Source of the DNA: Oidiodendron maius Zn
Lineage: Eukaryota > Ascomycota > Leotiomycetes > Myxotrichaceae
Assembly: GCA_000827325.1 (NCBI GenBank)
Contig: KN832872.1
Coordinates: 434,001 to 498,000, forward strand
Length of the DNA: 64,000 bases
Direction of reading: 5' to 3'
Position numbers and translations under genes: made by a program. Under the pieces are notes generated by a model. It had not been told where the DNA came from, searched no databases, and saw only the letters and a program-made list of their open reading frames with translations. Positions 1-64,000 of this stretch are shown here, one piece after another. Each line of letters opens with the position of its first letter. Positions within the stretch are counted from its first letter, which is position 1.

Positions 1-348
1 ACCATATCCAGGTCTGCCGCCTATCCAGCCTGTGCCATACATCGGGGCCAGGCCGAGGCGGCGACGGCGACGATTCCGGAGGCATCTGAGGAGAGGGTTA
101 GAAAGAGTCCGACAGAGGCAGACGAATTCTCCGCGGGAGGCGTGCGGGAGATAGGTAACTTACGCAAGTGTGAGGAAGACGAAAATGAAGAAGACAGCAA
201 CTCCTGCTGCCAGCACCCATCGCCCCCAGTTGTACCAATTGGAATTGCAGTTCCCGTTATAGTAGTAGCCATCACAGCTATGAGATGCTAAGGTTAGAAG
301 GCATATCGCACGGACTGAGATTTGGGTAGCTCACTAGTTGTTCGCCAT
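1..348 (-). CDS. RCR-family membrane protein (chitin/cell-wall regulation), 3' part beyond the window
   Basis: Three exons can be joined: 348-335, 277-164 and 85-1, where the gene runs off the left edge. The start ATG lies in a CCACCATGG context. The joined product begins MANNYCDGYYYNGNC, has a segment NWYNWGRWVLAAGVAVFFIF followed by FLTLA (one membrane helix), then a basic stretch LRNRRRRRLGL and APMYGTGWIGG. A short Cys/Tyr/Asn-rich head, one helix, an Arg cluster and a Tyr/Gly/Pro tail match the fungal RCR family (Resistance to Congo Red), which affects chitin deposition and vacuolar or endosomal trafficking of membrane proteins. The C-terminal tail, which carries PY motifs in family members, is not in the window. 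Introns are 333/334-278 (GTGAGC..ATAG) and 163-86 (GTAAGT..CAG). Confidence 0.8.
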
Positions 349-2249
349 GGTGGCGGAGAGGTTGTTGGGATTGCGGACTGGAGATAGACTGGCACAAAGC
401 CGACGAAGAGGAAAGAGGAGGAAGTAGAGTGGATGTTGGAGATGCAAGATAGAATGAGGAGCAACGCCGAGAGCTGGGCAGATGAGACAATTTAAATGGC
501 GGAAAGGCTTTCGCTGAGTGCCAAGCCAGCGGCCCGGAGTCACCAAGGCTGAGACCTCGACCACTTTCCCCCATTTTTTGCGGTTGGTTCGTTGCTGCGC
601 CCACATGTGGCTGCGTACCGCAACCGAAAACGCGGGAATGTGATTCATGCCTTGCTGCCTGGATGTCTCGCGCGGTTGCCCGCAAAACGCGGAGGCGCGC
701 GCTGCCGACAGCCGTAGTGCAGCCTACCCAGCCCACCGTAGTCGTGGATTCCATTCTGTGGCTCGAATCCGTCCAGACCCAACGTTGGTACCTTACGTTG
801 AGTCAGGGACGGTCCCTTCCTGTGGATGCAGTTAGGATTCAGGAACCGGGCTGCTAGTCGGAGACTAGTATCTGAGTCACCAATGATAGCGAGAATGATA
901 TTGAGATGTTACACAGTTCTGGATGCCCAGGGCGACATGATATCGACGACAGAAGGTGGTTAGTGATATTGAACTCATGGCGATAAGCAGTGGTAAAAGA
1001 GGAGAAGAGCGGGCCGGGCGGGGGACAGTACGGAGTCATCTCTGCTACTCGATCTCTACGAGTGATATCTATCCCCACTCCCTCTTACTCTTTCTCTACT
1101 GTGTCTAGGGATCGTCTCTCTACGAGTAGACCTCCAAGCCTCGGCCACGGCATAGTGAGTACCCTGAGATTTTATTTTGAGCCGCACCTCGAAGAACACA
1201 AACTGAGTTATATACTATCCTGTGCAATATTACTCGACCATATAAATTCATGCTATGGTAAATTTTGAATCGCCCGGAAACGGTTTGGCGGAGACTTGTG
1301 GCGATGTCAAAGGTGGCCAATCATCGTCGACCGTCCTCCTTCGCGCATTGATTGGCCGGGGCCCTGGGCCACCCGAGTGCCAACGCATCAAAGTGGTTTG
1401 TGCGCGAGAGGCATCCTGGGGGTGTCTGGCTGCTGTATATGGCACTGGCTCCGGCACAGTTTCTTCCCCTTCTTCATCTTCTCCTCCTCTCCTCTCCTCC
1501 TCTCTCATCTCGTCTGTCTTGGGGTTCGCATCCTCGTCGTCCTTCTCGTACCATCCTCTGCTCCTCAGCCTGGGCAATGACGTCGCGCCGTGCAACGGAC
1601 ACTCGTACAGCTTTCTGTCCACAATGCCTCACAGAGAGTAGTCCACGCAGGCGGCGGGTCAGGGAGTCCTCGTCAGCACTCGTCGCCGCCTCTCGGGCAG
1701 CCAAGTCTTCTCTACTGGGTCCGCGGCACATACACATAGGTAGAGGAAGAAGCAGTGGTTGGGGTTCCAAGCGGGACCATAGATATGCTAATTACAGACT
1801 CCCAACCAGTAACACCCAGCGATGCCTCGCAATAGCGCACTGCATTGCAACAGCCCGGTCACGCTCAACACCGAAGAAAGTAAGTGCTGAAGATGCCACC
1901 AGTGAAGACGCCAGGAGTCCAGGGAATTCTACAAACCTCCCTCCGCGCTACTACAAATGCTATATGAGCAGAAGTCGTTAAGTCGTTGTCGCTTTGTCGC
2001 GGACATGGCGCATTAAATCGGGGAACTTAATGGTAGGTATGGGAACTATCTTTTTGTTTCAATTTCGTCTTCGATAGGCGCCAGGGATGGTAGGTGATAG
2101 GAACGAGAGAGCTTAAGCTGGTGAGATGTATATGGTCCTCGCAGACCGAAAGAGAGATTCTGTCTTTCCATTAACTTCATTATCGTCAAGGGAGCCTTTG
2201 GTCCCAAGTGGGTCTGGAGGACCCAAGTCATAACGGGTCTTCGGATGGC
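349..2249. other. Intergenic region, no gene recognised
   Basis: About 1.9 kb upstream of the RCR gene and downstream of ARL8. It is fairly GC-rich with pyrimidine runs around 1450-1520. The open frames here (longest 1352-1981, plus strand) are low-complexity Ser/Arg/Leu strings with no motif I recognise and an equally long antisense frame, so they look like chance ORFs. It probably holds promoter and UTR sequence. Confidence 0.6.
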
Positions 2250-3120
2250 CTACTTGCTCGCACGAGCAACAAGCCATTGCAAGACCGCATCCAGGTTGGT
2301 TTCTTCTTTTGCGCTTATGCCGTAGCAGCTCACCTCGCGATGGGAGATGCTCTTTAGATCCAGCGCGTCGATCAACTCGTCTACCGACAACTTCTCCTCG
2401 AGATCCGACTTGTTCCCGAGCACGAGCAGGGGAATACCTTCCAACACGGGCTTCGCAAGGAGCATGTGGAGCTCATCCTTGGCGACCGGTAGAGCTCCTG
2501 TATCTGCCGAGTCGACGATGAAGACGATTGCATTTACTCCTCGGCAGTATCGCTCCCACATCGACCGGAAACGTGGTTGGCCGCCGAGGTCCCAGCATTT
2601 CAGTGTTACATGACCCTTTTGTACGCGTTTCATATTGAAACCAACCGTTGGGATCGAACTAGATTAAGAGCAATATGGTCAGCCAGGACTCTCGACACCC
2701 GCCCGCTGTGGTGCGTGGCTAGCCGCACCCCACTGGGAATAAAAGGACCGGGAGTAAGGGAGTGGCATACTCGAGGGTAAATTCACCGCCCTGTCAGTTA
2801 CGGAGAGGATCAGTAGCTGGGCGATGGTTGCACTAGGGATTGTTTGCAGGGCTTACCGCTAGAACTCTCAGCAGCGACGTCTTACCAGCGTTTTGCAGAC
2901 CGATCATAGTAATGTCCATCTCCGTCGCCCTGCGCAGCAAAGGCCACTCGTCAGCAGTCTTCCATCAAACTGGCTCCAAGGATATTTGCATCTGCCATCC
3001 TGTTGCGAGGGTGCGATCGCAGCCGATCAAGAAGGGGGTAGACAGCAGGTGGACTGCAGCAAATACTCACCAGAAAAGCCTCAACAGCCAGTCATAAACC
3101 TTTTTGACGAGACTCGCCAT
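2250..3120 (-). CDS. ARL8: ARF-like small GTPase ARL8
   Basis: Four exons: 3120-3071, 2929-2857, 2790-2771 (only 20 nt) and 2658-2250. The joined protein of about 186 residues starts [17 protein letters not shown], an amphipathic helix with no Gly2, as in Arl8, which is not myristoylated. It then shows the P-loop [11 protein letters not shown], switch region [14 protein letters not shown]3 [19 protein letters not shown] and G4 [21 protein letters not shown] is nearly diagnostic of Arl8, which sits on lysosomes/vacuoles and links them to movement and fusion machinery. Introns are 3070-2930 (GTGAGT..GCAG), 2856-2791 (GTAAGC..ACAG) and 2770-2659 (GTATGC..CTAG). All joins keep frame and recover the family sequence. 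Confidence 0.93.
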
Positions 3121-4410
3121 CTTGGCGCGAGCTCAGGAGCAGTTAGCTGGTCGAAACAGCAGCCAGTTAAGAATTCGCACGAGGCTGCGCAGTAATGTGG
3201 GAAGGTAAGAAAGCTGCCACAGCAAGATTGGAGAGGCAGCAAGTCGACCCAGGCCAGCAGCGTAGAATCTGGACTGCTTAATAACAGGCCGTAGAGCGAA
3301 AACGCATGTGTTATCGAGCAGTGTTAGAGGGAGAGTCCCTTTTACACGTAGAGTAAACCGTCGGTGTAGCGATCAGACTCAGCGCTTGTGTGGCGAGAGC
3401 TCACAGAGAGTAAGAAAACGACCAGCGTCCAAGCTTTCTCTCTCGGCAGTGCCGCGGCGGAAGGGGAAGCAGATTTGCAGTAGTTGGAGGTGACCGTGGA
3501 TCCTGTTCACAGGAACGTGCCTGCAGCGAGACCTGGTTGAGCGAGTCCGCGGCGGGGCGGTCAAACGCGGGAGGTTGGCCGAAGATGAGGGGCAGAGAGA
3601 ACCGGGTGCACAGGAGAGGCGCAAAACCCACAGTTGGAAGAAATTAATGAGGGTTGGAAAGGACGGCGATGGGCAGGTGGTGATAGCAGTTGGCGATGAC
3701 GGCGTCTTGGGAGGGTTCTGGGTTGCTCTGCTTGGGTTGCTTCTCATGCTACTGCAGCACCAAGGTCCACGAATGGATGGCAGTAAGGAATAACGACGGA
3801 CAGCAGCCCTGGGTCAGGCAGATCTGCTCTATGGGGAGAGCGGTTGCAAGCAGCAGTAGCAGTAGAAGCAGGCGCATGCAGTACCCAGGCGGCGGTTAAG
3901 ATGTCGCTCGGGATGACCTGGGGACGCATCGACGACTGGCCACTCGAAACTTCGCCGACCAGTCAGGAGCCAGGCAATGGGGAGGCTAGGGGCAGATCCA
4001 ATGCCACCGGCGGAGGGTCCTTACCTATTATGTAGAGATGATCGTAAGAGAGTTGGGCGTGGGCTGTTTGCGGTGGTCCGGATTTTGTCTGCGTTTGTCC
4101 CAGAACGTGTGACTTTGGGGGGGGGGGGGTTACACTGATTGCTGCCCGATAAGGTCAGCACGTGACAGAAATTCCAAAATTATTTTTTTCCTGGGAATGT
4201 CGACCAGCCTTGTACAGAGGAAGTTAGGTGTCAGGTCTTTCTCACTCCCACGAAGATAAGAGAGCCCTCGGTGGGCAACTGTGGTATGTCCTAGGACATC
4301 CACATTATAATTGTAAGCCACAGCTCTGAATTAGATCTTATATCTTTCATCGACGAGCTCCTTGCATATTGTCCCGTCCGATCAAGTTCTAACCATCTCC
4401 CAGCTCAGCC
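3121..4410. other. Intergenic region between divergent ARL8 and RPA2
   Basis: Divergent promoter region of about 1.3 kb. It holds a run of 13 G at 4117-4129 and AGC/TAG triplet repeats near 3848-3868. No gene is supported. A 42-codon minus frame at 3749-3877 with a Leu-rich start is discussed under findings. Confidence 0.6.
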
Positions 4411-7400
4411 ATGCCTTCGTCCAAGGTAGCTCCAACCAGCACGGACTGGAGTCATGAATTTGATACCGTCCGCAGAGAGAAGCTCTTCCGGAATCCTCCA
4501 GAGGACCACACTGCGTATCCTGCTCTGAAAGAAGCCATTTCTCCCCACATCGAGTCCTTCAATGCACTCTTCGAAGAGGATGGCTTAATATCCAAATCAA
4601 TAAAAGACATTGGCACAGTTACAATTCTTGATGGTGATCCACGAACCGGCCCAGCAGGGAAAAATAAACTGGAGATCAGAGTTAAGCAGGTCCTGTGCCA
4701 GAAGTCAATGCTTCCGGATTCAAACAAATTCTCCACCAGAAATCGAGAAATCTTACCCTCTGAGTGCCGAGAGCGCCATGTTACCTATCGTGGGAAGCTG
4801 AGCGCGGTGTTTGAATATAGGATCAATGACAGCGATCCAAAGGAGGTGATCCGAGAACTCGGGAACCTACCGCTTATGGTCATGGTGCGTACACCCCTCA
4901 CAAACATTGTGCCTACGGCAGCTGACACCATGCAAGTCAAACAAGTGTCACCTCGAGAATAATTCACCGGCCCTATTGGTGCAGAGGAAAGAAGAGTCAG
5001 AAGAGCTGGGAGGTTATTTCATAGTCAACGGCATTGAGAAGATTGTGCGACTTCTCATCGTCAATCGAAGAAATTTCCCCATGGGCCTCATACGGCCGTC
5101 TTTCGAGAATCGAGGGGCTGGATTTACCAAGTTTGGTGTCCTAATACGATCCACACGTCCGGACGAAACGTCTCAGACAAACGTACTCCACTATCACGAC
5201 AGTGGCAATATTATGCTCCAATTCGCATGGCGGAAGAAGCTCTACCTTATACCGGTCATGATGATTCTGAAAGCTCTAGTAGAGACGAATGATCGCGAAA
5301 TATACGAGGGCCTGGTTGGATTGGCGGGATCAGAGAGTGCTGAAAATACCTTTTTGACTGACCGCGTGGAACTGCTACTGCAGACGTACAAGACATACGG
5401 ACTTTACACGAAAACCAAAACTCGAGCATTCATTGGAGAAAAATTTCGCGTTGTATTTGGCCTTCCAGACACACTCTCGCATTACGAAGCCGGAACTGAA
5501 TTCCTGCGAAAGGTTATCCTCGTACATCTGGGGAACGTCAATGTAACGGAATCTCAAGACAACGACAAATTCAAGATGCTGCTGTTTATGGTAAAAAAAT
5601 TATATTCTCTGGTAGCGGGAGACTCTGCCCCAGATAATCCCGATGCAGTTTCAAACCAAGAGATCCTGCTTGGTGGGTTTCTCTTCGGAAATATCATCAA
5701 AGAAAGACTCGAAGATATCCTCACTGTTCATTTGCGCTTGGCACTACGCCAGTGGATTAGAAAGAGCTCGGAGAACAATTTTGCCTCCCCCGAGTTCCAA
5801 TCGAATTTCCCTACAAAAATGTTTGCAAGCACGAACGAGAACGTCGGTGGTGCACTCGAATATTTCATGTCGACGGGTAATCTCATTAGCCCGTCAGGAC
5901 TCGATCTGCAACAAGTGTCTGGATTCACAGTGGTTGCGGAGAAGCTAAACTTCCTCAGATTCATCAGTCACTTCCGGATGGTTCACAGAGGCAGCTTCTT
6001 CGCGCAGATGAAGACCACTGCGGTCCGAAAGTTACTTCCTGAAAGCTGGGGTTTCTTATGTCCTGTCCACACTCCAGATGGAGGGCCCTGCGGACTCCTC
6101 AACCATCTAGCTCATAAGTGTAAGATCATGACGCATGCAGTGGATGTGTCAGCAGTCCCAAAATTAGTCGCTGATCTTGGCGCCGTCGGGTCCAGCTCTG
6201 CTGCTGGAGACAGCAGCGTCGTTATTCAGCTCGACGGTAGGATACTGGGTTGGTGCACACCCAAACAGGCTCTCGCAATCGCTGATACGCTACGGTACTG
6301 GAAAGTGGAAGGAACACATAATGTCCCTAAGGAGCTGGAAATCGGCTACTTTCCAATATCTCGAGGAGGGCAATATCCGGGTATCTATATGGCCTCTGCT
6401 CCTGCTCGAATGATCCGGCCCGTTAAGTATCTACCACTTGGAGAAGAAGACTTCGTTGGACCTCTTGAGCAGCCGTACATGTCTATTGCAGTCACGGAGC
6501 AGGAGATTGTGTCCGGTGAGTCCACGCACGTCGAATTCAGCCCTACCAATATCTTGTCTATTTTGGCCAATATGACGCCCTTCTCCGATTTCAACCAGTC
6601 CCCTCGAAATATGTACCAATGTCAGATGGGTAAACAGACAATGGGAACTCCTGGAACGGCTCTTCGTTATAGAACAGATAACAAGACATATCGACTTCAA
6701 ACTGGGCAAACCCCCATTGCCAGGGCTAAATTACACAACGCATACGGCTTCGATAACTTCCCCAACGGTATGAATGCAGTGGTTGCAGTCATCTCTTATA
6801 CGGGCTACGACATGGACGACGCTATGATAGTTAACAAGTATGCCCATGAGCGAGGGTTCGGCCACGGATCCATTTACAAAGTCAAGAAATACGACCTCGA
6901 AGAGGGGGGCAAGAAGTCAGGCATGAAATCCGCCTCAAAGAGAAGCATCAAGAAGCTGTTTGGCTTCGCGCCGGGGGGGTTGATTAAAGCCGAATGGAAA
7001 GCGGCGATTGACGAAGACGGTCTACCCTTCGTGGGGAGAAAGGTACAAGACGGGGACTTGATTTGTGCGTGGCATACAGTCAGTCTGAATGCAACAGGCG
7101 AGTTCATGAATCGAGATGGGGTGACGCACTTCGAGAAGTACAAGGACCCCGAGCCTGCGTTCATTGAAGAGGTGCGCCTAATTGGCAGCGAGACTGGAGC
7201 TTCTCCAGCGCAGGCCATCTCAGTCAAGTACCGTGTAGCTCGATCGCCAGTCATTGGTGACAAGTTTTCTTCCCGCCACGGCCAGAAAGGAGTGATGTCG
7301 TATCTGTGGCCTACGAGGGACATGCCATTCTCCGAATCTGGAATGCAGCCGGATGTGATTATCAACCCCCATGCCTTCCCGTCGCGAATGACGATTGGCA

Positions 7401-8125
7401 TGTTTGTCGAGTCACTTGCAGGCAAATCCGGGGCGCTGCACGGCCTTGCACAAGAGAGCACACCGTTCCAATTCGACGAGGAGAATACGGCGGCGGACTA
7501 CTTCGGCAAGCAGCTCATGGCGGCAGGGTACAACTACCATGGCAACGAGCCGATGTACTCTGGGATCACCGGAGAGGAGCTGCACGCGGATATCTTCATC
7601 GGGGTCGTGTACTACCAGCGCCTGCGACACATGGTCAACGACAAGTACCAGGTGCGGACAACGGGACCGATCAGTCAACTGACGGGCCAGCCCGTACAGG
7701 GAAGGAAGCGAGGAGGTGGCATCCGGGTGGGTGAGATGGAGCGCGACTCGCTGCTGGCCCACGGCGCCGCCTTCCTACTCCAGGACCGGCTGTTCAACTG
7801 CTCCGACTATAAGAAGTCGTGGATCTGCAGGGAGTGCGGGACCTTCCTGTCGACGCAGCCGACGGTGTCTGCCTCCGCGCCGCGGAAGAGGGGGACTGGC
7901 GTGGTTCGCTGCAGGAGATGCGCACGGCGATCAGAGGATTGGGCCGGGCCGGGCGAGGTGTGGGAGGACGGCGAGGGGCAGCGCTGGGTGGGCGGCGACG
8001 ATGTGACGATCGTCGCCGTGCCGAGTGTCCTGAAGTATCTCGACGTCGAGCTCGCCGCCCTAGGCATCAAGCTGAAGTACAACGTGGACCTAGTCACGGG
8101 TTCAAATCGCAACAACCGGCGTTAA
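4411..8125 (+). CDS. RPA135: DNA-directed RNA polymerase I second-largest subunit (A135)
   Basis: Two exons, 4411-4884 and 4937-8125, separated by a 52-nt intron (GTGCGT..CAAG) that joins LPLMVM to SNKCHLEN, matching family spacing. The product is about 1220 residues, normal for the Pol I beta-like subunit that with RPA190 forms the rDNA-transcribing core in the nucleolus. Visible landmarks: GGYFIVNGIEKIVRLLI, LPESWGFLCPVHTPDGGPCG, NQSPRNMYQCQMGKQTMG, the hybrid-binding block SYTGYDMDDAMIVNK, GDKFSSRHGQKG, and RMTIGMFVESLAGKSGALHG. The C-terminal zinc ribbon is present as CRECG then CRRC, followed by YLDVELAALGIKLK. The first exon keeps an open frame a little past the donor, so a naive ORF call gives a false end near 4962. 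Confidence 0.96.
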
Positions 8126-8610
8126 TTAGGGTGATGGCTGCTAGAAAAAAGTGAATGGCGTTCGTGGGGTTCAAGGGAGTTCAGCATGTGGCATGAGATA
8201 GAAACGGACATCTTGGTCTGTCCGTGAAATATATATGTCTCTCTCTCTCTCTCTCTCTTTGTCTCTCCACCCGCTGTCTCTCCGGCTCTTGTAGATATAC
8301 GACATCGCGTACCTGAGACCAAAATAAAAGGATAATCTGGTTTCCTGAGGCAGCAATAAGATGTCATTTATCTGATTCCTGTGAATTCGCAGTTGTGATT
8401 AGTCATCTGCCATGGCACTTCTGGTGCTTTTTACTAGCGCTGATGGTGTGATTGCTGGTGAGCTCTTGCGGGGGCGACTTAAAAGAGGACAGCATCTTCC
8501 ACCCGCCCAGTCTCTCCAAAACTTCATCTTTTTCCTCTACCGCACACTGGGAATATCCCCTCTAGCGTCTCTACTTTCCAAATAACCTTTTTCGCTCTGC
8601 AAAATTCAAC
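8126..8610. other. Intergenic region with CT microsatellite
   Basis: 3' flank of RPA135 and promoter of the peroxiredoxin gene. A CT-dinucleotide run lies at about 8237-8258. TC-rich leader sequence precedes the next ATG. No gene seen. Confidence 0.6.
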
Positions 8611-9609
8611 ATGGCTACTGAAGAGAGAGCAGCTCCGTGAGTTTCCCTTTCGAGGTTATTTACCCCTCTAAAGTACCAATCACCCCGCGCCCGATTGCGG
8701 AAGAAGAACGATGGCCAAATTCTCCATTCCCCCCATTCTCTGATGAGCAATCTAAGCCATGGACGAGAAGTATAGCCTCGTCGTCTGCTCATTTATGCTT
8801 TTCTCGCCTGTAATCAAGTTCACTCACCAAATGGCCCTTCTTACGCCCATTTCCTTTCTGGTCTGATCCCAGCGCTGACTGTGCTCCTTGCAGCCTCCGA
8901 TTGGGATCAACCGCACCCAATTTCCAGGCCGAGACCACCAAAGGCTCGATTGACTTCCATGAGTTTATCGGTGATGGCTGGGCAGTCCTTTTTTCCCATC
9001 CCGAGGACTACACCCCGGTCTGCACCACCGAGCTGGGCGCCTTTGCCAAGCTCGAGCCCGAGTTCACCAAGCGCGGCGTCAAGCTGATCGGCCTGTCTGC
9101 CAACACCATCGAATCCCACGGGGGTTGGATCAAGGATATCGATGAGATCAGCGGCAGCAATTTGAACTTCCCCATCATTGGTGACAAAGAACGCAAGGTT
9201 GCGTACCTCTATGACATGTGAGTCTACGCTTCGCAGCCAATTTCAGAATACGCGGCTAATACAACCCAGGCTTGACTACCAAGATACCACGAACGTCGAC
9301 TCCAAGGGCATTGCGTTCACCATTCGTTCGGTCTTCATCATTGACCCTAAGAAAACCATCCGTCTCATCCTCTCCTACCCCGCTTCCACTGGCCGCAACA
9401 CCGCCGAGGTCCTCCGCGTGGTCGACTCCCTCCAGACTGGCGACAAGCACCGTGTCACCACTCCCATCAACTGGGTCCCCGGTGATGATGTGATCGTCCA
9501 CCCCAGCGTTAAGAACGAGGAGGCCAAGACCCTATTCCCCGACTTCCGCATTGTCAAGCCATACCTCAGATTCACCCCTCTGCCAAAGGAGAAGACCTCC
9601 GCAGCTTAA
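8611..9609 (+). CDS. 1-Cys peroxiredoxin (Prx6/Prx1 type)
   Basis: Three exons: 8611-8636, 8894-9217 and 9270-9609, giving about 229 residues. The first coding exon is 26 nt and reads MATEERAAP; the 257-nt first intron (GTGAGT..TGCAG) is long for this window, and the second is 52 nt. The peroxidatic cysteine is about C52 in HPEDYTPVCTTE, the PVCTTE form typical of 1-Cys enzymes. The C-terminal dimerisation domain continues through NTAEVLRVVDSLQTGDKH and TPINWVPGDDVIVHP. It reduces hydroperoxides with the help of thioredoxin or glutathione. There is no clear presequence, so a cytosolic place is more likely than the mitochondrial one of yeast Prx1, though this is inference. Confidence 0.94.
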
Positions 9610-10156
9610 ATTTAGGTGAAGTTCGGGGGGAAATCATCGTGGGGCATATTGGAGCGTTTCGAGATACCTAATGCAAAGCAAGCACTGCAGACTGTCACAT
9701 GCTCGGTGTGATGATGTCACGATGAAGCGCAGGTGCTCTATTGGTAGTCGTAGTAGTGAAAGCTACGGTAGCAAATAATTACCAAACATCTATACCTCTA
9801 GGCTTTGAAAATTGTGAATCCAGTCTCAATGCTATCAATGTTGAGAAAATTAGGAGGGAAGTGTGTTGATAAAGCATAGAATGCAGTTTAGGCCCATAAA
9901 TCTGCTAAAGTATTTGCCGTCTCGCGTTCTCATTCGGCAATTCAATTTAGTCGGCAATACCAGACGGCCTCACCAGCTTATAACGATCGTAATTCATAAA
10001 AACCCTTCCCTCTCTCAATATATTTGGAGTTTTATATCATTGCTACCACTCGACGTTTGACTACCCATGATATTCGGCGGGCAGGTCGCTGCGCGATAAA
10101 ATAGACTTTGATACATTTGAACCCCTCTGTCCACCCCCACCATTCTGCCCCTCCAA
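9610..10156. other. Intergenic region
   Basis: AT-rich spacer between two genes on the plus strand. A short frame at 9863-10060 has no recognisable motif. Nothing else seen. Confidence 0.6.
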
Positions 10157-11341
10157 ATGCTGCATCATTTGATGGTGGGGACTTGGACCCCACCAGGTGC
10201 CATCTTCACCTTTGAGTTCGACGACGAGTTATTCAGTTTGAAGTTGATCAAGAGAACGGCGATCCCGGAAGATGAGCCCATCTCATGGATGACATTTGAT
10301 GTGTGTTTCTCCCACATCCTCAGGGAGTCGCTTTAGCTGATGCAGTGTATCCAGCATGCAAAGAAGAATATATACGGAGCATCCATGAAGAAATGGTCCA
10401 GCCATACAGTTAAGAGTCCCACAGAGATCTTTCATAATGCTTCGCTTTCAATGTCTCACGATCGTACGGTCCGTTCCAACTGTAATTTCTTCCGCGCTGA
10501 CAGCTATCCAGCCAAAGCAGACAGCGCAGATACGAATACAAGAGCTATATTCGTATTGGCAGCCAAGCAACCCCCCTTCAATGTGTATGGAAACCCGTTC
10601 TATGATAATGCCGGCTGGGGCAATGTCTTCTCTGTCAATAAAGACGGTGGTCTTGAGAAAAACGTCCAGAATTACGAATACAGCCCAGAGACCGGCATTC
10701 ATGGAATGGTCTTTGATCCAACGGAGACGTACCTCTACTCAGCAGACCTCAGGGGGAATAGCATCTGGACACACAAGAAAAACAGTGAGACAGGCCACTT
10801 AACATTAGTTAACAGGCTCGCGGCACCATCGCCTGGCGACCACCCTCGTTGGGTAGCACTGCATCCCAGTGGAAAGTATCTTTATGTCCTTATGGAGGCA
10901 GGGAATAGACTTGGAGTCTACGTGATTGATGAGCAGTTGCACATCCCCACATTCACACAGATTACATACCCTCTCATCCCCCCGGGTATTCCCAATCCCA
11001 AAATGTACCGCTCAGACGTGTGCAGCCTCTCGCACAGCGGGAAGTACCTCTTCGCCACCTCCCGTGCCAATTCCGCCAGCTTGACGGGCTACATCGCGGT
11101 CTTTAAACTAGGTGAGGCGGGGAATATCGAGAGGCAGATATGCCTGAATCCGACTCCCACCAGTGGAGGACATTCAAACGCGGTCAGCCCATGCGACTGG
11201 AGCGATGAGTGGATCGCATTAACGGATGATCAGGAGGGCTGGCTGGAAATTTATCGCTGGAACGAGGAGTTCCTGGCGAGGGTTGCGCATTGCGATGTAA
11301 AGGAGCCCGGGTTCGGTATGAATGCTATCTGGTATGACTGA
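10157..11341 (+). CDS. 3-carboxy-cis,cis-muconate lactonizing enzyme (beta-propeller lactonase)
   Basis: Exons 10157-10300 and 10355-11341 join across a 54-nt intron (GTGTGT..CCAG) to a 376-residue protein. It begins MLHHLMVGTWTPPGAIFTFE and runs through EPISWMTFDHAKKNIYGA, NYEYSPETGIHGMVFDPTE, GDHPRWVALHPSGKYLY, PTPTSGGHSNAVSPCDWSDE and ends EPGFGMNAIWYD. This is the fungal CMLE sequence pattern: a seven-bladed propeller that lactonises 3-carboxymuconate in the protocatechuate branch of the beta-ketoadipate pathway. No other gene of that pathway is in the window, so it is not clustered here. The open frame upstream of the exon 2 acceptor is intron. Confidence 0.94.
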
Positions 11342-11635
11342 TTAGACTGGCATTTAGAATAGAGATAGACGATCCCTCTTAAGATATGAATAATTATGTT
11401 AGTTGCTCTACCAGAATTGGTGGAACACACTGATGAAATAGTGCGGGTAGTGATGGAGATAACCCGGGAAAGAAATTTGACGAGGGTATTTCATTATCCG
11501 TCATCGTCATCGCAAATGTTAGTCAGAACGACATGACCCTTCATAACTTATAGAGTGAGAGAAAGAGGCCAGGAGAATCGAGCATCGTTGCTACAGGCTA
11601 CGAAGGACTGAAACTATGCGGCGGCATCAACGACG

Positions 11636-13258
11636 ATGAATCGTGAGAGTGCCGCAGACGACGGTCCCAACCTCGCTGTTTCCGGCCCAGAAAGAGAAGC
11701 TGCTTATAGCTTACCAGATAGTTACGCCAACCTCAACGCGGTAGTGATAGCTACGGCCGGAACTTCACAAGATGGCACATTACACACGTCTCAGGAACCT
11801 CTAGAGAGACGAGAGAGTCTATTCCGAACAACGTCGCGACGCTCAACTCGCCGGGCTAGCCACGCAGACGCCCACCATGATAGAACTTCCTACGACATTC
11901 CAGATCGATATGCCAACCTAGACGAGCTTGGCACGCCGCCGATAGAGAATCCAGATGAAGATCCGATATACTTGCATCAATCCCTAGAGGAGAGTAGAAG
12001 GGCAGAGCAGGAGTATCAGCGGAACAAGGAGCAGGAAAGAAGGGCGTCAATTGCGCGCGGAGAAGTGCCTAGAACTGAAGAAGAGACTGGGGAGCCTGGC
12101 GTACATAAAGTATCACGGACGGCAACTGAGTTGTACGTGATATCGTATCTGGTTCTTTTCTCCTTCTTCGGGACGCTGGCGAGACTCGGCCTGCAAGCTA
12201 TTACATTCTATTCCGGCGCCCCCGTTGCATTCACCGTCCTCTGGCCGAATCTCGGCGGAAGCCTGATCATGGGATTCCTCGGCGAGGATAGGATGCTGTT
12301 TAAAGAGGAATGGGGCACGTCGACGTATGATCAGTTGGTGGAGAAGGCTCGACAGCAGACCAGGGATGAGGAGGGTGTGATGGGCTCACAGGAGACTATT
12401 GATCTACAGGCTGCTAAGAAGGCGCATGTAGCTACGAAGAAGACTATCCCGTTGTATATTGGGTTGGCAACGGGATTCTGCGGCTGTTTCACCTCCTTCT
12501 CGTCGTTCATGCGAGACGTCTATTTCGCCCTGGCGAATAATCTCCCAACACCTTTAAACCATCCTGAGGATTACAGTCCTGTTCGGGCAAGCACCACCTC
12601 AACCGTCCCCAGGAATGGTGGCTACTCCTTCATGGCTTTACTGGCTGTGATCATCACCACTATTGCTGTCTGCGTATCTGGCCTGCGAGCCGGCGCTCAC
12701 ATCGCTATCGCCTCAGAACCCTATATCCCTAGCATCCCATTCGCAGTCACCCGCAAGGTACTTGACCGTATCACGGTAGTTCTCGCCTGGGGATGCTGGA
12801 TCGGCGCCATCATCCTCGCTGCCGTGCCTCCGGACCGGAACGATGGCGTGCCAGATACCTGGCGTGGCCGGGCACTCTTTGCTCTCGTATTTGCCCCCCT
12901 GGGCTGCCTCGGTCGGTTCTACGCTTCTATATATCTCAATGGTCGAATTTCCTCTTTTCCTCTAGGTACCTTCGTTGTGAATATCCTAGGCACTGTCATC
13001 CTGGGCATGTGTTATGATCTTCAGCACGTGCCATTAGGAGGCGTGGTAGGATGCCAGGTCTTGCAAGGTGTAGAAGACGGCTTCTGTGGATGTTTGACTA
13101 CGGTTAGCACCTGGGTTGCGGAGCTGAGCTCGCTGCGAAGACGGAATGCGTATAGATACGGAGGGGCGAGTGTGGTCGTGGCGTTGTGCTGTTTGGTTGT
13201 TATTATTGGCAGTTTACAGTGGACAAGAGGGGTTGGGAACTTGATGTGTACTCATTAG
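11636..13258 (+). CDS. FEX1: Fluoride exporter FEX (two fused CrcB-like domains)
   Basis: Uninterrupted frame of 540 residues. The first about 165 residues are hydrophilic and charged; then two homologous four-helix CrcB/Fluc domains follow. The first shows PNLGGSLIMGFLGED and GFCGCFTSFSSFMRD; the second shows FPLGTFVVNILGTVILGMC and GFCGCLTTVSTWVAELSSLR. Fused inverted CrcB domains are the eukaryotic FEX architecture, a plasma-membrane fluoride channel that protects cells from environmental fluoride. The N-terminal region is longer than in yeast and contains two copies of a YxxPDxYANLxxx motif (around residues 24-36 and 90-102). The downstream neighbour is convergent. Confidence 0.93.
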   Translation: MNRESAADDGPNLAVSGPEREAAYSLPDSYANLNAVVIATAGTSQDGTLHTSQEPLERRESLFRTTSRRSTRRASHADAHHDRTSYDIPDRYANLDELGTPPIENPDEDPIYLHQSLEESRRAEQEYQRNKEQERRASIARGEVPRTEEETGEPGVHKVSRTATELYVISYLVLFSFFGTLARLGLQAITFYSGAPVAFTVLWPNLGGSLIMGFLGEDRMLFKEEWGTSTYDQLVEKARQQTRDEEGVMGSQETIDLQAAKKAHVATKKTIPLYIGLATGFCGCFTSFSSFMRDVYFALANNLPTPLNHPEDYSPVRASTTSTVPRNGGYSFMALLAVIITTIAVCVSGLRAGAHIAIASEPYIPSIPFAVTRKVLDRITVVLAWGCWIGAIILAAVPPDRNDGVPDTWRGRALFALVFAPLGCLGRFYASIYLNGRISSFPLGTFVVNILGTVILGMCYDLQHVPLGGVVGCQVLQGVEDGFCGCLTTVSTWVAELSSLRRRNAYRYGGASVVVALCCLVVIIGSLQWTRGVGNLMCTH

Positions 13259-13432
13259 AATTAGGAAGATATAGTAGATGATGGGCTTTAATTATTTATG
13301 TACTATAGATAAATGGGTGATAATCATGGGAGTATACAAATAAATATATATCAACAACTTCTCTGGGGACATTCTTTTAGCCGTCGTACAACTTACCTAG
13401 TGGTACATTCGTAATGTGGCTATGGTCTCTCT

Positions 13433-15198
13433 CTATAACGCGTCCGCCCCCTCCAATACCCCCAATGCTCGCCCAACTAAATGCAAACTCCCAGTAATCA
13501 GGACCTGGGTTTTTGCTTCTTTTCCCACCTTTTTGCTTGCCTCGAAACTCAGTTTCCTGACATAGTCCAGGGCGTCCTCGATGTAGGGCAGGACTTTGAT
13601 GTTGGTAGATGGGGAGGGATCTAGTGATCTCCATCTCTCAGCGAAGGCGGTCTGTAGGCTGAGGTCGGAGACCTCGTTGTTGTCAATGCCAGCATTGACA
13701 AATTCTATGCCCGTTGATTTCATTAGTTTCTGTTACAAACGAGAGAATGGGAGGTGGTATGGTACGTTTCTGTTGTCCTGCGCTGGTGCAAAATATGACA
13801 TGGTCGAATTTGACTAGGCCGTGGGCGGTTATGGCTGAATAGAGACCTTCAAGCAGAGGTAAGGAGTCGCGATGGCCCTGCTGGTTGAATATCAGGACGC
13901 GAGCCCCAGATCTATTGTAGGTTAGATTAAGAGTTGTGAAAGGTCAGAGTTAATAACTGACTTTTGTAAGCATTCCTCTCCAAACCACCGGCTGGCGATG
14001 ATGATGCTATCAGCAGTGTGAGCACCATCCACATGCCATGTGATGTTTCCCTCCACCTTCTTCTCACATCTTCCACGCCAAATGACTTTCTCTAAGCCAT
14101 CTACGAACTCTTTTGGGAGTGACCCGGGCGAAAGTTGGAATGAGGGATCAAGTTTCTTCAGAGCTGTCTCAGCCAATGCAATCGCGAGACTGGCATTTGA
14201 TTTTTGGAAGTCGGCATCTGGTCGAATTTTGATATTCTTGAGCCTTGGGTCCAAGCCTACCACATTCAGGCTTTTTACATTCCTTTCCTTCGCTCTGTCT
14301 TGAATAACTTTCATTGCATTCGGCAGCTGGTTGACCGTAAATGATGGGACTCCAGGCTTTTGGATCCCCGCCTTGTGCCATGAAATCTCCTCGAGTGTCT
14401 CCCCTAGGGTTATGACATGGTCTATACCTAGTGTCGTGATCCCAGTGACAGCAGGACGATCCGCAATGTTCGTTGCATCATACTCGCCTCCTACACCTAC
14501 TTCGTATACAGCAGTATTAACCCTTTGCTTGAGGAATACATGAAAACTCATCAAAGTCAAGTATTTGAAATAGTTTGGTGGCGTAATTGGTTCTGCTTCG
14601 CCCCCATGGAGAGCATCCCATACTTCGAAGAAATATTTTGCAAATAGCGAAGCTGATAGAGGGGCCGAATTTATCCGGATCCTCTCCCTTACAGCGACGA
14701 GATGAGGGGAGGTGTACAGGCCAACGCGTTGAGGGATATCATGTGATTTGCGATACTGTGCAAGGATAGAATCCACGTACGAACATGTGCTTCCCTTGCC
14801 TTTTGTACCGGCTACATGAATAATGTTCAACTGTTCTAAATCGCTTTGCTAAAGGCAAGTTAGACGTGTCGGAGGTCCAAACCCTGAATAGACCTTACTG
14901 AGTGGCCGATCCGAGCGAGGCATTCTTTCAAATGTTCAGTTGCAAACTCATTAATATTAATATTAGCCCTTCTGCGCTCTTCCAGAATTTTGTGCGGAGT
15001 TTGCAGCGTGTTTAGCAGAGTGATTGCATCCTGGCTTCTCGTTAGAAAGAGTTTGAAAGACGTTGCCCGGACACTAACGTCGTAGGTGCGACTGGATACC
15101 GAGTAGAGCCTCTTTGAATTCAAACTATATCGCCTGTCTGGTATTGGAAGCAATGTCCACCGTAATTTTATCGAGCTATGAGATAATAAGCACCGCAT
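13433..15198 (-). CDS. Folylpolyglutamate synthase 1 (mitochondrial-type leader)
   Basis: Five exons: 15198-15079, 15030-14899, 14848-13962, 13911-13766 and 13704-13433, about 518 residues. The enzyme adds glutamates to folates, keeping them in cell and mitochondrion; yeast Met7 is the model. Motifs seen: SRTYDDAITLLNTLQ, HVAGTKGKGSTCSYVDSIL (P-loop), YTSPHLVAVRERIRIN, YEVGVGGEYDATNI, LGIDHVITLGETLEEI, HKAGIQKPGVPSF, VDGAHTADS, VLIFNQQGHRD and ITGSLHLVGRALGVLEG. The Arg/Ser-rich N-terminus suggests mitochondrial import. The first intron is 48 nt, a multiple of three without a stop, and removing it restores the family sequence. The last intron (13765-13705) uses GTACCA..CATAG and is required by frame. 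A second, intronless paralogue lies at 25993-27693. Confidence 0.9.
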
Positions 15199-15632
15199 CT
15201 GAGCCTTGGTTTGGGAGGTAATTGCGATGTAGATTGGCTGGCGAAATATTATGTTCTGGATCCAAAATTAGCGACAAGTACCTACTAGTACGAGTTCCCA
15301 AGAGGAGCATAGATGGAATCTGCATGCTATCGATTCTATCTCGCTTTGTACCAAGATACTCTTATTTTCAAATAAGAATATTCGTCTTATTTATCGGGTT
15401 TTTACTGATCCATCCGGTATCTGATATTCTTAAGCGTTTTGGCCATAGATACCCTTCATCATCTGGTCCCGTAGAGCTCACCACTATTCCAATCCTTTCA
15501 AAGCTCTGTAAGGATCGTTAGACTGAATCTCACACCACGGTTTTCACATAGTTGCCTCTTCTAGTATTTTATCCTCTAATGGAACATCTATAGAGCGCCA
15601 ACGGCCGATAGGTAGAAAGTAAGATATCGATC
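15199..15632. other. Intergenic region
   Basis: 5' flank of folylpolyglutamate synthase 1 and 3' flank of the phosphopantetheinyl transferase gene (both on the minus strand). AT-rich, no recognised element. Confidence 0.6.
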
Positions 15633-16831
15633 TTATCGGAAGACCTCCCCAAAGGCAAGGATGTCTGATTCAAGATCTAATATCTTCCAATCGCCCATTT
15701 TCAAGGAAGATACGTCGCTGCCGGTTGCAGATCTTGCAGAGCTAGCAACCATATAGCTTGTCCCTAGCGCTACCAACTCCATCATGACATTCGTGATCGG
15801 CTTGCCCTTGAAATTTATACGGAAATCTTTGACCACTTGGCCTTTCTGAAGAGAAGCCGGCCCATGCATAGTCTTATCCCCTTCGGGTGCCTTAACATCT
15901 AAGATCTCCAATTCTTTCAGCCACGGGGCAAGTAGCGCCTCTCCCGTCATCTTGACATAAGCCTCTCTCAAACACCACATGGCATAGAATCGTCTCATCT
16001 TCGCATCGATGATGACGTTGCTATCCAACGAGAGTGTGGTCGCCTTCTGTTGCCCTCTCTCTACTACCTGAACTTCTAGCATAGCATTCCTCTGCTGGCA
16101 TCTGCTCAGCATGTCCCTGCCAAATCCATTAAAATCCAACCCTATATCCAGACTTAACCCAACTGGTGCCAATTTCATGTAGCTCACCTCACTCTCGGCA
16201 AAAACATCGGCGTAGATGTCGACCCAAGAAAAGAACCCTTCTTTCTCAATCTGGCGATAATCGTGGTCTAGTCTCTCATCCACACAAACAACGTCTGTAC
16301 CAACTTCCACATCTCCATCGCCGCCTATAACTGCGATAAGAGAAACAAGACCAGCTTGATGGCTAACATTGAAGCCGATTTTCACATGGTTCTTGGAAGC
16401 TACATCTGAAGGAGGCCAAAACGGTTTCCCTCTTGCATCTCGTGAGAATGCACTCTTGCACCAGGGAACGTGACAATATTTGGTTATCACAAGATGCTTG
16501 AGCAGCTGCGACGCTAGGCTCATCTTAGCATCCTTGACATGATAGTATTTCAGGACTGATGCTTGTTCGGAAGCTGGCAGAAAAGAAAGGGCACGGGATG
16601 CCTGATGATTTGAGCTCTAGTTCATGCTGGTTGGGTGAAAATACATACCACATTCTTAAACTCAGCTACCTCTTCTCTTGGGCTCGTTCTCTTTTCAACA
16701 GGCCAAAGAGGCCTCGTGTCAACGATCCATTGTATGAAGGTCGGACGAATTGTTTCGTCCTGATATAGTTCTGTCATTGCAATACAGGCTACATCATTGT
16801 CGTACCATGATTTGATTGATGTTGAGGGCAT
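15633..16831 (-). CDS. 4'-phosphopantetheinyl transferase (NpgA/PPTase, Sfp type)
   Basis: Exons 16831-16649 and 16601-15633 join across a 47-nt intron (GTATGT..ATCAG) to 383 residues; a second in-frame ATG at 16777 (MTELYQDE) is an equally likely start, closer to the domain. The enzyme transfers phosphopantetheine from CoA to carrier domains of fatty-acid, lysine, polyketide and peptide synthases. Seen: FIQWIVDTRPLW, LPASEQASVLKYYHVKDAKM (NpgA-like), IGFNVSHQAGLVSL, GTDVVCVDERLDHD with the Mg-binding aspartate, and FYAMWCLREAYVKMTGEALL. The usual WxxKE motif here reads W-C-L-R-E, with Arg for Lys. It shares a 197-bp divergent promoter with the ubiquitin hydrolase gene. No PKS or NRPS is nearby. 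Confidence 0.92.
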
Positions 16832-17028
16832 TTATATTTTTTGGCAGATGTAGATGTAGCTGTCCAATAAATTGGGCCGGGAAATTTGTTTTGCCGTTTC
16901 CGCCTCCATTGCAGGGGCTATCTCCAGTTCCGTCATACCTTCCATAACTGCATTGCTGCAATATCAAATCAATTTGAGGATTTTTAGACCTGACGCCTAA
17001 AACATTACTCTGCTGCAAAATCCTCACT

Positions 17029-17886
17029 ATGGCAGAAATTAAGATCGACGATCCAGATGTGCCAAAGACTAGCAAAGCATTTGTCCCTCTGGGTAAGTTG
17101 TGTCCTGCCTAGCTGCAACCCCACGTAACTAATCAGAGTAGAAAACAATCCTGAAGTCATGACTTCTCTAGTTCACAAGCTCGGTCTTTCACCCACCCTT
17201 GCATTTCATGACGTTTGGAGTATTGACGACCCTGAAATGCTTTCGTTTGTCCCTCGACCAGCCAACGCCCTTCTACTCGTCTTTCCTGTCTCTAAAGCCT
17301 ACGAAACATCTCGCATGGAGGAGGATGCAGACAAGCCGGAGTATGATGGAACAGGTGCTGAACCAGTCATATGGTATAAGCAGACAATTAGGAATGCGTG
17401 CGGACTGATTGGCGTTCTGCACGCAGTCAGTAATGGGAGTTCGAGGAGTCTAATAGGTAGGGTAGTTTAGTACTCGTCAAACAGGCGCTAATTGCATTGA
17501 TAGCGCAAGATTCAGATCTCTATCAACTTATTAAGGATGCAACACCACTCCAACCAATAGATCGTGCAAATCTGCTTTATAACTCGAGAGCATTGGAGGC
17601 GGCACATGCCAGTGCCGCTTCAGAGGGTCAGAGCAGTGCCCCCGATGCAAACGATGATATAGACTTGCATTTTGTCTGCTTTGTAAAGGACGCAACAAAC
17701 CATTTGTGGGAAATGGATGGACGGCGAAAAGGCCCCCTCGACAGAGGGCAACTGGGACATGAAGAGGATGTACTGAGTGAGAAGGCATTGGACCTGGGGC
17801 CGAGGAAGTTCATACAGAGAGAAATTGCAATTAGCGGAGGAGAGTTGAGGTTCAGCTTGATTACGCTAGCCCCCAGCTTTGGATGA
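17029..17886 (+). CDS. Ubiquitin C-terminal hydrolase (UCH-L/Yuh1 family)
   Basis: Three exons: 17029-17092, 17142-17456 and 17504-17886, 253 residues. The first acceptor must be TAG at 17139-17141 rather than CAG five bases earlier to keep frame and give FVPLENNPEVMTSLVHKLG. Peptidase C12 triad: Cys about residue 108 in QTIRNACGLIGVLHA, His in DLHFVCFV, and Asp in HLWEMDGRRKGP. The family releases ubiquitin from small adducts and processes ubiquitin precursors. Length is normal for UCH-L3/Yuh1. Confidence 0.93.
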
Positions 17887-18227
17887 TGTTGTTCGTTTTG
17901 CCTAAGTAAAGCAAAGGGAAGGGGAAAAAGTTGGGAGGTAGGGCGTCCCACCTGCCTGTACACATTTGCTGTGCGAGAATTGAAATCGACTCTTGTAGAA
18001 GTCAGATAGACGCACCCAAATTGATTAATTCATACTATAGAGCAGGGTAGAATGTTATATCAAGCAACATCACCTCAGACTCTCAATGGCACTGCTATTC
18101 GCCTTCTCAGCCTTGTCAACGTAGCCTTTGCGTAAGGCTGAACGGCTAGCGTAAATATGACTCGTCAACCAAACTGTGGAAGGGCGCAGCATTCGCACAA
18201 CCTCAAACCTTCACGACTGCAGAGCAA
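17887..18227. other. Intergenic region
   Basis: Spacer between the ubiquitin hydrolase and PDX3 genes on the same strand. No element recognised. Confidence 0.55.
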
Positions 18228-19006
18228 ATGCGCTTTACCCCTCCGCTCCAATTTCGATCAGCATTTCTTAAGATGACACTGCACAGCCCTCACTCCGCGG
18301 AAAAGCTGATATGTTTGTCCTCAACCCCACTCTCCTGCTACCCCTCTAACTAACGCCAGTCGCACCTCCGGACGGCCAATATAGCAAAGGCACACTCTCG
18401 CGCTCTCAGCTCGCAAAGGACCCGTTTGCTCAATTCCAAAGCTGGTTTACTCATGCGCAGCAGAATGCTGTGTATCAGCCCGAAACAGTCTGCCTGTCCA
18501 CTGCATCGCTTCCCTCTGGCCGGGTTTCCGCCCGGACTGTGTACCTGAAAGAGCTGGACAAGGAAGGTTTCGTGATATATTCAAACTTCGGCACAAGTAA
18601 AAAAGGGAGGGACTTAGAGACAAACAAATGGGCCAGTCTTACTTTCCACTGGAGAGAGCTGGAAAGGCAGGTTCGAATCGAGGGCCTTACAGAGAGGATG
18701 AGCACAGAGGAGAGTCAGGAGTATTTTGATACCAGGATCAGAGGAAGTAGAATTGGAGCATGGGCAAGTAGACAGAGCCAAGTTATTGACGGTAGAGAGC
18801 AACTTCAGAAATGGGTAGAGGAAGTAGAGAAGAAGTTTGAGGGTGTTGAGAATGTGCCGTGTCCTGACTTTTGGGGTGGCCTGAGAATAAAACCTGAAAT
18901 GGTCGAGTTCTGGCAAGGTAGAGAGAGCCGATTGCATGATAGATTTGTATACCATAAGATCGAGGGAAAGGAAGATGAGTGGAAGATCGAGAGACTAAGT
19001 CCATAG
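18228..19006 (+). CDS. PDX3: Pyridoxamine 5'-phosphate oxidase
   Basis: Exons 18228-18312 and 18360-19006 join over a 47-nt intron (GTTTGT..GCCAG, branch AACTAAC) to 243 residues, including EKLIFAPPDGQYSKGTLSRS. Alternative in-frame starts are 18228 (MRFTPPLQFRSAFLKM, which could add a short basic leader) and 18273 (MTLHSPHSAEK). The FMN-dependent enzyme makes pyridoxal phosphate. Seen: FTHAQQNAVYQPETVCLSTA, GRVSARTVYLKELDKEGF, NKWASLTFHWRELERQVRIEG, SRIGAWASRQSQVI, PDFWGGLRIKPEMVEFWQGR with RLHDR near the end, all PNPO signatures. Confidence 0.93.
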
Positions 19007-19219
19007 CTACCTAGACACAGACACACATTACGCTTTGAAAATATTAAGTATTGATACCCTTATTTCAAATACAGTATTTAGTGGTAGATTTTTTGCAAAC
19101 AGCCATATAAATATTCAGCCAAAGTGCTGGAGGTTTGCTCGCTTTCTTATAGATTCTATCTGCGACTATACGACGAAGAGGCTTCTGAATATTAGGATAA
19201 ATCTATTCGTTTCCTACTT

Positions 19220-20946
19220 CTATAGCTCACTTTCAGACAGCCTAATAATCAACCCCTTCTCAGCCAAAGCGTCCTTAACTTGCTTGACTGTATATTCCCC
19301 TCTGTGAAACATGCCGGCACCTAGAGCTGCATCTGTTCTGGTCTTCGAAAATACTTCCTCGAAATGGTCTGGATTTCCAGCTCCACTGGAGGCGATGACG
19401 GGTATTTTGATCGCATTCTTTACTTGTTCAATCAATTCGAGATCAAAGCCGCTGTTTGTTCCATCCTTGTCTATACAGTTCAGAAGAATTTCACCGGCTC
19501 CCATCGCTTCCACAGCTGTCACCAGTTCCACTACATCCAAGTCTCGAGTTTCCCTCCCGCCTTTGATAGTGCAAGCATACCAACATGCACTTTCACCATT
19601 CGGACCTGGAAACTTTGTTGAAATAGTGTTGTGTCGGGTTTCAGCTGGCTTGGATATATACACTCTCTTTGGGTCCACGCTGATAACAACCGCTTGGTTT
19701 CCATAGACGCTTGATATTTGCTCAATGGCAGTATTCCCGAATAGTTTTTTCCCCCCTGCAATATATTCTTCAGCGGTTAGTACAGCATCGGACCCGATTG
19801 ACACTTTATCTGCTCCACTCTTGAAATACATCGTTGCAATCTCTAAAGCTGAAACTTTTGTGCCGTCGGTATCTGTGGTATCTCTGATGCCACCTCCAAT
19901 CGTCAGGGGCACAAACACTGTTTCCGATGTCCGTCTTAAAATCTCAAGCATAGGAAGATCCGCAAGAGGACAGTCTCTGAAACTTGTTATATTCAAGAAT
20001 GTGACTTCATCTGCTCCTTGCTCATAGTATTTTCGAGCCATTTCGACAGGTTTGCCAAGATTGCGAACATTCCTGCCAGAGCTCTTCTCTCGCACATCGT
20101 ATTGATCGCCTTTCGTGACCACGAGATCCCCTTGGTCATTTGTTCGTACATCTAGGCAGGCAATCACTCTTTTGGTTAATCCTTCCTTGGCTGCCTGGAA
20201 GATGTGACCGGTTCCATTCCCATCTATTCCTGAATTCCCATCTAGAAATGATTTGATTACGCGCAAACCAGCCACACCACTTTTCTCCGGATGAAATTGA
20301 GTCGCCAAAATATTTCCTTTTGCTACCGCACCAACGAACTCTTCGTCGCCATACCTGGCCGTGGCGACAGTCCATCCCTGCCTTTCGAGTTCGCCCAGTC
20401 GGTATGAGACTTTGTATGAATGGACATAGTAGTATTTGGAGCTCGGCCGCATGCCGTATATCTGCTTATCTCTTGTATTTGCGCTGTTCCAACCGATATG
20501 CGGTACCGATTTTGATGCGTCATCAAATCGATCCAGATTGCCTTTAATGATCCCGAGCCCAGGAACGTCTGGATCTTCTGACGAGCCTTCAAAAAGTGCT
20601 TGCAGTCCAACGCAAATTCCCATAAATGGCTTCCCGGATTCAATATGCTTTCGTATGGCTGCAAGATAATTGGCAGACGAAAATTGGGTCATGCAGTGAC
20701 CAAAGTGGCCAACGCCAGGAAGGATCAGCTTCTGTATGCCATGATTAGTGAGACACTCTTAGATTTGAGACATGGATGGGAGTTGGATCAACGCAATTAG
20801 AATCATCTTAGAAAACATACATCTGCTTTGGCAACATCTTCAGGGCTTCTGATCCATTCGACAGTATATCCAAGTTTCTCAATTGCGTTGACTAGACTCC
20901 GTATATTTCCAGCAACATAATCCAGAAGATATACTACCGGCATCAT
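19220..20946 (-). CDS. HIS7: Imidazole glycerol phosphate synthase HisHF (bifunctional glutaminase/cyclase)
   Basis: Exons 20946-20821 and 20731-19220 join over an 89-nt intron (GTATGT..ACAG) to 545 residues. The start is taken at 20946 ([14 protein letters not shown]); an in-frame ATG upstream at 20994 is less likely. The N-terminal glutaminase carries the nucleophile Cys about 82 in [12 protein letters not shown] and [11 protein letters not shown]. The C-terminal cyclase starts at [20 protein letters not shown] and has [12 protein letters not shown] and [11 protein letters not shown]. It makes imidazole glycerol phosphate and AICAR in histidine synthesis. A perfect TGAGTCA at 21015-21021, 69 bp upstream of the start, fits CPC1/Gcn4 control. 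Divergent from ERCC1. Confidence 0.96.
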
Positions 20947-21014
20947 TCCCAAGAAAGAAGAACGAAGTCGGGAAAGAGAATTCTGAAGGTTCAATCTTGT
21001 CTTGTTGAACGATG

Positions 21015-21021
21015 TGAGTCA
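21015..21021 (+). promoter_or_regulatory. TGAGTCA, candidate CPC1/Gcn4 site of HIS7
   Basis: Exact seven-base AP-1/Gcn4 core 69 bp upstream of the HIS7 start, within the 211-bp divergent promoter shared with ERCC1. HIS7 is a classical general-control target in yeast; binding here is inference. Confidence 0.6.
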
Positions 21022-21157
21022 AAAGTCTGGAAGAGGAAATATGCGGCATACCCCGCGCTAAAATAATTCTGCCGTAAATGACCGCCTTCAAGAATGTGTT
21101 GCCTCGAGCAATGGGAAAGCTGTTGTTAGCTCTTCCAGAATATCGGAAGCGTATGAG

Positions 21158-22312
21158 ATGGACGACGACGACGAATACGCGGTTGATGCGGAATTTTTAG
21201 CGGATCTTGCAGCTTCAGAGCCCGCTGCCGCCAGACGTCCCCGTATCCAACAACCCACCCCTCAGAAGATCCAGCAGCCAACACCACAGCGTCTCGATCG
21301 TGCACCACTGACCGCCTCACCTGGGTCTAAAGTAGTGCAGCCAACTCCTCAAGCTATTGCATCACGATCAACAGGTTCTTCTATTCTTGTCTCTCCCCGC
21401 CAGAAAGGAAATCCAATTCTTACACTCTTGCGCCAATTCGCATGGGAATATTCAGACATCCCGGCAGACTACGTGCTGGGTCAGACAACATGTGCACTAT
21501 TTCTCTCTCTCAAATATCATCGACTACATCCAGAATATATCTACAACCGAATCAAGTCTTTGGCGGGGAAATACCTCTTACGGATACTGCTTGTTATGGT
21601 CGATATAGGAAACCACGAAGACAGCTTGAAAGAGCTGTCAAAGACCAGTCTGGTCAACAATGCCACGGTAATTTTATGCTGGAGTGCTGCTGAGGCAGCT
21701 AGATATGTGGAATTGTACAAGAGCTATGAGCATGCGAGTGCAAGTGCGATCAAGGGCGTGGAAAGCAAAAGTTATGCAGAGAAAATGGTAGACTTCGTGA
21801 CAGTTCCAAGAAGCATCAACAAGACCGATGCGGTAACAATAGTCAGTGCGTTTGGAAGCATCAAGGCTGCAGTCAATGCCAGGCCAGAGGAGATAGCCGT
21901 TATTAGCGGATGGGGAGAGAAAAAGGTTCGTAGGTGGTGTAGTGTTGTGGATGAACCTTTCCGGGCTCGTAAGGCTGCCAAGAAAACTTTGGGCAAAGAT
22001 GACACAGAACAACTTGGAGCAGCCTTGAATCGCGCGGTGCCATTGAGCACAGTCCCTCTAAGAGATATGAGGTCTTCAAGCGAAAAGGGGCCATCCGAGA
22101 ACACAACCGAACAATCCAAGGAACCTGCACAAGCTGCAAAGCAGACCTCGATGTGGGAACCGGACAATGACGATGAGGAAGCCTTAATTATGGCAGCAGT
22201 TGAAGAAGAGGAGAGGATAGCAAGAGAAAAGAGGAAAGCACAGGCTGCAAAAGACAATGAGTTGAGCGGCGGGGTTGCTGCTGCCCTGGCAAAACTTCGA
22301 GAAATGGGCTAA
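21158..22312 (+). CDS. RAD10: DNA repair endonuclease subunit ERCC1/Rad10
   Basis: Single frame of 384 residues with no intron. The central ERCC1 domain begins NPILTLLRQFAWEYSDIPADYVLG and continues TTCALFLSLKYHRLHPEYIY and SLAGKYLLRILLVMVDIGNH, ending near TVILCWSAAEAARYVE. A helix-hairpin-helix pair follows (FVTVPRSINKTDAVTIVSAF, ARPEEIAVISGWGEKKVRRW). The partner of XPF/Rad1 in nucleotide excision repair, it forms the structure-specific 5' nuclease but has no catalytic site itself. The N-terminus has three QPTPQ copies (residues 32-36, 40-44, 61-65). The C-terminus carries an acidic/charged extension of about 110 residues with EEEERIAREKRKAQ. Confidence 0.94.
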   Translation: MDDDDEYAVDAEFLADLAASEPAAARRPRIQQPTPQKIQQPTPQRLDRAPLTASPGSKVVQPTPQAIASRSTGSSILVSPRQKGNPILTLLRQFAWEYSDIPADYVLGQTTCALFLSLKYHRLHPEYIYNRIKSLAGKYLLRILLVMVDIGNHEDSLKELSKTSLVNNATVILCWSAAEAARYVELYKSYEHASASAIKGVESKSYAEKMVDFVTVPRSINKTDAVTIVSAFGSIKAAVNARPEEIAVISGWGEKKVRRWCSVVDEPFRARKAAKKTLGKDDTEQLGAALNRAVPLSTVPLRDMRSSSEKGPSENTTEQSKEPAQAAKQTSMWEPDNDDEEALIMAAVEEEERIAREKRKAQAAKDNELSGGVAAALAKLREMG

Positions 22313-22937
22313 AACATCAGAAACGGGCATCCGCATATTGTATAGTACCTCCTGCTCTTAGCATCTTATCGGAGCCCAGGAGTTAATTACTTATCGGATA
22401 TGAAGACGGCTGAAGCGGGGTCTACCGTAGACCCCGTAGGATTCAAAATATTTGCTCTTTGACCTCAAATTCCTAAGGCCACTGACCTATCTGCTCGTGG
22501 TAACTTATGTGATACGACATGGGCATTGGATGGTCAAGTGATAATTTGAAGAATGGCACAATAAGAGTGAAGTACAGGATGAGGGTATTGCTCAGGGCAT
22601 CGGAAAAGCGTTGACAGTACAAATAGACATATAGCTATATCGTTGAGATACGTTATATTGGAAGACAGTTCTTCAAGTATTATAACGGTAACAGAGTATC
22701 AACACTTGTATGCAGCTGAAAGATGCGCCCAGTCTCATACTGCCCCGAAAACTCCAAACTCCATCCTCACTACATCTAGACAAACTCTAAATGGTACAGA
22801 GACACAACGGGCATCTCCAGTCAATAATGTACAGCGGTGGTATCTATATCATAACGCCCTTGCAAGATATCTGAAGAGTTCCAGATTCAAAGTTCTTCTT
22901 CCTCGCACACACCCCTCCTCCATATCTTCTTTCTCTC
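22313..22937. other. Intergenic region between convergent ERCC1 and PTH
   Basis: Holds a perfect 9-bp inverted repeat with one-base spacer at 22417-22435. The plus-strand open frame 22643-23125 overlaps PTH in antisense and is not supported. Confidence 0.6.
22417..22435. repeat. 19-bp near-perfect palindrome downstream of ERCC1
   Basis: GGGGTCTAC-C-GTAGACCCC: two 9-base arms separated by one base. It lies 105 bp beyond the ERCC1 stop and could act as an mRNA 3'-end hairpin or a protein-binding palindrome; neither is shown. Confidence 0.7.
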
Positions 22938-23495
22938 TCACAGCGCACCGCTCATCTTCCTCAACTCCTCCTCCACTTTTACAACACACCCCTCAATCTT
23001 TGCCCTTTCAACGCCACTCATCTTCCTCAGTACATAGGTCGCAACCGCATCCGGATCCCTGCTCTGCGGCCTTCCAATTCCAATTCCAATTCTCGTGTAC
23101 TCCAAACCACTCAGCGCCTCCTTGATAGATTTTAACCCATTATGCCCCTTCGCACTCAGATTCCCGCTTCGGACACGCACCTCCCCCAGACCCAGCTCCA
23201 ATTCATCATGCACGACAATAAGTCGCGCCTCCGCCCCGCCGTCCTTCAGGAACTGCCGCCAGGCTGCAACCACCCCCGTTCCAGACACGTTCATGAGCGA
23301 GGAGGACTGCCATAGCGTGTAGATGGGGCCGGGAGAGACGAGGGCATTGCCATAGGCGCGGGACTTGTGGAAAGGAGGGTGCGAGAGGGTGGCCGCGAGG
23401 GAGGTGATGACCGTATGACCGGCGGAGTGGAGGGTGTTCAGGTACGGGGATGGATTTCCTATCGAGCAGACGAGAAGCCGCACAGGGGATGCCAT
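22938..23495 (-). CDS. PTH1: Peptidyl-tRNA hydrolase (Pth1 family)
   Basis: Uninterrupted frame of 185 residues. Peptidyl-tRNA hydrolase recycles tRNA from stalled peptidyl-tRNA; eukaryotic Pth1-type enzymes often serve mitochondria. Catalytic landmarks of the bacterial-type fold are all present: GNPSPYLNTLHSAGH (Asn and His), SSSLMNVSGTGV, VVHDELELGLGEVRVR (Asp), SAKGHNGLKSIKEAL (Asn), and RIGIGIGRPQSRDPDAVATYV. The start has little leader sequence (MASPVRLLVCSIGNPS). Confidence 0.92.
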   Translation of the reverse strand: MASPVRLLVCSIGNPSPYLNTLHSAGHTVITSLAATLSHPPFHKSRAYGNALVSPGPIYTLWQSSSLMNVSGTGVVAAWRQFLKDGGAEARLIVVHDELELGLGEVRVRSGNLSAKGHNGLKSIKEALSGLEYTRIGIGIGRPQSRDPDAVATYVLRKMSGVERAKIEGCVVKVEEELRKMSGAL

Positions 23496-23862
23496 CTTGA
23501 GTAGACGGCGCCTGGTAAGCGTACAAAGAGTGTAGGCAGGTGTTATTGCCGGTAAAGCATTTTCATGAGGGTTTTATAAGGTTGGTTGTGGCGATGTTCG
23601 GCCTTGTCAAATATTTCTGGGGTCGCCGAGATTTATAAGATATGCAGATAAGACGGATTTTGTACAGTATATATATTAGGTCTGTCTGGTATATTCCTAA
23701 ACAATTCCCACTCCAGACGCCAGACCTTTTGGTTTATGACAAATGTTCTCGTCGTCCTCTTGCCAGTCCCATTATACACAAATAGGTATTTTTTTAAACC
23801 AACTTACACATTTCCAACACCTAGCCAATACCCAATTCTGCGACTACATTCCTCTACCCCGC
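23496..23862. other. Intergenic region
   Basis: 5' flank of PTH1 and 3' flank of the SS18-like gene. No element recognised. Confidence 0.55.
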
Positions 23863-25501
23863 CTACACACCTTTGCCCCCAGCAGCGGTTTGAGCCTGCG
23901 CCTGTGCTTGTGCTTGGGCCTGGGCCTGAGCCTGAGCCTTAGCTTGCATCTGCTGTCTGGATGCCTCGCTGATTCTTTGGATAGGCGGGTCTTTCTTCGG
24001 GTCCGCGTCTGGGAAGAGGGCCTGCAAACGCTTGTATTGTTCTTTCAGCGTTTCGATCCTTTCTTCTCTAGTCTCTCCGCCTAGACCTTTCGGCTGTTCC
24101 TTGGCCTCTTGTGTTTCGCCTTCTTCATTCTTTGCCTCCGAACCATCAACATCCGTTTTGGGGCTGTCGGCTGCCGGATTCAGATGCAATGCCAAGGGAG
24201 GAGCTGACATGATGGCGGGATGGGGAGGAATTTGGCTCGAAGGCTTGTGTGCGCGGTCGGCAATAGCTGCAAGATATGCAAGGTTGGACTGAAGTCGACG
24301 CATACATCTAGATCATGGAATAGATCAGTACAAGGTTTCCGCGTATAAGGACGCACAGAGACATACTCAACATATTCCCTCCCAGTAGCGGCTTTGGCCT
24401 TCTCTGCTCGCTCTTTCTCCACCTTGTCTTTTTCTTCAGCGGGTGTGGAATTCGCTGCTGCGGCGGCGGCTTCCTCTTTCTTCTCTGCTTGCTGTGCATT
24501 CTGCAACTCAATGACCGCCATCAACAGTTCTCGATTGATCTCCAGTAATAATGTCACCCTTTCCCTCTCCCTTGATTCGCTCCCGGGGCTCAGGGGCGTC
24601 GCCATCTGCGCATTCCCTTGCCCTGTTTGTCCCTGCTGCGAGGAGGGGAAGACCGGTGTCTGGGGAGTGGTCACTGCCCCTCCAGCCTGTGGATTGCTGC
24701 CTGGCTGCTGTAACGGCGGGTTTGCATTTTGGCCCTGACCGGCTGCGAATTGTGGGTTCGCGCTGGTCGCGTGGGGAGGCGTCGACTGCATATTCCCGTA
24801 GGGAGAAGCGCGGTTTGGCGCAGAGGGGGGTTGTATGCGCTGGTTCATGAGTTGTGGGTTCATGGAGAAAGGTCTCGGGGCGGCGCTCCCGGGCGAGGAG
24901 GCAGCAAAATAATTCGTGGGGAGGTTCGAGGACACGGTAGGAATTGAGACACCGTATGGTGCGGACGTGTAAGGTGTCTGGTACTGGACGCCTGTTCCAG
25001 GGATGTCAGTTCGCTGTGGGAAGGAGGAATGAGGGCCTTGGCAGATGTGACATGGGAAGAGACGCACACTCCGACGCGAGGGTGCGAGGTGGTGGAGACC
25101 TGCGCCAAATCCAGCCCCAGAGAGAGTAGCAACGTGGAGGAGGGTTTTAGCAGCAGAGATATGTGACGGGACAGCCGTGCTGGAGGCAGAGACATACGAG
25201 ACAGGAACAGAAAAGACTTACCTCCGCCTGGCAGATGCACTCCCGCCATCCCTCCAACGTCCTGCTGGGGCGTCATGGCCATCCCCTCCGGGCTACCGCC
25301 CATCGCAGCCGCACCGGAGGCATCGTACATGGGTTGCTGAGGCGCTGCCCCATAGGCCTGCGGGTTGTACATCATGTGCTGGGGCAGCTGCTGGCCTTCC
25401 TGGCCCTGTTGACCCTGCTGGTGATGAGGCTGGTGGGGGTGGTTGAAGGGCGAGGACTCGTCTGCTGGCAGCGAGCCAAAGCCATAGGAAGGCCCGTACA
25501 T
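23863..25501 (-). CDS. SS18/SSXT-like protein, probable SWI/SNF subunit
   Basis: Three exons proposed: 25501-25222, 24991-24367 and 24307-23863, 449 residues. The first intron (25221-24992, GTAAGT..ACAG) is long at 230 nt and could hide another small exon. The N-terminal half is Gln/Pro/Gly/Met-rich. A domain around residues 250-325 reads VTLLLEINRELLMAVIELQN, then GREYVECMRRLQSNLAYLAA joined across intron 24366-24308. This is the pattern of the SSXT/SS18 N-terminal domain (plant GIF, human SS18), a chromatin-remodelling coactivator. The tail has SAPPLALHLNP and ends with an Ala-Gln repeat encoded at about 23892-23945. The family call is by motif; the SWI/SNF role is inference. Confidence 0.75.
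23892..23945 (-). repeat. GCN-CAR hexamer repeat encoding (Ala-Gln)n
   Basis: Tandem six-base units in the last exon of the SS18-like gene encode alternating Ala and Gln (about nine pairs). The third codon positions vary, so the repeat is not a fresh expansion. Confidence 0.8.
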
Positions 25502-25992
25502 GATGGACTTCGGGCGGACTAGAGCAGGGACAGCGGCCGACACGGCAAGACTCAGGTGATCCTTGCGCAGGGCATGGCGTTGATCAGACAGATAGGGAGG
25601 CCCGAGGTAAGGACGGCGTGTGTGTATGGCTGGGTGCGGTAGGGAGTCCCGTAAATAGTGCTCATAATATAGGCATGTAAGCAAGTGTGTGAGATGAAGC
25701 CCTTCGACGCCACGGATCGTCTACCGATCTCCCTAGTGAAAATATGGCAAGGCAAAAAGATGGATTGCTTCCCCCCCTCCATTGACATGGTTTCCGAGTG
25801 CAGGAAATACAACATGGGGTCTCTTCTTGAGACTATCCTGTCCTGACTGATCTAAGGCAGAGTAGAATAATGCGTCCTGCTCGAATTATAAAATAATGCT
25901 GCCGGCCTACGACTTTCACACGACCGTGTTGTACAAGCACCTACCGCGTTACATCTGGTTCTACTATTTGAGATGCATATTATTCCACAGCC
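25502..25992. other. Intergenic region
   Basis: Leader of the SS18-like gene (the frame stays open upstream of the chosen ATG to about 25684) and 3' flank of folylpolyglutamate synthase 2. No other element seen. Confidence 0.55.
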
Positions 25993-27693
25993 CTACTTTT
26001 TGTGCTGCTTGTCTAATACCCTCAAAAAACCTCCAACGAGATGCAGACTTCCCGTGACGAGGACCAAGAGTCTCCCATCTCCCTCCGATACCTTCAACGC
26101 CCATTCTACTGCCTCCTCTACGCTGCTGTAACACATATGCAGCGGATTACGATCTAGCCTGCTATACACGCTCGCCATGTGTTTCTGGCGCTGAAGATCT
26201 GGCTGATCCACCTCGTCTTTGAATGGGGTGTTCGTGCAGAATGCCGCATACGTAAAGACACTTGGAGTCTTGGCCTTGATCTCACGTAAACTGTTGAATC
26301 CGGCATCACAGACGGGCGTTTGCTGATGGAAATCCCTGCCATTCGATATTGTAGTTATAAGTCTGCGAATGAGTGCTTCGGCATCGCGGTCTTGCTGGTT
26401 GAAGATGAGCATGGTAGCCGCTGGAGAGCTATCTCTCTGGATGGCCGCTTCAAGTCTCTTTACAAACCACTTGCCTACAGCATCGATACTGTCGATTGTA
26501 TGGGCACCATCGATAAGCCATTCAACATTCCCATAATTTTGGATCTCAAATCTACCCCGTAACTTGGCACTCTTTAAGCCTCTTCTGAATTGCTCCGACA
26601 TATTATTAACAGATAGCGGTAAGGAATTGGGCACAGGGACACCGCTTGTAATACCTACTGTGCGCAGGTGGGTTGCGGCAACTGGAACAGCTAGACTGGC
26701 ATTCTCCACCTGTTGAGCTCCTTCCATAGCAAGTTCGATCTCTGTCGCATCACTGTCTCCTGATGTGAACGGTTTCACAACCTCCAGCCTGACACCTTTC
26801 TCAGAAGCTCGCTTCTCCAGCGCAATCTGGGCAGCTGGAATCTGTCTAATGGTAAATGCAGGCACTCCTGCCTTCATAATTCCAGCTTTATGCCAGGCTA
26901 TCTCATCGATTGTCTCCCCCAGCATCCCAATATGATCAATTCCTAGTCGGCCAATGGCAGACACGGTGACAGCATCAGACGGAAGGATGTTGGTACTATC
27001 ATATTCGCCGCCAATGCCACATTCAATGATGGCAGACTCTACACCCTCTTGCAAGAAGGTATGCAGTGCAAGGATCGTCAAATAGCGAAAGTAGCCTGGC
27101 TTGGTATCCAGTGACATTGGATCAGAATTCGGTGCATTAGCAGAGAAACGATTCCACAGCTCAAAGAAATAACGCGTAAACAGCGATTCAGATATGGGAG
27201 ATCCGTCGATGCGTATACGCTCGAGGACAGTTATGAGATGCGGTGAAGTGTACGTTCCAATTTTGCCCAGGTATTTTCGTGCGCCGCCCTGAACGCCATT
27301 ACCGGAAGAATCTCCACGATACTGCAGGAGTATGCTCTCGGTCAAGGCGCACACGCTTCCTTTGCCCTTCGTCCCAGCTACATGAATGCATCTCAAGCCG
27401 TGTTTCGCAAAATCCCCAGGAGAATATCCGGCTCTTCGAGTCCAGTTCAGCATTTCCGGTATAGCATCCTGATTCATATCACGTGTGGATGTAGATATCG
27501 AATTCACAATAGAGCGGTTCGATTGAAGTTTATCGAGAAGACTGAGAGCATCGGCATAACTGCGGGAGGAAGACCACCTTATCGAGATACCAGAATGATG
27601 GCCAGCCTGACATGAAAGAAATGCAGGACGGGACATTGAGAAGTCTAAGGCAGCATGGCGAAGAGAGGGGGGAAGGCAGAAAACCCCTGCCAT
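25993..27693 (-). CDS. Folylpolyglutamate synthase 2 (intronless paralogue)
   Basis: One frame of 566 residues. Mur-ligase-fold enzyme extending the polyglutamate tail of folates. Seen: SRSYADALSLLDKLQSN, IHVAGTKGKGSVCALTESIL, TYTSPHLITVLERIRIDG, IIECGIGGEYDSTNILPSDA, LGIDHIGMLGETIDEIAWHK, AGVPAFTIRQIP, WLIDGAHTIDSIDAVGKWF, MLIFNQQDRDAEAL and VLVTGSLHLVGGFLRVLD. The N-terminus is Arg/Ser-containing and could be a mitochondrial leader. Compared with the copy at 13433-15198 it is longer, has a longer segment before the P-loop, and lacks all four introns; both retain the key motifs. Confidence 0.93.
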   Translation of the reverse strand: MAGVFCLPPSLRHAALDFSMSRPAFLSCQAGHHSGISIRWSSSRSYADALSLLDKLQSNRSIVNSISTSTRDMNQDAIPEMLNWTRRAGYSPGDFAKHGLRCIHVAGTKGKGSVCALTESILLQYRGDSSGNGVQGGARKYLGKIGTYTSPHLITVLERIRIDGSPISESLFTRYFFELWNRFSANAPNSDPMSLDTKPGYFRYLTILALHTFLQEGVESAIIECGIGGEYDSTNILPSDAVTVSAIGRLGIDHIGMLGETIDEIAWHKAGIMKAGVPAFTIRQIPAAQIALEKRASEKGVRLEVVKPFTSGDSDATEIELAMEGAQQVENASLAVPVAATHLRTVGITSGVPVPNSLPLSVNNMSEQFRRGLKSAKLRGRFEIQNYGNVEWLIDGAHTIDSIDAVGKWFVKRLEAAIQRDSSPAATMLIFNQQDRDAEALIRRLITTISNGRDFHQQTPVCDAGFNSLREIKAKTPSVFTYAAFCTNTPFKDEVDQPDLQRQKHMASVYSRLDRNPLHMCYSSVEEAVEWALKVSEGDGRLLVLVTGSLHLVGGFLRVLDKQHKK

Positions 27694-28009
27694 TGGCGCA
27701 TGTTATGGGAAAGCTTGGCGTCTACAATCTGATTGTTACGACTTCGGTATGTGGTGGTGAGAAGCAGCATATCTCAACACGCATGTGAGGAACTAGGGGA
27801 CATTTCTGATCAGAGGATCGCAGAAACTCGTCTAGTGGTGGATTTCACCCTTGTGCTAAGCAGATCCGGGATCCCTGCACCGAAGCTACGTAATTACATT
27901 AGTCAGCAACCTGAAGTTTGGAGTGGCAAGCCTTCATCAAGTTTGAGTAACATACTGTATACTATGTCTATCTCTTTACAAAGTCGACTGTCGCAAGATT
28001 GTCCCAAAA
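27694..28009. other. Intergenic region (divergent promoter)
   Basis: 316 bp between the divergent folylpolyglutamate synthase 2 and the unrecognised gene at 28010. Nothing recognised. Confidence 0.55.
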
Positions 28010-29222
28010 ATGGCTTTGTTTTTCAATAGCATTAAAGCTGCCTTTTCCCAGCTCTCTGTAGCGGCAGATTCAAATTTTCCTGGCTCATACTCTGTATCCG
28101 ATAAGAAATTGTACGATCCTAGCCCGAGGGACGTGATCATTGTCAGATATCTACTACATGTTATCGCATCATTCCCACTCGAGCTCATCGATACAATTAT
28201 TGATTTGGCGGAGTATTGGCCATGCGTGAGCACAATTAATACAACCAACCACAAGGTTCGGAGTAGTCAAAATGACGGTAACAAATTCGTGGTTAGTGGA
28301 AACTGAGTTTCTAAATCGCATGTTGCCAATCTAGTTTTTATTATGAGTCCTAATGAAATACAGCTGAGATCTGTACCCCTTGGTGTTGTTCCAGACCATT
28401 ATAATGGATCTGGTGGGATTGAGAATCCGTATTATTTAACGCCGCCGCGACCATGGCGGGATCCTACTGAAGCTTCAAAAGACATGTCCCACCAAGTCGT
28501 CAGCCGGCTGAGATCAAAATTCCACACCAGAGGCGAGCATCCGTGCCGAAAGATTGTTTTTACTATCAAATCTCATGATCAAGGCTGGGCCAGTGATCGC
28601 TCAGATACGGGGACTTATACAGGTTCCTATACGTGGTTCGATGTCGGGCTTGAAAAAATGATCCCTATTAACGAAAGTAGGTCGCCAATTAGTCCTTCTA
28701 TGCAATCCAGAGGCCATGAAGCTGAGTATCATAATTATACCTCTCTAACTATATACAGAAACTTCTGACGAGGCACCATTTCCTCCTTTCTGCATTACAA
28801 AAAGTGGCCCTGAATTTCCTACGGATCCAGATGCCGGAAACTCAGACCCTATTCGCGATATCTATACTCTCCGGACTATACTACCTCATACAACTGTCAC
28901 GCAACATACTGATAGCCAAGATATGTCCTATCAATTTGAGCATCCGCTTTTGCCAGACGACACGGTACTGCAGAAGAATGTGAAATGTAGTAAAAGAATG
29001 AAGGAGCATGTGATCGTATGGTCTTTTGACGACCGTACCGAGCCACAAAGCGAAGAAGCCAATGAATTAGAAGAACAAGGCAAGGGCAGAGTAACCGGTT
29101 CAGGAGATATGGTAAGGGGTTTAGTGGTGGGTGATGTGGTTACATTATGGGCGAAGTCAAGATTTCCTGGTTGGGTGAATGAGATCGAGGAAGTAAAGAT
29201 AGATGTATACTGGGCGGTATAA
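28010..29222 (+). CDS. Unrecognised protein, possibly a conserved fungal family
   Basis: Three exons proposed: 28010-28277, 28335-28676 and 28759-29222, 357 residues. The first donor (GTAACA, phase 1) is the best of several; it gives NDVFIMSPNEIQLRSVPLG. The second intron is GTAGGT..ACAG. An N-terminal segment FPLELIDTIIDLAEYWP resembles the short F-box-like helix seen at the start of many fungal proteins of unknown role. The middle part has CRKIVFTIKSHDQGWASD and GTYTGSYTWFDVGLEKM, and the end reads RGLVVGDVVTLWAKSRFPGW; I take these as one globular beta-rich domain. No signal peptide or membrane helix. Function unknown. Confidence 0.6.
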
Positions 29223-29569
29223 GCTGCGGATTATGGGTAGTGGCGTAGAATTACTATGCATTAAGGGCCATAGGGGCTGGCATCCGGACATTCATATTTC
29301 CTGGACGTCGTCCTCTCAGGGCTGCGAGACTGTCTGGTAATATGCCTATGTCTCCATCTCTATTTTATGGATACGAAGAGCCAGAGAGCTTCAATATTAC
29401 TATCCCAATTCAAAAGTCATTGTCTATTGGGGTATCTCCGCATCTATCAACGTTGATAACGAAAACACAACGCCGACTCGCTCCACTAAATTTCTTAGAA
29501 TGCTTTCATGATTCGAGACCCTCAACAATCCAAAATGCTATGTACTTTTGATGCATGTCGTCTAATCTA
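29223..29569. other. Intergenic region between convergent genes
   Basis: 3' flanks of the unrecognised gene and the ornithine carrier. No element recognised. Confidence 0.55.
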
Positions 29570-30640
29570 TCAACGAAAGCTGAATTTCTCTTTCAGGGAA
29601 TCGAAAATAATGAAGATAAATGCGCTGCTAGGTGCGCTTCTCGCAACTGTAATACCACAGCCACGGTATAAGCCTTTGAAACCATATTGTTTATATATGG
29701 ACATGCCTTCAGCCCAAAAGCGTGTTTTGGGTGCCGAGGAATGGACGCTGGTGGTTTGCATCCTCGATTTAATCGTGTCGGCTGGGAAGAATAGGAAGTT
29801 GTAGGACATGCCTGCAGAGGCTCCGGCTACGGCCTGCTGCCACAGTGGGAGCGGTATCAATGCATTGCCGGATGCGACTGGTTTTGATGTTTCAAGTGGT
29901 CCAATTGACGAGTTTGGGTAAAGTGAAGATCGGGTGTTCAGTTTCCTAAAAATCAACGTGACAGTTTCCTTTGTCCCAAACCACGCTGCGCTTCCACCAG
30001 TCTCACGGATCAGAGTACCAAGCTGACCATGCCAAAATCCCCGCAAACCTTGATGTCGAAACACATCTCTCATTACTTTTAGTGGTGTGTGTACTCGTAT
30101 AGCACCCTCTCTGGAGCTGGTAGCTGGCGCTTGTATCTTGCATTTCACCAACTCGATCGGTGTCAGAAGCAGGCTCGTGAATGCACCGCTCATAGCTCCA
30201 GTAAGGAATAGCGCTGAGAGTGGTAGGGATTTATCTCGATCATATAGTCCAGCTTCAAAAAACGACTCTCGGGCGACTCGCTCCCAGAAGAAGAGAGACG
30301 ATGTTTCGATTGCAGCGCCAACAAGTGGTGCGCTCAAGCCTCGATATAGGCCGAGAAACCCATCTGAATGGAGAGATTGCTTGAAGCAATCTAAAGGTCC
30401 AGTGTATCGTAGGGGGAGATGGTCGGGCTGGGATTGCAGACGGACTTTAACGGTGTCGAAGGGGTACTCGATGACTTTGCCCACTGCGCCTGCAATCTAA
30501 GACATATTAGAAAGGATAATTTCTATCATGGCGAATTTACTTACAGAGCCAAAGAGAACGTCTTCTATAGCATCTAGAAAAGTTTCTCTTCCATGCATCG
30601 CAGTCTCGGAGCTGACCTCTGCAGTCCTGGAAGCTGTCAT
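29570..30640 (-). CDS. ORT1: Mitochondrial ornithine carrier (ORT1/AmcA type)
   Basis: Exons 30640-30545 and 30496-29570 join over a 48-nt intron (GTAAGT..TTAG), giving 340 residues. The joined start [20 protein letters not shown] leads into the first carrier signature [20 protein letters not shown], followed by [18 protein letters not shown]; these are hallmark positions of the ornithine/arginine carrier. The second and third repeats show [15 protein letters not shown] and [14 protein letters not shown]. The carrier exchanges ornithine across the inner mitochondrial membrane, linking arginine synthesis in the matrix to the cytosol. ARG8 of the same pathway is also in this window (53985-55528) but 23 kb away. 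The 5' flank holds two inverted repeats (30682-30696, 30709-30724). Confidence 0.92.
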
Positions 30641-31847
30641 CTCTTGAGGCTTGTGGAGGTGTGTTTAGTGCTGTTCTGCACCTATCCTAAGGATAGCACA
30701 GTAGGATAAGAAGTGACCACTTCTCAGTCTAGCATAGAATATGGTACAGCTCTGTTGCTCCTAAGCAGACGGCAAACTTAGTGGCTAGGTACTATGCTCA
30801 GGTCCTGTATGTCGGCATCCGGCCAGGCAGGCCAGGAATCTCGCAAGGCGTGCACAGTGCTCTTCGAAGGTTCAACAATCCCTTTAAGAGGACTTTTGGA
30901 GTTCGAGGAGGGAGTTGTGAAGACGACAGCAACGCTGATCGTCGAGCGTTATCGGAGGGGTTATCGGGGAAGCATTGCAGGCGAAACTTATACGGAAGCA
31001 GTGGGACCGTGAGGGGTTTTCTGGCTTAAATGACTCTCTGGACGATAGAAAGCACCCGATATTGCGGGGTCTGCCAAGTACGTAGGTAGGTAAGTAGGTA
31101 CGTGGTGAATGGTAAAGGGTCGACTAATTCGCGCAAAGAAATTTATAACTTTTCGGTGAAGGCCTGATAGGAGCGGTGGGGCTAGTCTCAGGTACGTACC
31201 TACCGTACACCTGGTGGACAGAGGCAGGCATCGAAGCGGGAGTGTATTGCAATATAAATACTATATACTTAGTATATACGCTTCTGTAGGGATGGCATGT
31301 GCTATTTACTTAATTCTCATCGCTGCAGTCATGGCAGCTATGACCATTAGCATTGATAGTCACATGCTATTTGTACTTATGTAGCTTGCATTTACTCAAG
31401 ACGCCGGCCATGAGGCCTTTATGTTGTAGTCTGTTGGCCCAAATCAGTCTAGTTTATAATAGCGTCTTAGCATAGGGAATGTTGGCCTGTTAAAGGAGCT
31501 ACTACGTTTACTCGTAAGGATGGTGTAGTTAAGAAATACCAAGTATTTCAATGGACGGCATCAAATCCACTGACCAAGAACACGCCAATTCACCAAACAT
31601 ACACGAATGAGTAATCAGCAGGACACCCAGAGAATAGGGTGCAGAACGAGCATCTGCCCATATACTCTTACCTGAATAAGAGAACAATTAACTCGCAGGG
31701 CTTTAGTCTTTGCGCATTCCACTTGCCTTCTGCAGGGGTTGTCACTTTTCCTTCCCACCCAAACTCCTGCCTTTCTTCATCGGGCCGTTATTTATCCGCA
31801 TTTGCTCCGCTATTCCGCACTCGCACAGGTTACCTCACAAGAGTTCC
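30641..31847. other. Intergenic region with short repeats (divergent promoter)
   Basis: 1.2 kb upstream of both ORT1 and the RFTS protein gene. It contains inverted repeats at 30682-30696 (CTATCCT-A-AGGATAG), 30709-30724 (AGAAGT-GACC-ACTTCT) and 31262-31278 (TATATACT-T-AGTATATA), and TAGG-type tetramers around 31081-31101 with a GTACGTAC partner at 31193-31203. No gene supported; 30781-31029 is a chance ORF. Confidence 0.6.
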
Positions 31848-34011
31848 ATGACCATGACTTCGCGACAGCGACGCCCTCGGAGGAGATCGCACTCCTCGCC
31901 CATTTCCCGTGGCAACAAGACCAAGGACTTAGAGCCCCGAGTCTATTTCCGACAAGACGAGGTCCTAAAGCCCACTTCCACGAGTTTGGATCAGGACAAC
32001 TACCCTGTTTATCTTCTCGAAGCTGCCACGGTCTACACCCTGGATGGAGAGAGGATCGCAAATCTACTTGATGTCGGAGTGACGGGGAGGGTTGAGGTTC
32101 GTGGCCGGTTAACTATCTTACCAGACGAAACAGAGATATCTCATTGTAAATGATCTTGGCAGCTCGCTCAGTTGTAGCTCCTAACATTTACTAGTGCGGA
32201 CCCCGCATCATAATGGACAATGGCTCGCATTTTCATGCGATGCATTCTCCATTGGATGGGGACCAAGTGTGGTTTGGGCTCTGGGCGACCGCAAGTGGTT
32301 TGAGATCCAACCCTCATCCGAATACAAAGCGACATACGCACAGATGACAGAGGGCATTGCCATTTACTACTATCTAACCGAGCTTTATGAGCAGTTGGCT
32401 AAACAGCTCACCAGATACCCCATTGATAGCGTCTTCTTGCTGGTAAGCTCTCCTACCTTGTACTGCACAGTGGCCGGGGCTGATATTTTGCAGTATGCAG
32501 AACTTGAGGGTAGCAGCCTAAATGCAGATGTGATTCGCAAGAGAATCAAGAACCACGCCAGCTTCCTCCTGACACAGATGGTAAAGCGAGGCGCAAATGT
32601 CAACTGGATAAGCACTACCATATTCAAGTGGCTGATAGCAGAGTGCCCTGTAAGCAGAAACGTCCATTTGAAGGGAATGTCGAACTAACCTTTTCAGGAT
32701 ATACACCGCGCAGTCCTTGAAAAGAATGATCTAATGCTGGCTCCTATTTCCGATGCTCCTCTGCTTGGATCGGAGGTGCAGGTTGCTGTATCTGGAAGCT
32801 CTGGATACGGTAGCACACCAAAAGATTCGACTGACTCGAGATCGTCGCCTGTTGCAGAACAAGGCCGACGTCAGATTACTACTCAAGGGTCGCCATCTAC
32901 TGTGGAGGTAATCGTTCGTACCATGCAGGAACTAGTCAGAGATCATCAAAACCACGACAAGATCACAATAGCCACGGTGTGGACGGCACTTTATCACGAC
33001 CTGCAGGTAGAGTTGCCGCAAGCTAGAGTGATCCTCCGGTCCCATGCGCAACAGGTAGTAGACTTTCTTGACGAAGGCGTATGGGGCAATGCCCAGATCT
33101 ACAAGGATCTGTCAGTGGAAGCTGCGTTGTCTAATCCTTCTCAAGAGTCGAAGGAGTTAGCTCAGAGCTTGTCAAAATTACCAGAGAGATCTCGCAAGAA
33201 TCTTGCCGCAGGCGCGAGGGCCAAAGAGTTTGCAGAGTATGGACCTACAGCAATGACTATTAAACTCAAGCCTCGTAAGTCAGCTGTTTACCGCCGGCGG
33301 CCGGTCAAGAAATCTTTGACATTGAGCTTGGTTAACCGTGGTGCTACCAACGACAAGAGGCTCTCCTCAACTTCTCCGGAATCTGAAGCCGAGATTCATC
33401 CCACCCACGGCGGCAAAGCAGTTCCTCCGATACTGCGAGGCAAGAACGCTATCTTGCGCCCAAGTAGCACTACCCCTGCGCAATACAACACCGACGCCAG
33501 CTCTGGTCGATCTAGTAAGCTTGATCGCGACATTCCCGTTGGAATAGGCGGGCGCGGTAAGAAACGTAAAGCTATTGAACCCGAGATGGGTGATGTGTCA
33601 GATGATGAGATCATGTGGGATGCAATGGATGATGTCCTGCAGCATGAAGTCATGGATGATGCAGATGGAGACAATTTGGATATTAATCTAATCGATATTC
33701 CGCTGCCAAGCACTGATCCCACTGGGCCGAACGGCTCCTGGGTATGTCCGAAGGAGAACTGCAGCGCAATTATTCACGATACGGCAAGTGAAGGAGGAAA
33801 GCTCGCCATTCGGAAGCATCTGTACTCTCATGCTGATCCGCAGGTTATGCAGTATCTCGTGGAGACGGAAACCAAGAGGCATGGCGGCGTCGAGACCAAG
33901 TATCTGCTTGAAAAGATTCGGCAAATTGGTGCAAATAAGCGTATGGAAGAGGACGCTATGCAGTCAGGCAAACTAGAAACCGTCAAGCCGATTAAACGGG
34001 CTGGAGTATAA
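31848..34011 (+). CDS. RFTS-domain protein, probable Raf2/DIM-7-type heterochromatin factor
   Basis: Four exons: 31848-32145, 32195-32442, 32494-32649 and 32698-34011, 671 residues; introns of 49, 51 and 48 nt. Residues about 55-190 match the replication-foci-targeting fold of DNMT1: NYPVYLLEAATVYTLDGERI, LLDVGVTGRVEVRGRLTIL, VVWALGDRKWFEIQPSSEYK, AIYYYLTELYEQLAKQL. There is no methyltransferase domain. Near residue 585 a zinc-finger-like motif WVCPKENCSAIIHD continues to IRKHLYSHAD (C-x4-C..H-x3-H). RFTS plus a C-terminal zinc finger without a catalytic domain is the layout of S. pombe Raf2 in the Clr4 ligase complex (CLRC) and, by homology, Neurospora DIM-7. The role in H3K9 methylation is inference. 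The middle region is basic and probably disordered. Confidence 0.75.
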
Positions 34012-34401
34012 TATGGGCGGTAGGATCAAAAGGAGTTTGGCGACGGCGGGGTTTGGGGGTACTTAGTGTTGTTGCAGGAAATGATCCCAGTGCCTCTGCC
34101 GCATTCTAGGAATGAACGACACAATAAAAGAAATAATCTTACATATTGTGACACTCCCTTTACTGTCTGCTTTTGGCATTCTGAGATAGAATTCTCCACA
34201 ACACATGGCAGCTCGTCAGCTGTACATACGTCATGTCTTTCTAGGTTAAAGAGCGGCATCATGACCGATGCGCATAATATCAAGTGGTGAAGTATCCCTG
34301 GCCCGAAGAATATCCAAATACCAACATCAACGATAAGCCGTCCTACTCCGTCATCTTCAGTATCAAGACCCCATCGCACACACCGCAATTTCTGATTATC
34401 A
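34012..34401. other. Spacer beyond the DPM1 pseudogene
   Basis: 3' flank of the RFTS gene and what would be the tail of the decayed DPM1 copy. No intact gene; the 34026-34433 minus frame has no recognisable motif. Confidence 0.5.
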
Positions 34402-35141
34402 TTACTGCGATTCTCCGCGGATCCGGTCAACAAAGGAGATGAGTACCTCCGCTACTGTGCAGCCTATCGCCTTCGCACGCACCATTCTCTCTATTTGGAA
34501 GGTATACCCCGTGGATTCCGTGCTCTCGACCACCTTCTCCAGCACCCGGCGATTGTACAGGCGGAAGCGACCGGTCAAGTCGCTGACGTCTGGGCGCAGG
34601 ACCGTCTCCACGAAGAGGCTGGCACCGTGTGAGACCAACCTGCGCTTCAGGTCCTAGCACGGACCTCTCCATCTTCAGCATACTAGGTGCTAGTGATGAT
34701 GTTGTAGCCGCCGTTGGTGGAGAACGTCTTCTGCTACGCGATCATCTGGGCGATGAACGTCCGGTAGTTTGAGAAGTCGGCGTCTATGATGACGACAAAG
34801 TAGCCCATCACAAATTTCAGGCCATAGACATAAATCGTGCACAGGCCCAGCTTGCCAGCGCGCAGCTTCAGCACGACGTGTGGGGCGTAGGCCTTTAGCC
34901 AGCTGGTTTGGAACGATCTGCGTGCCATCGGTGGAGCCGTCGTCGCCCGATTATGAGTTCCCAGTCGACCATGCTGTTTGAAGGAGATGGTCAGTCTTAG
35001 GCCAGAAGCGGTAGAGGGGTGGAACGTAGGCTACCGTTCAGTAAATGTTTGGTTTGAGTAATTTGTGATGATAGGGAGGTTTCGACGTTTATGTAGGTTA
35101 GGAGCGTGATTTGAGTACTTACTTTTGGTAGCGCGGGGCAT
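34402..35141 (-). pseudogene. Decayed dolichol-phosphate mannosyltransferase (DPM1) copy
   Basis: In three reading frames the minus strand recovers DPM1 in order. From 35141 it reads MPRATKSKYSNHAPN, then RRNLPIIT and TFTE; past an intron-like stretch (GTAGCC..AACAG, about 35042-34976) it reads DWELII, DDGSTDGTQ and AKAYAPHVVLKLRAGKLGL, then GLKFVMGYFVVIIDADFSNY, FIAQMIA, NGGYNI, and finally VSHGASLFVETVLRPDVSDL and TGRFRLYNRRVLEKVVE through LISFVDRIRGESQ. The frame is broken several times: a shift around the DDGS block, TAG stops near 34731 and 34684, and another shift before VSHGAS. DPM1 is essential, so a working copy must exist elsewhere. Splice-like junctions suggest a DNA-level duplicate and not a retrocopy. 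Confidence 0.85.
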
Positions 35142-35573
35142 TTTGATTAATGGAGACGGAAGAACGGAAGAATTGAAGGTGAAGTGAATGTTGGGTAAAA
35201 CACTGTACATTCAATTGCCAAAACAGTGTGGTGGTCAATTCGGATTCTTCTCGTCTCCAAATATCCGGGTGTCGTACCTTGAGATATTTCGGGCCATCAA
35301 GGCGCGAGATACTGATTATATAATACATTTACAATGTTCAGGTCCCAACAGATCAGGGAAGGTAGCTGCACAGAGATAGAGTTTTGGCTTAGATGTTAAA
35401 GCGAGAGGCATTTGCTATTAATATTCATAGTTCTATCATATGGTTTTATGTTAAATGCATCTGAACAGCACTGAAAGCGAACATATGTAAGGAATTAAGG
35501 AAGGGTCGCTTAAAGTTCTCAATCCTCATTACGCCTGTATATACTCTAATAAGGAACATGAAAGCCAACCCAT
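35142..35573. other. Intergenic region
   Basis: Between the DPM1 pseudogene and the tRNA gene. AT-rich, no element recognised. Confidence 0.55.
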
Positions 35574-35659
35574 GGTTGTGTAGTGTAGCGGTTATCACAC
35601 TGGATTCTGATTGAATCTCTGAATGTTCCAGTGACCCCGGTTCGATTCCGGGCACGACC
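35574..35659 (+). tRNA. tRNA-Gln(CTG) with 15-nt intron
   Basis: Cloverleaf can be folded by eye: acceptor stem GGTTGTG/CACGACC (one GU pair), D arm GTG..CAC around TAGCGGTTAT, anticodon stem CTGGA/TCCAG, T arm CCCGG-TTCGATT-CCGGG. The anticodon loop starts TTCTGA, placing CTG at 35607-35609 (Gln). A 15-nt intron sits at the canonical place one base after the anticodon (35611-35625). T follows the acceptor stem; no CCA is encoded, as expected for a nuclear gene. Confidence 0.92.
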
Positions 35660-35903
35660 TGATATTTTTGCTTTTAAGAGTGAACTTTTGCTAGTCGTTA
35701 AGCAGGATTGCATTCTCTTTATGATTTTTCTTATTTTCCGCTCGCTTGTGAGTTGACATCCGGTTAGCTGCGTGACTGAGGTTTCAAGGGTTTCCCGTTC
35801 CGCTGACATAAAGTCAACAACACACCTCTCCTTTGCACCAGGGAATGATTATGGACAAGCGTTCTAACAATGCTGGTGATATGTATATTTTTACATGGTG
35901 GTC

Positions 35904-37143
35904 TCATTTCAACATTGCAAATCCTCTTTGCTTTCCCATACACCCTCGACGGACAATTGACAACACTCTCGACGATGATGCTACGAGACCCAAGCGCATC
36001 GTCTTTCCGATTGCTTTTGTCTTGTTCTTTAAGTCTTTTATCAGATGTACAGCCCTCTATCCATATTGTGGTCAGTTAAGACACTTGACAAGAATAGAAC
36101 ACGAAGAGAGTACGTACCTTTCTTTCGCCTAACAATGGGACTTCAGTGTTATTAGAGACCGGAGAAGGGACCAGCCCTTCGACGTAACCGGATACGATTG
36201 TCCATAGCAGAACCGCGCTCATGGTTTCTTTCCCCAATCCGCATTTCCCCCCAGTCCTTAGCTTTTGATTCTCTGGTCCCCGAGGAAGCTCTCCAAACAA
36301 CCTCTGCTCCGATTCTACCTTTGGAATTCTCAGGAAAGGAAAGATCTTTCCTAGGCCAGACCTGACGAGGAGTTTATAGCCAAGACCACTCATAGGTTTG
36401 GTCTGGGGTGGAGGCGCAGAAGAAGGATTAGCGTCGCTGCCGGCGCCACATCCACAACGATTCAGTATCGTGGCATCTAATTTCTGCAAGAAAGGTCTAA
36501 TGGTATATGTCGATACTTTCCACATAACGCCGGACTTTCTCTTATCTCTCTCATTATTTTTCTCTTGTTCAGATTCATATGTGGCGTTGTCATGGCCCAT
36601 GTCCCGATAATTCAGTGGCTCTGAAAATATCTCGACATCCCAGCCATACTCTTCCAAAAATGCCAGGTACAGCGGGCCTGGAGAGGAGAGGGGAAATCGT
36701 AAGTCCGTATTGACTCTATTATTACGATGCCGGCTCGCGCACGTTGAGGGGCGGTAGCCAGTATCATGGGTTGAGATGGCCAAAGTGTCTACCCTCGGCT
36801 GTTGAATTGGTGGTGCTTGTCCTTGTCGTGCTGCGCAATACTTCCTCTTCCGCTCTAGGAGCAAATTTTCTTCGTGCCAGACTGAGGAGTCTGTTGGTAC
36901 CAGCCACCCATTTTGAATCCGAGAATCGAAGAGGACGGCCGATGGCAGGAAGCGGGAGAGGATGTAGTCGTTACAGATGCCGGAAGCGTGGAGACAGAAG
37001 AATTGGCGGAGGCCGGGTGATGTCTGGGCGAGGGCGAGGAATGTGCTGGGACCTGGCAGGAAGGAGACGATACGGAGGAGCAGCTCAGGAGGGATAGAGG
37101 TCAAGGAAGGGGAATTCTGTGTTGAGCACGTGACCTGCATCAT
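35904..37143 (-). CDS. F-box protein
   Basis: Exon 1 37143-36118 and a proposed exon 2 36056-35904, joined over a 61-nt intron (GTACGT..GATAG with TTAACTGAC branch-like sequence), giving about 392 residues; without the intron the frame would end at 36076. An F-box stands near the N-terminus: SLTSIPPELLLRIVSFLPGP followed by STFLALAQTSPGLRQFFCLH. Such proteins bind Skp1 and recruit substrates to SCF ubiquitin ligases. The rest has no substrate-binding repeat that I recognise; it contains PGPLYLAFLEEYGWDVEIF, a Pro-rich low-complexity patch and a basic C-terminus (KRAVHLIKDLKNKTKAIGK). The target is unknown. Confidence 0.75.
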
Positions 37144-38428
37144 GAAATTCCCAGGTGAATACTCGAGAAAGGGCGGATGGAGTGGACCAGCATCTCAGCA
37201 TCCTGAAGACTGGTGTTTGGATTCCCTTATATGCCATTATCGTCGTCGTCGATGACTCTGCCCTCGATGGCTCCGTGTTTTCTGATGTCAATATCACGTG
37301 ACCAAGCTCTGGTCGGCGGGGTTCGCGCGGTGTTTCACGATAAAAAAGGGGCCCAAGACGATTGGCGAGAAGACACGGCGATGCGCCAGGGCCGGACGAG
37401 CTGCACATCGATGGGCTGGAGGAGGGATTGCAACAGGCAAAGAGGGCATTCTCGTTGGCCGGGGCGAGTAGATCGTGTGCCATACCCAGAGGACGAGGGA
37501 ACGCGGGCGATTGGCATCTTGGATGCACTATTGGATTGCTGATCACGGAAGTTGGGTTTGGTCGTTCACCACCCACGGCCCTTCTCGTTGGCCGTCTTTA
37601 TTGGTACTCGTAATCGGGCCAGCCGAGGTCTCCATAGCAGGTACCTGTGGCACCTCCTGTCTTGGCGCCGGGATGGGGTACCCCCGATGCCCCGTCCCAG
37701 CCACAGGATTGCACGGGGTACCTGCAGTAGCAGTTATCGTACGCAGCTCAAACAGATGGTCCTACAACGTCGTATCACCTCATGGTGCTGTGGTGGTCGT
37801 CGCGAAGGGTCGCTGCCATTGTTCTTGTCTTGCACACAATCCGCTCATTCATTCATTCATTCATACATTCGCTCACTCATCCACCGCCCTCCATTGTGCT
37901 TGTGTACGTACGCCGTGTCTCTACCCTACCATCGAGGAGTTCCATCTATCTACTCCCGACACCGTCTCCCCTGCCCCGAGACCCTGAATGATGTGCCACA
38001 TTCGACCCTCCCGGCTCGACTGAAGGATCCCCAATCTCCACCAACCGTCTCTTCTCTCTCCCTTCTTTTCTTTCTTCTCCTTCCCCTCTACCATCTCAGC
38101 GTCGTCATCATCGCCGTCACCGTCGCTCACTCGTTTATCAATCCGCACACGGTCGATTCCTTCGCAGGCGGAGATCGACTCGTGCTTGTCGCGATCTGAT
38201 TGTCGGCCGACGCCCTCGACGCACACGCCCGACCGGCCCCTCACGGCACGCACTCACTATCATCACAACAATCCTTTACACAATTCCAGGGCATACTGAG
38301 GGTATAGCATCTCGATCATTAACTCTACCGCTCTCGAGGTACACCGCCGACACCTCACACACTCTCTTGCAACCCCCCTACAACTCTTTGGCTGGACCAT
38401 CTCCTTTGACAACCCCAACACTCTCATA
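37144..38428. other. Long divergent promoter of the F-box and KCH genes
   Basis: 1.29 kb. It holds CACGTG at 37295-37300, a CATT tetranucleotide run around 37845-37870, and a long CT-rich stretch (37870-38230) that is probably the KCH leader. The open frames on both strands (for example 37085-37576 minus and 37552-38199 plus) are low complexity and not supported. Confidence 0.6.
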
Positions 38429-40538
38429 ATGCTCTGGTCACGGAGGGTTAAGAAGGACGACATCAGAGCGGACCAAAAATGGGATTTTATTGTACGTGGT
38501 GATGGCTTTCACTAGCATGGAACAGTCTTGATATACATCTGTTACTCCTACTAATACCACTGCAGAGTCTGAACGACTTTAAATCCACCTCCTGCCTCAC
38601 TCCCTTAGCATATGGCTACCTCCTAGTCTCTCTCGTGATCTCAGCCGCCGTCTATGCTGTCGACATCTTCACTGCTGTCAATCTCCTCGCGTTCGATCGC
38701 TGGTCCGGCGAAATCAAACCCGTCATCTCGTTCGATATCTCCAAATGGATATTCTCAGCATGTATCATTGCATCCCTCGTTAACTTGGCCTTTGAACATC
38801 TTCGTGCATGGCACGTCATGAGACGTGGCGCCGTCGCCGAGAGCTACTTGGACTCTCTGGCTGTCAGACTCGAGTGTATCCGTATGGGAGAGAATGGACG
38901 AGGATGGAAGCGATTCCTAGTCTTCGCCGAATTAACTAAGAGCAGGAAGGGCGCTGAATTCGTTGCCCTCTTTACCTACTTTTCATTCCAAGGTGAGCCC
39001 CAACTGTGCAGGAACCTAGCACGTAGCTAACTGTCGCAGCCTGGATTCGAATCATCGTCTGCCAAGGACCGCAAAAGGTCATAAACGCCTTAACTCTTTG
39101 GTCTGTCCTCAAGGCGAACCTCGATCCCTCGGCCAAGAATGTTGGCCAGGGCTTTATCCAATTCTTCAAGAACATAGGGATCCTCGCAAGCCTAGATCAC
39201 CAACAAGCTGTCATCCTGAGCGGCATGCTCTTCACCTTGGTCATCTGGGTCTTCAGTGCCCTCTCACTCATGCTCGCCGCGCTCTTCTTTGTATTCTTCC
39301 TCTGGCATTACATTCCTAATTCTGATGGAGGACTGTCTGGCTACTGTGAGCGAAAGATCAATACTCGATTGGCTGAGATTGTGTCGGACAAAGTCAACAA
39401 GGCCCTAGAAGAGGAAGAGAGGAAGCGAAGGAAGGCAGACCAGAAGGCCATGCGCAAAGGCGAGAAGCCGGCATATGGAAGACAAGCAACCCTTCCCACT
39501 CTCTTCGATGCAAAAGACGACAAACTCCCAGGCATGCCTATGCTCAATCGCAACGATACGACACCGACGCTGCCTCTGTATACTTCGCGGCCTGGCACAC
39601 CCAGCTCAGCTCTACCTGCTTTCGAATTAAATGAATTGGACAAGAATCGACCATATGCTTCTAGACAAGGCACGGGAACTTCTTACACGTCAAATGCTCC
39701 CCTCCTGAGCAATGCATCAGATATGGGTTTCGATCGAACCGCATCTCCCATTTCCCCTCTCCCCCCCCTCAACACAAATGTCATGCCACTCGCACCTCAA
39801 CGGTCTATGACCGGTAATTCTACTTCCAGCCAGTGGAATAACAACTCTCCCGTTGGCCTACCACGCGGTCCGCCACGAATGACAACCCCGTTGAGCGATA
39901 GAGGATACACTCAGTCTCCTATCTCCTACAGCGATAGCCGGAGCCTACAAAGTCCACCGACGCCAGTGGATTCGTATGGTAGACCAATGCCACGCGCTGT
40001 CGGCGATTTGAGATCCAACACCCCTCTGGGGCCTCCCACAAGCACGGGCGTAAGAACGCCATTCGATCCTTACTCTCCTGCTGCGCGCTCCTCGCCTGCG
40101 CCTTCGGGACCTACATCAGACTACGGCCGCTCCAGTCCCGCATCGGGACTGTCCGCCTCTCGTTCGCCTCCTCCAACTAATAACAATACAAGCTACGTCG
40201 CCTACAACCCGAGCCAACGACCCCCACCCTCTTCTACACCCTCCAATTCATCACCTTCACTAGGTCAGCCATACCGGAGCATGACAGATCCTGCCTCTCG
40301 TCCCCCTCCAACCGACTACTTCTCAAGCGGTCCGCAGAGGAGTGCCACGGGACTGGATGAGAGCGCCATGAATGGTCCTCGAGGAAACCCCAATATTGCC
40401 AGGATAAGGGAAGGCCCAGCTCGACTCGCAAGTCCAGCGCCCTATGTCAATAACTTCAACGGCAGAGGGAGTCCGCAAGGGTACAACCCAGGCGGAGCTA
40501 ATTCTCCGAGTCCACCTAGAGATCCATACTATCGATAA
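38429..40538 (+). CDS. KCH-type fungal potassium transport protein
   Basis: Three exons: 38429-38491, 38566-38992 and 39040-40538, 662 residues; introns of 74 and 47 nt. The joined N-terminus runs ADQKWDFISLNDFKSTSCLT, then membrane segments around YGYLLVSLVISAAVYAVDIF, WIFSACIIASLVNLAFEHLR, FVALFTYFSFQAWIRIIVC and VILSGMLFTLVIWVFSALSL. The block TAVNLLAFDRWSGEIKPVIS and the ending HYIPNSDGGLSGYCERKINT are typical of the fungal Kch1/Kch2 family, which supports low-affinity potassium uptake linked to calcium signalling in yeast pheromone response. The last about 330 residues are a Ser/Pro/Thr-rich cytosolic tail, probably disordered and phosphorylated. Confidence 0.9.
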
Positions 40539-41131
40539 TCTCAGATCGAGGAGGATTACGGGGATATTCGATTGGCGGAATCTGTATATTGCGACGCGAT
40601 ATGAAAGGCTCTCATTTCAATTGGATCGGCGAAAGGGCGTCTAGTGAGCGACTGTTTATAATGGGCTTTATATTTGTGAAGGTCCTGGAGAATTCCGGAT
40701 TAATGGCATATTTCCTTTGTCAGATGAGCTGAGAATAACTATGATAGATACCTTGTTCGGGAATGGACACCTTTTTCCATTCAATGTAACAATTTGAATC
40801 GACTGCTGTGAAGACAACAAATTGTATTCCTCGTAGTCAGCGCAGCCCATGTATGTCCTTCTAATATTGTCTTGAGCGTAAGGCGTAGAAATATAACTTG
40901 ACGAGGACCATATACATAGTACCGAGAAGTTCCAGCGCAGATGTCAGTGTGGATTCTCCAAGTCAGTATAAAATGAAAATTACTGAATTCGTAAACATCT
41001 CCACGATGTAAAGTAGCTAGCTATCCTCTGATCCTAACTCCATATGAACACCCACTTCTCAGTAACTCCCGTTTCATGCCAGGTTTAATAACGCCACCCA
41101 TGGGTAAAAGAAGTCTCAGTACATCCATCCC
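40539..41131. other. Intergenic region between convergent genes
   Basis: 3' flanks of the KCH gene and LST8. AT-rich, no gene or clear repeat recognised. Confidence 0.6.
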
Positions 41132-42428
41132 TTAACGAGCCTCAGAGTAATCATTAAGCGCCACGCAGACCAGTCCTATAGTTCATATCAGACGATGCGG
41201 GACGTCAAGCTAGGAAGGGGAGAGTGGAAGGGGAGAGTAGAAGAGGAGGCTGTACATACCCCGATGATGGCCGTTATACTGCCTAATAATCTGCTCGCTA
41301 TGCAGCTCCCACAGGCGCGCATAGTGATCACTACACGCAGTAACCAAGTACGCCGAGTCGGCTGAGAATGCACAGTCCCAGACCCAGCGCTGGTGGCCAG
41401 TTAACGTGCTCTCGAGCTTGAACGGGCGCGCCTCGGACGTAGCCGCCTGGCCTGGTGCCGGGACCATGGACTCGAGATCTTTAACCTCCCAGATCTTGGC
41501 GGTGTGGTCGGCGCTGCAGGTCGCGAGGTGCTTAACGTCCGGAGAGAGTAGCACGCGCGTGATGTACTGTGCATGAGCCTTAAAGTGTGTTATGGGCATA
41601 AGCTGCGTCTTCTCACGGTACTGCAGGAGGTGCCAGACGTAGACGCTACCCTGCAGGGAGGAGGGAAGGTTAGTGTTTGTATAACGTCTCTCTATGGCAT
41701 TAAAGAACATACTGAGTTTGTGCCAGCGCAGAGGGTGGAGCCGTCACTAGCGACAGTCACGCTGGACACGGACACATCCTCTTCCGGGATCAGCTGGTGC
41801 GAGCAGTTGTTCTCGGCCAGGTCCCAGATGCGAACGCTGCCTCCACGATCACAGCTTATGATCTCGCCCTGGTTAGGGTGGATCACGACATCATTGACGG
41901 GACAGCCGTGAGAGTAGCTTCTCTGGACAGTTCCGCTGCGTGTCTCCCATATCTTCACTGTGCCATCCTCAGAGCTGGTGACCATCCACTTTCCCTCGCA
42001 GTGGAAGGCAATGCCAGTGATGTTACCCGTATGACCTTCAAAACTGAGTAGAGGGTTAGGGTTCGTCGACTTGATGTCGTAGAGCTTGACCGTGTGGTGG
42101 CCGGCAGCGGCCAAGAAGCGCTTATCGGGAGATATGCATAGTCTATTGACTTGAGAGTCTGGGTGTTGGATAGTTCGAGAGCAGATTCCAGAGAGAGCCT
42201 CCCAGAACCTGAGGTAGGCGCGGGGTCAGTAACGCTCCGGGGGGGAGGAGAACTTAGATCGGACATACCGAATGGTATGATCATACCCAGCTGTCACAAG
42301 AATAGTGTAAGTCGTAGATTCAGTATTGTAATAACACGCCATCTTGTAGAACAGAGCGCGACCTGGCGCTTGAACGAAGGGAACAAGAAGAGAGAGGAAA
42401 CGTTACCGGTACAGAGAATCACAGACAT
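41132..42428 (-). CDS. LST8: TOR complex subunit LST8 (WD40 protein)
   Basis: Five exons: 42428-42407 (22 nt), 42290-42269 (22 nt), 42208-41713, 41650-41260 and 41175-41132, 324 residues. Both first exons are micro-exons; joined they give MSVILCTAGYDHTIRFWEAL, matching the conserved Lst8 start. Seven WD repeats cover the protein: TIQHPDSQVNRLCISPDKR, SFEGHTGNITGIAF, WMVTSSEDGTVKIWE, NDVVIHPNQGEIISCDRGG, HLATCSADHTAKIWE, GHQRWVWDCAFSADSAYLVT and IIRQYNGHHRGLVCVALND. Lst8 binds the TOR kinase domain in TORC1 and TORC2. The introns (116, 60, 62 and 84 nt) all have GT..AG ends and every join is required by frame. Confidence 0.95.
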
Positions 42429-42715
42429 TCTTTAGAGGGTGGGTTAAGGTATAAAGAGAAGAGGGCAGTCACGATTGAGTTCGCATGTTTTATGTGCCAC
42501 GTCTCACTCACTCATTCCTCCTGGCACGCGATGGGAAGTGGTGAAGCTTAAGTTGAGGTAAATATGACGGCGGCCCTCTAGACGACGTCGAGCTCGCTTC
42601 GTCTAAATATTACTAGGGCATGGGATGCAGTAAGATCCGATACCCCTCCATAGATCCCAGCTTAACTTCGCCTTTCGCAGGCAAAACAAGCTACAGTACA
42701 TATGACGACCGAAGA

Positions 42716-43881
42716 CTAGAGAAAAGCCCATCTCGGTACCTTTCCTCTCTTCCCCTGCTCAAATTGCCTCCTAACCAGAGCGTCACCACTATCGACGTAT
42801 GCCCTCCCTTCCATCGTATTTGCTCTCCATGCTCTCCACTCGAACTGGACCAACCCTACGAGGTCCAAAGTATCTGGTCGCCTTCCAATGATAGGATCGA
42901 GAATTTTTGCTACGATGTCTCTCAGGCCCTTGGAAAACCCTTTATCATTCATACGGCTTGTCTGCCAATTATAGTTGTAATATCGAGGTGGTGGCATCCC
43001 CGTCATCATCGTATAGATCACAGCCCCGAGGGACCAGATCTCGTTGGGGCGTGACCAGGGATGAAGATTTTTATAGATTTCCTCCTAGAATTAATCTCTA
43101 TCCATCTGTCCAGAAATAAGATAGAAAAACTTACAGGAGCCCAGTAAAACTGCTTCTCACGAGACGCTTCCTCCACCCGATCTGCAACCGCCACGCTACC
43201 CCCGACAACTCCGGTAACTTTGGCCCACTGGAAGCCGCCGAGTTTGCACTCGCCATATGTTTCTCCGGGCTTGGGTTTTTTAAACCAGATCTGGCTTGGG
43301 GAAACGTCCCTAATGAGAATAGGTTGCCAGTCATCGTCATGTTTCATGATATCGCCTGGTATACCCTCTGTCTCTTTGACCCCATGATGAAGCCATAACA
43401 GTGCTTTTGAAATCGACGTGAGAACATGCCAGCATAATGATTCAGGAAGAGAGAACCGTTGGAAGTCCTGGGCTGCCAGCGCATGCCATCCCTTTTCATC
43501 GGCAAAGTCCGGTAGAGCGTTTGGAGATGGGAGGAGGTATGAGAGACTACCGGCGTCCATGTCCTCCCAGATTGTCAAGTCGCCATACTTGCCTGGTATG
43601 CTCTTGCCAGCGAAGGAGGAGGCTTGGACGATATCGACAAGTGAGATGATATTTGGGTGGTTGAGTATACGAGAGATAGGCACTCCAGCAGTGGGAATAA
43701 GTGTCGGTGCGAGAGGCGTTGTGACCGTATTCTTCCTCGGGTCTTTTGTTTTCGTTGTGGGAATTTGACAGGCTAGAAAGGATACATTATCTGCTACACG
43801 CAACACTGAGATGGATGAGGCAAACGATGACTGCTCTTGCGTGTCCTTGGGGACATAGCGGGCATGAATTAGCCTTTGCAT
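42716..43881 (-). CDS. Protein kinase-like protein with altered catalytic motifs (possible pseudokinase)
   Basis: Exons 43881-43135 and 43084-42716 join over a 50-nt intron (GTAAGT..CTAG) to 371 residues. The joined segment FYWAPEEIYKNLHPWSRPNE continues IWSLGAVIYTMMTG, equivalent to the APE and DxWSxG motifs of kinase subdomains VIII-IX. Earlier blocks: LNHPNIISLVDIV, GDLTIWEDMDAGSLSYLL, SLCWHVLTSISKALLWLHHG. The catalytic loop reads LIRDVSPSQIWF in place of HRDxKxxN: the Asp remains, Lys and Asn are replaced. The DFG position reads KLGGFQW, lacking the Mg-binding Asp. It is therefore probably inactive or weakly active. Substrate and role unknown. Confidence 0.8.
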
Positions 43882-44434
43882 AATAATTGAATATATTTCT
43901 AACCAAAGGGTTTGATGATGTGGCTCCGAAATCTTTTTGCAAGACGACTTTTTAGCTTAATTGAACTTGAGGGTCTTTATAAACAGTTTCGTGGCCATCA
44001 CTGGAATGTAGGCAGGAATGCAGTGTGGTAAGTATGTCGAAAGCAGCACGAGACAACTAGACAAGTTAACTCCTTGTCCTTAATCCTACAGCAAAGTCTT
44101 GCTCCCTAAAGGGACTGATTCTAGGCCGTAAAGCCTTTCCAAGAGGTTGATGTAATATTTAGCTCTATACGCTTAGGAGACCTGTCTTATAACTATCGTT
44201 AATGGATATATATAATAGGCTAAAATATAGTCTTAGAGAGAATGGCCATAAAGGGCAGCCAGCGGCACACAATGAAGTAGCCCTCGTCTAGAGAAGAGAA
44301 GGATTAAAGGAAGGGGGAGGTTATTTAGACTCCTTTAGTAGAGAAGTATCGGATGCCAGATTGGGTAGTTTATCAAAAATATCTACCGCCTCTCTAAATG
44401 ATCATTTTGGTCTATTTCTGCCGGCACAACCTCT
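43882..44434. other. AT-rich intergenic region
   Basis: Upstream of the kinase-like gene and downstream of MED8. TA-rich around 44150-44240; it may hold eroded transposon sequence but nothing can be assigned. Confidence 0.5.
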
Positions 44435-45224
44435 TCACAGGACAGGCCGAGGCTGGTGATTGCGACTGGTCGCGAATGTCAGGATCTCTTTGACTCCCCT
44501 CGATTTCCCATCAGGACTCCTCCTGATCTCTTCCAGCCCATACTCTACTTGACCGCCCATCGATTTCCCCACAGTCGTGACTTCCACCCCCACGTCCTCC
44601 ATCTCCTTGTCCTCGTCCTCATCCTCCTCCTCGCTCTCCTCATCAAACTTCCTCCTCAGTCCAATATTCACGTTCTCAATTCCCATTTCTCTCTCTTCCA
44701 CCGTGTAATTATCACCGGCCTCCTCAAGGATATATGTCGCTACCCTTTGCCCAATCCATTCCTTCCCCCACGTCCAAAGCTCCTCTACATCTTCTTTGCT
44801 CTCCTGCGTGCTCTCCTGGATAGCGCGCCCTTCTTCGACCCATGTCTCAACTTGTACTTCAAGCTTCTTGCGCAGGAGCTGACCTAAGAGGCCTTCTTGC
44901 GTTCGGCCGGGGTAGTTTGTCGATGGGTAGACCACTGTGCGATTTAGCGTGTCAGCGTTTCGGGAGAGATGCTCTATGATGCTGTTAATGTTGTTGCCTA
45001 GGATCGAGGCAGATGTCTGAATGGACTCCCTAGTATGGTTGGCATGAAGGAAGACGTGGGTGGCCGGAGAAGGGTATATTAGGAGCTACAAACCATGGTG
45101 GAAGGGGATTGCCTTGTAGAATATCTGATTTCAGCGATGCGATGTTATTTGCCAATTGAGAGAGACGTTGGCGCATCTGATCCAGTGTCTTCAGATCATC
45201 TTGTTGAAGAGAAGTTGTCGCCAT
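44435..45224 (-). CDS. MED8: Mediator subunit 8
   Basis: Exons 45224-45094 and 45029-44435 join over a 64-nt intron (GTTTGT..CTAG) to 241 residues. Start MATTSLQQDDLKTLDQMRQR leads into LSQLANNIASLKSDI and NPLPPWESIQTSASILGNNI; the second block NRTVVYPSTNYPGRTQEGLL continues GQLLRKKLEVQVETWVEEGR. This order (LDQMRQRL..LPPW..YP..YPGRTQE..LLRKKL..VE.WVEEG) is the fungal Med8 pattern. Med8 belongs to the Mediator head and contacts TBP and RNA polymerase II. An acidic stretch (EESEEEDEDEDKEMED) lies near the C-terminus. Confidence 0.92.
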
Positions 45225-45714
45225 GACTGCTGGAGAGTTCCAGTGCGCTTTTGCGACCGTTAGAGAAGTTATTTCGGTGTTGTGTTGAATACATTTACGT
45301 GGGAGTTCACCTGAGACTTGACCGCCTTCGCATACGCGAGGCAGCTCCAATTCCTGTGCCTTACAACTTACACAGATATCAACTGTATGGTGTTTCTAAA
45401 ACAGATTAAGAATGCCGCGTAATTTCAAATATGTATATTGTTTACCTAATTTATAGAAAGCTTTTCGACATTAGGGCCATGACATACAGTATATAGCCCG
45501 AAAATGACCCTCCACCTTACAGCAAAGCGTCCAATACTAGAGCTCCATTGCCTATTCAGGTAACGTAATACTGGGCCTATTTAGGTGATATTGGCTAATA
45601 TCGATTTATAGGTGTAAATGAACAAGTTCGCACTTTTGCACACTGGAATAGACTGTAACCAAGATGACTCTCTCTTCTTACAAACGGCACTCAGTGCCTG
45701 CTTTATATTAGTAT
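45225..45714. other. Intergenic region before the transposon relic
   Basis: 5' flank of MED8 and possibly the eroded 5' end of the mariner relic. No terminal repeat could be assigned. Confidence 0.5.
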
Positions 45715-46510
45715 AGCTATGAAACGGCGTCAAATTGCAAGGACTCTTGAACTCCCTTGTACAACAACTAGGTATATCCTTGATAGAAGCTTTATACCTA
45801 AGCCTGGATTTGTTCCTGAGATTCAGGACTACTTTAGCCCTAGCAATTCTTATCCCGTATACGAGCTTGTATGACGCTCTCCTAAGGCGAAGTCCCCATT
45901 CCACAAGTTCAAATCTAAAATGATTGTGACCACGGACCGCACGATCGAGAGTATTCACAAGTCTCGTTGAACCGCCGGCTGCACTGTCCACGTCATGGGC
46001 GGTTACGGATCTCCCGTACGGCCAGCAAAACAGTTCACATCTAAATCCAGTTCGTCCGCATGGATACAAGAGCGAAGTCGTGTTTTAGGATCACAAGACT
46101 GAGGGGCAAATGACAGATAGTGGGCATTTTCAGCGTGTTTTGCCTCGGGTTCAAGCGGATTGCTGGACACTTCAACACTAGGAATTAAGCCTTGCGACAT
46201 GGGAGTTCACGCACGATAATAATCTAACCTACAAGACTAAGGCTGTACTCGAGTGGCTTCAAGATAAAGGGATCTCTCTTTTGACCTGACCTCCTTGCTC
46301 CCCTAATCTTAATACAATTAAGGACCTGTAGTCGACATTAAGCTTGTCTAGCTCTACGAGTTAATGAATATCATACACATGAAATGTTTAAGCAAATAAT
46401 ATAGGAGGACTGGGATAGGGTTAAAATTAATGAAATTAACAACTAATCGATTTAATGCCCGCTAGAGTCTTTAGCCCTGTTACTACTGCTAAATACTGCT
46501 AAATACTGGG
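45715..46510 (+). mobile_element. Decayed Tc1/mariner DNA transposon relic
   Basis: Fragments of a Tc1/mariner transposase can be read on the plus strand. The helix-turn-helix part is MKRRQIARTLELPCTTTRYI (from about 45720), the DDE part is HDNNLTYKTKAVLEWLQDKG (from 46210) followed by PPCSPNLNTIKDL, and the end is like LIDSMPARVF (around 46440-46480). Stops occur at both expected tryptophans (after SLLT and after IKDL), consistent with TGG to TGA/TAG, i.e. G-to-A changes of the RIP type. The middle, with the first catalytic Asp, is not recognisable. Terminal repeats and target duplications could not be found, so the limits are approximate. Confidence 0.75.
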
Positions 46511-46937
46511 AGTGTACTAGGCTAGTTAGTCTAACCAGGAAAAGAGAGTCTAGTCTAATACATGGCTTAACACTTGACTTTAAGCCACCTAGGTGACAGT
46601 AATTAATACTGAAGAAGGCTGAGATTTACCATTCATTGCTGTGGTTACAGGCCTACTTTTGGGTAGCTAATTTTGCTACACAGGGATTGTATATATATCC
46701 CTGGCTTTGGTTCTTAGGAAGACTATGGCATTCAAGGATCGTTGTTACATTTTGTGCCGACGATTTCAGGATATAAGGTTAAGAATGCACTTTTATGATT
46801 ATGTAGATCTACAGTACAAAACACCTTGTTCCGGATACAAGACTAGGAAAAAAGGGGTATATATCATACGAACAAAGTTCCTGGGCATACATAGAGTCTA
46901 CTTTCGCATACTCGTTCCTTCCTGTATTCTGTAATTC
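46511..46937. other. Intergenic region
   Basis: Between the mariner relic and PER1; may include the eroded 3' end of the relic. The 46707-46934 plus frame has no motif and is not supported. Confidence 0.5.
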
Positions 46938-48004
46938 TTACGACTTCAGCCGCTGCTTAGCCAAGTCATCTTGGGCATCCTTAAGCAAGAAGCTATCCCA
47001 AAGAATTAGGCCGCACTCAAGATATTTAAGAGGGGGTACTTACTTGTACCAGAGCACTGTGGGAGCCACGGTCCCTAGATGCCACAAACTATGAGCGTCC
47101 AAGCAGCCTAACCACGGCGGAAAATCTAGCAACTCCAAACTCATGGCCAGCATAATCCATGCAACAGTCAAACCCGGCCACGTTGTCCAAGTGCGGCCCG
47201 ACGTCCTGTACTTCTCCCAACTGAACCAGCTCCACATTATATTCTGGATAATCCCGACGGCCACATTCGCAGCCATATTATATGTGTAGTCCCAAGCGAA
47301 CCCCTTCAGATAGATGACATGACCTGCATACAGTCCGATACAAAGTATCGTCCACGCCTTGAGTACAGACTTAGTCTTCTTCCCTCCTTGGTCTAACCTG
47401 AATATCCTAATCGGAGTATAATATAGGCTATACAACACACTCGCACCGGCCGCCAGGTAATCCAATTCTTCCGTGAGTTGGAAATCCCTCGTATGGAAGA
47501 TCATGCTGAACACCCAGCTGGCCATTCCAAAGTACGAAAGCAGAACATAGTATGGGCGCAAGGGATAGGATTCCGGGATGGCGGCGCGGACTTTTGCAAG
47601 GCCGTTCCGGTGCGCAAGGAAGTTGAGCAGGGAGAAGAGGACGGAGAATGGCTCCTGCATGCCCAGGAAGCGGTAGAAAGGCCACTTGCCATGGAATTGC
47701 ACAATGGGTATATCGTCGGCGACGCGCTGCGTCGTGATTATGTGCTGGCAGGTGTAATCGCACTCGGCAGGGCAGTCCCAGAGCAGGAGGCGGTGGAAGA
47801 AGGCTGGTCATTGAAGTTAGAGGAGATGAGGATAGGGATTGGGGGTCTGTTACGGATGGCAGTGCTGGGGCAGTTTTCATGTTTGCAGACTTCAACGCAG
47901 CGCTGGAATTCAGGTAATTTATCGCCAATTGAGGCATTGGCACGGGATATGAATAGGATTGAAAGGAGGAGCAGAGGCAAGCTCCAGCCGTGCCGGAGAA
48001 TCAT
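46938..48004 (-). CDS. PER1: GPI-anchor remodelling protein PER1 (PGAP3 family)
   Basis: Three exons: 48004-47854, 47803-47044 and 46992-46938, 321 residues. A cleavable signal peptide (MILRHGWSLPLLLLSILFIS) precedes the Cys-rich luminal part GDKLPEFQRCVEVCKHENCP. After the first intron (50 nt, GTAACA..CCAG) comes FHRLLLWDCPAECDYTCQHI, then VQFHGKWPFYRFLGMQEPFS and several membrane helices with SMIFHTRDFQLTEELDYLAA and DAHSLWHLGTVAPTVLWY. The final 55-nt exon gives FLLKDAQDDLAKQRLKS; without it the frame stops at a TAA straddling the donor. Per1 removes the sn-2 acyl chain of GPI anchors in the ER, allowing lipid remodelling. Confidence 0.93.
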
Positions 48005-48506
48005 TATGCTGGTAGTATGGTGTTGAGCGTATGAAGCTGTCGCGTTGGGAAGCGGAGAGCATGTCCCAGGCTGTGAACAATGATAGGTGCACCTAATGGG
48101 TCTGAAATCGCCAATATTTCTTGTTCGGGCCATATTTGTATGTGCCCCTTAACGGTTCTGAGGGCTTCAGATACTGGATGTCGAAGTGTTTCAAGAAGGA
48201 AAATAATGATATAACAAGGGTATCTATCACAGTACTTAGGTGTGGACGTTTCAAAGCAAGAATCAGTAAACCTTGATATAATTGTGCTGTGCACCCTAAT
48301 GGCTCATATCCTCCAGATTTCATACAGTAGAACATGACTATGTTATTGCACTTCTAGTCATGCCCACTTCTCTCATAATACGCCAAGTTCCCTTTTATCT
48401 ATTCTAATCCCAAACAAACGCCCTTCAAATCAATTTCCTGTCTAGAGCGACGTACGCGAGATCGTCGACCTCGCACACCTTCGGCAGAAATCAAGCATCC
48501 CTAGAG
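48005..48506. other. Intergenic region
   Basis: 5' flank of PER1 and 3' flank of GNA1. No recognised element. Confidence 0.55.
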
Positions 48507-49144
48507 CTAGCACTTGCTCTTGGGCACCTCGTAGTAGTGGGCCATCTCCAGGCCCGCCCTCTTGAAGCCACACTTGATGTAAAAGCCCTCATTGGCCTCG
48601 GAGCAGTCTAGGATGGCCTTATAGCAGCCGGTGTGCTCGGCGATGAAGTCGAGTGCTTGGATCATCTTGAGACCGAGCTTCTTTCCCTGCTGGTCCTTTG
48701 CGACTGCGATGTCTTCGATGTGACCGGCCTTACCGAGGTTGTGGATGCTATTGCACGAGTTAGCTATGATGGAATCGACGTGCTGGAGAAAAGAGGGACG
48801 TACAACTTCCTCTCTACGATCAGGGCGCCGGTTGCCACGACCTTCTCGACTTCGTTGGTAATAACTAGGAGATAATACGCCCCTTTACCGGACGTGTTCA
48901 TCCAGTCATACCGCTCATTCCACTGCTCTAGTGTGATTTCGCCGACGGTAGTAAGGACTCGCAAGCAGTCGAGGAAGCCCTTCTCGTAATCACCCTTCTG
49001 AAGGGCACGGAGGGTGTAGCCCGAAGGCAGAGAGGCAGCGATTTCTGGGGAGACAAGCTCTGAACCAAAGAGTCCTTCCATGGGGGTGACAATTGTTGGA
49101 GTGGTCGTCATGTCTTCGGTGGTAGTGGTTGTGATAGTAGTCAT
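48507..49144 (-). CDS. GNA1: Glucosamine-6-phosphate N-acetyltransferase
   Basis: Exons 49144-48804 and 48747-48507 join over a 56-nt intron (GTACGT..AATAG) to 193 residues. GNAT-fold enzyme forming GlcNAc-6-P on the way to UDP-GlcNAc for chitin and glycans. Seen: GYTLRALQKGDYEKGFLDCL, WNERYDWMNTSGKGAYYLLV, VVATGALIVERKFIHNLGKA, GHIEDIAVAKDQQGKKLGLK (acetyl-CoA pyrophosphate loop), YKAILDCSEANEGFYIKCGF. The N-terminal about 25 residues are Thr-rich and extra compared with yeast. The frame that continues past 48804 is intron. Confidence 0.95.
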
Positions 49145-50534
49145 TGTAAAGCTGAAGCTACTAAGGGAGAGCGAACGAGCGAGTGTTTGAGAATGTGAAA
49201 GCGAGTGACGTTACTGCAAGGCTGGTTAAGGACGGAGAGAAAGAGTGTAGAGCAGTAGTGGAGGGTTTTCTTGGACCCGGAAGAAGCAATTGAAGGGATG
49301 AAGGCACAAGGATCCAGAAGGAATGAGACGAGGAATGGAGAGGCTGGATTCAACGATGGTCTTGTCCTCTTAACCCGCCAACATGAAATGTTTTGGGCTG
49401 AGGCCGTGTACGAGCCGGGCTGGTTTGGCGGTGCCGATCATACTTAAAATAGGACGTGACATAATGGGGACCTGAATCTTACGGAGTACGGAGGCGATAA
49501 TGGCTGGGTATACGAATTGACAAGACCAATTGACCTGACAGCCTCCTCGGGAATTAGAACGTGCAGTTTCTGCGCCGAGGCCACTGGCCGGTGGTAATAC
49601 GCATGAGTATTCGGCTTGCAGCATTTTGTAGGAAGAAGGAGGAGAGGATTTGAACATCCGCGAGGACTTTGGATTGTCACGTGAACAATCACGTGAATAT
49701 AGCCCTAAGTCACATGATCAACACTCGAACTTTCCCAAGCTCCTTCTCCCTTCCTTACTTCAGATGCTTTACTCAGCACTCCAGGAGGATAGTACTAGGT
49801 ATACATAGCCATGGACCAGGTACTACCGCGCATTATGTTGTTTTGTACCCTCCTTTTGTAATTTTTGTAATATAACTTGTAACTTCTTGTTGCTTGGACA
49901 GACCGCGGCCGAACGAACGTCTCGAGAGATGAGAGGCTTCATGGCTTTCTTGACTGTGACCCTTTTCATACGTTATTCACGGTCATCCGGCTTGCCCGCT
50001 TGGGTAATTCCTCTCCGACAGCACCACTACAGTAGTCTGGACGCCTCTACGACGTTACCTTTCCCTTCACAGCGCTCTGGTTTGCCAGTTTTTCGTGACG
50101 GGCGCAATTACGTTGCCGTAATTTGATCATTACTCATCTCCAGCCGTGTTAGTGGGGGGCCGACGAGCGAGGCGAGGGAGAGAATTCAACTCATCCCGAT
50201 GAGACCCTCTTCTGATTATTTCTCTTCCTCCCTCCCATTCTTGCCTCTCCTCCACCTCAATCCACGATCGGCCTGGACGACGCTATCCACAGTCGACAGT
50301 CGTCCTAGAAGAGTCTCTCTTGGGGACTGTAATGCCCTCGTCGGCCTGAAAGTCTCTAGTTTGCCACACCATTTGCCTGGCCGCGGTAGTGCCCCCACTC
50401 CGTTTTCGCAACAGACCTTTACCCTCTCAAGTCACACTCTCCAACCCTTCCGTTCCAACATCGAGCAACAATATCGACTGCTCTCGACGAGAGGCTGGCA
50501 TACACGATAGTAGTATCTACCACCGATTGGCGCC
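49145..50534. other. Long divergent promoter of GNA1 and MetR/CYS-3
   Basis: 1.39 kb. Two CACGTG hexamers lie 12 bp apart at 49678-49683 and 49690-49695. A CT-rich stretch from about 50190 to 50300 and following sequence probably form the leader of the bZIP gene. The frames 49887-50126 and 50199-50510 show no motif; the latter could act as an upstream ORF but nothing shows it. Confidence 0.6.
49678..49695. promoter_or_regulatory. Paired CACGTG palindromes
   Basis: Two CACGTG hexamers, each in TCACGTGA context, with starts 12 bp apart (49678 and 49690), about one helical turn. This is the core bound by Cbf1-type bHLH factors. They sit about 540 bp upstream of GNA1 and 840 bp upstream of the MetR gene; which gene they serve cannot be told. 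Confidence 0.5.
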
Positions 50535-51828
50535 ATGTCCTACAGCGAGAGGCGCGGACCCAACGTGTCCGAGTATGTCGCCAATCTCAACGCCATACCC
50601 TCGGCACAGGACCTGCAGAGCTCCAGCGCGGATAATTTTAACCTCGACGATGAGCTGGCCATGTTCACCAACACGCAATTCTACGATTTCGATTCTGGGA
50701 ACGACGTTGACATACAGTTGGGAGGCTTTGCCAGCGAGAGTCCTGCTCACCCGACGGTAGCGCCAGAGAAGGAGATAGCTCCGCTGGACTTTTTACAAGG
50801 TGCGTAGCGATGTTTACAGAGGGGTTTTGTTACTGGATCATTGCGTCTCTGCACTCGGTCTGTCCCTGAGCTCCAGCTCTCTCCCGCTGGACTCCCCTTC
50901 GTTTCTCTACTGTTATCTTCAGCCGCACCCCCTCTCGCGAAACACACAGCACACATCTCATATCGGAATGGACCCCCGCGTGTTTTCAATGGGTCATGCA
51001 CAACCATCTGCACAAACCAGGCTGCGTGCAGCCCAATCAATATCCGTGGCAGCCAAGTGGCTCGAAGACGGCCGCACGTGCATATCCGTCTTTCTCCCTT
51101 CTCGTCTCTTTACCGCAGGATCGGGATGGTGTCATATCACGTGACCAGACTCACCATTTGCCCTGCCCCTCGCCCTTCCCTTCCCGCGGAGACGTTCCCA
51201 TGGTTCCGCTGCTGTAATCGTGCCCGGTCACGGTCATTTCTCTGTCTCTTGACGCTACGCAAAACATCTTGGGAGGCCAATTGCTGACTGGACCATGGCA
51301 CTAGCAGATGACTTCGCCTTCCCCGACTTCAACTTCCAACAGCCACCGCAGCAGTCCTATGGCTCCGACCCTCTGCCGGGCGTGCTAGATACTGACCTCT
51401 ACCCGGCTCCCTCATCCGTTGGCTCGCCCTCCGTCCCCGACCAGACCCCAACAGCGGCGAACGTCAAGCGGAAGGCTGCAGCCAGCCCGGATAACTATGA
51501 AGAGGCTTCTCGAATGGCAGCGGAGGAGGACAAGCGTCGGCGCAATACTGCAGCCTCCGCTCGCTTCCGTGTGAAGAAGAAGCAGCGTGAGCAGGCTCTC
51601 GAGAAGTCCGCAAAGGAGATGAGCGACAAGGTCCAAGCGCTGGAAGGTCGGATCAATCAACTGGAGACGGAGAATAAGTGGCTCAAGAATCTCATCACGG
51701 AGAGGGGTGAGAGGAAGCATGCCGAAGGCGAGGACGTGGCCTCCCTGTTGAAGAAGTATTCAGAGGGTGTAAAGTCTGACGATCGGATAAAGAACGAGCG
51801 GAAGGACGGCGTTGGAACCAAGGCCTAA
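50535..51828 (+). CDS. bZIP sulfur regulator MetR/CYS-3
   Basis: Exons 50535-50799 and 51308-51828 join over a 508-nt intron (GTGCGT..GCAG) to 261 residues. The joined sequence reads APLDFLQDDFAFPDFNFQQP. N-terminal part: VSEYVANLNAIPSAQD and FNLDDELAMFTNTQFYDFD, acidic and aromatic as in MetR-type activators. The bZIP at the C-terminus has basic region EEDKRRRNTAASARFRVKKK, then QREQALEKSAKEMSDKVQAL and zipper EGRINQLETENKWLKNLI. This basic region and spacing are those of Neurospora CYS-3 and Aspergillus MetR, which turn on sulfate uptake and assimilation when sulfur is scarce. The very long intron carries a CACGTG at 51138-51143. Confidence 0.9.
51138..51143. promoter_or_regulatory. CACGTG in the MetR intron
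   Basis: Palindromic TCACGTGA context inside the long intron of the sulfur regulator. In yeast Cbf1 at CACGTG recruits the MetR-related Met4; a feedback role here is inference from one site. Confidence 0.4.
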
Positions 51829-52371
51829 ATCAAGGGAGTGATCTACTGTTTGCCGTATATATGTAAACTTTGGGTTGGTACATTTGACATGTTGTTTGTG
51901 CCCAGCAGGTTTTACTCTCTATATTCGATTCTATGTTCGACCATGCTACTGGCGAGGAGCCGCCGAGCAGCCAGAGCATGTAGGGTAGCGGCGGGGATAA
52001 AGCATCTGCACTGGTCGGGCCAAATATATAGGATGGCCAGACCGCCATTGAAGCTCACGACAAGATGATATAATTGATGAACGAAAGACAAGAAACTTAA
52101 CTCCTGATCATACAATCGTCCACTATATTACACACTCTTTTATGATTGCTACGTTTCCTGAGCTATCCTAATCCAATCTAATCACAAAAGTGGCCACATG
52201 ATTGTGCTACTCGTATGACTATCCGCTTTAGTAAAAGGTATATCGAGCATTTAGATTTCATTACATGCTTTTATGGGCCAAACGCTCAACTTAGGAATAT
52301 CTAGAAACTTTTTGCCCTCTCTGTATTGTGCCGCCATATCTAAGATGATTTTCACGTCCAGCTGGCTTCTC
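51829..52371. other. Intergenic region between convergent genes
   Basis: 3' flanks of MetR and DAHP synthase. No gene recognised. Confidence 0.6.
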
Positions 52372-53692
<1,321 letters not shown>

Positions 53693-53925
53693 GTTTGATG
53701 TCCTGAAAGAAATTGTCAATGCTTCAACGACGAAAAATTGTTCCGATCTAACGGCCTAATGTCGAGAAATGTTGATGCTAATTTGAGCTGTCGGCTGGGA
53801 AGTATGAGTCGTAGCAGCAATTCACAACCATATGCGCAGGGATACTTAAATTCACAAAAATGTCGATCGGCTCGCCTCCGATAACGCTAAGATTGTGTAT
53901 GTGCGACTCTTATTTTGAAGGTTCT

Positions 53926-53932
53926 TGACTCA
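53926..53932 (+). promoter_or_regulatory. TGACTCA, candidate CPC1/Gcn4 site of ARG8
   Basis: Exact seven-base core 52 bp upstream of the ARG8 start codon and 234 bp upstream of the DAHP synthase start. Canonical spacing for general amino-acid control; binding not shown. Confidence 0.6.
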
Positions 53933-53984
53933 CCAACTCCTTCCACTCTCCAATATACTTTGTTTAAATCTCCCTCGATTGAAG

Positions 53985-55528
53985 ATGCCTCTCCGAATAG
54001 CGGCAAAGAGAGGGACAGCTGTATGGAAAGCGAGCAATGCTTCCGCCGTTTCCAATGGCCTTCTGAAGAGAAATGCCGCACAGGCAAGGACAGCCTCATC
54101 GTCGACAAACCTTCCCGAGGATGTCAAAAGAGAAATCTACGTGACCAACACCCTTCTTCACAACTTTGTGAATACCTTACTGACGACTATCATATAGAGG
54201 GATGCTCAATTGCCGAATCCAGATCCTCCCTCCGATTCAGTAACAGCCACAATCGTCAAGGAACAAGAGCCTTATATGGTCAGGACATATGCTCGCCCTC
54301 CTCTCATGCTTGTGAGGGGCGAGGGGTGTTATGTGTGGGATGTTGAGAATCGGCGGTATCTGGATTTTACTGCCGGGATTGCTGTTAATGCTCTCGGACA
54401 CTGTGACCCTGAACTCAGCAAGCTGATAGCGCAACAAGTAAGTAGTCAATCCTGTCAACTAAGCATTTACTAATATATATCACGACTCAGTCGAAAATAT
54501 TAATGCATACTTCAAACTTATACCATAATCAATGGACTGGGGCGCTATCTGAGTTGCTCGTTCAAAAGACGCTCGAAGGAGGAGGAATGCACAATGCTTC
54601 TTCTGTGTTTATCTGCAATTCCGGATCAGAAGCCAACGAAGCTGCCATAAAGTTCTCTCGAAAGGCTGGGAAAGTTTTAAACCCTTCTGGTGCGAAGCAT
54701 GAAGTTGTGTCTTTCAACAATAGTTTTCATGGCAGAACAATGGGCGCTCTATCAGCTACACCCAACCCAAAGTACCAGAAGCCCTTCTCTCCCATGGTGC
54801 CAGGATTCAAGTACGGGACGTATAACGATATTTTAGCAATAAACGACCTCGTGACTGAAAACACCTGCGGCGTGATCGTGGAACCCATCCAAGGAGAAGG
54901 CGGGGTCATTGTCGCTACAGAGGAGTTCCTTGTCGCTCTGGCAGGACGATGTAGGGAGGTCAGTGCTGTCCTTATCTACGATGAAATCCAATGCGGTCTT
55001 TCTCGCACTGGGACACTTTGGGCCCATTCTACGCTCCCTAAATCAGCGCATCCGGATATTATAACCACAGCCAAAGCTCTGGGCAATGGTTTCCCTATAG
55101 GAGCTACTATTGTCGCCGATTCTATCGCTGAGAAGATTGCGATTGGTGATCACGGAACTACGTTTGGCGGAAACCCATTGGCAAGCAGGCTAGCGCACTA
55201 TATAGTGTCTCGTCTCTCAGACCCAGACCTCCAAGCATCAGTCCTTTCCAAGTCTGAGATCTTCGTGAAGAATCTTGAGAAGTTACATTCCAAATATCCC
55301 GATTTGGTGAAGGAGGTTAGAGGTAGAGGTTTGATTCTTGCTCTGCAGTTAAGCCAGGATCCAACGCCAATTGTGACAGCTGCAAGGGAGAGAGGTCTGT
55401 TAATCATTACAGCAGGCACGAATACATTGCGCTTTTTGCCCAGTTTGACTATTACGGAAGAGGAGATTCAGGACGGCTTTAGTATTCTCGACGAAGCTAT
55501 GGAAGTTGTGACTGGGGTGGGCAGGTAG
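53985..55528 (+). CDS. ARG8: Acetylornithine aminotransferase, mitochondrial
   Basis: Three exons: 53985-54140, 54198-54437 and 54491-55528, 477 residues; introns of 57 and 53 nt. The N-terminal about 50 residues ([20 protein letters not shown], then [15 protein letters not shown]) are Arg/Ala/Ser-rich without acids, a clear mitochondrial leader. Class III PLP aminotransferase motifs: [111 protein letters not shown], and the PLP lysine in [14 protein letters not shown]. It converts N-acetylglutamate semialdehyde to acetylornithine in arginine synthesis. Divergent from DAHP synthase with 292 bp between starts. Confidence 0.95.
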
Positions 55529-55847
55529 AGGAAAATTCATTCGTTGGAGGTAAACTTGCCAAGTTTAAGAAGGTTCCTAAGATATCGTAAATAGAGAAAC
55601 AACTTAGGATAATGTATATGAAGTGTAATAGAGAGAAAGTGTCATTACTGAATAACGCGTGAGACCTGATTTAAAGGCCGGGTTTCGCTGCTGACCTAAT
55701 CGGATATAGACTTCTCGATTTCACAATAAACAGATCTTTACTCTCATCTTGGGCCTTTCCTTCGATATCCTCGTTGCTAGCATTAATACACCTGTTAAAA
55801 ACATTGTAGCCCTCGATAACAATTATAACCCAAGATACGATCGACTT
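55529..55847. other. Intergenic region
   Basis: 3' flank of ARG8; the pseudogene fragments start just beyond. Nothing else recognised. Confidence 0.5.
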
Positions 55848-56335
55848 TCACCCAAGATGGCACCAGAAAGAGGTGCACCGACGAGTGATCCTATGATGCA
55901 GATCATAGAATACATTCCTATCCAGGTTCCGATTCTCGTCAAGTCGGGGGTTAAGCTGGACAGAGTGGTAGTTGGCAAAGACACAAGCCCACCCGTGCAA
56001 AACCCATAGAAGAGTGAGAACAGAACTATTGGATGGCATAGGTCTGAACGTAGAAGAGGGGACCGAAGAAACTAATGTTTCCAAAAAACATGGCGACGCA
56101 AAAGAGTGTCAAAACGACCGGGTAGACAACGCCGCCGAAACTACTCCCTGATGCGGCCAAGCCAATCGCCAGAACGTTGAAGCAACCAGTTCCGATGCCA
56201 ATACAAAGTGCTTGAGCAAGCATGATTTGCCAAAGGCGGATTAGAGAAATGGGTTAAAGGAGAGATAAGTAAGTGAATACCACAGGTAAAATAGCATGTA
56301 TGAGTAAATGGTGGAATGAAAAGCTTCTTAACCAT
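55848..56335 (-). pseudogene. Decayed MFS transporter (monocarboxylate/riboflavin-type) fragment
   Basis: Minus-strand pieces in different frames match the middle of a fungal MCT-like MFS transporter. LAQALCIGIGTGCFNVLAIG continues LAASGSSFGGVVYPVVL, then a helix FCVAMFFGNISFFGPLFYVQ, and in another frame DLTRIGTWIGMYSMICIIG followed by SLVGAPLSGAILG. The order is right, but sequence between the ATGCF-like and GIAASGSSxGG-like blocks is missing, a frame change separates the later blocks, and no proper start, first helices or C-terminal half are present. A fragment of about 490 bp of a gene that normally codes for 430-480 residues. The source copy is not in the window. Confidence 0.75.
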
Positions 56336-56760
56336 ACATATAGATGATTTTCATTATTTTACTACCGTCCTAGGGATATTTGCTGCGTTTTACCGATATT
56401 GTGTTTGTAATTATAATTTCTGGAAGACTAAGTCGGCACAGAGAAGAAGGATGAGCGAGAGATATTCTAAAATGTATTATTTCAATGATTGGTACCCTAT
56501 ATTATGCAGGCTGACTAGTGTTGATAGTAGAGTGAGTAGTGGCGCAACTACTAGTGTGTTTGACTAGTGTGTTTGAGTAGTGCGAAAGACATCCGAGTCA
56601 GTGTGGTGGAGTGGACCTGGGCTTTGGTGATAGGCGGCAATCTCCTCGCATCGCACGCGACTCTGCTTCCCACATACCACATACCGACCGCGCACAGCCT
56701 CCCCCGAGTTGGTCCGATCAGAGACGCTCAAGTTGCCCTTTTGATTTACTACGGTGAGCC
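56336..56760. other. Intergenic region
   Basis: AT-rich spacer, then the promoter and leader of the DnaJ gene. A short repeat of ACTAGTGTGTTTGA lies near 56550-56575. No gene. Confidence 0.5.
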
Positions 56761-57529
56761 ATGTCTACCAAGCCAGAGAAAGCTGAAGACGATATCGACG
56801 CATTTGAAGCTCTAGAGTCTGAGGAGAAAGAATTCGTCAAGGTAGGACCACAATGCTGCCTTTGTCATATGAGATACGAGTTCTAATATGTTTCTCCTCA
56901 CAGGATGCGGAAATAGATCGTATCTTGAAGGCATTCCGTCTAGATGCGTATGTTTCCCCGGTGTGTACAAACTTACGTGCTTCGTACTGACATTCTATCT
57001 CCGTGATAGCTACGCAGTCCTTGACCTCCAACCTGGTGTCCCTGAATCTGACATCAAGAAATGCTACCGTACTAAGTCGCTCCTCATCCACCCGGATAAA
57101 ACCAAAAATGAGCGCGCCCCCGAAGCCTTCGACCGGCTCAAGAAGGCGCAGAACGAGCTCATGGACGAGAAACATCGCGAGCGCCTGGACGAAGCCATAG
57201 CCGACGCGCGCATGCTCTTGATTCGAGATAACAAGTGGACTGTTGATAGCCCGGAGCTGAAGACCGAGCAGTTTGCGCGCGATTGGCGAGAGAAGACTAA
57301 GATGGTGCTGATTGACAACGAGCATAGAAGGCGGCGGCAAATGAAGGCTCAGATGCAAGAGGAAGGGCGAGAGCAAAAGAAAGCGGATGACGAAATGGAA
57401 GGGAGAAAGAGAAAAAGAGAACATGAGCAAGATTGGGAGAAGACAAGAGACCAGAGGATCGACAGTTGGAGAGATTTCCAAAAAGCTGGAGAGAAGAAGA
57501 AAAAGAAGAAGCAGAAGCCTCTGGGTTGA
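56761..57529 (+). CDS. J-domain protein, DNAJC8/Spf31-like
   Basis: Three exons: 56761-56841, 56904-56947 (44 nt) and 57010-57529, 214 residues; both introns 62 nt. Joined: FVKDAEIDRILKAFRLDAYA then VLDLQPGVPESDIKKCYRTK and SLLIHPDKTKNERAPEAFDR. The HPD motif of the J-domain is intact. After it come LKKAQNELMDEKHRERLDEA and a strongly charged coiled-coil-like tail ending EKKKKKKQKPLG. A mid-protein J-domain with a short acidic head and a Lys/Arg/Glu tail matches DNAJC8 and S. pombe Spf31, found with spliceosomes. It would stimulate an Hsp70; the splicing link is inference from family. Confidence 0.88.
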
Positions 57530-58281
57530 CGGCCCACGACAAGCCTAGGTTCTCCTAGTACACTTCTGGCAAGTTTCTGCGCCGATACTTTTATTTATTG
57601 TAGAGGGGTACATATATAGAGGTACGTTTGCTGAGCTCCTAGGAGTTTTTCCGTAGCTAAACGGCTCGTCGCCCTAATCCATACCCACAAGATCAGATTC
57701 TACCATGTCTAAGTGGTTAGATTATCTCATATTATACTCGATGGGCTATTTATTGTCTTTAATTTGTCGATCTAAATTATTGGAGTCTTCACTTCCAGTG
57801 TAAGTTGCTCTTAGAAAGAAATGCACGGAACAAAATTGATCCGGTATAAAACAAACGTGACTCGCCTTGAAAGCGACCTGGATTCAATTTGGAGCTTAAT
57901 CACATATTGGCTTCGTGCAAAAGCATGCGCTGGGCGACATGCCGTATACACGTACACGACCTACTCGGAATACCTTCGAATAGGTAGATATATGCTACCC
58001 CTTTCCAAAAGAGCTTCTTCCAATCGACCGCGAGTCCTGGTTGCGCCTCACTCAACACACGGCTTTCCAAAATATTACTTCCAACACTACGCTTTGTTCA
58101 TGAGGTGGGCACAGTAGTCTTCTATTCTACGTTTCAGCACATGGTGTCGTAATACGTACCACCCAATTCTTTGCGACTTCGAATTCCCACCTTCCCATCT
58201 AGTTATCGTCGTCGCTTCGATTTGCATTAGCCTCGCGCCTCCATCTTCTGTGATTCGAGTATATCCGCAACAGCTCTCAAT
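57530..58281. other. Intergenic region
   Basis: Between the DnaJ and capping-enzyme genes on the same strand. AT-rich; the frame 57821-58117 shows no motif. Promoter of the capping enzyme gene is probably from 58120 on. Confidence 0.55.
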
Positions 58282-59608
58282 ATGAGCGGCCCTCTCGACT
58301 CCATCGATGCGCCCGGGATCAAAGCAGAAGGGGATCTCCTATATACAATGCGACAGGAAGTCGCGCATCTCCTTGACAGAAAAAACTTGAATTTTCCGGG
58401 CGCACAACCTGTCAGCTTTGCCCGGAGACACCTTGAGGAGTTAACGAAACAGGAGTAAGTTACTTCTGTAGAGCCCTCGTGCCTGTGCTAAAACTTCTAG
58501 TTATTATGTCTGCGAGAAGTCTGATGGCATGCGATACCTGTTGTACCTAACGAAAGACGACAACGATGATGAAATACAATATCTTATTGATCGCAAGAAT
58601 GACTACTGGTTCATTCCCAAGGGCGGACTACATTTCCCTGTCCCACGAGACGTTGAAGGATTTCATATCAACACTCTTATCGATGGCGAGCTCGTCATTG
58701 ACAAGCTCCCCAATGGGGAGGTCCAACCCAAATACCTGGTCTTCGATTGCATGGTGTTAGATGGCAATAGCCTTATGAATAGATCCCTAGATAAACGGCT
58801 TGCCTACTTCAAAGAGCGGATATTTGATCCATACACACAGCTCCTTCGAAATTTCCCGGAAGAAAAAGCATTCATGCACTTCATAGTCGAGCTAAAGCAG
58901 ATGCAGTTCAGTTACGCGATCGAGATGATGTTTCGGAAAATCCTCCCAGAGCTTCCACATGGGAATGATGGCTTAATATTTACGTGCCGGGGTACTGAAT
59001 ATAAGCATGGTACTGACCCGCACATCTTGAAGTGGAAACCAGAAAACGAAAATAGCATCGACTTCCGTCTTTCGCTCCAATTTCCTCAGGTCCAGCCAGA
59101 TGATGTCGATATTGCAGACGGCATAACGGAGCCATATCTTGACTACGATGCTATTCCAGTTTGCAACCTGCTGGTATATGCTGGAGACGGTCGCGAGGAC
59201 CCTTGGTATGGCACAATGTACATTGAACCAGAGGAGTGGGAGAGCCTGAAATCGCTACAACAACCGCTAGATGATAGGATAGTGGAGTGCTATATGGACT
59301 CGAGAAAAAGGTGGCGATACATGCGATTCCGAGACGATAAAACAAATGCGAATCACACCAGCACGGTGGAGAGCGTCATTGAGAGTATTACGGATCGAGT
59401 TACGGAGAAGGATCTTATCGCTGCAGCAAAGGGGATTCGGGATGAGTGGAAGAGAAGAGCAGCAGAAGAGCAGGCAAGAGATAAAAAGGAAGCAGAGAAG
59501 AAGAGAGCTGCAAGCTCAGCAGGGCCACTGAATGGTGGGGCAAAGAGGAAGGCGGATGAGCAAGGTAATGGGCGGCCGAGCCCCGTTCCGCCGGGCAAAC
59601 GCGAGTAA
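58282..59608 (+). CDS. CEG1: mRNA capping enzyme guanylyltransferase subunit
   Basis: Exons 58282-58454 and 58501-59608 join over a 46-nt intron (GTAAGT..CTAG) to 426 residues. The covalent-GMP lysine is about K64 in YYVCEKSDGMRYLLYL (motif I, KxDG). Further motifs: NTLIDGELVIDKLP (III), YLVFDCMVLDGNSLMNRSLD (IIIa), ELPHGNDGLIFTCRGTEYKH (IV), HILKWKPENENSIDFRLSL (V) and KRWRYMRFRDDKTNANH (C-terminal OB part, motif VI). It transfers GMP to the 5' diphosphate end of RNA polymerase II transcripts. The end is charged and low complexity (RDKKEAEKKRAASSAG). Confidence 0.95.
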
Positions 59609-60060
59609 AAGGTAATATGGAAGGTCTACCGGCGTTGAGATTATAGGATTTGTTAGGAATACCCTCATGGGTGGACGGGTTCAAAGGCAATTGGGACACT
59701 GGAGTCGCTGGAGCCAAACCAAGCTATTTGGATAGATTTGTCGCTGTAGGCAATCCGCGCTTGAGGTGCACCAAGTCGGCAGCTAATCAGTATCATACCT
59801 TAATAAAGGAACGGGGCCTGCAGATAATGACATCCTTACTTGAGCTTTGTGAGACATTTAAAGATGTGTGCTTAGTTTCAATTGCGATCGAGGCCACTAA
59901 CATATTGGAGTTGACATTGCGATAATTTTTCCTGTTTATTTTCCAAACCCAGGAGGAAGCTCATTTTTGGAAACCGACTAGGGTATGAAGCATGCTACGA
60001 TCTTACTAACTACAGGAGATGTACAACCCTAATGCTTCACCCAGGGGAAGGTATATTCTC
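59609..60060. other. Intergenic region between convergent genes
   Basis: 3' flanks of CEG1 and the thiolase gene. The frame 59650-59925 has no motif. Nothing recognised. Confidence 0.6.
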
Positions 60061-61489
60061 TTAAAATCTTGACTCGACCTTCTTCTCCGTATCACCGAGC
60101 GCCCAGGCAGACGTCTTTGTCCTGCTTCGCACACTAGTGGCCTGCGCCTCCGTGAAGCCCTTTGCATCTACTGCTGGGTTGTAGCCCAATTTGTTTATCC
60201 TTCCAACAGTAGCACTGTCGACCGCTGAGTTCGCCTTTCCATCATAACGTTTGTACACAGTCACAACCGCGGCACCACCTAGTCCCAAATTATGCTGCAA
60301 AGCCACTTTAGTGTCCTTGACAAGACGGTTGTTGGCCCAACCTCTCAGATGCCAGACGAGCTCAGCGCACTGAGCAATACCGCTGGCACCAAGAGGGTGA
60401 CCCTTGGAGATAAGACCGCCGCTGGGGTTAATGACGACCTTTCCACCATAGGTGATGTCGCCGTTTCGGACCATCTTGTGCGCCTCACCCGGCTTGGAGA
60501 GGCCAAGAGCGTCGATAACTATCATTTCGTTTGTGGAAAAGCAATCGTGGAGCTCGCAGACCTTTACGTCTTCAGGGGTTACACCAGCTTCTTTCATCGC
60601 GGTTTGGGCAGCGAATTTAGTCATCTCGAAGCCCATGAGATCGATTGCAGAACGGGAGAACAGGCTCGGTGCATCGGTGGCCAAACATTGTCCAGCAATG
60701 AGAATGGCCTGCTCTTTAAGATGGGGACGAGCATCCAAGAACGACTGGGAAACCAGGACGGCAGCCGCTCCGCCATCAGAGGTAGGGCAACACTGTAGTT
60801 TGGTGAGTGGGGCATGGATCATAGGGGCCTTCATAATCTGCTCAAGGGTGTAGACATCCTTGAATTGAGAGTAAGGGTTCCGTTGGGAGTGCTCGTGATT
60901 CACACGAGCGATTTCAGCAAAGTCCTCCGCCTTAGCACCATATCTGGTGGGTTATCAGCATATCACTCAGTAAAGGTAAGGGGAAAAGGGAAGCCAACCT
61001 CTCCATGTACTCTCGTCCGGCGTTTCCAAACATCTGAGCGGCACCAGGTGCATTTGTGAAGCCCCGTGTCTCAACCATCATCTCGGCAGTGGTGCCGGTT
61101 GGGTTCGATCTATCATCCCAGAAGCTCTGTAGGGAGCCGGGGTTCATCTTCTCAAAGCCCACAACGAGGATGCAGTCGGCAGCACCGTGGGAGATCAGAT
61201 TCCGGGCCATATGCAGGCCCGTGCTCCCCGTCGAGCAGTTGTTGTTCACGTTATAGATTGGGATCTGGGTCATGCCGAACTGGTAGAAGACCCGCTGGCC
61301 GCAGGTGCTGTCACCGTAGCAGTAGCAGGCCACGCCTTGGTCCACGTCGTCATAGTTAATTTGAGCATCGAGCATGGCTTTGATTCCCGCCTCGAATCCT
61401 AGCTCGGTGTAGTCGACCTTGCCCCGGGGCTTGATGAATTTGGTCATGCCCACGCCGAGGACGTAGGTCGGCTCGTTGCGTCTAACCAT
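60061..61489 (-). CDS. SCP2-type (SCPx-like) thiolase
   Basis: Exons 61489-60999 and 60943-60061 join over a 55-nt intron (GTTGGC..CCAG) to 457 residues. Start chosen at MVRRNEPTYVLGVGMTKFIK; the frame is open further upstream but that part is leader. Seen: VNNNCSTGSTGLHMARNLIS with the nucleophile cysteine, ILVVGFEKMNPGSLQSF, CELHDCFSTNEMIVIDAL, NPSGGLISKGHPLGASGIAQ and HNLGLGGAAVVTVYKR. This is the thiolase class found as the N-terminal half of mammalian SCPx, here without the SCP2 domain, as in other fungi. It would cleave 3-oxoacyl-CoA in peroxisomal beta-oxidation; the C-terminus SRF is only a weak match to a PTS1 signal. Confidence 0.92.
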
Positions 61490-61745
61490 GGCGGCGGTGG
61501 ATGTTGGCGTGTAAATGAGGAATGGTACAGGGTGGTAGAAGGATATATTAGACGAAGGATAAGGAATGTAGTACAACAGATACAGTAGATACTGTACAGA
61601 CACCGCCTTGATATACCCCACAGGGGAGCCGGTAGAACCAGACTGTGGGGAAGGGGATGAACCGAGGTTGGCAGCGGTAAATGCGGCGTGGAGGAGCGGG
61701 CGCCCGCGGGTAGGATGCTGAATCTCCCCTCCTGACAGTAACTTA

Positions 61746-61770
61746 CAGTACAGTACAGTACAGTACAGTA
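61746..61770 (+). repeat. CAGTA pentanucleotide repeat
   Basis: Five CAGTA units directly abutting the left end of the transposon; the last TA of the run is the transposon target duplication. Confidence 0.9.
61769..61770. repeat. TA target-site duplication, left
   Basis: TA immediately before the left inverted repeat, matched by TA at 63738-63739 after the right one, as for all Tc1/mariner/pogo-class insertions. Confidence 0.8.
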
Positions 61771-61867
61771 ATCGTTCGGTTACGTAACCTGGCTCACCCA
61801 CTTAGCGCAGCTAAGTGGGTGAGGGAGCGCAATATGATAAGAACAGCAATATGATAATTTTTTACCC
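61771..61867 (+). repeat. Left terminal inverted repeat with internal hairpin
   Basis: In order: ATCGTTC, the palindrome GGTTACGTAACC (61778-61789), a hairpin of 12-bp arms with loop GCA (61795-61821), a pair of direct repeats GCAATATGATAA (61829-61840, 61846-61857) and a T6 run ending TTTTTTACCC. The same order is found inverted at the right end. Confidence 0.95.
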
Positions 61868-61900
61868 GGAAACCCCACCTTCCATAAATCAACGCGCACA

Positions 61901-63592
61901 ATGCCATCCAACACCACTGAAATCGAGGCTCGAATTGATGCTGCTAGCGCTGCAATGGATGCTAATCCTAGCTTGAAAGCCTCTGTAGCTGCACACCAGT
62001 TTTCAGCACCATATCAATCCTTACTTCGGCGCTGAGCTGGCATGCCACCTAGTAATAGTCGAGGGGGGCATAATAAGAAGCTAAATTCAGTACAGGATTC
62101 GGCTTTACGAGACTATATATTCATGCTCTATAGCTGCGGGACTCCAGCTAATACTGAAGAAGTCCTCTTAGCTGCTAATCGGTTGCTCTATTACTCAACT
62201 GGTGACCCTGACAAGTCAGTCTCAATACGCTGGACTAAGGCCTGGATTAAGCGCCAACATGATTATCTTGAAGCCCTGAAATCAAAGCCACTATCTGTAA
62301 AGCGCCTTGCTTCGTATATAGTAGAGGATATCGAGGGCTATTTTATGGCCTTTAAGAAGTGTAAGGACTACTGGGGGATCCAGGACGAGGATATATATAA
62401 TTTTGATGAGACTGGCTTTCAAATTGGGGTCTCATCAGGTGAAAAGGTCCTAGTTCCAAAGGATACACTGGCTGTATATACAGCAGACCCTGAAAATAAA
62501 GAGCTTATTACCTCAGTTGAGACTATTAATTATGGGGGCCGAAAGGTGCCTCCTATGATTATATTCGCTGGAGCTTATCACCTGCGTCGATATTTTAAGA
62601 ATAACCTAGACGGCAATATTACATTCGCACGATCAAGCTCTGGCTACTCAAATGATAAGCTAAGGGTTAAATACCTTGAACACTTTAATTATTATACTCA
62701 ATCAAAGAGTGTTGGCAAATACCGGATGTTAATATTTGATGGCCATGGGAGTCACCTTACTCAAGAGTTCCTAGACTTCTGCTGGCAGCACCATATTCGG
62801 CCTTTTCAGCTGCCTGCTCACACTATACACCTCTTACAGCCTCTAGATGTTGGAGTATTTCAGAGCTTAAAACATAATTTTAAGAAGGAGGTTCGGAAGC
62901 AGGTCTTCTTAGGTGCTAAGGAAATATCACGCACTGATTTCTTTGCCTTTTTTCAACATTTCCATGATAAAACCTTTAAAAATCCACGGATTCATAAGAG
63001 CGCTTTCCGGAAAACAGGCCTAATACCACTTGATCCACAGCTAGTCCTCTTAAAATTAAAGGAGTATCAGGCTCTTCAGCGCCTGAAAACACCACTACTG
63101 CCTATTCAGAGGTCCTCGCCTCCACTGCCCTCTTCTTTGCCTGGATTTACAACACCACCACCACCTGACTGGGCTTAATTTCTAACACCTTTGACTATAA
63201 GGACCCGGAAGCTAGGGGTTGAATATATTAAACAACGGCACTATAATTCCCTAGAACAAGGGATACCGATTACACCCTCTGTGATACGTGTAGCTGAAAA
63301 GATTGAGAAGGCTGCTGAGACCTCAATGTTATCTGGGGCCCTTTCAAAGCATCGTTTACAGGATTTAGCTAGTGCAGAGGCTGCATGTAAGAAGAGGAAG
63401 GATAATAGTGGTAAAGTAGTTCAAAAGTATGGTGAAATAAGGGTTTACCAGGCCCGTATACAGATTGAAGCAGAGGAGGAGGATGAAAAGGAGGTGGTTA
63501 ATATACGTCTTAAGAAGAAGGGAAAGGTCTGGCATAAAAATTATCTGAAGGTGCTGAAAGAACTAAAAGAGAGCTTTATAGAGATAATATAA
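61901..63592 (+). pseudogene. Fot1/pogo transposase with two in-frame stop codons
   Basis: From the ATG at 61901 one frame of about 563 codons spans the element. N-terminal part: MPSNTTEIEARIDAASAAMD and SLKASVAAHQFSAPYQSLLR. A TGA at 62033-62035 (codon 45) interrupts it, then SNSRGGHNKKLN begins the helix-turn-helix/CENP-B-like region. The DDE_1 domain shows the three acids in IYNFDETGFQIGV, MLIFDGHGSHLTQEF and LLQPLDVGVFQSLKHN. A TAA at 63176-63178 (codon 426) cuts off the charged C-terminus that starts LTPLTIRTRKLGVEYIKQRH. An ATG at 62042 could start a protein holding the DNA-binding and catalytic core (378 residues). Both stops could come from C-to-T change (CGA to TGA, CAA to TAA). Confidence 0.9.
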
Positions 63593-63645
63593 TAGGTATA
63601 TAATATAAGGTGGTGGTGGCGTATTAGGCTATTTAGTTGGATTCA

Positions 63646-63737
63646 GGGTAAAAAATTATCATATTGCTGTTCTTATCATATTGCGCTCCCTCACCCACTT
63701 TACTGCGTAAAGTGGGTGGGTTACGTAACCGAACGAT
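63646..63737 (-). repeat. Right terminal inverted repeat with internal hairpin
   Basis: Inverted copy of the left end: AAAAAATTATC run, direct repeats TTATCATATTGC (63656-63667, 63673-63684), hairpin with 12-bp arms and loop TGC (63692-63718), palindrome GGTTACGTAACC (63719-63730), GAACGAT. It is about five bases shorter than the left one between hairpin and palindrome. Confidence 0.95.
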
Positions 63738-63739
63738 TA
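63738..63739. repeat. TA target-site duplication, right
   Basis: TA following the right inverted repeat; pairs with 61769-61770. Confidence 0.8.
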
Positions 63740-63868
63740 TAGTAATCCGTCACACGAAAGTAGAGGGCACGTGCATTCCACGGTTAAGCGACGGCCGCTC
63801 GGTCCGGGGAGGCTGACGTAGCCTTGTGGTCTGGATGAGGTAAGGCTCAGCCTCGCATTAAGTTAGCG

Positions 63869-64000
63869 ATGCTGCAAACGACCCCGCCATCGACTCCTAG
63901 ATCCATCTCTCAGCTGTATTCTCGATTTCCTCTCGAGAAGCTGTATCCCGCACTGCAGACCGTAGGATGTCTACCCGAAAAGCAAGCCACGCGGGGTCGT
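63869..64000 (+). CDS. Possible start of a gene at the window edge
   Basis: Open frame from ATG at 63869 to the end of the window (44 codons), starting MLQTTPPSTPRSISQLYSRF and then PLEKLYPALQTVG. The SxLYSRFPLEKLYP pattern looks like a real N-terminus, but too little is visible to name it. The frame could also be chance. Confidence 0.35.
   Translation, partial: MLQTTPPSTPRSISQLYSRFPLEKLYPALQTVGCLPEKQATRGR

Follow-up and report, generated by a model that had tools for sequence, protein, structure and literature searches.

Both ends of a Fot1/pogo-type DNA transposon in the window, meaning the whole analyzed stretch of 64 kb, carry a hairpin, and the arms of this hairpin module are probably kept matched mainly by template switching, with no need for selection on each change. 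Three pairs of closely related copies have 3-nt loops that are exact reverse complements of each other (GCA/TGC twice and GTA/TAC once), and a loop inverted at constant length between near relatives is the mark that a template switch would leave. A process other than base-by-base substitution acts on these hairpins. The loop inversions are a new finding. The sequence-only reading of this DNA had taken matched changes in the two arms to mean that selection or a copying process kept the hairpin; the paired change is real in a hand-picked set of hairpins, and the case for selection is weakened by the inversions. Template switching can rewrite one arm from its partner, so selection is not needed to account for matched changes.

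In the proposed course of events, the hairpins would form a module in this transposon lineage, with the cleaved tip on one side and the paired 17-bp repeats on the other. While the DNA is copied, either in host replication or in gap repair after excision, a growing strand would switch template inside the palindrome. Copying through the loop would turn the hairpin over in place, while partial copying would rewrite one arm as the complement of the other. The arms could then stay matched while their sequence drifts, each change needing no selection, and RIP and point mutation would break the arms in resident copies.

The copy in the window (L001, clade A) sits at the end of the window, at 61771..63737 on the + strand, and measures 1,967 bp between TAs, with 96-bp inverted ends. 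The TA target-site duplication, a feature of Fot1/pogo-type elements, was read directly on the left (61769..61770) and on the right (63738..63739), and TA also starts most other copies. The transposase gene is broken. Its open part, an open reading frame at 62042..63178 (+) with a profile match to the DDE_1 domain (E 6e-22), is closed upstream by a TGA at 62033-62035 and downstream by a TAA at 63176-63178, and a C-terminal part, recognized from an open reading frame and protein alignment, lies at 63191..63592 (+). The locus aligns with residues 23-599 of the L006 protein with one TGA and one TAA inside. DDE_1 is likewise found in L005, L006, and L007 (E 5e-23 to 3e-20), while the CENP-B/Tc5-type N-terminal DNA-binding domain HTH_Tnp_Tc5 scores 20.6-21.3 bits, below the cut-off of 22.2, in the window copy, L005, and L006 and is not among the domain matches listed for L007. 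A DD35D catalytic spacing is a Fot1/pogo-type feature, and by-eye counting in the window translation places 35 residues between the D of FDGHGSH and the D of PLDVGVF. Short ACAGT repeats (61735-61770) adjoin the insertion site. An open frame on the minus strand (60932-61801), which by eye has the look of a thiolase/sterol-carrier-type enzyme, starts inside the left hairpin of the element; its true start is probably further in, with the element closely upstream of that gene.

The two ends of the window copy are inverted over 96 bp with 86% identity, and each is built inward from a tip with a palindrome, a hairpin, and two copies of GCAATATGATAA at 17-bp spacing. The 12-bp tip palindrome GGTTACGTAACC lies at 61778..61789 (+) on the left and at 63719..63730 (-) on the right. 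The left hairpin (61793..61823, +) has a perfect 14-bp stem and the loop GCA, which is TGC in the sister copy L002; its 12-bp core at 61795-61821 is CACCCACTTAGC-GCA-GCTAAGTGGGTG. The right hairpin (63692..63718, -) has a perfect 12-bp stem and also the loop GCA in the transposon-end sense, that is, TGC on the + strand. The sequence-only reading had placed hairpins with this loop and perfect 12-bp stems at 61795-61821 and 63692-63718, and both are there, with the left stem in fact reaching 14 bp; direct reading also bears out its claim that two neighboring pairs are different in the left and right hairpins, with changes in each arm. With at most three mismatches, the pattern CACCCACTTNNCNNNGNNAAGTGGGTG has two matches in the window as opposed to 0.01 expected from shuffles, and folding as single-stranded DNA gives -15 kcal/mol for the left and -12 kcal/mol for the right hairpin (z -8.7 and -8.2). 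Each hairpin is palindromic, which makes the left and right ends of the element direct, and not just inverted, repeats of each other.

Further inward, the direct repeats occupy 61829..61840 and 61846..61857 (+) in the left end and 63673..63684 and 63656..63667 (-) in the right end, the first-named in each end being repeat 1; that of the left end is a presumed transposase binding site. Repeats of this 17-bp period inside inverted ends are again found in Fot1/pogo-type elements. Among L001-L013 the paired-repeat motif differs by subfamily (A ATGATAA, B ACGCCAA, C ATGTCAA, D ACGACTC/T, and L011 ACGCACA), and these differences go largely in step across both repeats and both ends (61829-61857 and 63656-63684 in the window copy). 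Repeats that are out of step exist, as in L047, where the second repeat is ACGATAA, and in RIP-type changes. From their sequence, the paired repeats look like candidate binding sites that would track transposase specificity.

A search of one genome (46 Mb, 58 contigs) finds at least 12 near-full copies, together with partial copies, internally deleted small elements, and solo ends. The 21-nt tip has 61 matches genome-wide with at most three mismatches and its reversed control none; the hairpin pattern is found at 32 places with at most two mismatches and its control at none, two of these places (C5 and C11, two mismatches each) lying outside the set of ends analyzed. Near-full copies were sorted by us, without a tree, into group A (the window copy, L002, L003, and the RIPed L012), group B (L004-L006), group C (L007 and the composite L014/L017), and group D (L009, L010, and partial L013, with L008 near), and L011 stands apart. 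Group A, L012 excepted, is 78-90% identical to the other near-full copies. A transposase frame of 572-599 codons is present in four copies (L005, L006, L007, and L011); over the longer protein alignment, the L005 place contains one TGA and the L011 place two TAG, with none for L006 and L007.

The clearest inversion separates the window copy from L002. These copies are 98.6% identical, with 27 differences in 1,971 bp, of which 24 are transitions, and the only three transversions fall on consecutive bases, those of the loop in the left hairpin, where GCA has become TGC. Between the window copy and L003, every one of the 30 differences is a transition. The left loop of L012 is ATA, derivable from GCA by C>T and G>A, and thus TGC in L002 is the derived state. 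In the second case, the left loops of L009 and L010 are TGC and GCA and account for three of 10 transversions over 1,969 sites, the other seven being scattered. In the third, L008 and the 348-bp L047 element have the loops GTA and TAC and one other difference in 160 aligned sites; the loop of the 68-bp element L072 is GTA, as in L008. Independent, evenly spread transversions would produce such cases with chances of about 2e-10 (L001/L002), 2e-8 (L009/L010), and 1.5e-6 (L008/L047). Across five groups, 25 transversions outside the loops lead to an expectation of 0.09 in all loops, as against the nine in the three inversions, and a hairpin is inverted about 96 times as often as any one base undergoes transversion, a rough figure drawn from few events.

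Other loops add lesser evidence. The loop TAA of L014 compared with TTA in L007 and L017 fits an inversion and is ambiguous, one base being enough, while L054, with the loop TGC and one mismatch in its stem, is a supporting case. No loop inversion is seen in group B, where the loops are ACA, GCA, and RIP-type variants. In a second, more distant family described below, the right end of L099 differs from the left at three positions when read as the reverse complement and at seven when read directly, an older and weaker case; its right loop fits L105 better as the reverse complement (one difference as opposed to five) and L088 equally either way (four differences). An exchange between left and right ends was set aside by reasoning as a source of the flips, as the ends align over 96 bp with the orientation of the loop kept.

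The flips are seen in assembled sequence, where amplification or assembly at the hairpin could have created them, and hairpins can provoke template switching in vitro. The inversions, however, occur in three lineages on separate contigs, and the same comparisons hold no other cluster of transversions, which makes an artefact quite improbable.

Template switching at hairpins has precedents that link the inverted loops to the matched arms. In the published model, loop inversions are predicted together with matched arm changes as products of the same kind of event, and a loop inversion points, on the basis of rRNA, to the interstrand form of the switch (PMC8794818). As in the RNA hairpins of that work, the transposon ends show matched stem changes and also inverted loops of unchanged length; the published system consists of rRNA and microRNA genes, whereas the present one consists of transposon ends without a known RNA. 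Its authors hold a stem change combined with a loop inversion to be the strongest support for the model, and extremely rare in rRNA genes: in 5,525 rRNA clusters, whose loops are conserved, this combination is reported six times and loop inversion alone 69 times (PMC8794818). In contrast to those counts, three clear inversions are present here in five small groups of copies, and a hairpin in a multi-copy transposon, where nothing keeps the loop from turning, offers a better place to search than rRNA genes. Among the copies in this genome, no single step from a known ancestor shows an arm change and a loop inversion at once. In yeast, mutations that match the arms of imperfect inverted repeats have been attributed to template switches, and such quasi-palindrome mutations extend the arm identity of an inverted repeat, as is seen here (PMC3820800). 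The yeast data come from reporter assays, while the present data are an evolutionary record in mobile copies.

We infer that the inversions are template switches, occurring at replication or gap repair, and that the matching of the arms stems from the same events. Cruciforms that are cut and rejoined could also yield a turned hairpin. Several further points count against this explanation. A symmetric turn-over leaves a mismatch unrepaired, and just a partial one repairs it; copying alone should keep old stems perfect, yet 14 of 39 ends in the sample described below have stems of at most 4 bp; and recent arm changes are mostly unmatched (seven as opposed to three).

The sequence-only reading had proposed aligning the ends of the genomic copies and testing for covariation, and in such an alignment the arms do covary beyond shuffles. 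The set comprises 19 distinct hairpins hand-picked from 69 distinct end segments, a recognizable stem and a 3-nt loop being required. Left out were decayed stems, 4-nt loops (L008R, L047R, L067, and L083), indel variants (L046, L053, L064, L075, and others), the left end of L012 with its RIP changes, and L084, where the loop has 3 nt and pair 10 is broken. Over the 12-bp stem, 96.9% of 228 cells are paired (86.6% in shuffles), 22 cells are changed on both sides (6.5 in shuffles), and the covariation score is 0.315 (0.131 in shuffles). None of 500 shuffles reaches any of these values, which are not probabilities, as the shuffles ignore relatedness. When the partner column is slid by 1-3 positions, at most 45.5% of cells are paired. 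The number of further pair types in the 19 hairpins is not raised (nine compared with 8.9, with 377 of 500 shuffles as high). Changes on both sides are seen at six of the 12 stem pairs, and at pairs 8, 9, 10, and 11 they occur in one, two, seven, and eight sequences, respectively. Unpaired cells number two, one, and four at pairs 2, 4, and 5, and four T-G cells at pair 12 are scored as standard, as in RNA, and are mismatches in DNA. Two adjacent matched pairs that differ between hairpins are a candidate for several matched stem changes made at once, in a comparison that gives ancestor and descendant no order.

The same record could arise without base pairing at all if a dimeric protein bound both arms as a two-fold symmetric site and thereby held the same letters in both half-sites. 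No variation is seen among the 19 hairpins at C3, A6, and C7 or at their partners, and several neighboring bases hardly vary, as such a site would have it. However, the left and right ends of the window element have different letters at pairs 10 and 11, and pairs 8-11 vary from copy to copy, all with pairing kept, which a dimer that reads these letters would not accept. A dimer site that reads the sequence is unlikely because a single element carries different inner arm letters at its two ends.

RIP offers a second route to matched changes, as the same C>T change on both strands of a palindrome would come without cost. Its action here is strong. L012 differs from the window copy at 458 positions (231 C>T, 226 G>A, and one A>G), so that 457 of 458 differences are C>T or G>A, and it is a RIP fossil of the lineage of the window copy that serves to polarize changes. 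Close copies differ from each other mostly by C/T and G/A changes, with C most often before A and then before G; four close pairs were examined, and the majority of their C/T differences are before A. RIP, with its C>T and G>A changes and preference for CpA, accounts in kind for the changes in L012 and the scattered clade A differences, and in the stem it can hold for pairs 1 and 5, the change of pair 5 from C:G to T:A being in CpA context. It does not fit the matched change from A:T to T:A at pair 10, which is part of the change singled out by the sequence-only reading, nor the changes at pair 9, which are also transversions; the transitions at pairs 8 and 11 are not before A, and the loop inversions consist of transversions. 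RIP as the whole explanation is therefore ruled out for pairs 9 and 10 and the loops, and there is only a slim chance that it is the source of the matching.

A second sample was drawn independently of the hairpin; it retains the 39 of 58 tip-found ends that also keep the repeat motif and counts identical ends once. In this sample, the uninterrupted stem is at least 11 bp long in 18 ends, at least 6 bp in 25, and at most 4 bp in 14. Shuffled regions have a 6-bp stem in 2.4% and a 10-bp stem in 0.01% of cases. The stem shortens with decay of the tip (Spearman -0.55, p 3e-4, 39 ends). Pairing is not maintained in every resident copy. By hand count over the 12-bp stem, seven arm changes between close relatives are unmatched (L005L, L005R twice, L006R, L008R, L010L, and L054L) and three are matched (L006R; L009R/L010R; and L023R compared with L001R), two of the latter in the CpA context of RIP. 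The sequence-only reading had said that stems broken in other copies as often as the mutation rate predicts would speak against a maintained hairpin; old copies do lose pairing, yet the picked set covaries.

Selection on structure is a further possibility, though a doubtful one. A transposase or host factor would need the hairpin, as a cruciform or a foldable spacer, and changes in a single arm would be weeded out until compensated. Pairs 6-11 are paired in 114 of 114 cells although four of these six pairs vary, as this explanation would have it. Selection on pairing predicts no loop inversions, however, and some stems are imperfect in copies with an open transposase frame: one pair of the right stem is broken in L006, and the stems of L005 and L011, whose frames are open over 572 and 589 codons, are imperfect too. 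L084, outside the 19 hairpins, breaks pair 10. Covariation is usually taken as proof of selected structure, but the same record here holds loop inversions, which selection does not predict, and the natural copies of a hairpin transposon family allow selection and copying to be separated.

A structural role is still favored by the second family. With the L006 protein as query, two loci (C18 and C1) are found whose transposase is 33% identical and aligns to residue 566, and both ends of this family carry a hairpin, CTCGCCTAGTTT-CCGGT-AAACTAGGCGAG, at nt 22-50 with a 12-bp stem. This hairpin has no evident sequence similarity to that of the first family and yet occupies the same place. By eye, its ends run from tip to hairpin to repeats of about 18-bp spacing that start at nt 57. 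At least five arm changes in the second family (L094, L095, L096 twice, and L098) are all unmatched, and no matched one was noted. As the hairpin module is present in both families, it would seem to have some use; the same place with unrelated sequence argues for this unless the hairpin perpetuates and rewrites itself.

Eleven further loci with a 27-34% identical transposase served for comparison, all lower in score than the second family, though some are not below it in identity. Inverted ends are identifiable in seven of these (L090, L091, L110, L112, L113, L114, and L115), which do not amount to seven independent families since the ends of L090 and L114 are nearly identical; such ends were not found for L092, L093, L109, and L111. 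No stem of at least 9 bp is present in the ends of any of the seven, a point on the side of selection on structure. L090 has an 8-bp stem across the right tip boundary, and a hairpin near L112 belongs to the neighboring L006 element. The position of the repeats was measured in one relative that lacks the hairpin, L112, whose 17-bp repeats begin at nt 11, compared with nt 56-61 in the hairpin families. Judged by sequence against L112, the hairpin is an extra module of part of the group, of about 45-50 nt with its surroundings.

It is conceivable, if improbable, that the module is a spacer that folds out. An extruded hairpin would bring the repeats at nt 56-61 nearer to the tip and so gate cleavage by supercoiling or replication, and the same folding would provoke the template switch that, in place of selection on single base pairs, keeps this control structure of the element perfect. 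The placement that folding would approach is the one seen in L112, where the repeats are near the tip. A check by hand gave no support for a fold-out spacer of constant length, as the distance that remains differs from clade to clade.

Apart from the hairpin, the element resembles known fungal transposons. Trem of Paracoccidioides and DAHLIAE of Verticillium are Fot1/pogo-type elements that, like the present one, are about 1.9 kb long with a TA duplication and a DDE_1 transposase, and their inverted ends are likewise reported to contain direct repeats of about 17 bp (PMC3441728, PMC2836289). Compared with Fot1/pogo-type elements, a perfect hairpin of 27-33 nt is placed here between the tip and the repeats. 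DAHLIAE3 is described by its authors as free of internal palindromes, whereas the present element has them. The open-licence literature searched, on template switching and transposons as well, showed no report of hairpins in the ends of Fot1 or similar elements, and a search with pieces of the tip sequence led to seven papers, none related by title. The hairpin thus adds a module to the end anatomy of a common group of fungal transposons. Outside this group, palindromic motifs in mariner inverted repeats were reportedly described by Bigot et al. in 2005; by its title, that work places palindromes in transposon ends of the wider superfamily, as is the case here.

Several ends depart from the common plan. 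In L008 and L047, the two tips of one element are unlike (TAATCGTTCGGTTACCCCACC on the left and TAGTCGTTCGGGCAAAATC on the right), and the right hairpin has the 4-nt loop TTAC. At L020 1479 and L071 89 (minus strand), the hairpin seems to have been deleted, with the tip and repeats kept. Ten solo ends (L042, L058, L059, L060, L061, L062, L066, L068, L070, and L078) lose homology within nt 22-60, which is suggestive of repair that stalled at the hairpin; short remnants may instead survive better and so be the source of solo ends. A possible second tip with two mismatches lies within 400 bp of L059, L061, and L066, so that some solo ends may be small elements.

Complete elements of about 50-96 bp, consisting of a tip, a hairpin or part of one, and a second tip, occur in both families. 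L072 is 68 bp long (97-164) and has its left hairpin joined to the right tip at GGTGAG, which is common to both ends. L056 measures 90 bp (90-179), L063 96 bp (94-189), and L067 72 bp (334-405), and in the second family L100-L102 are about 51-54 bp long by a count made by eye.
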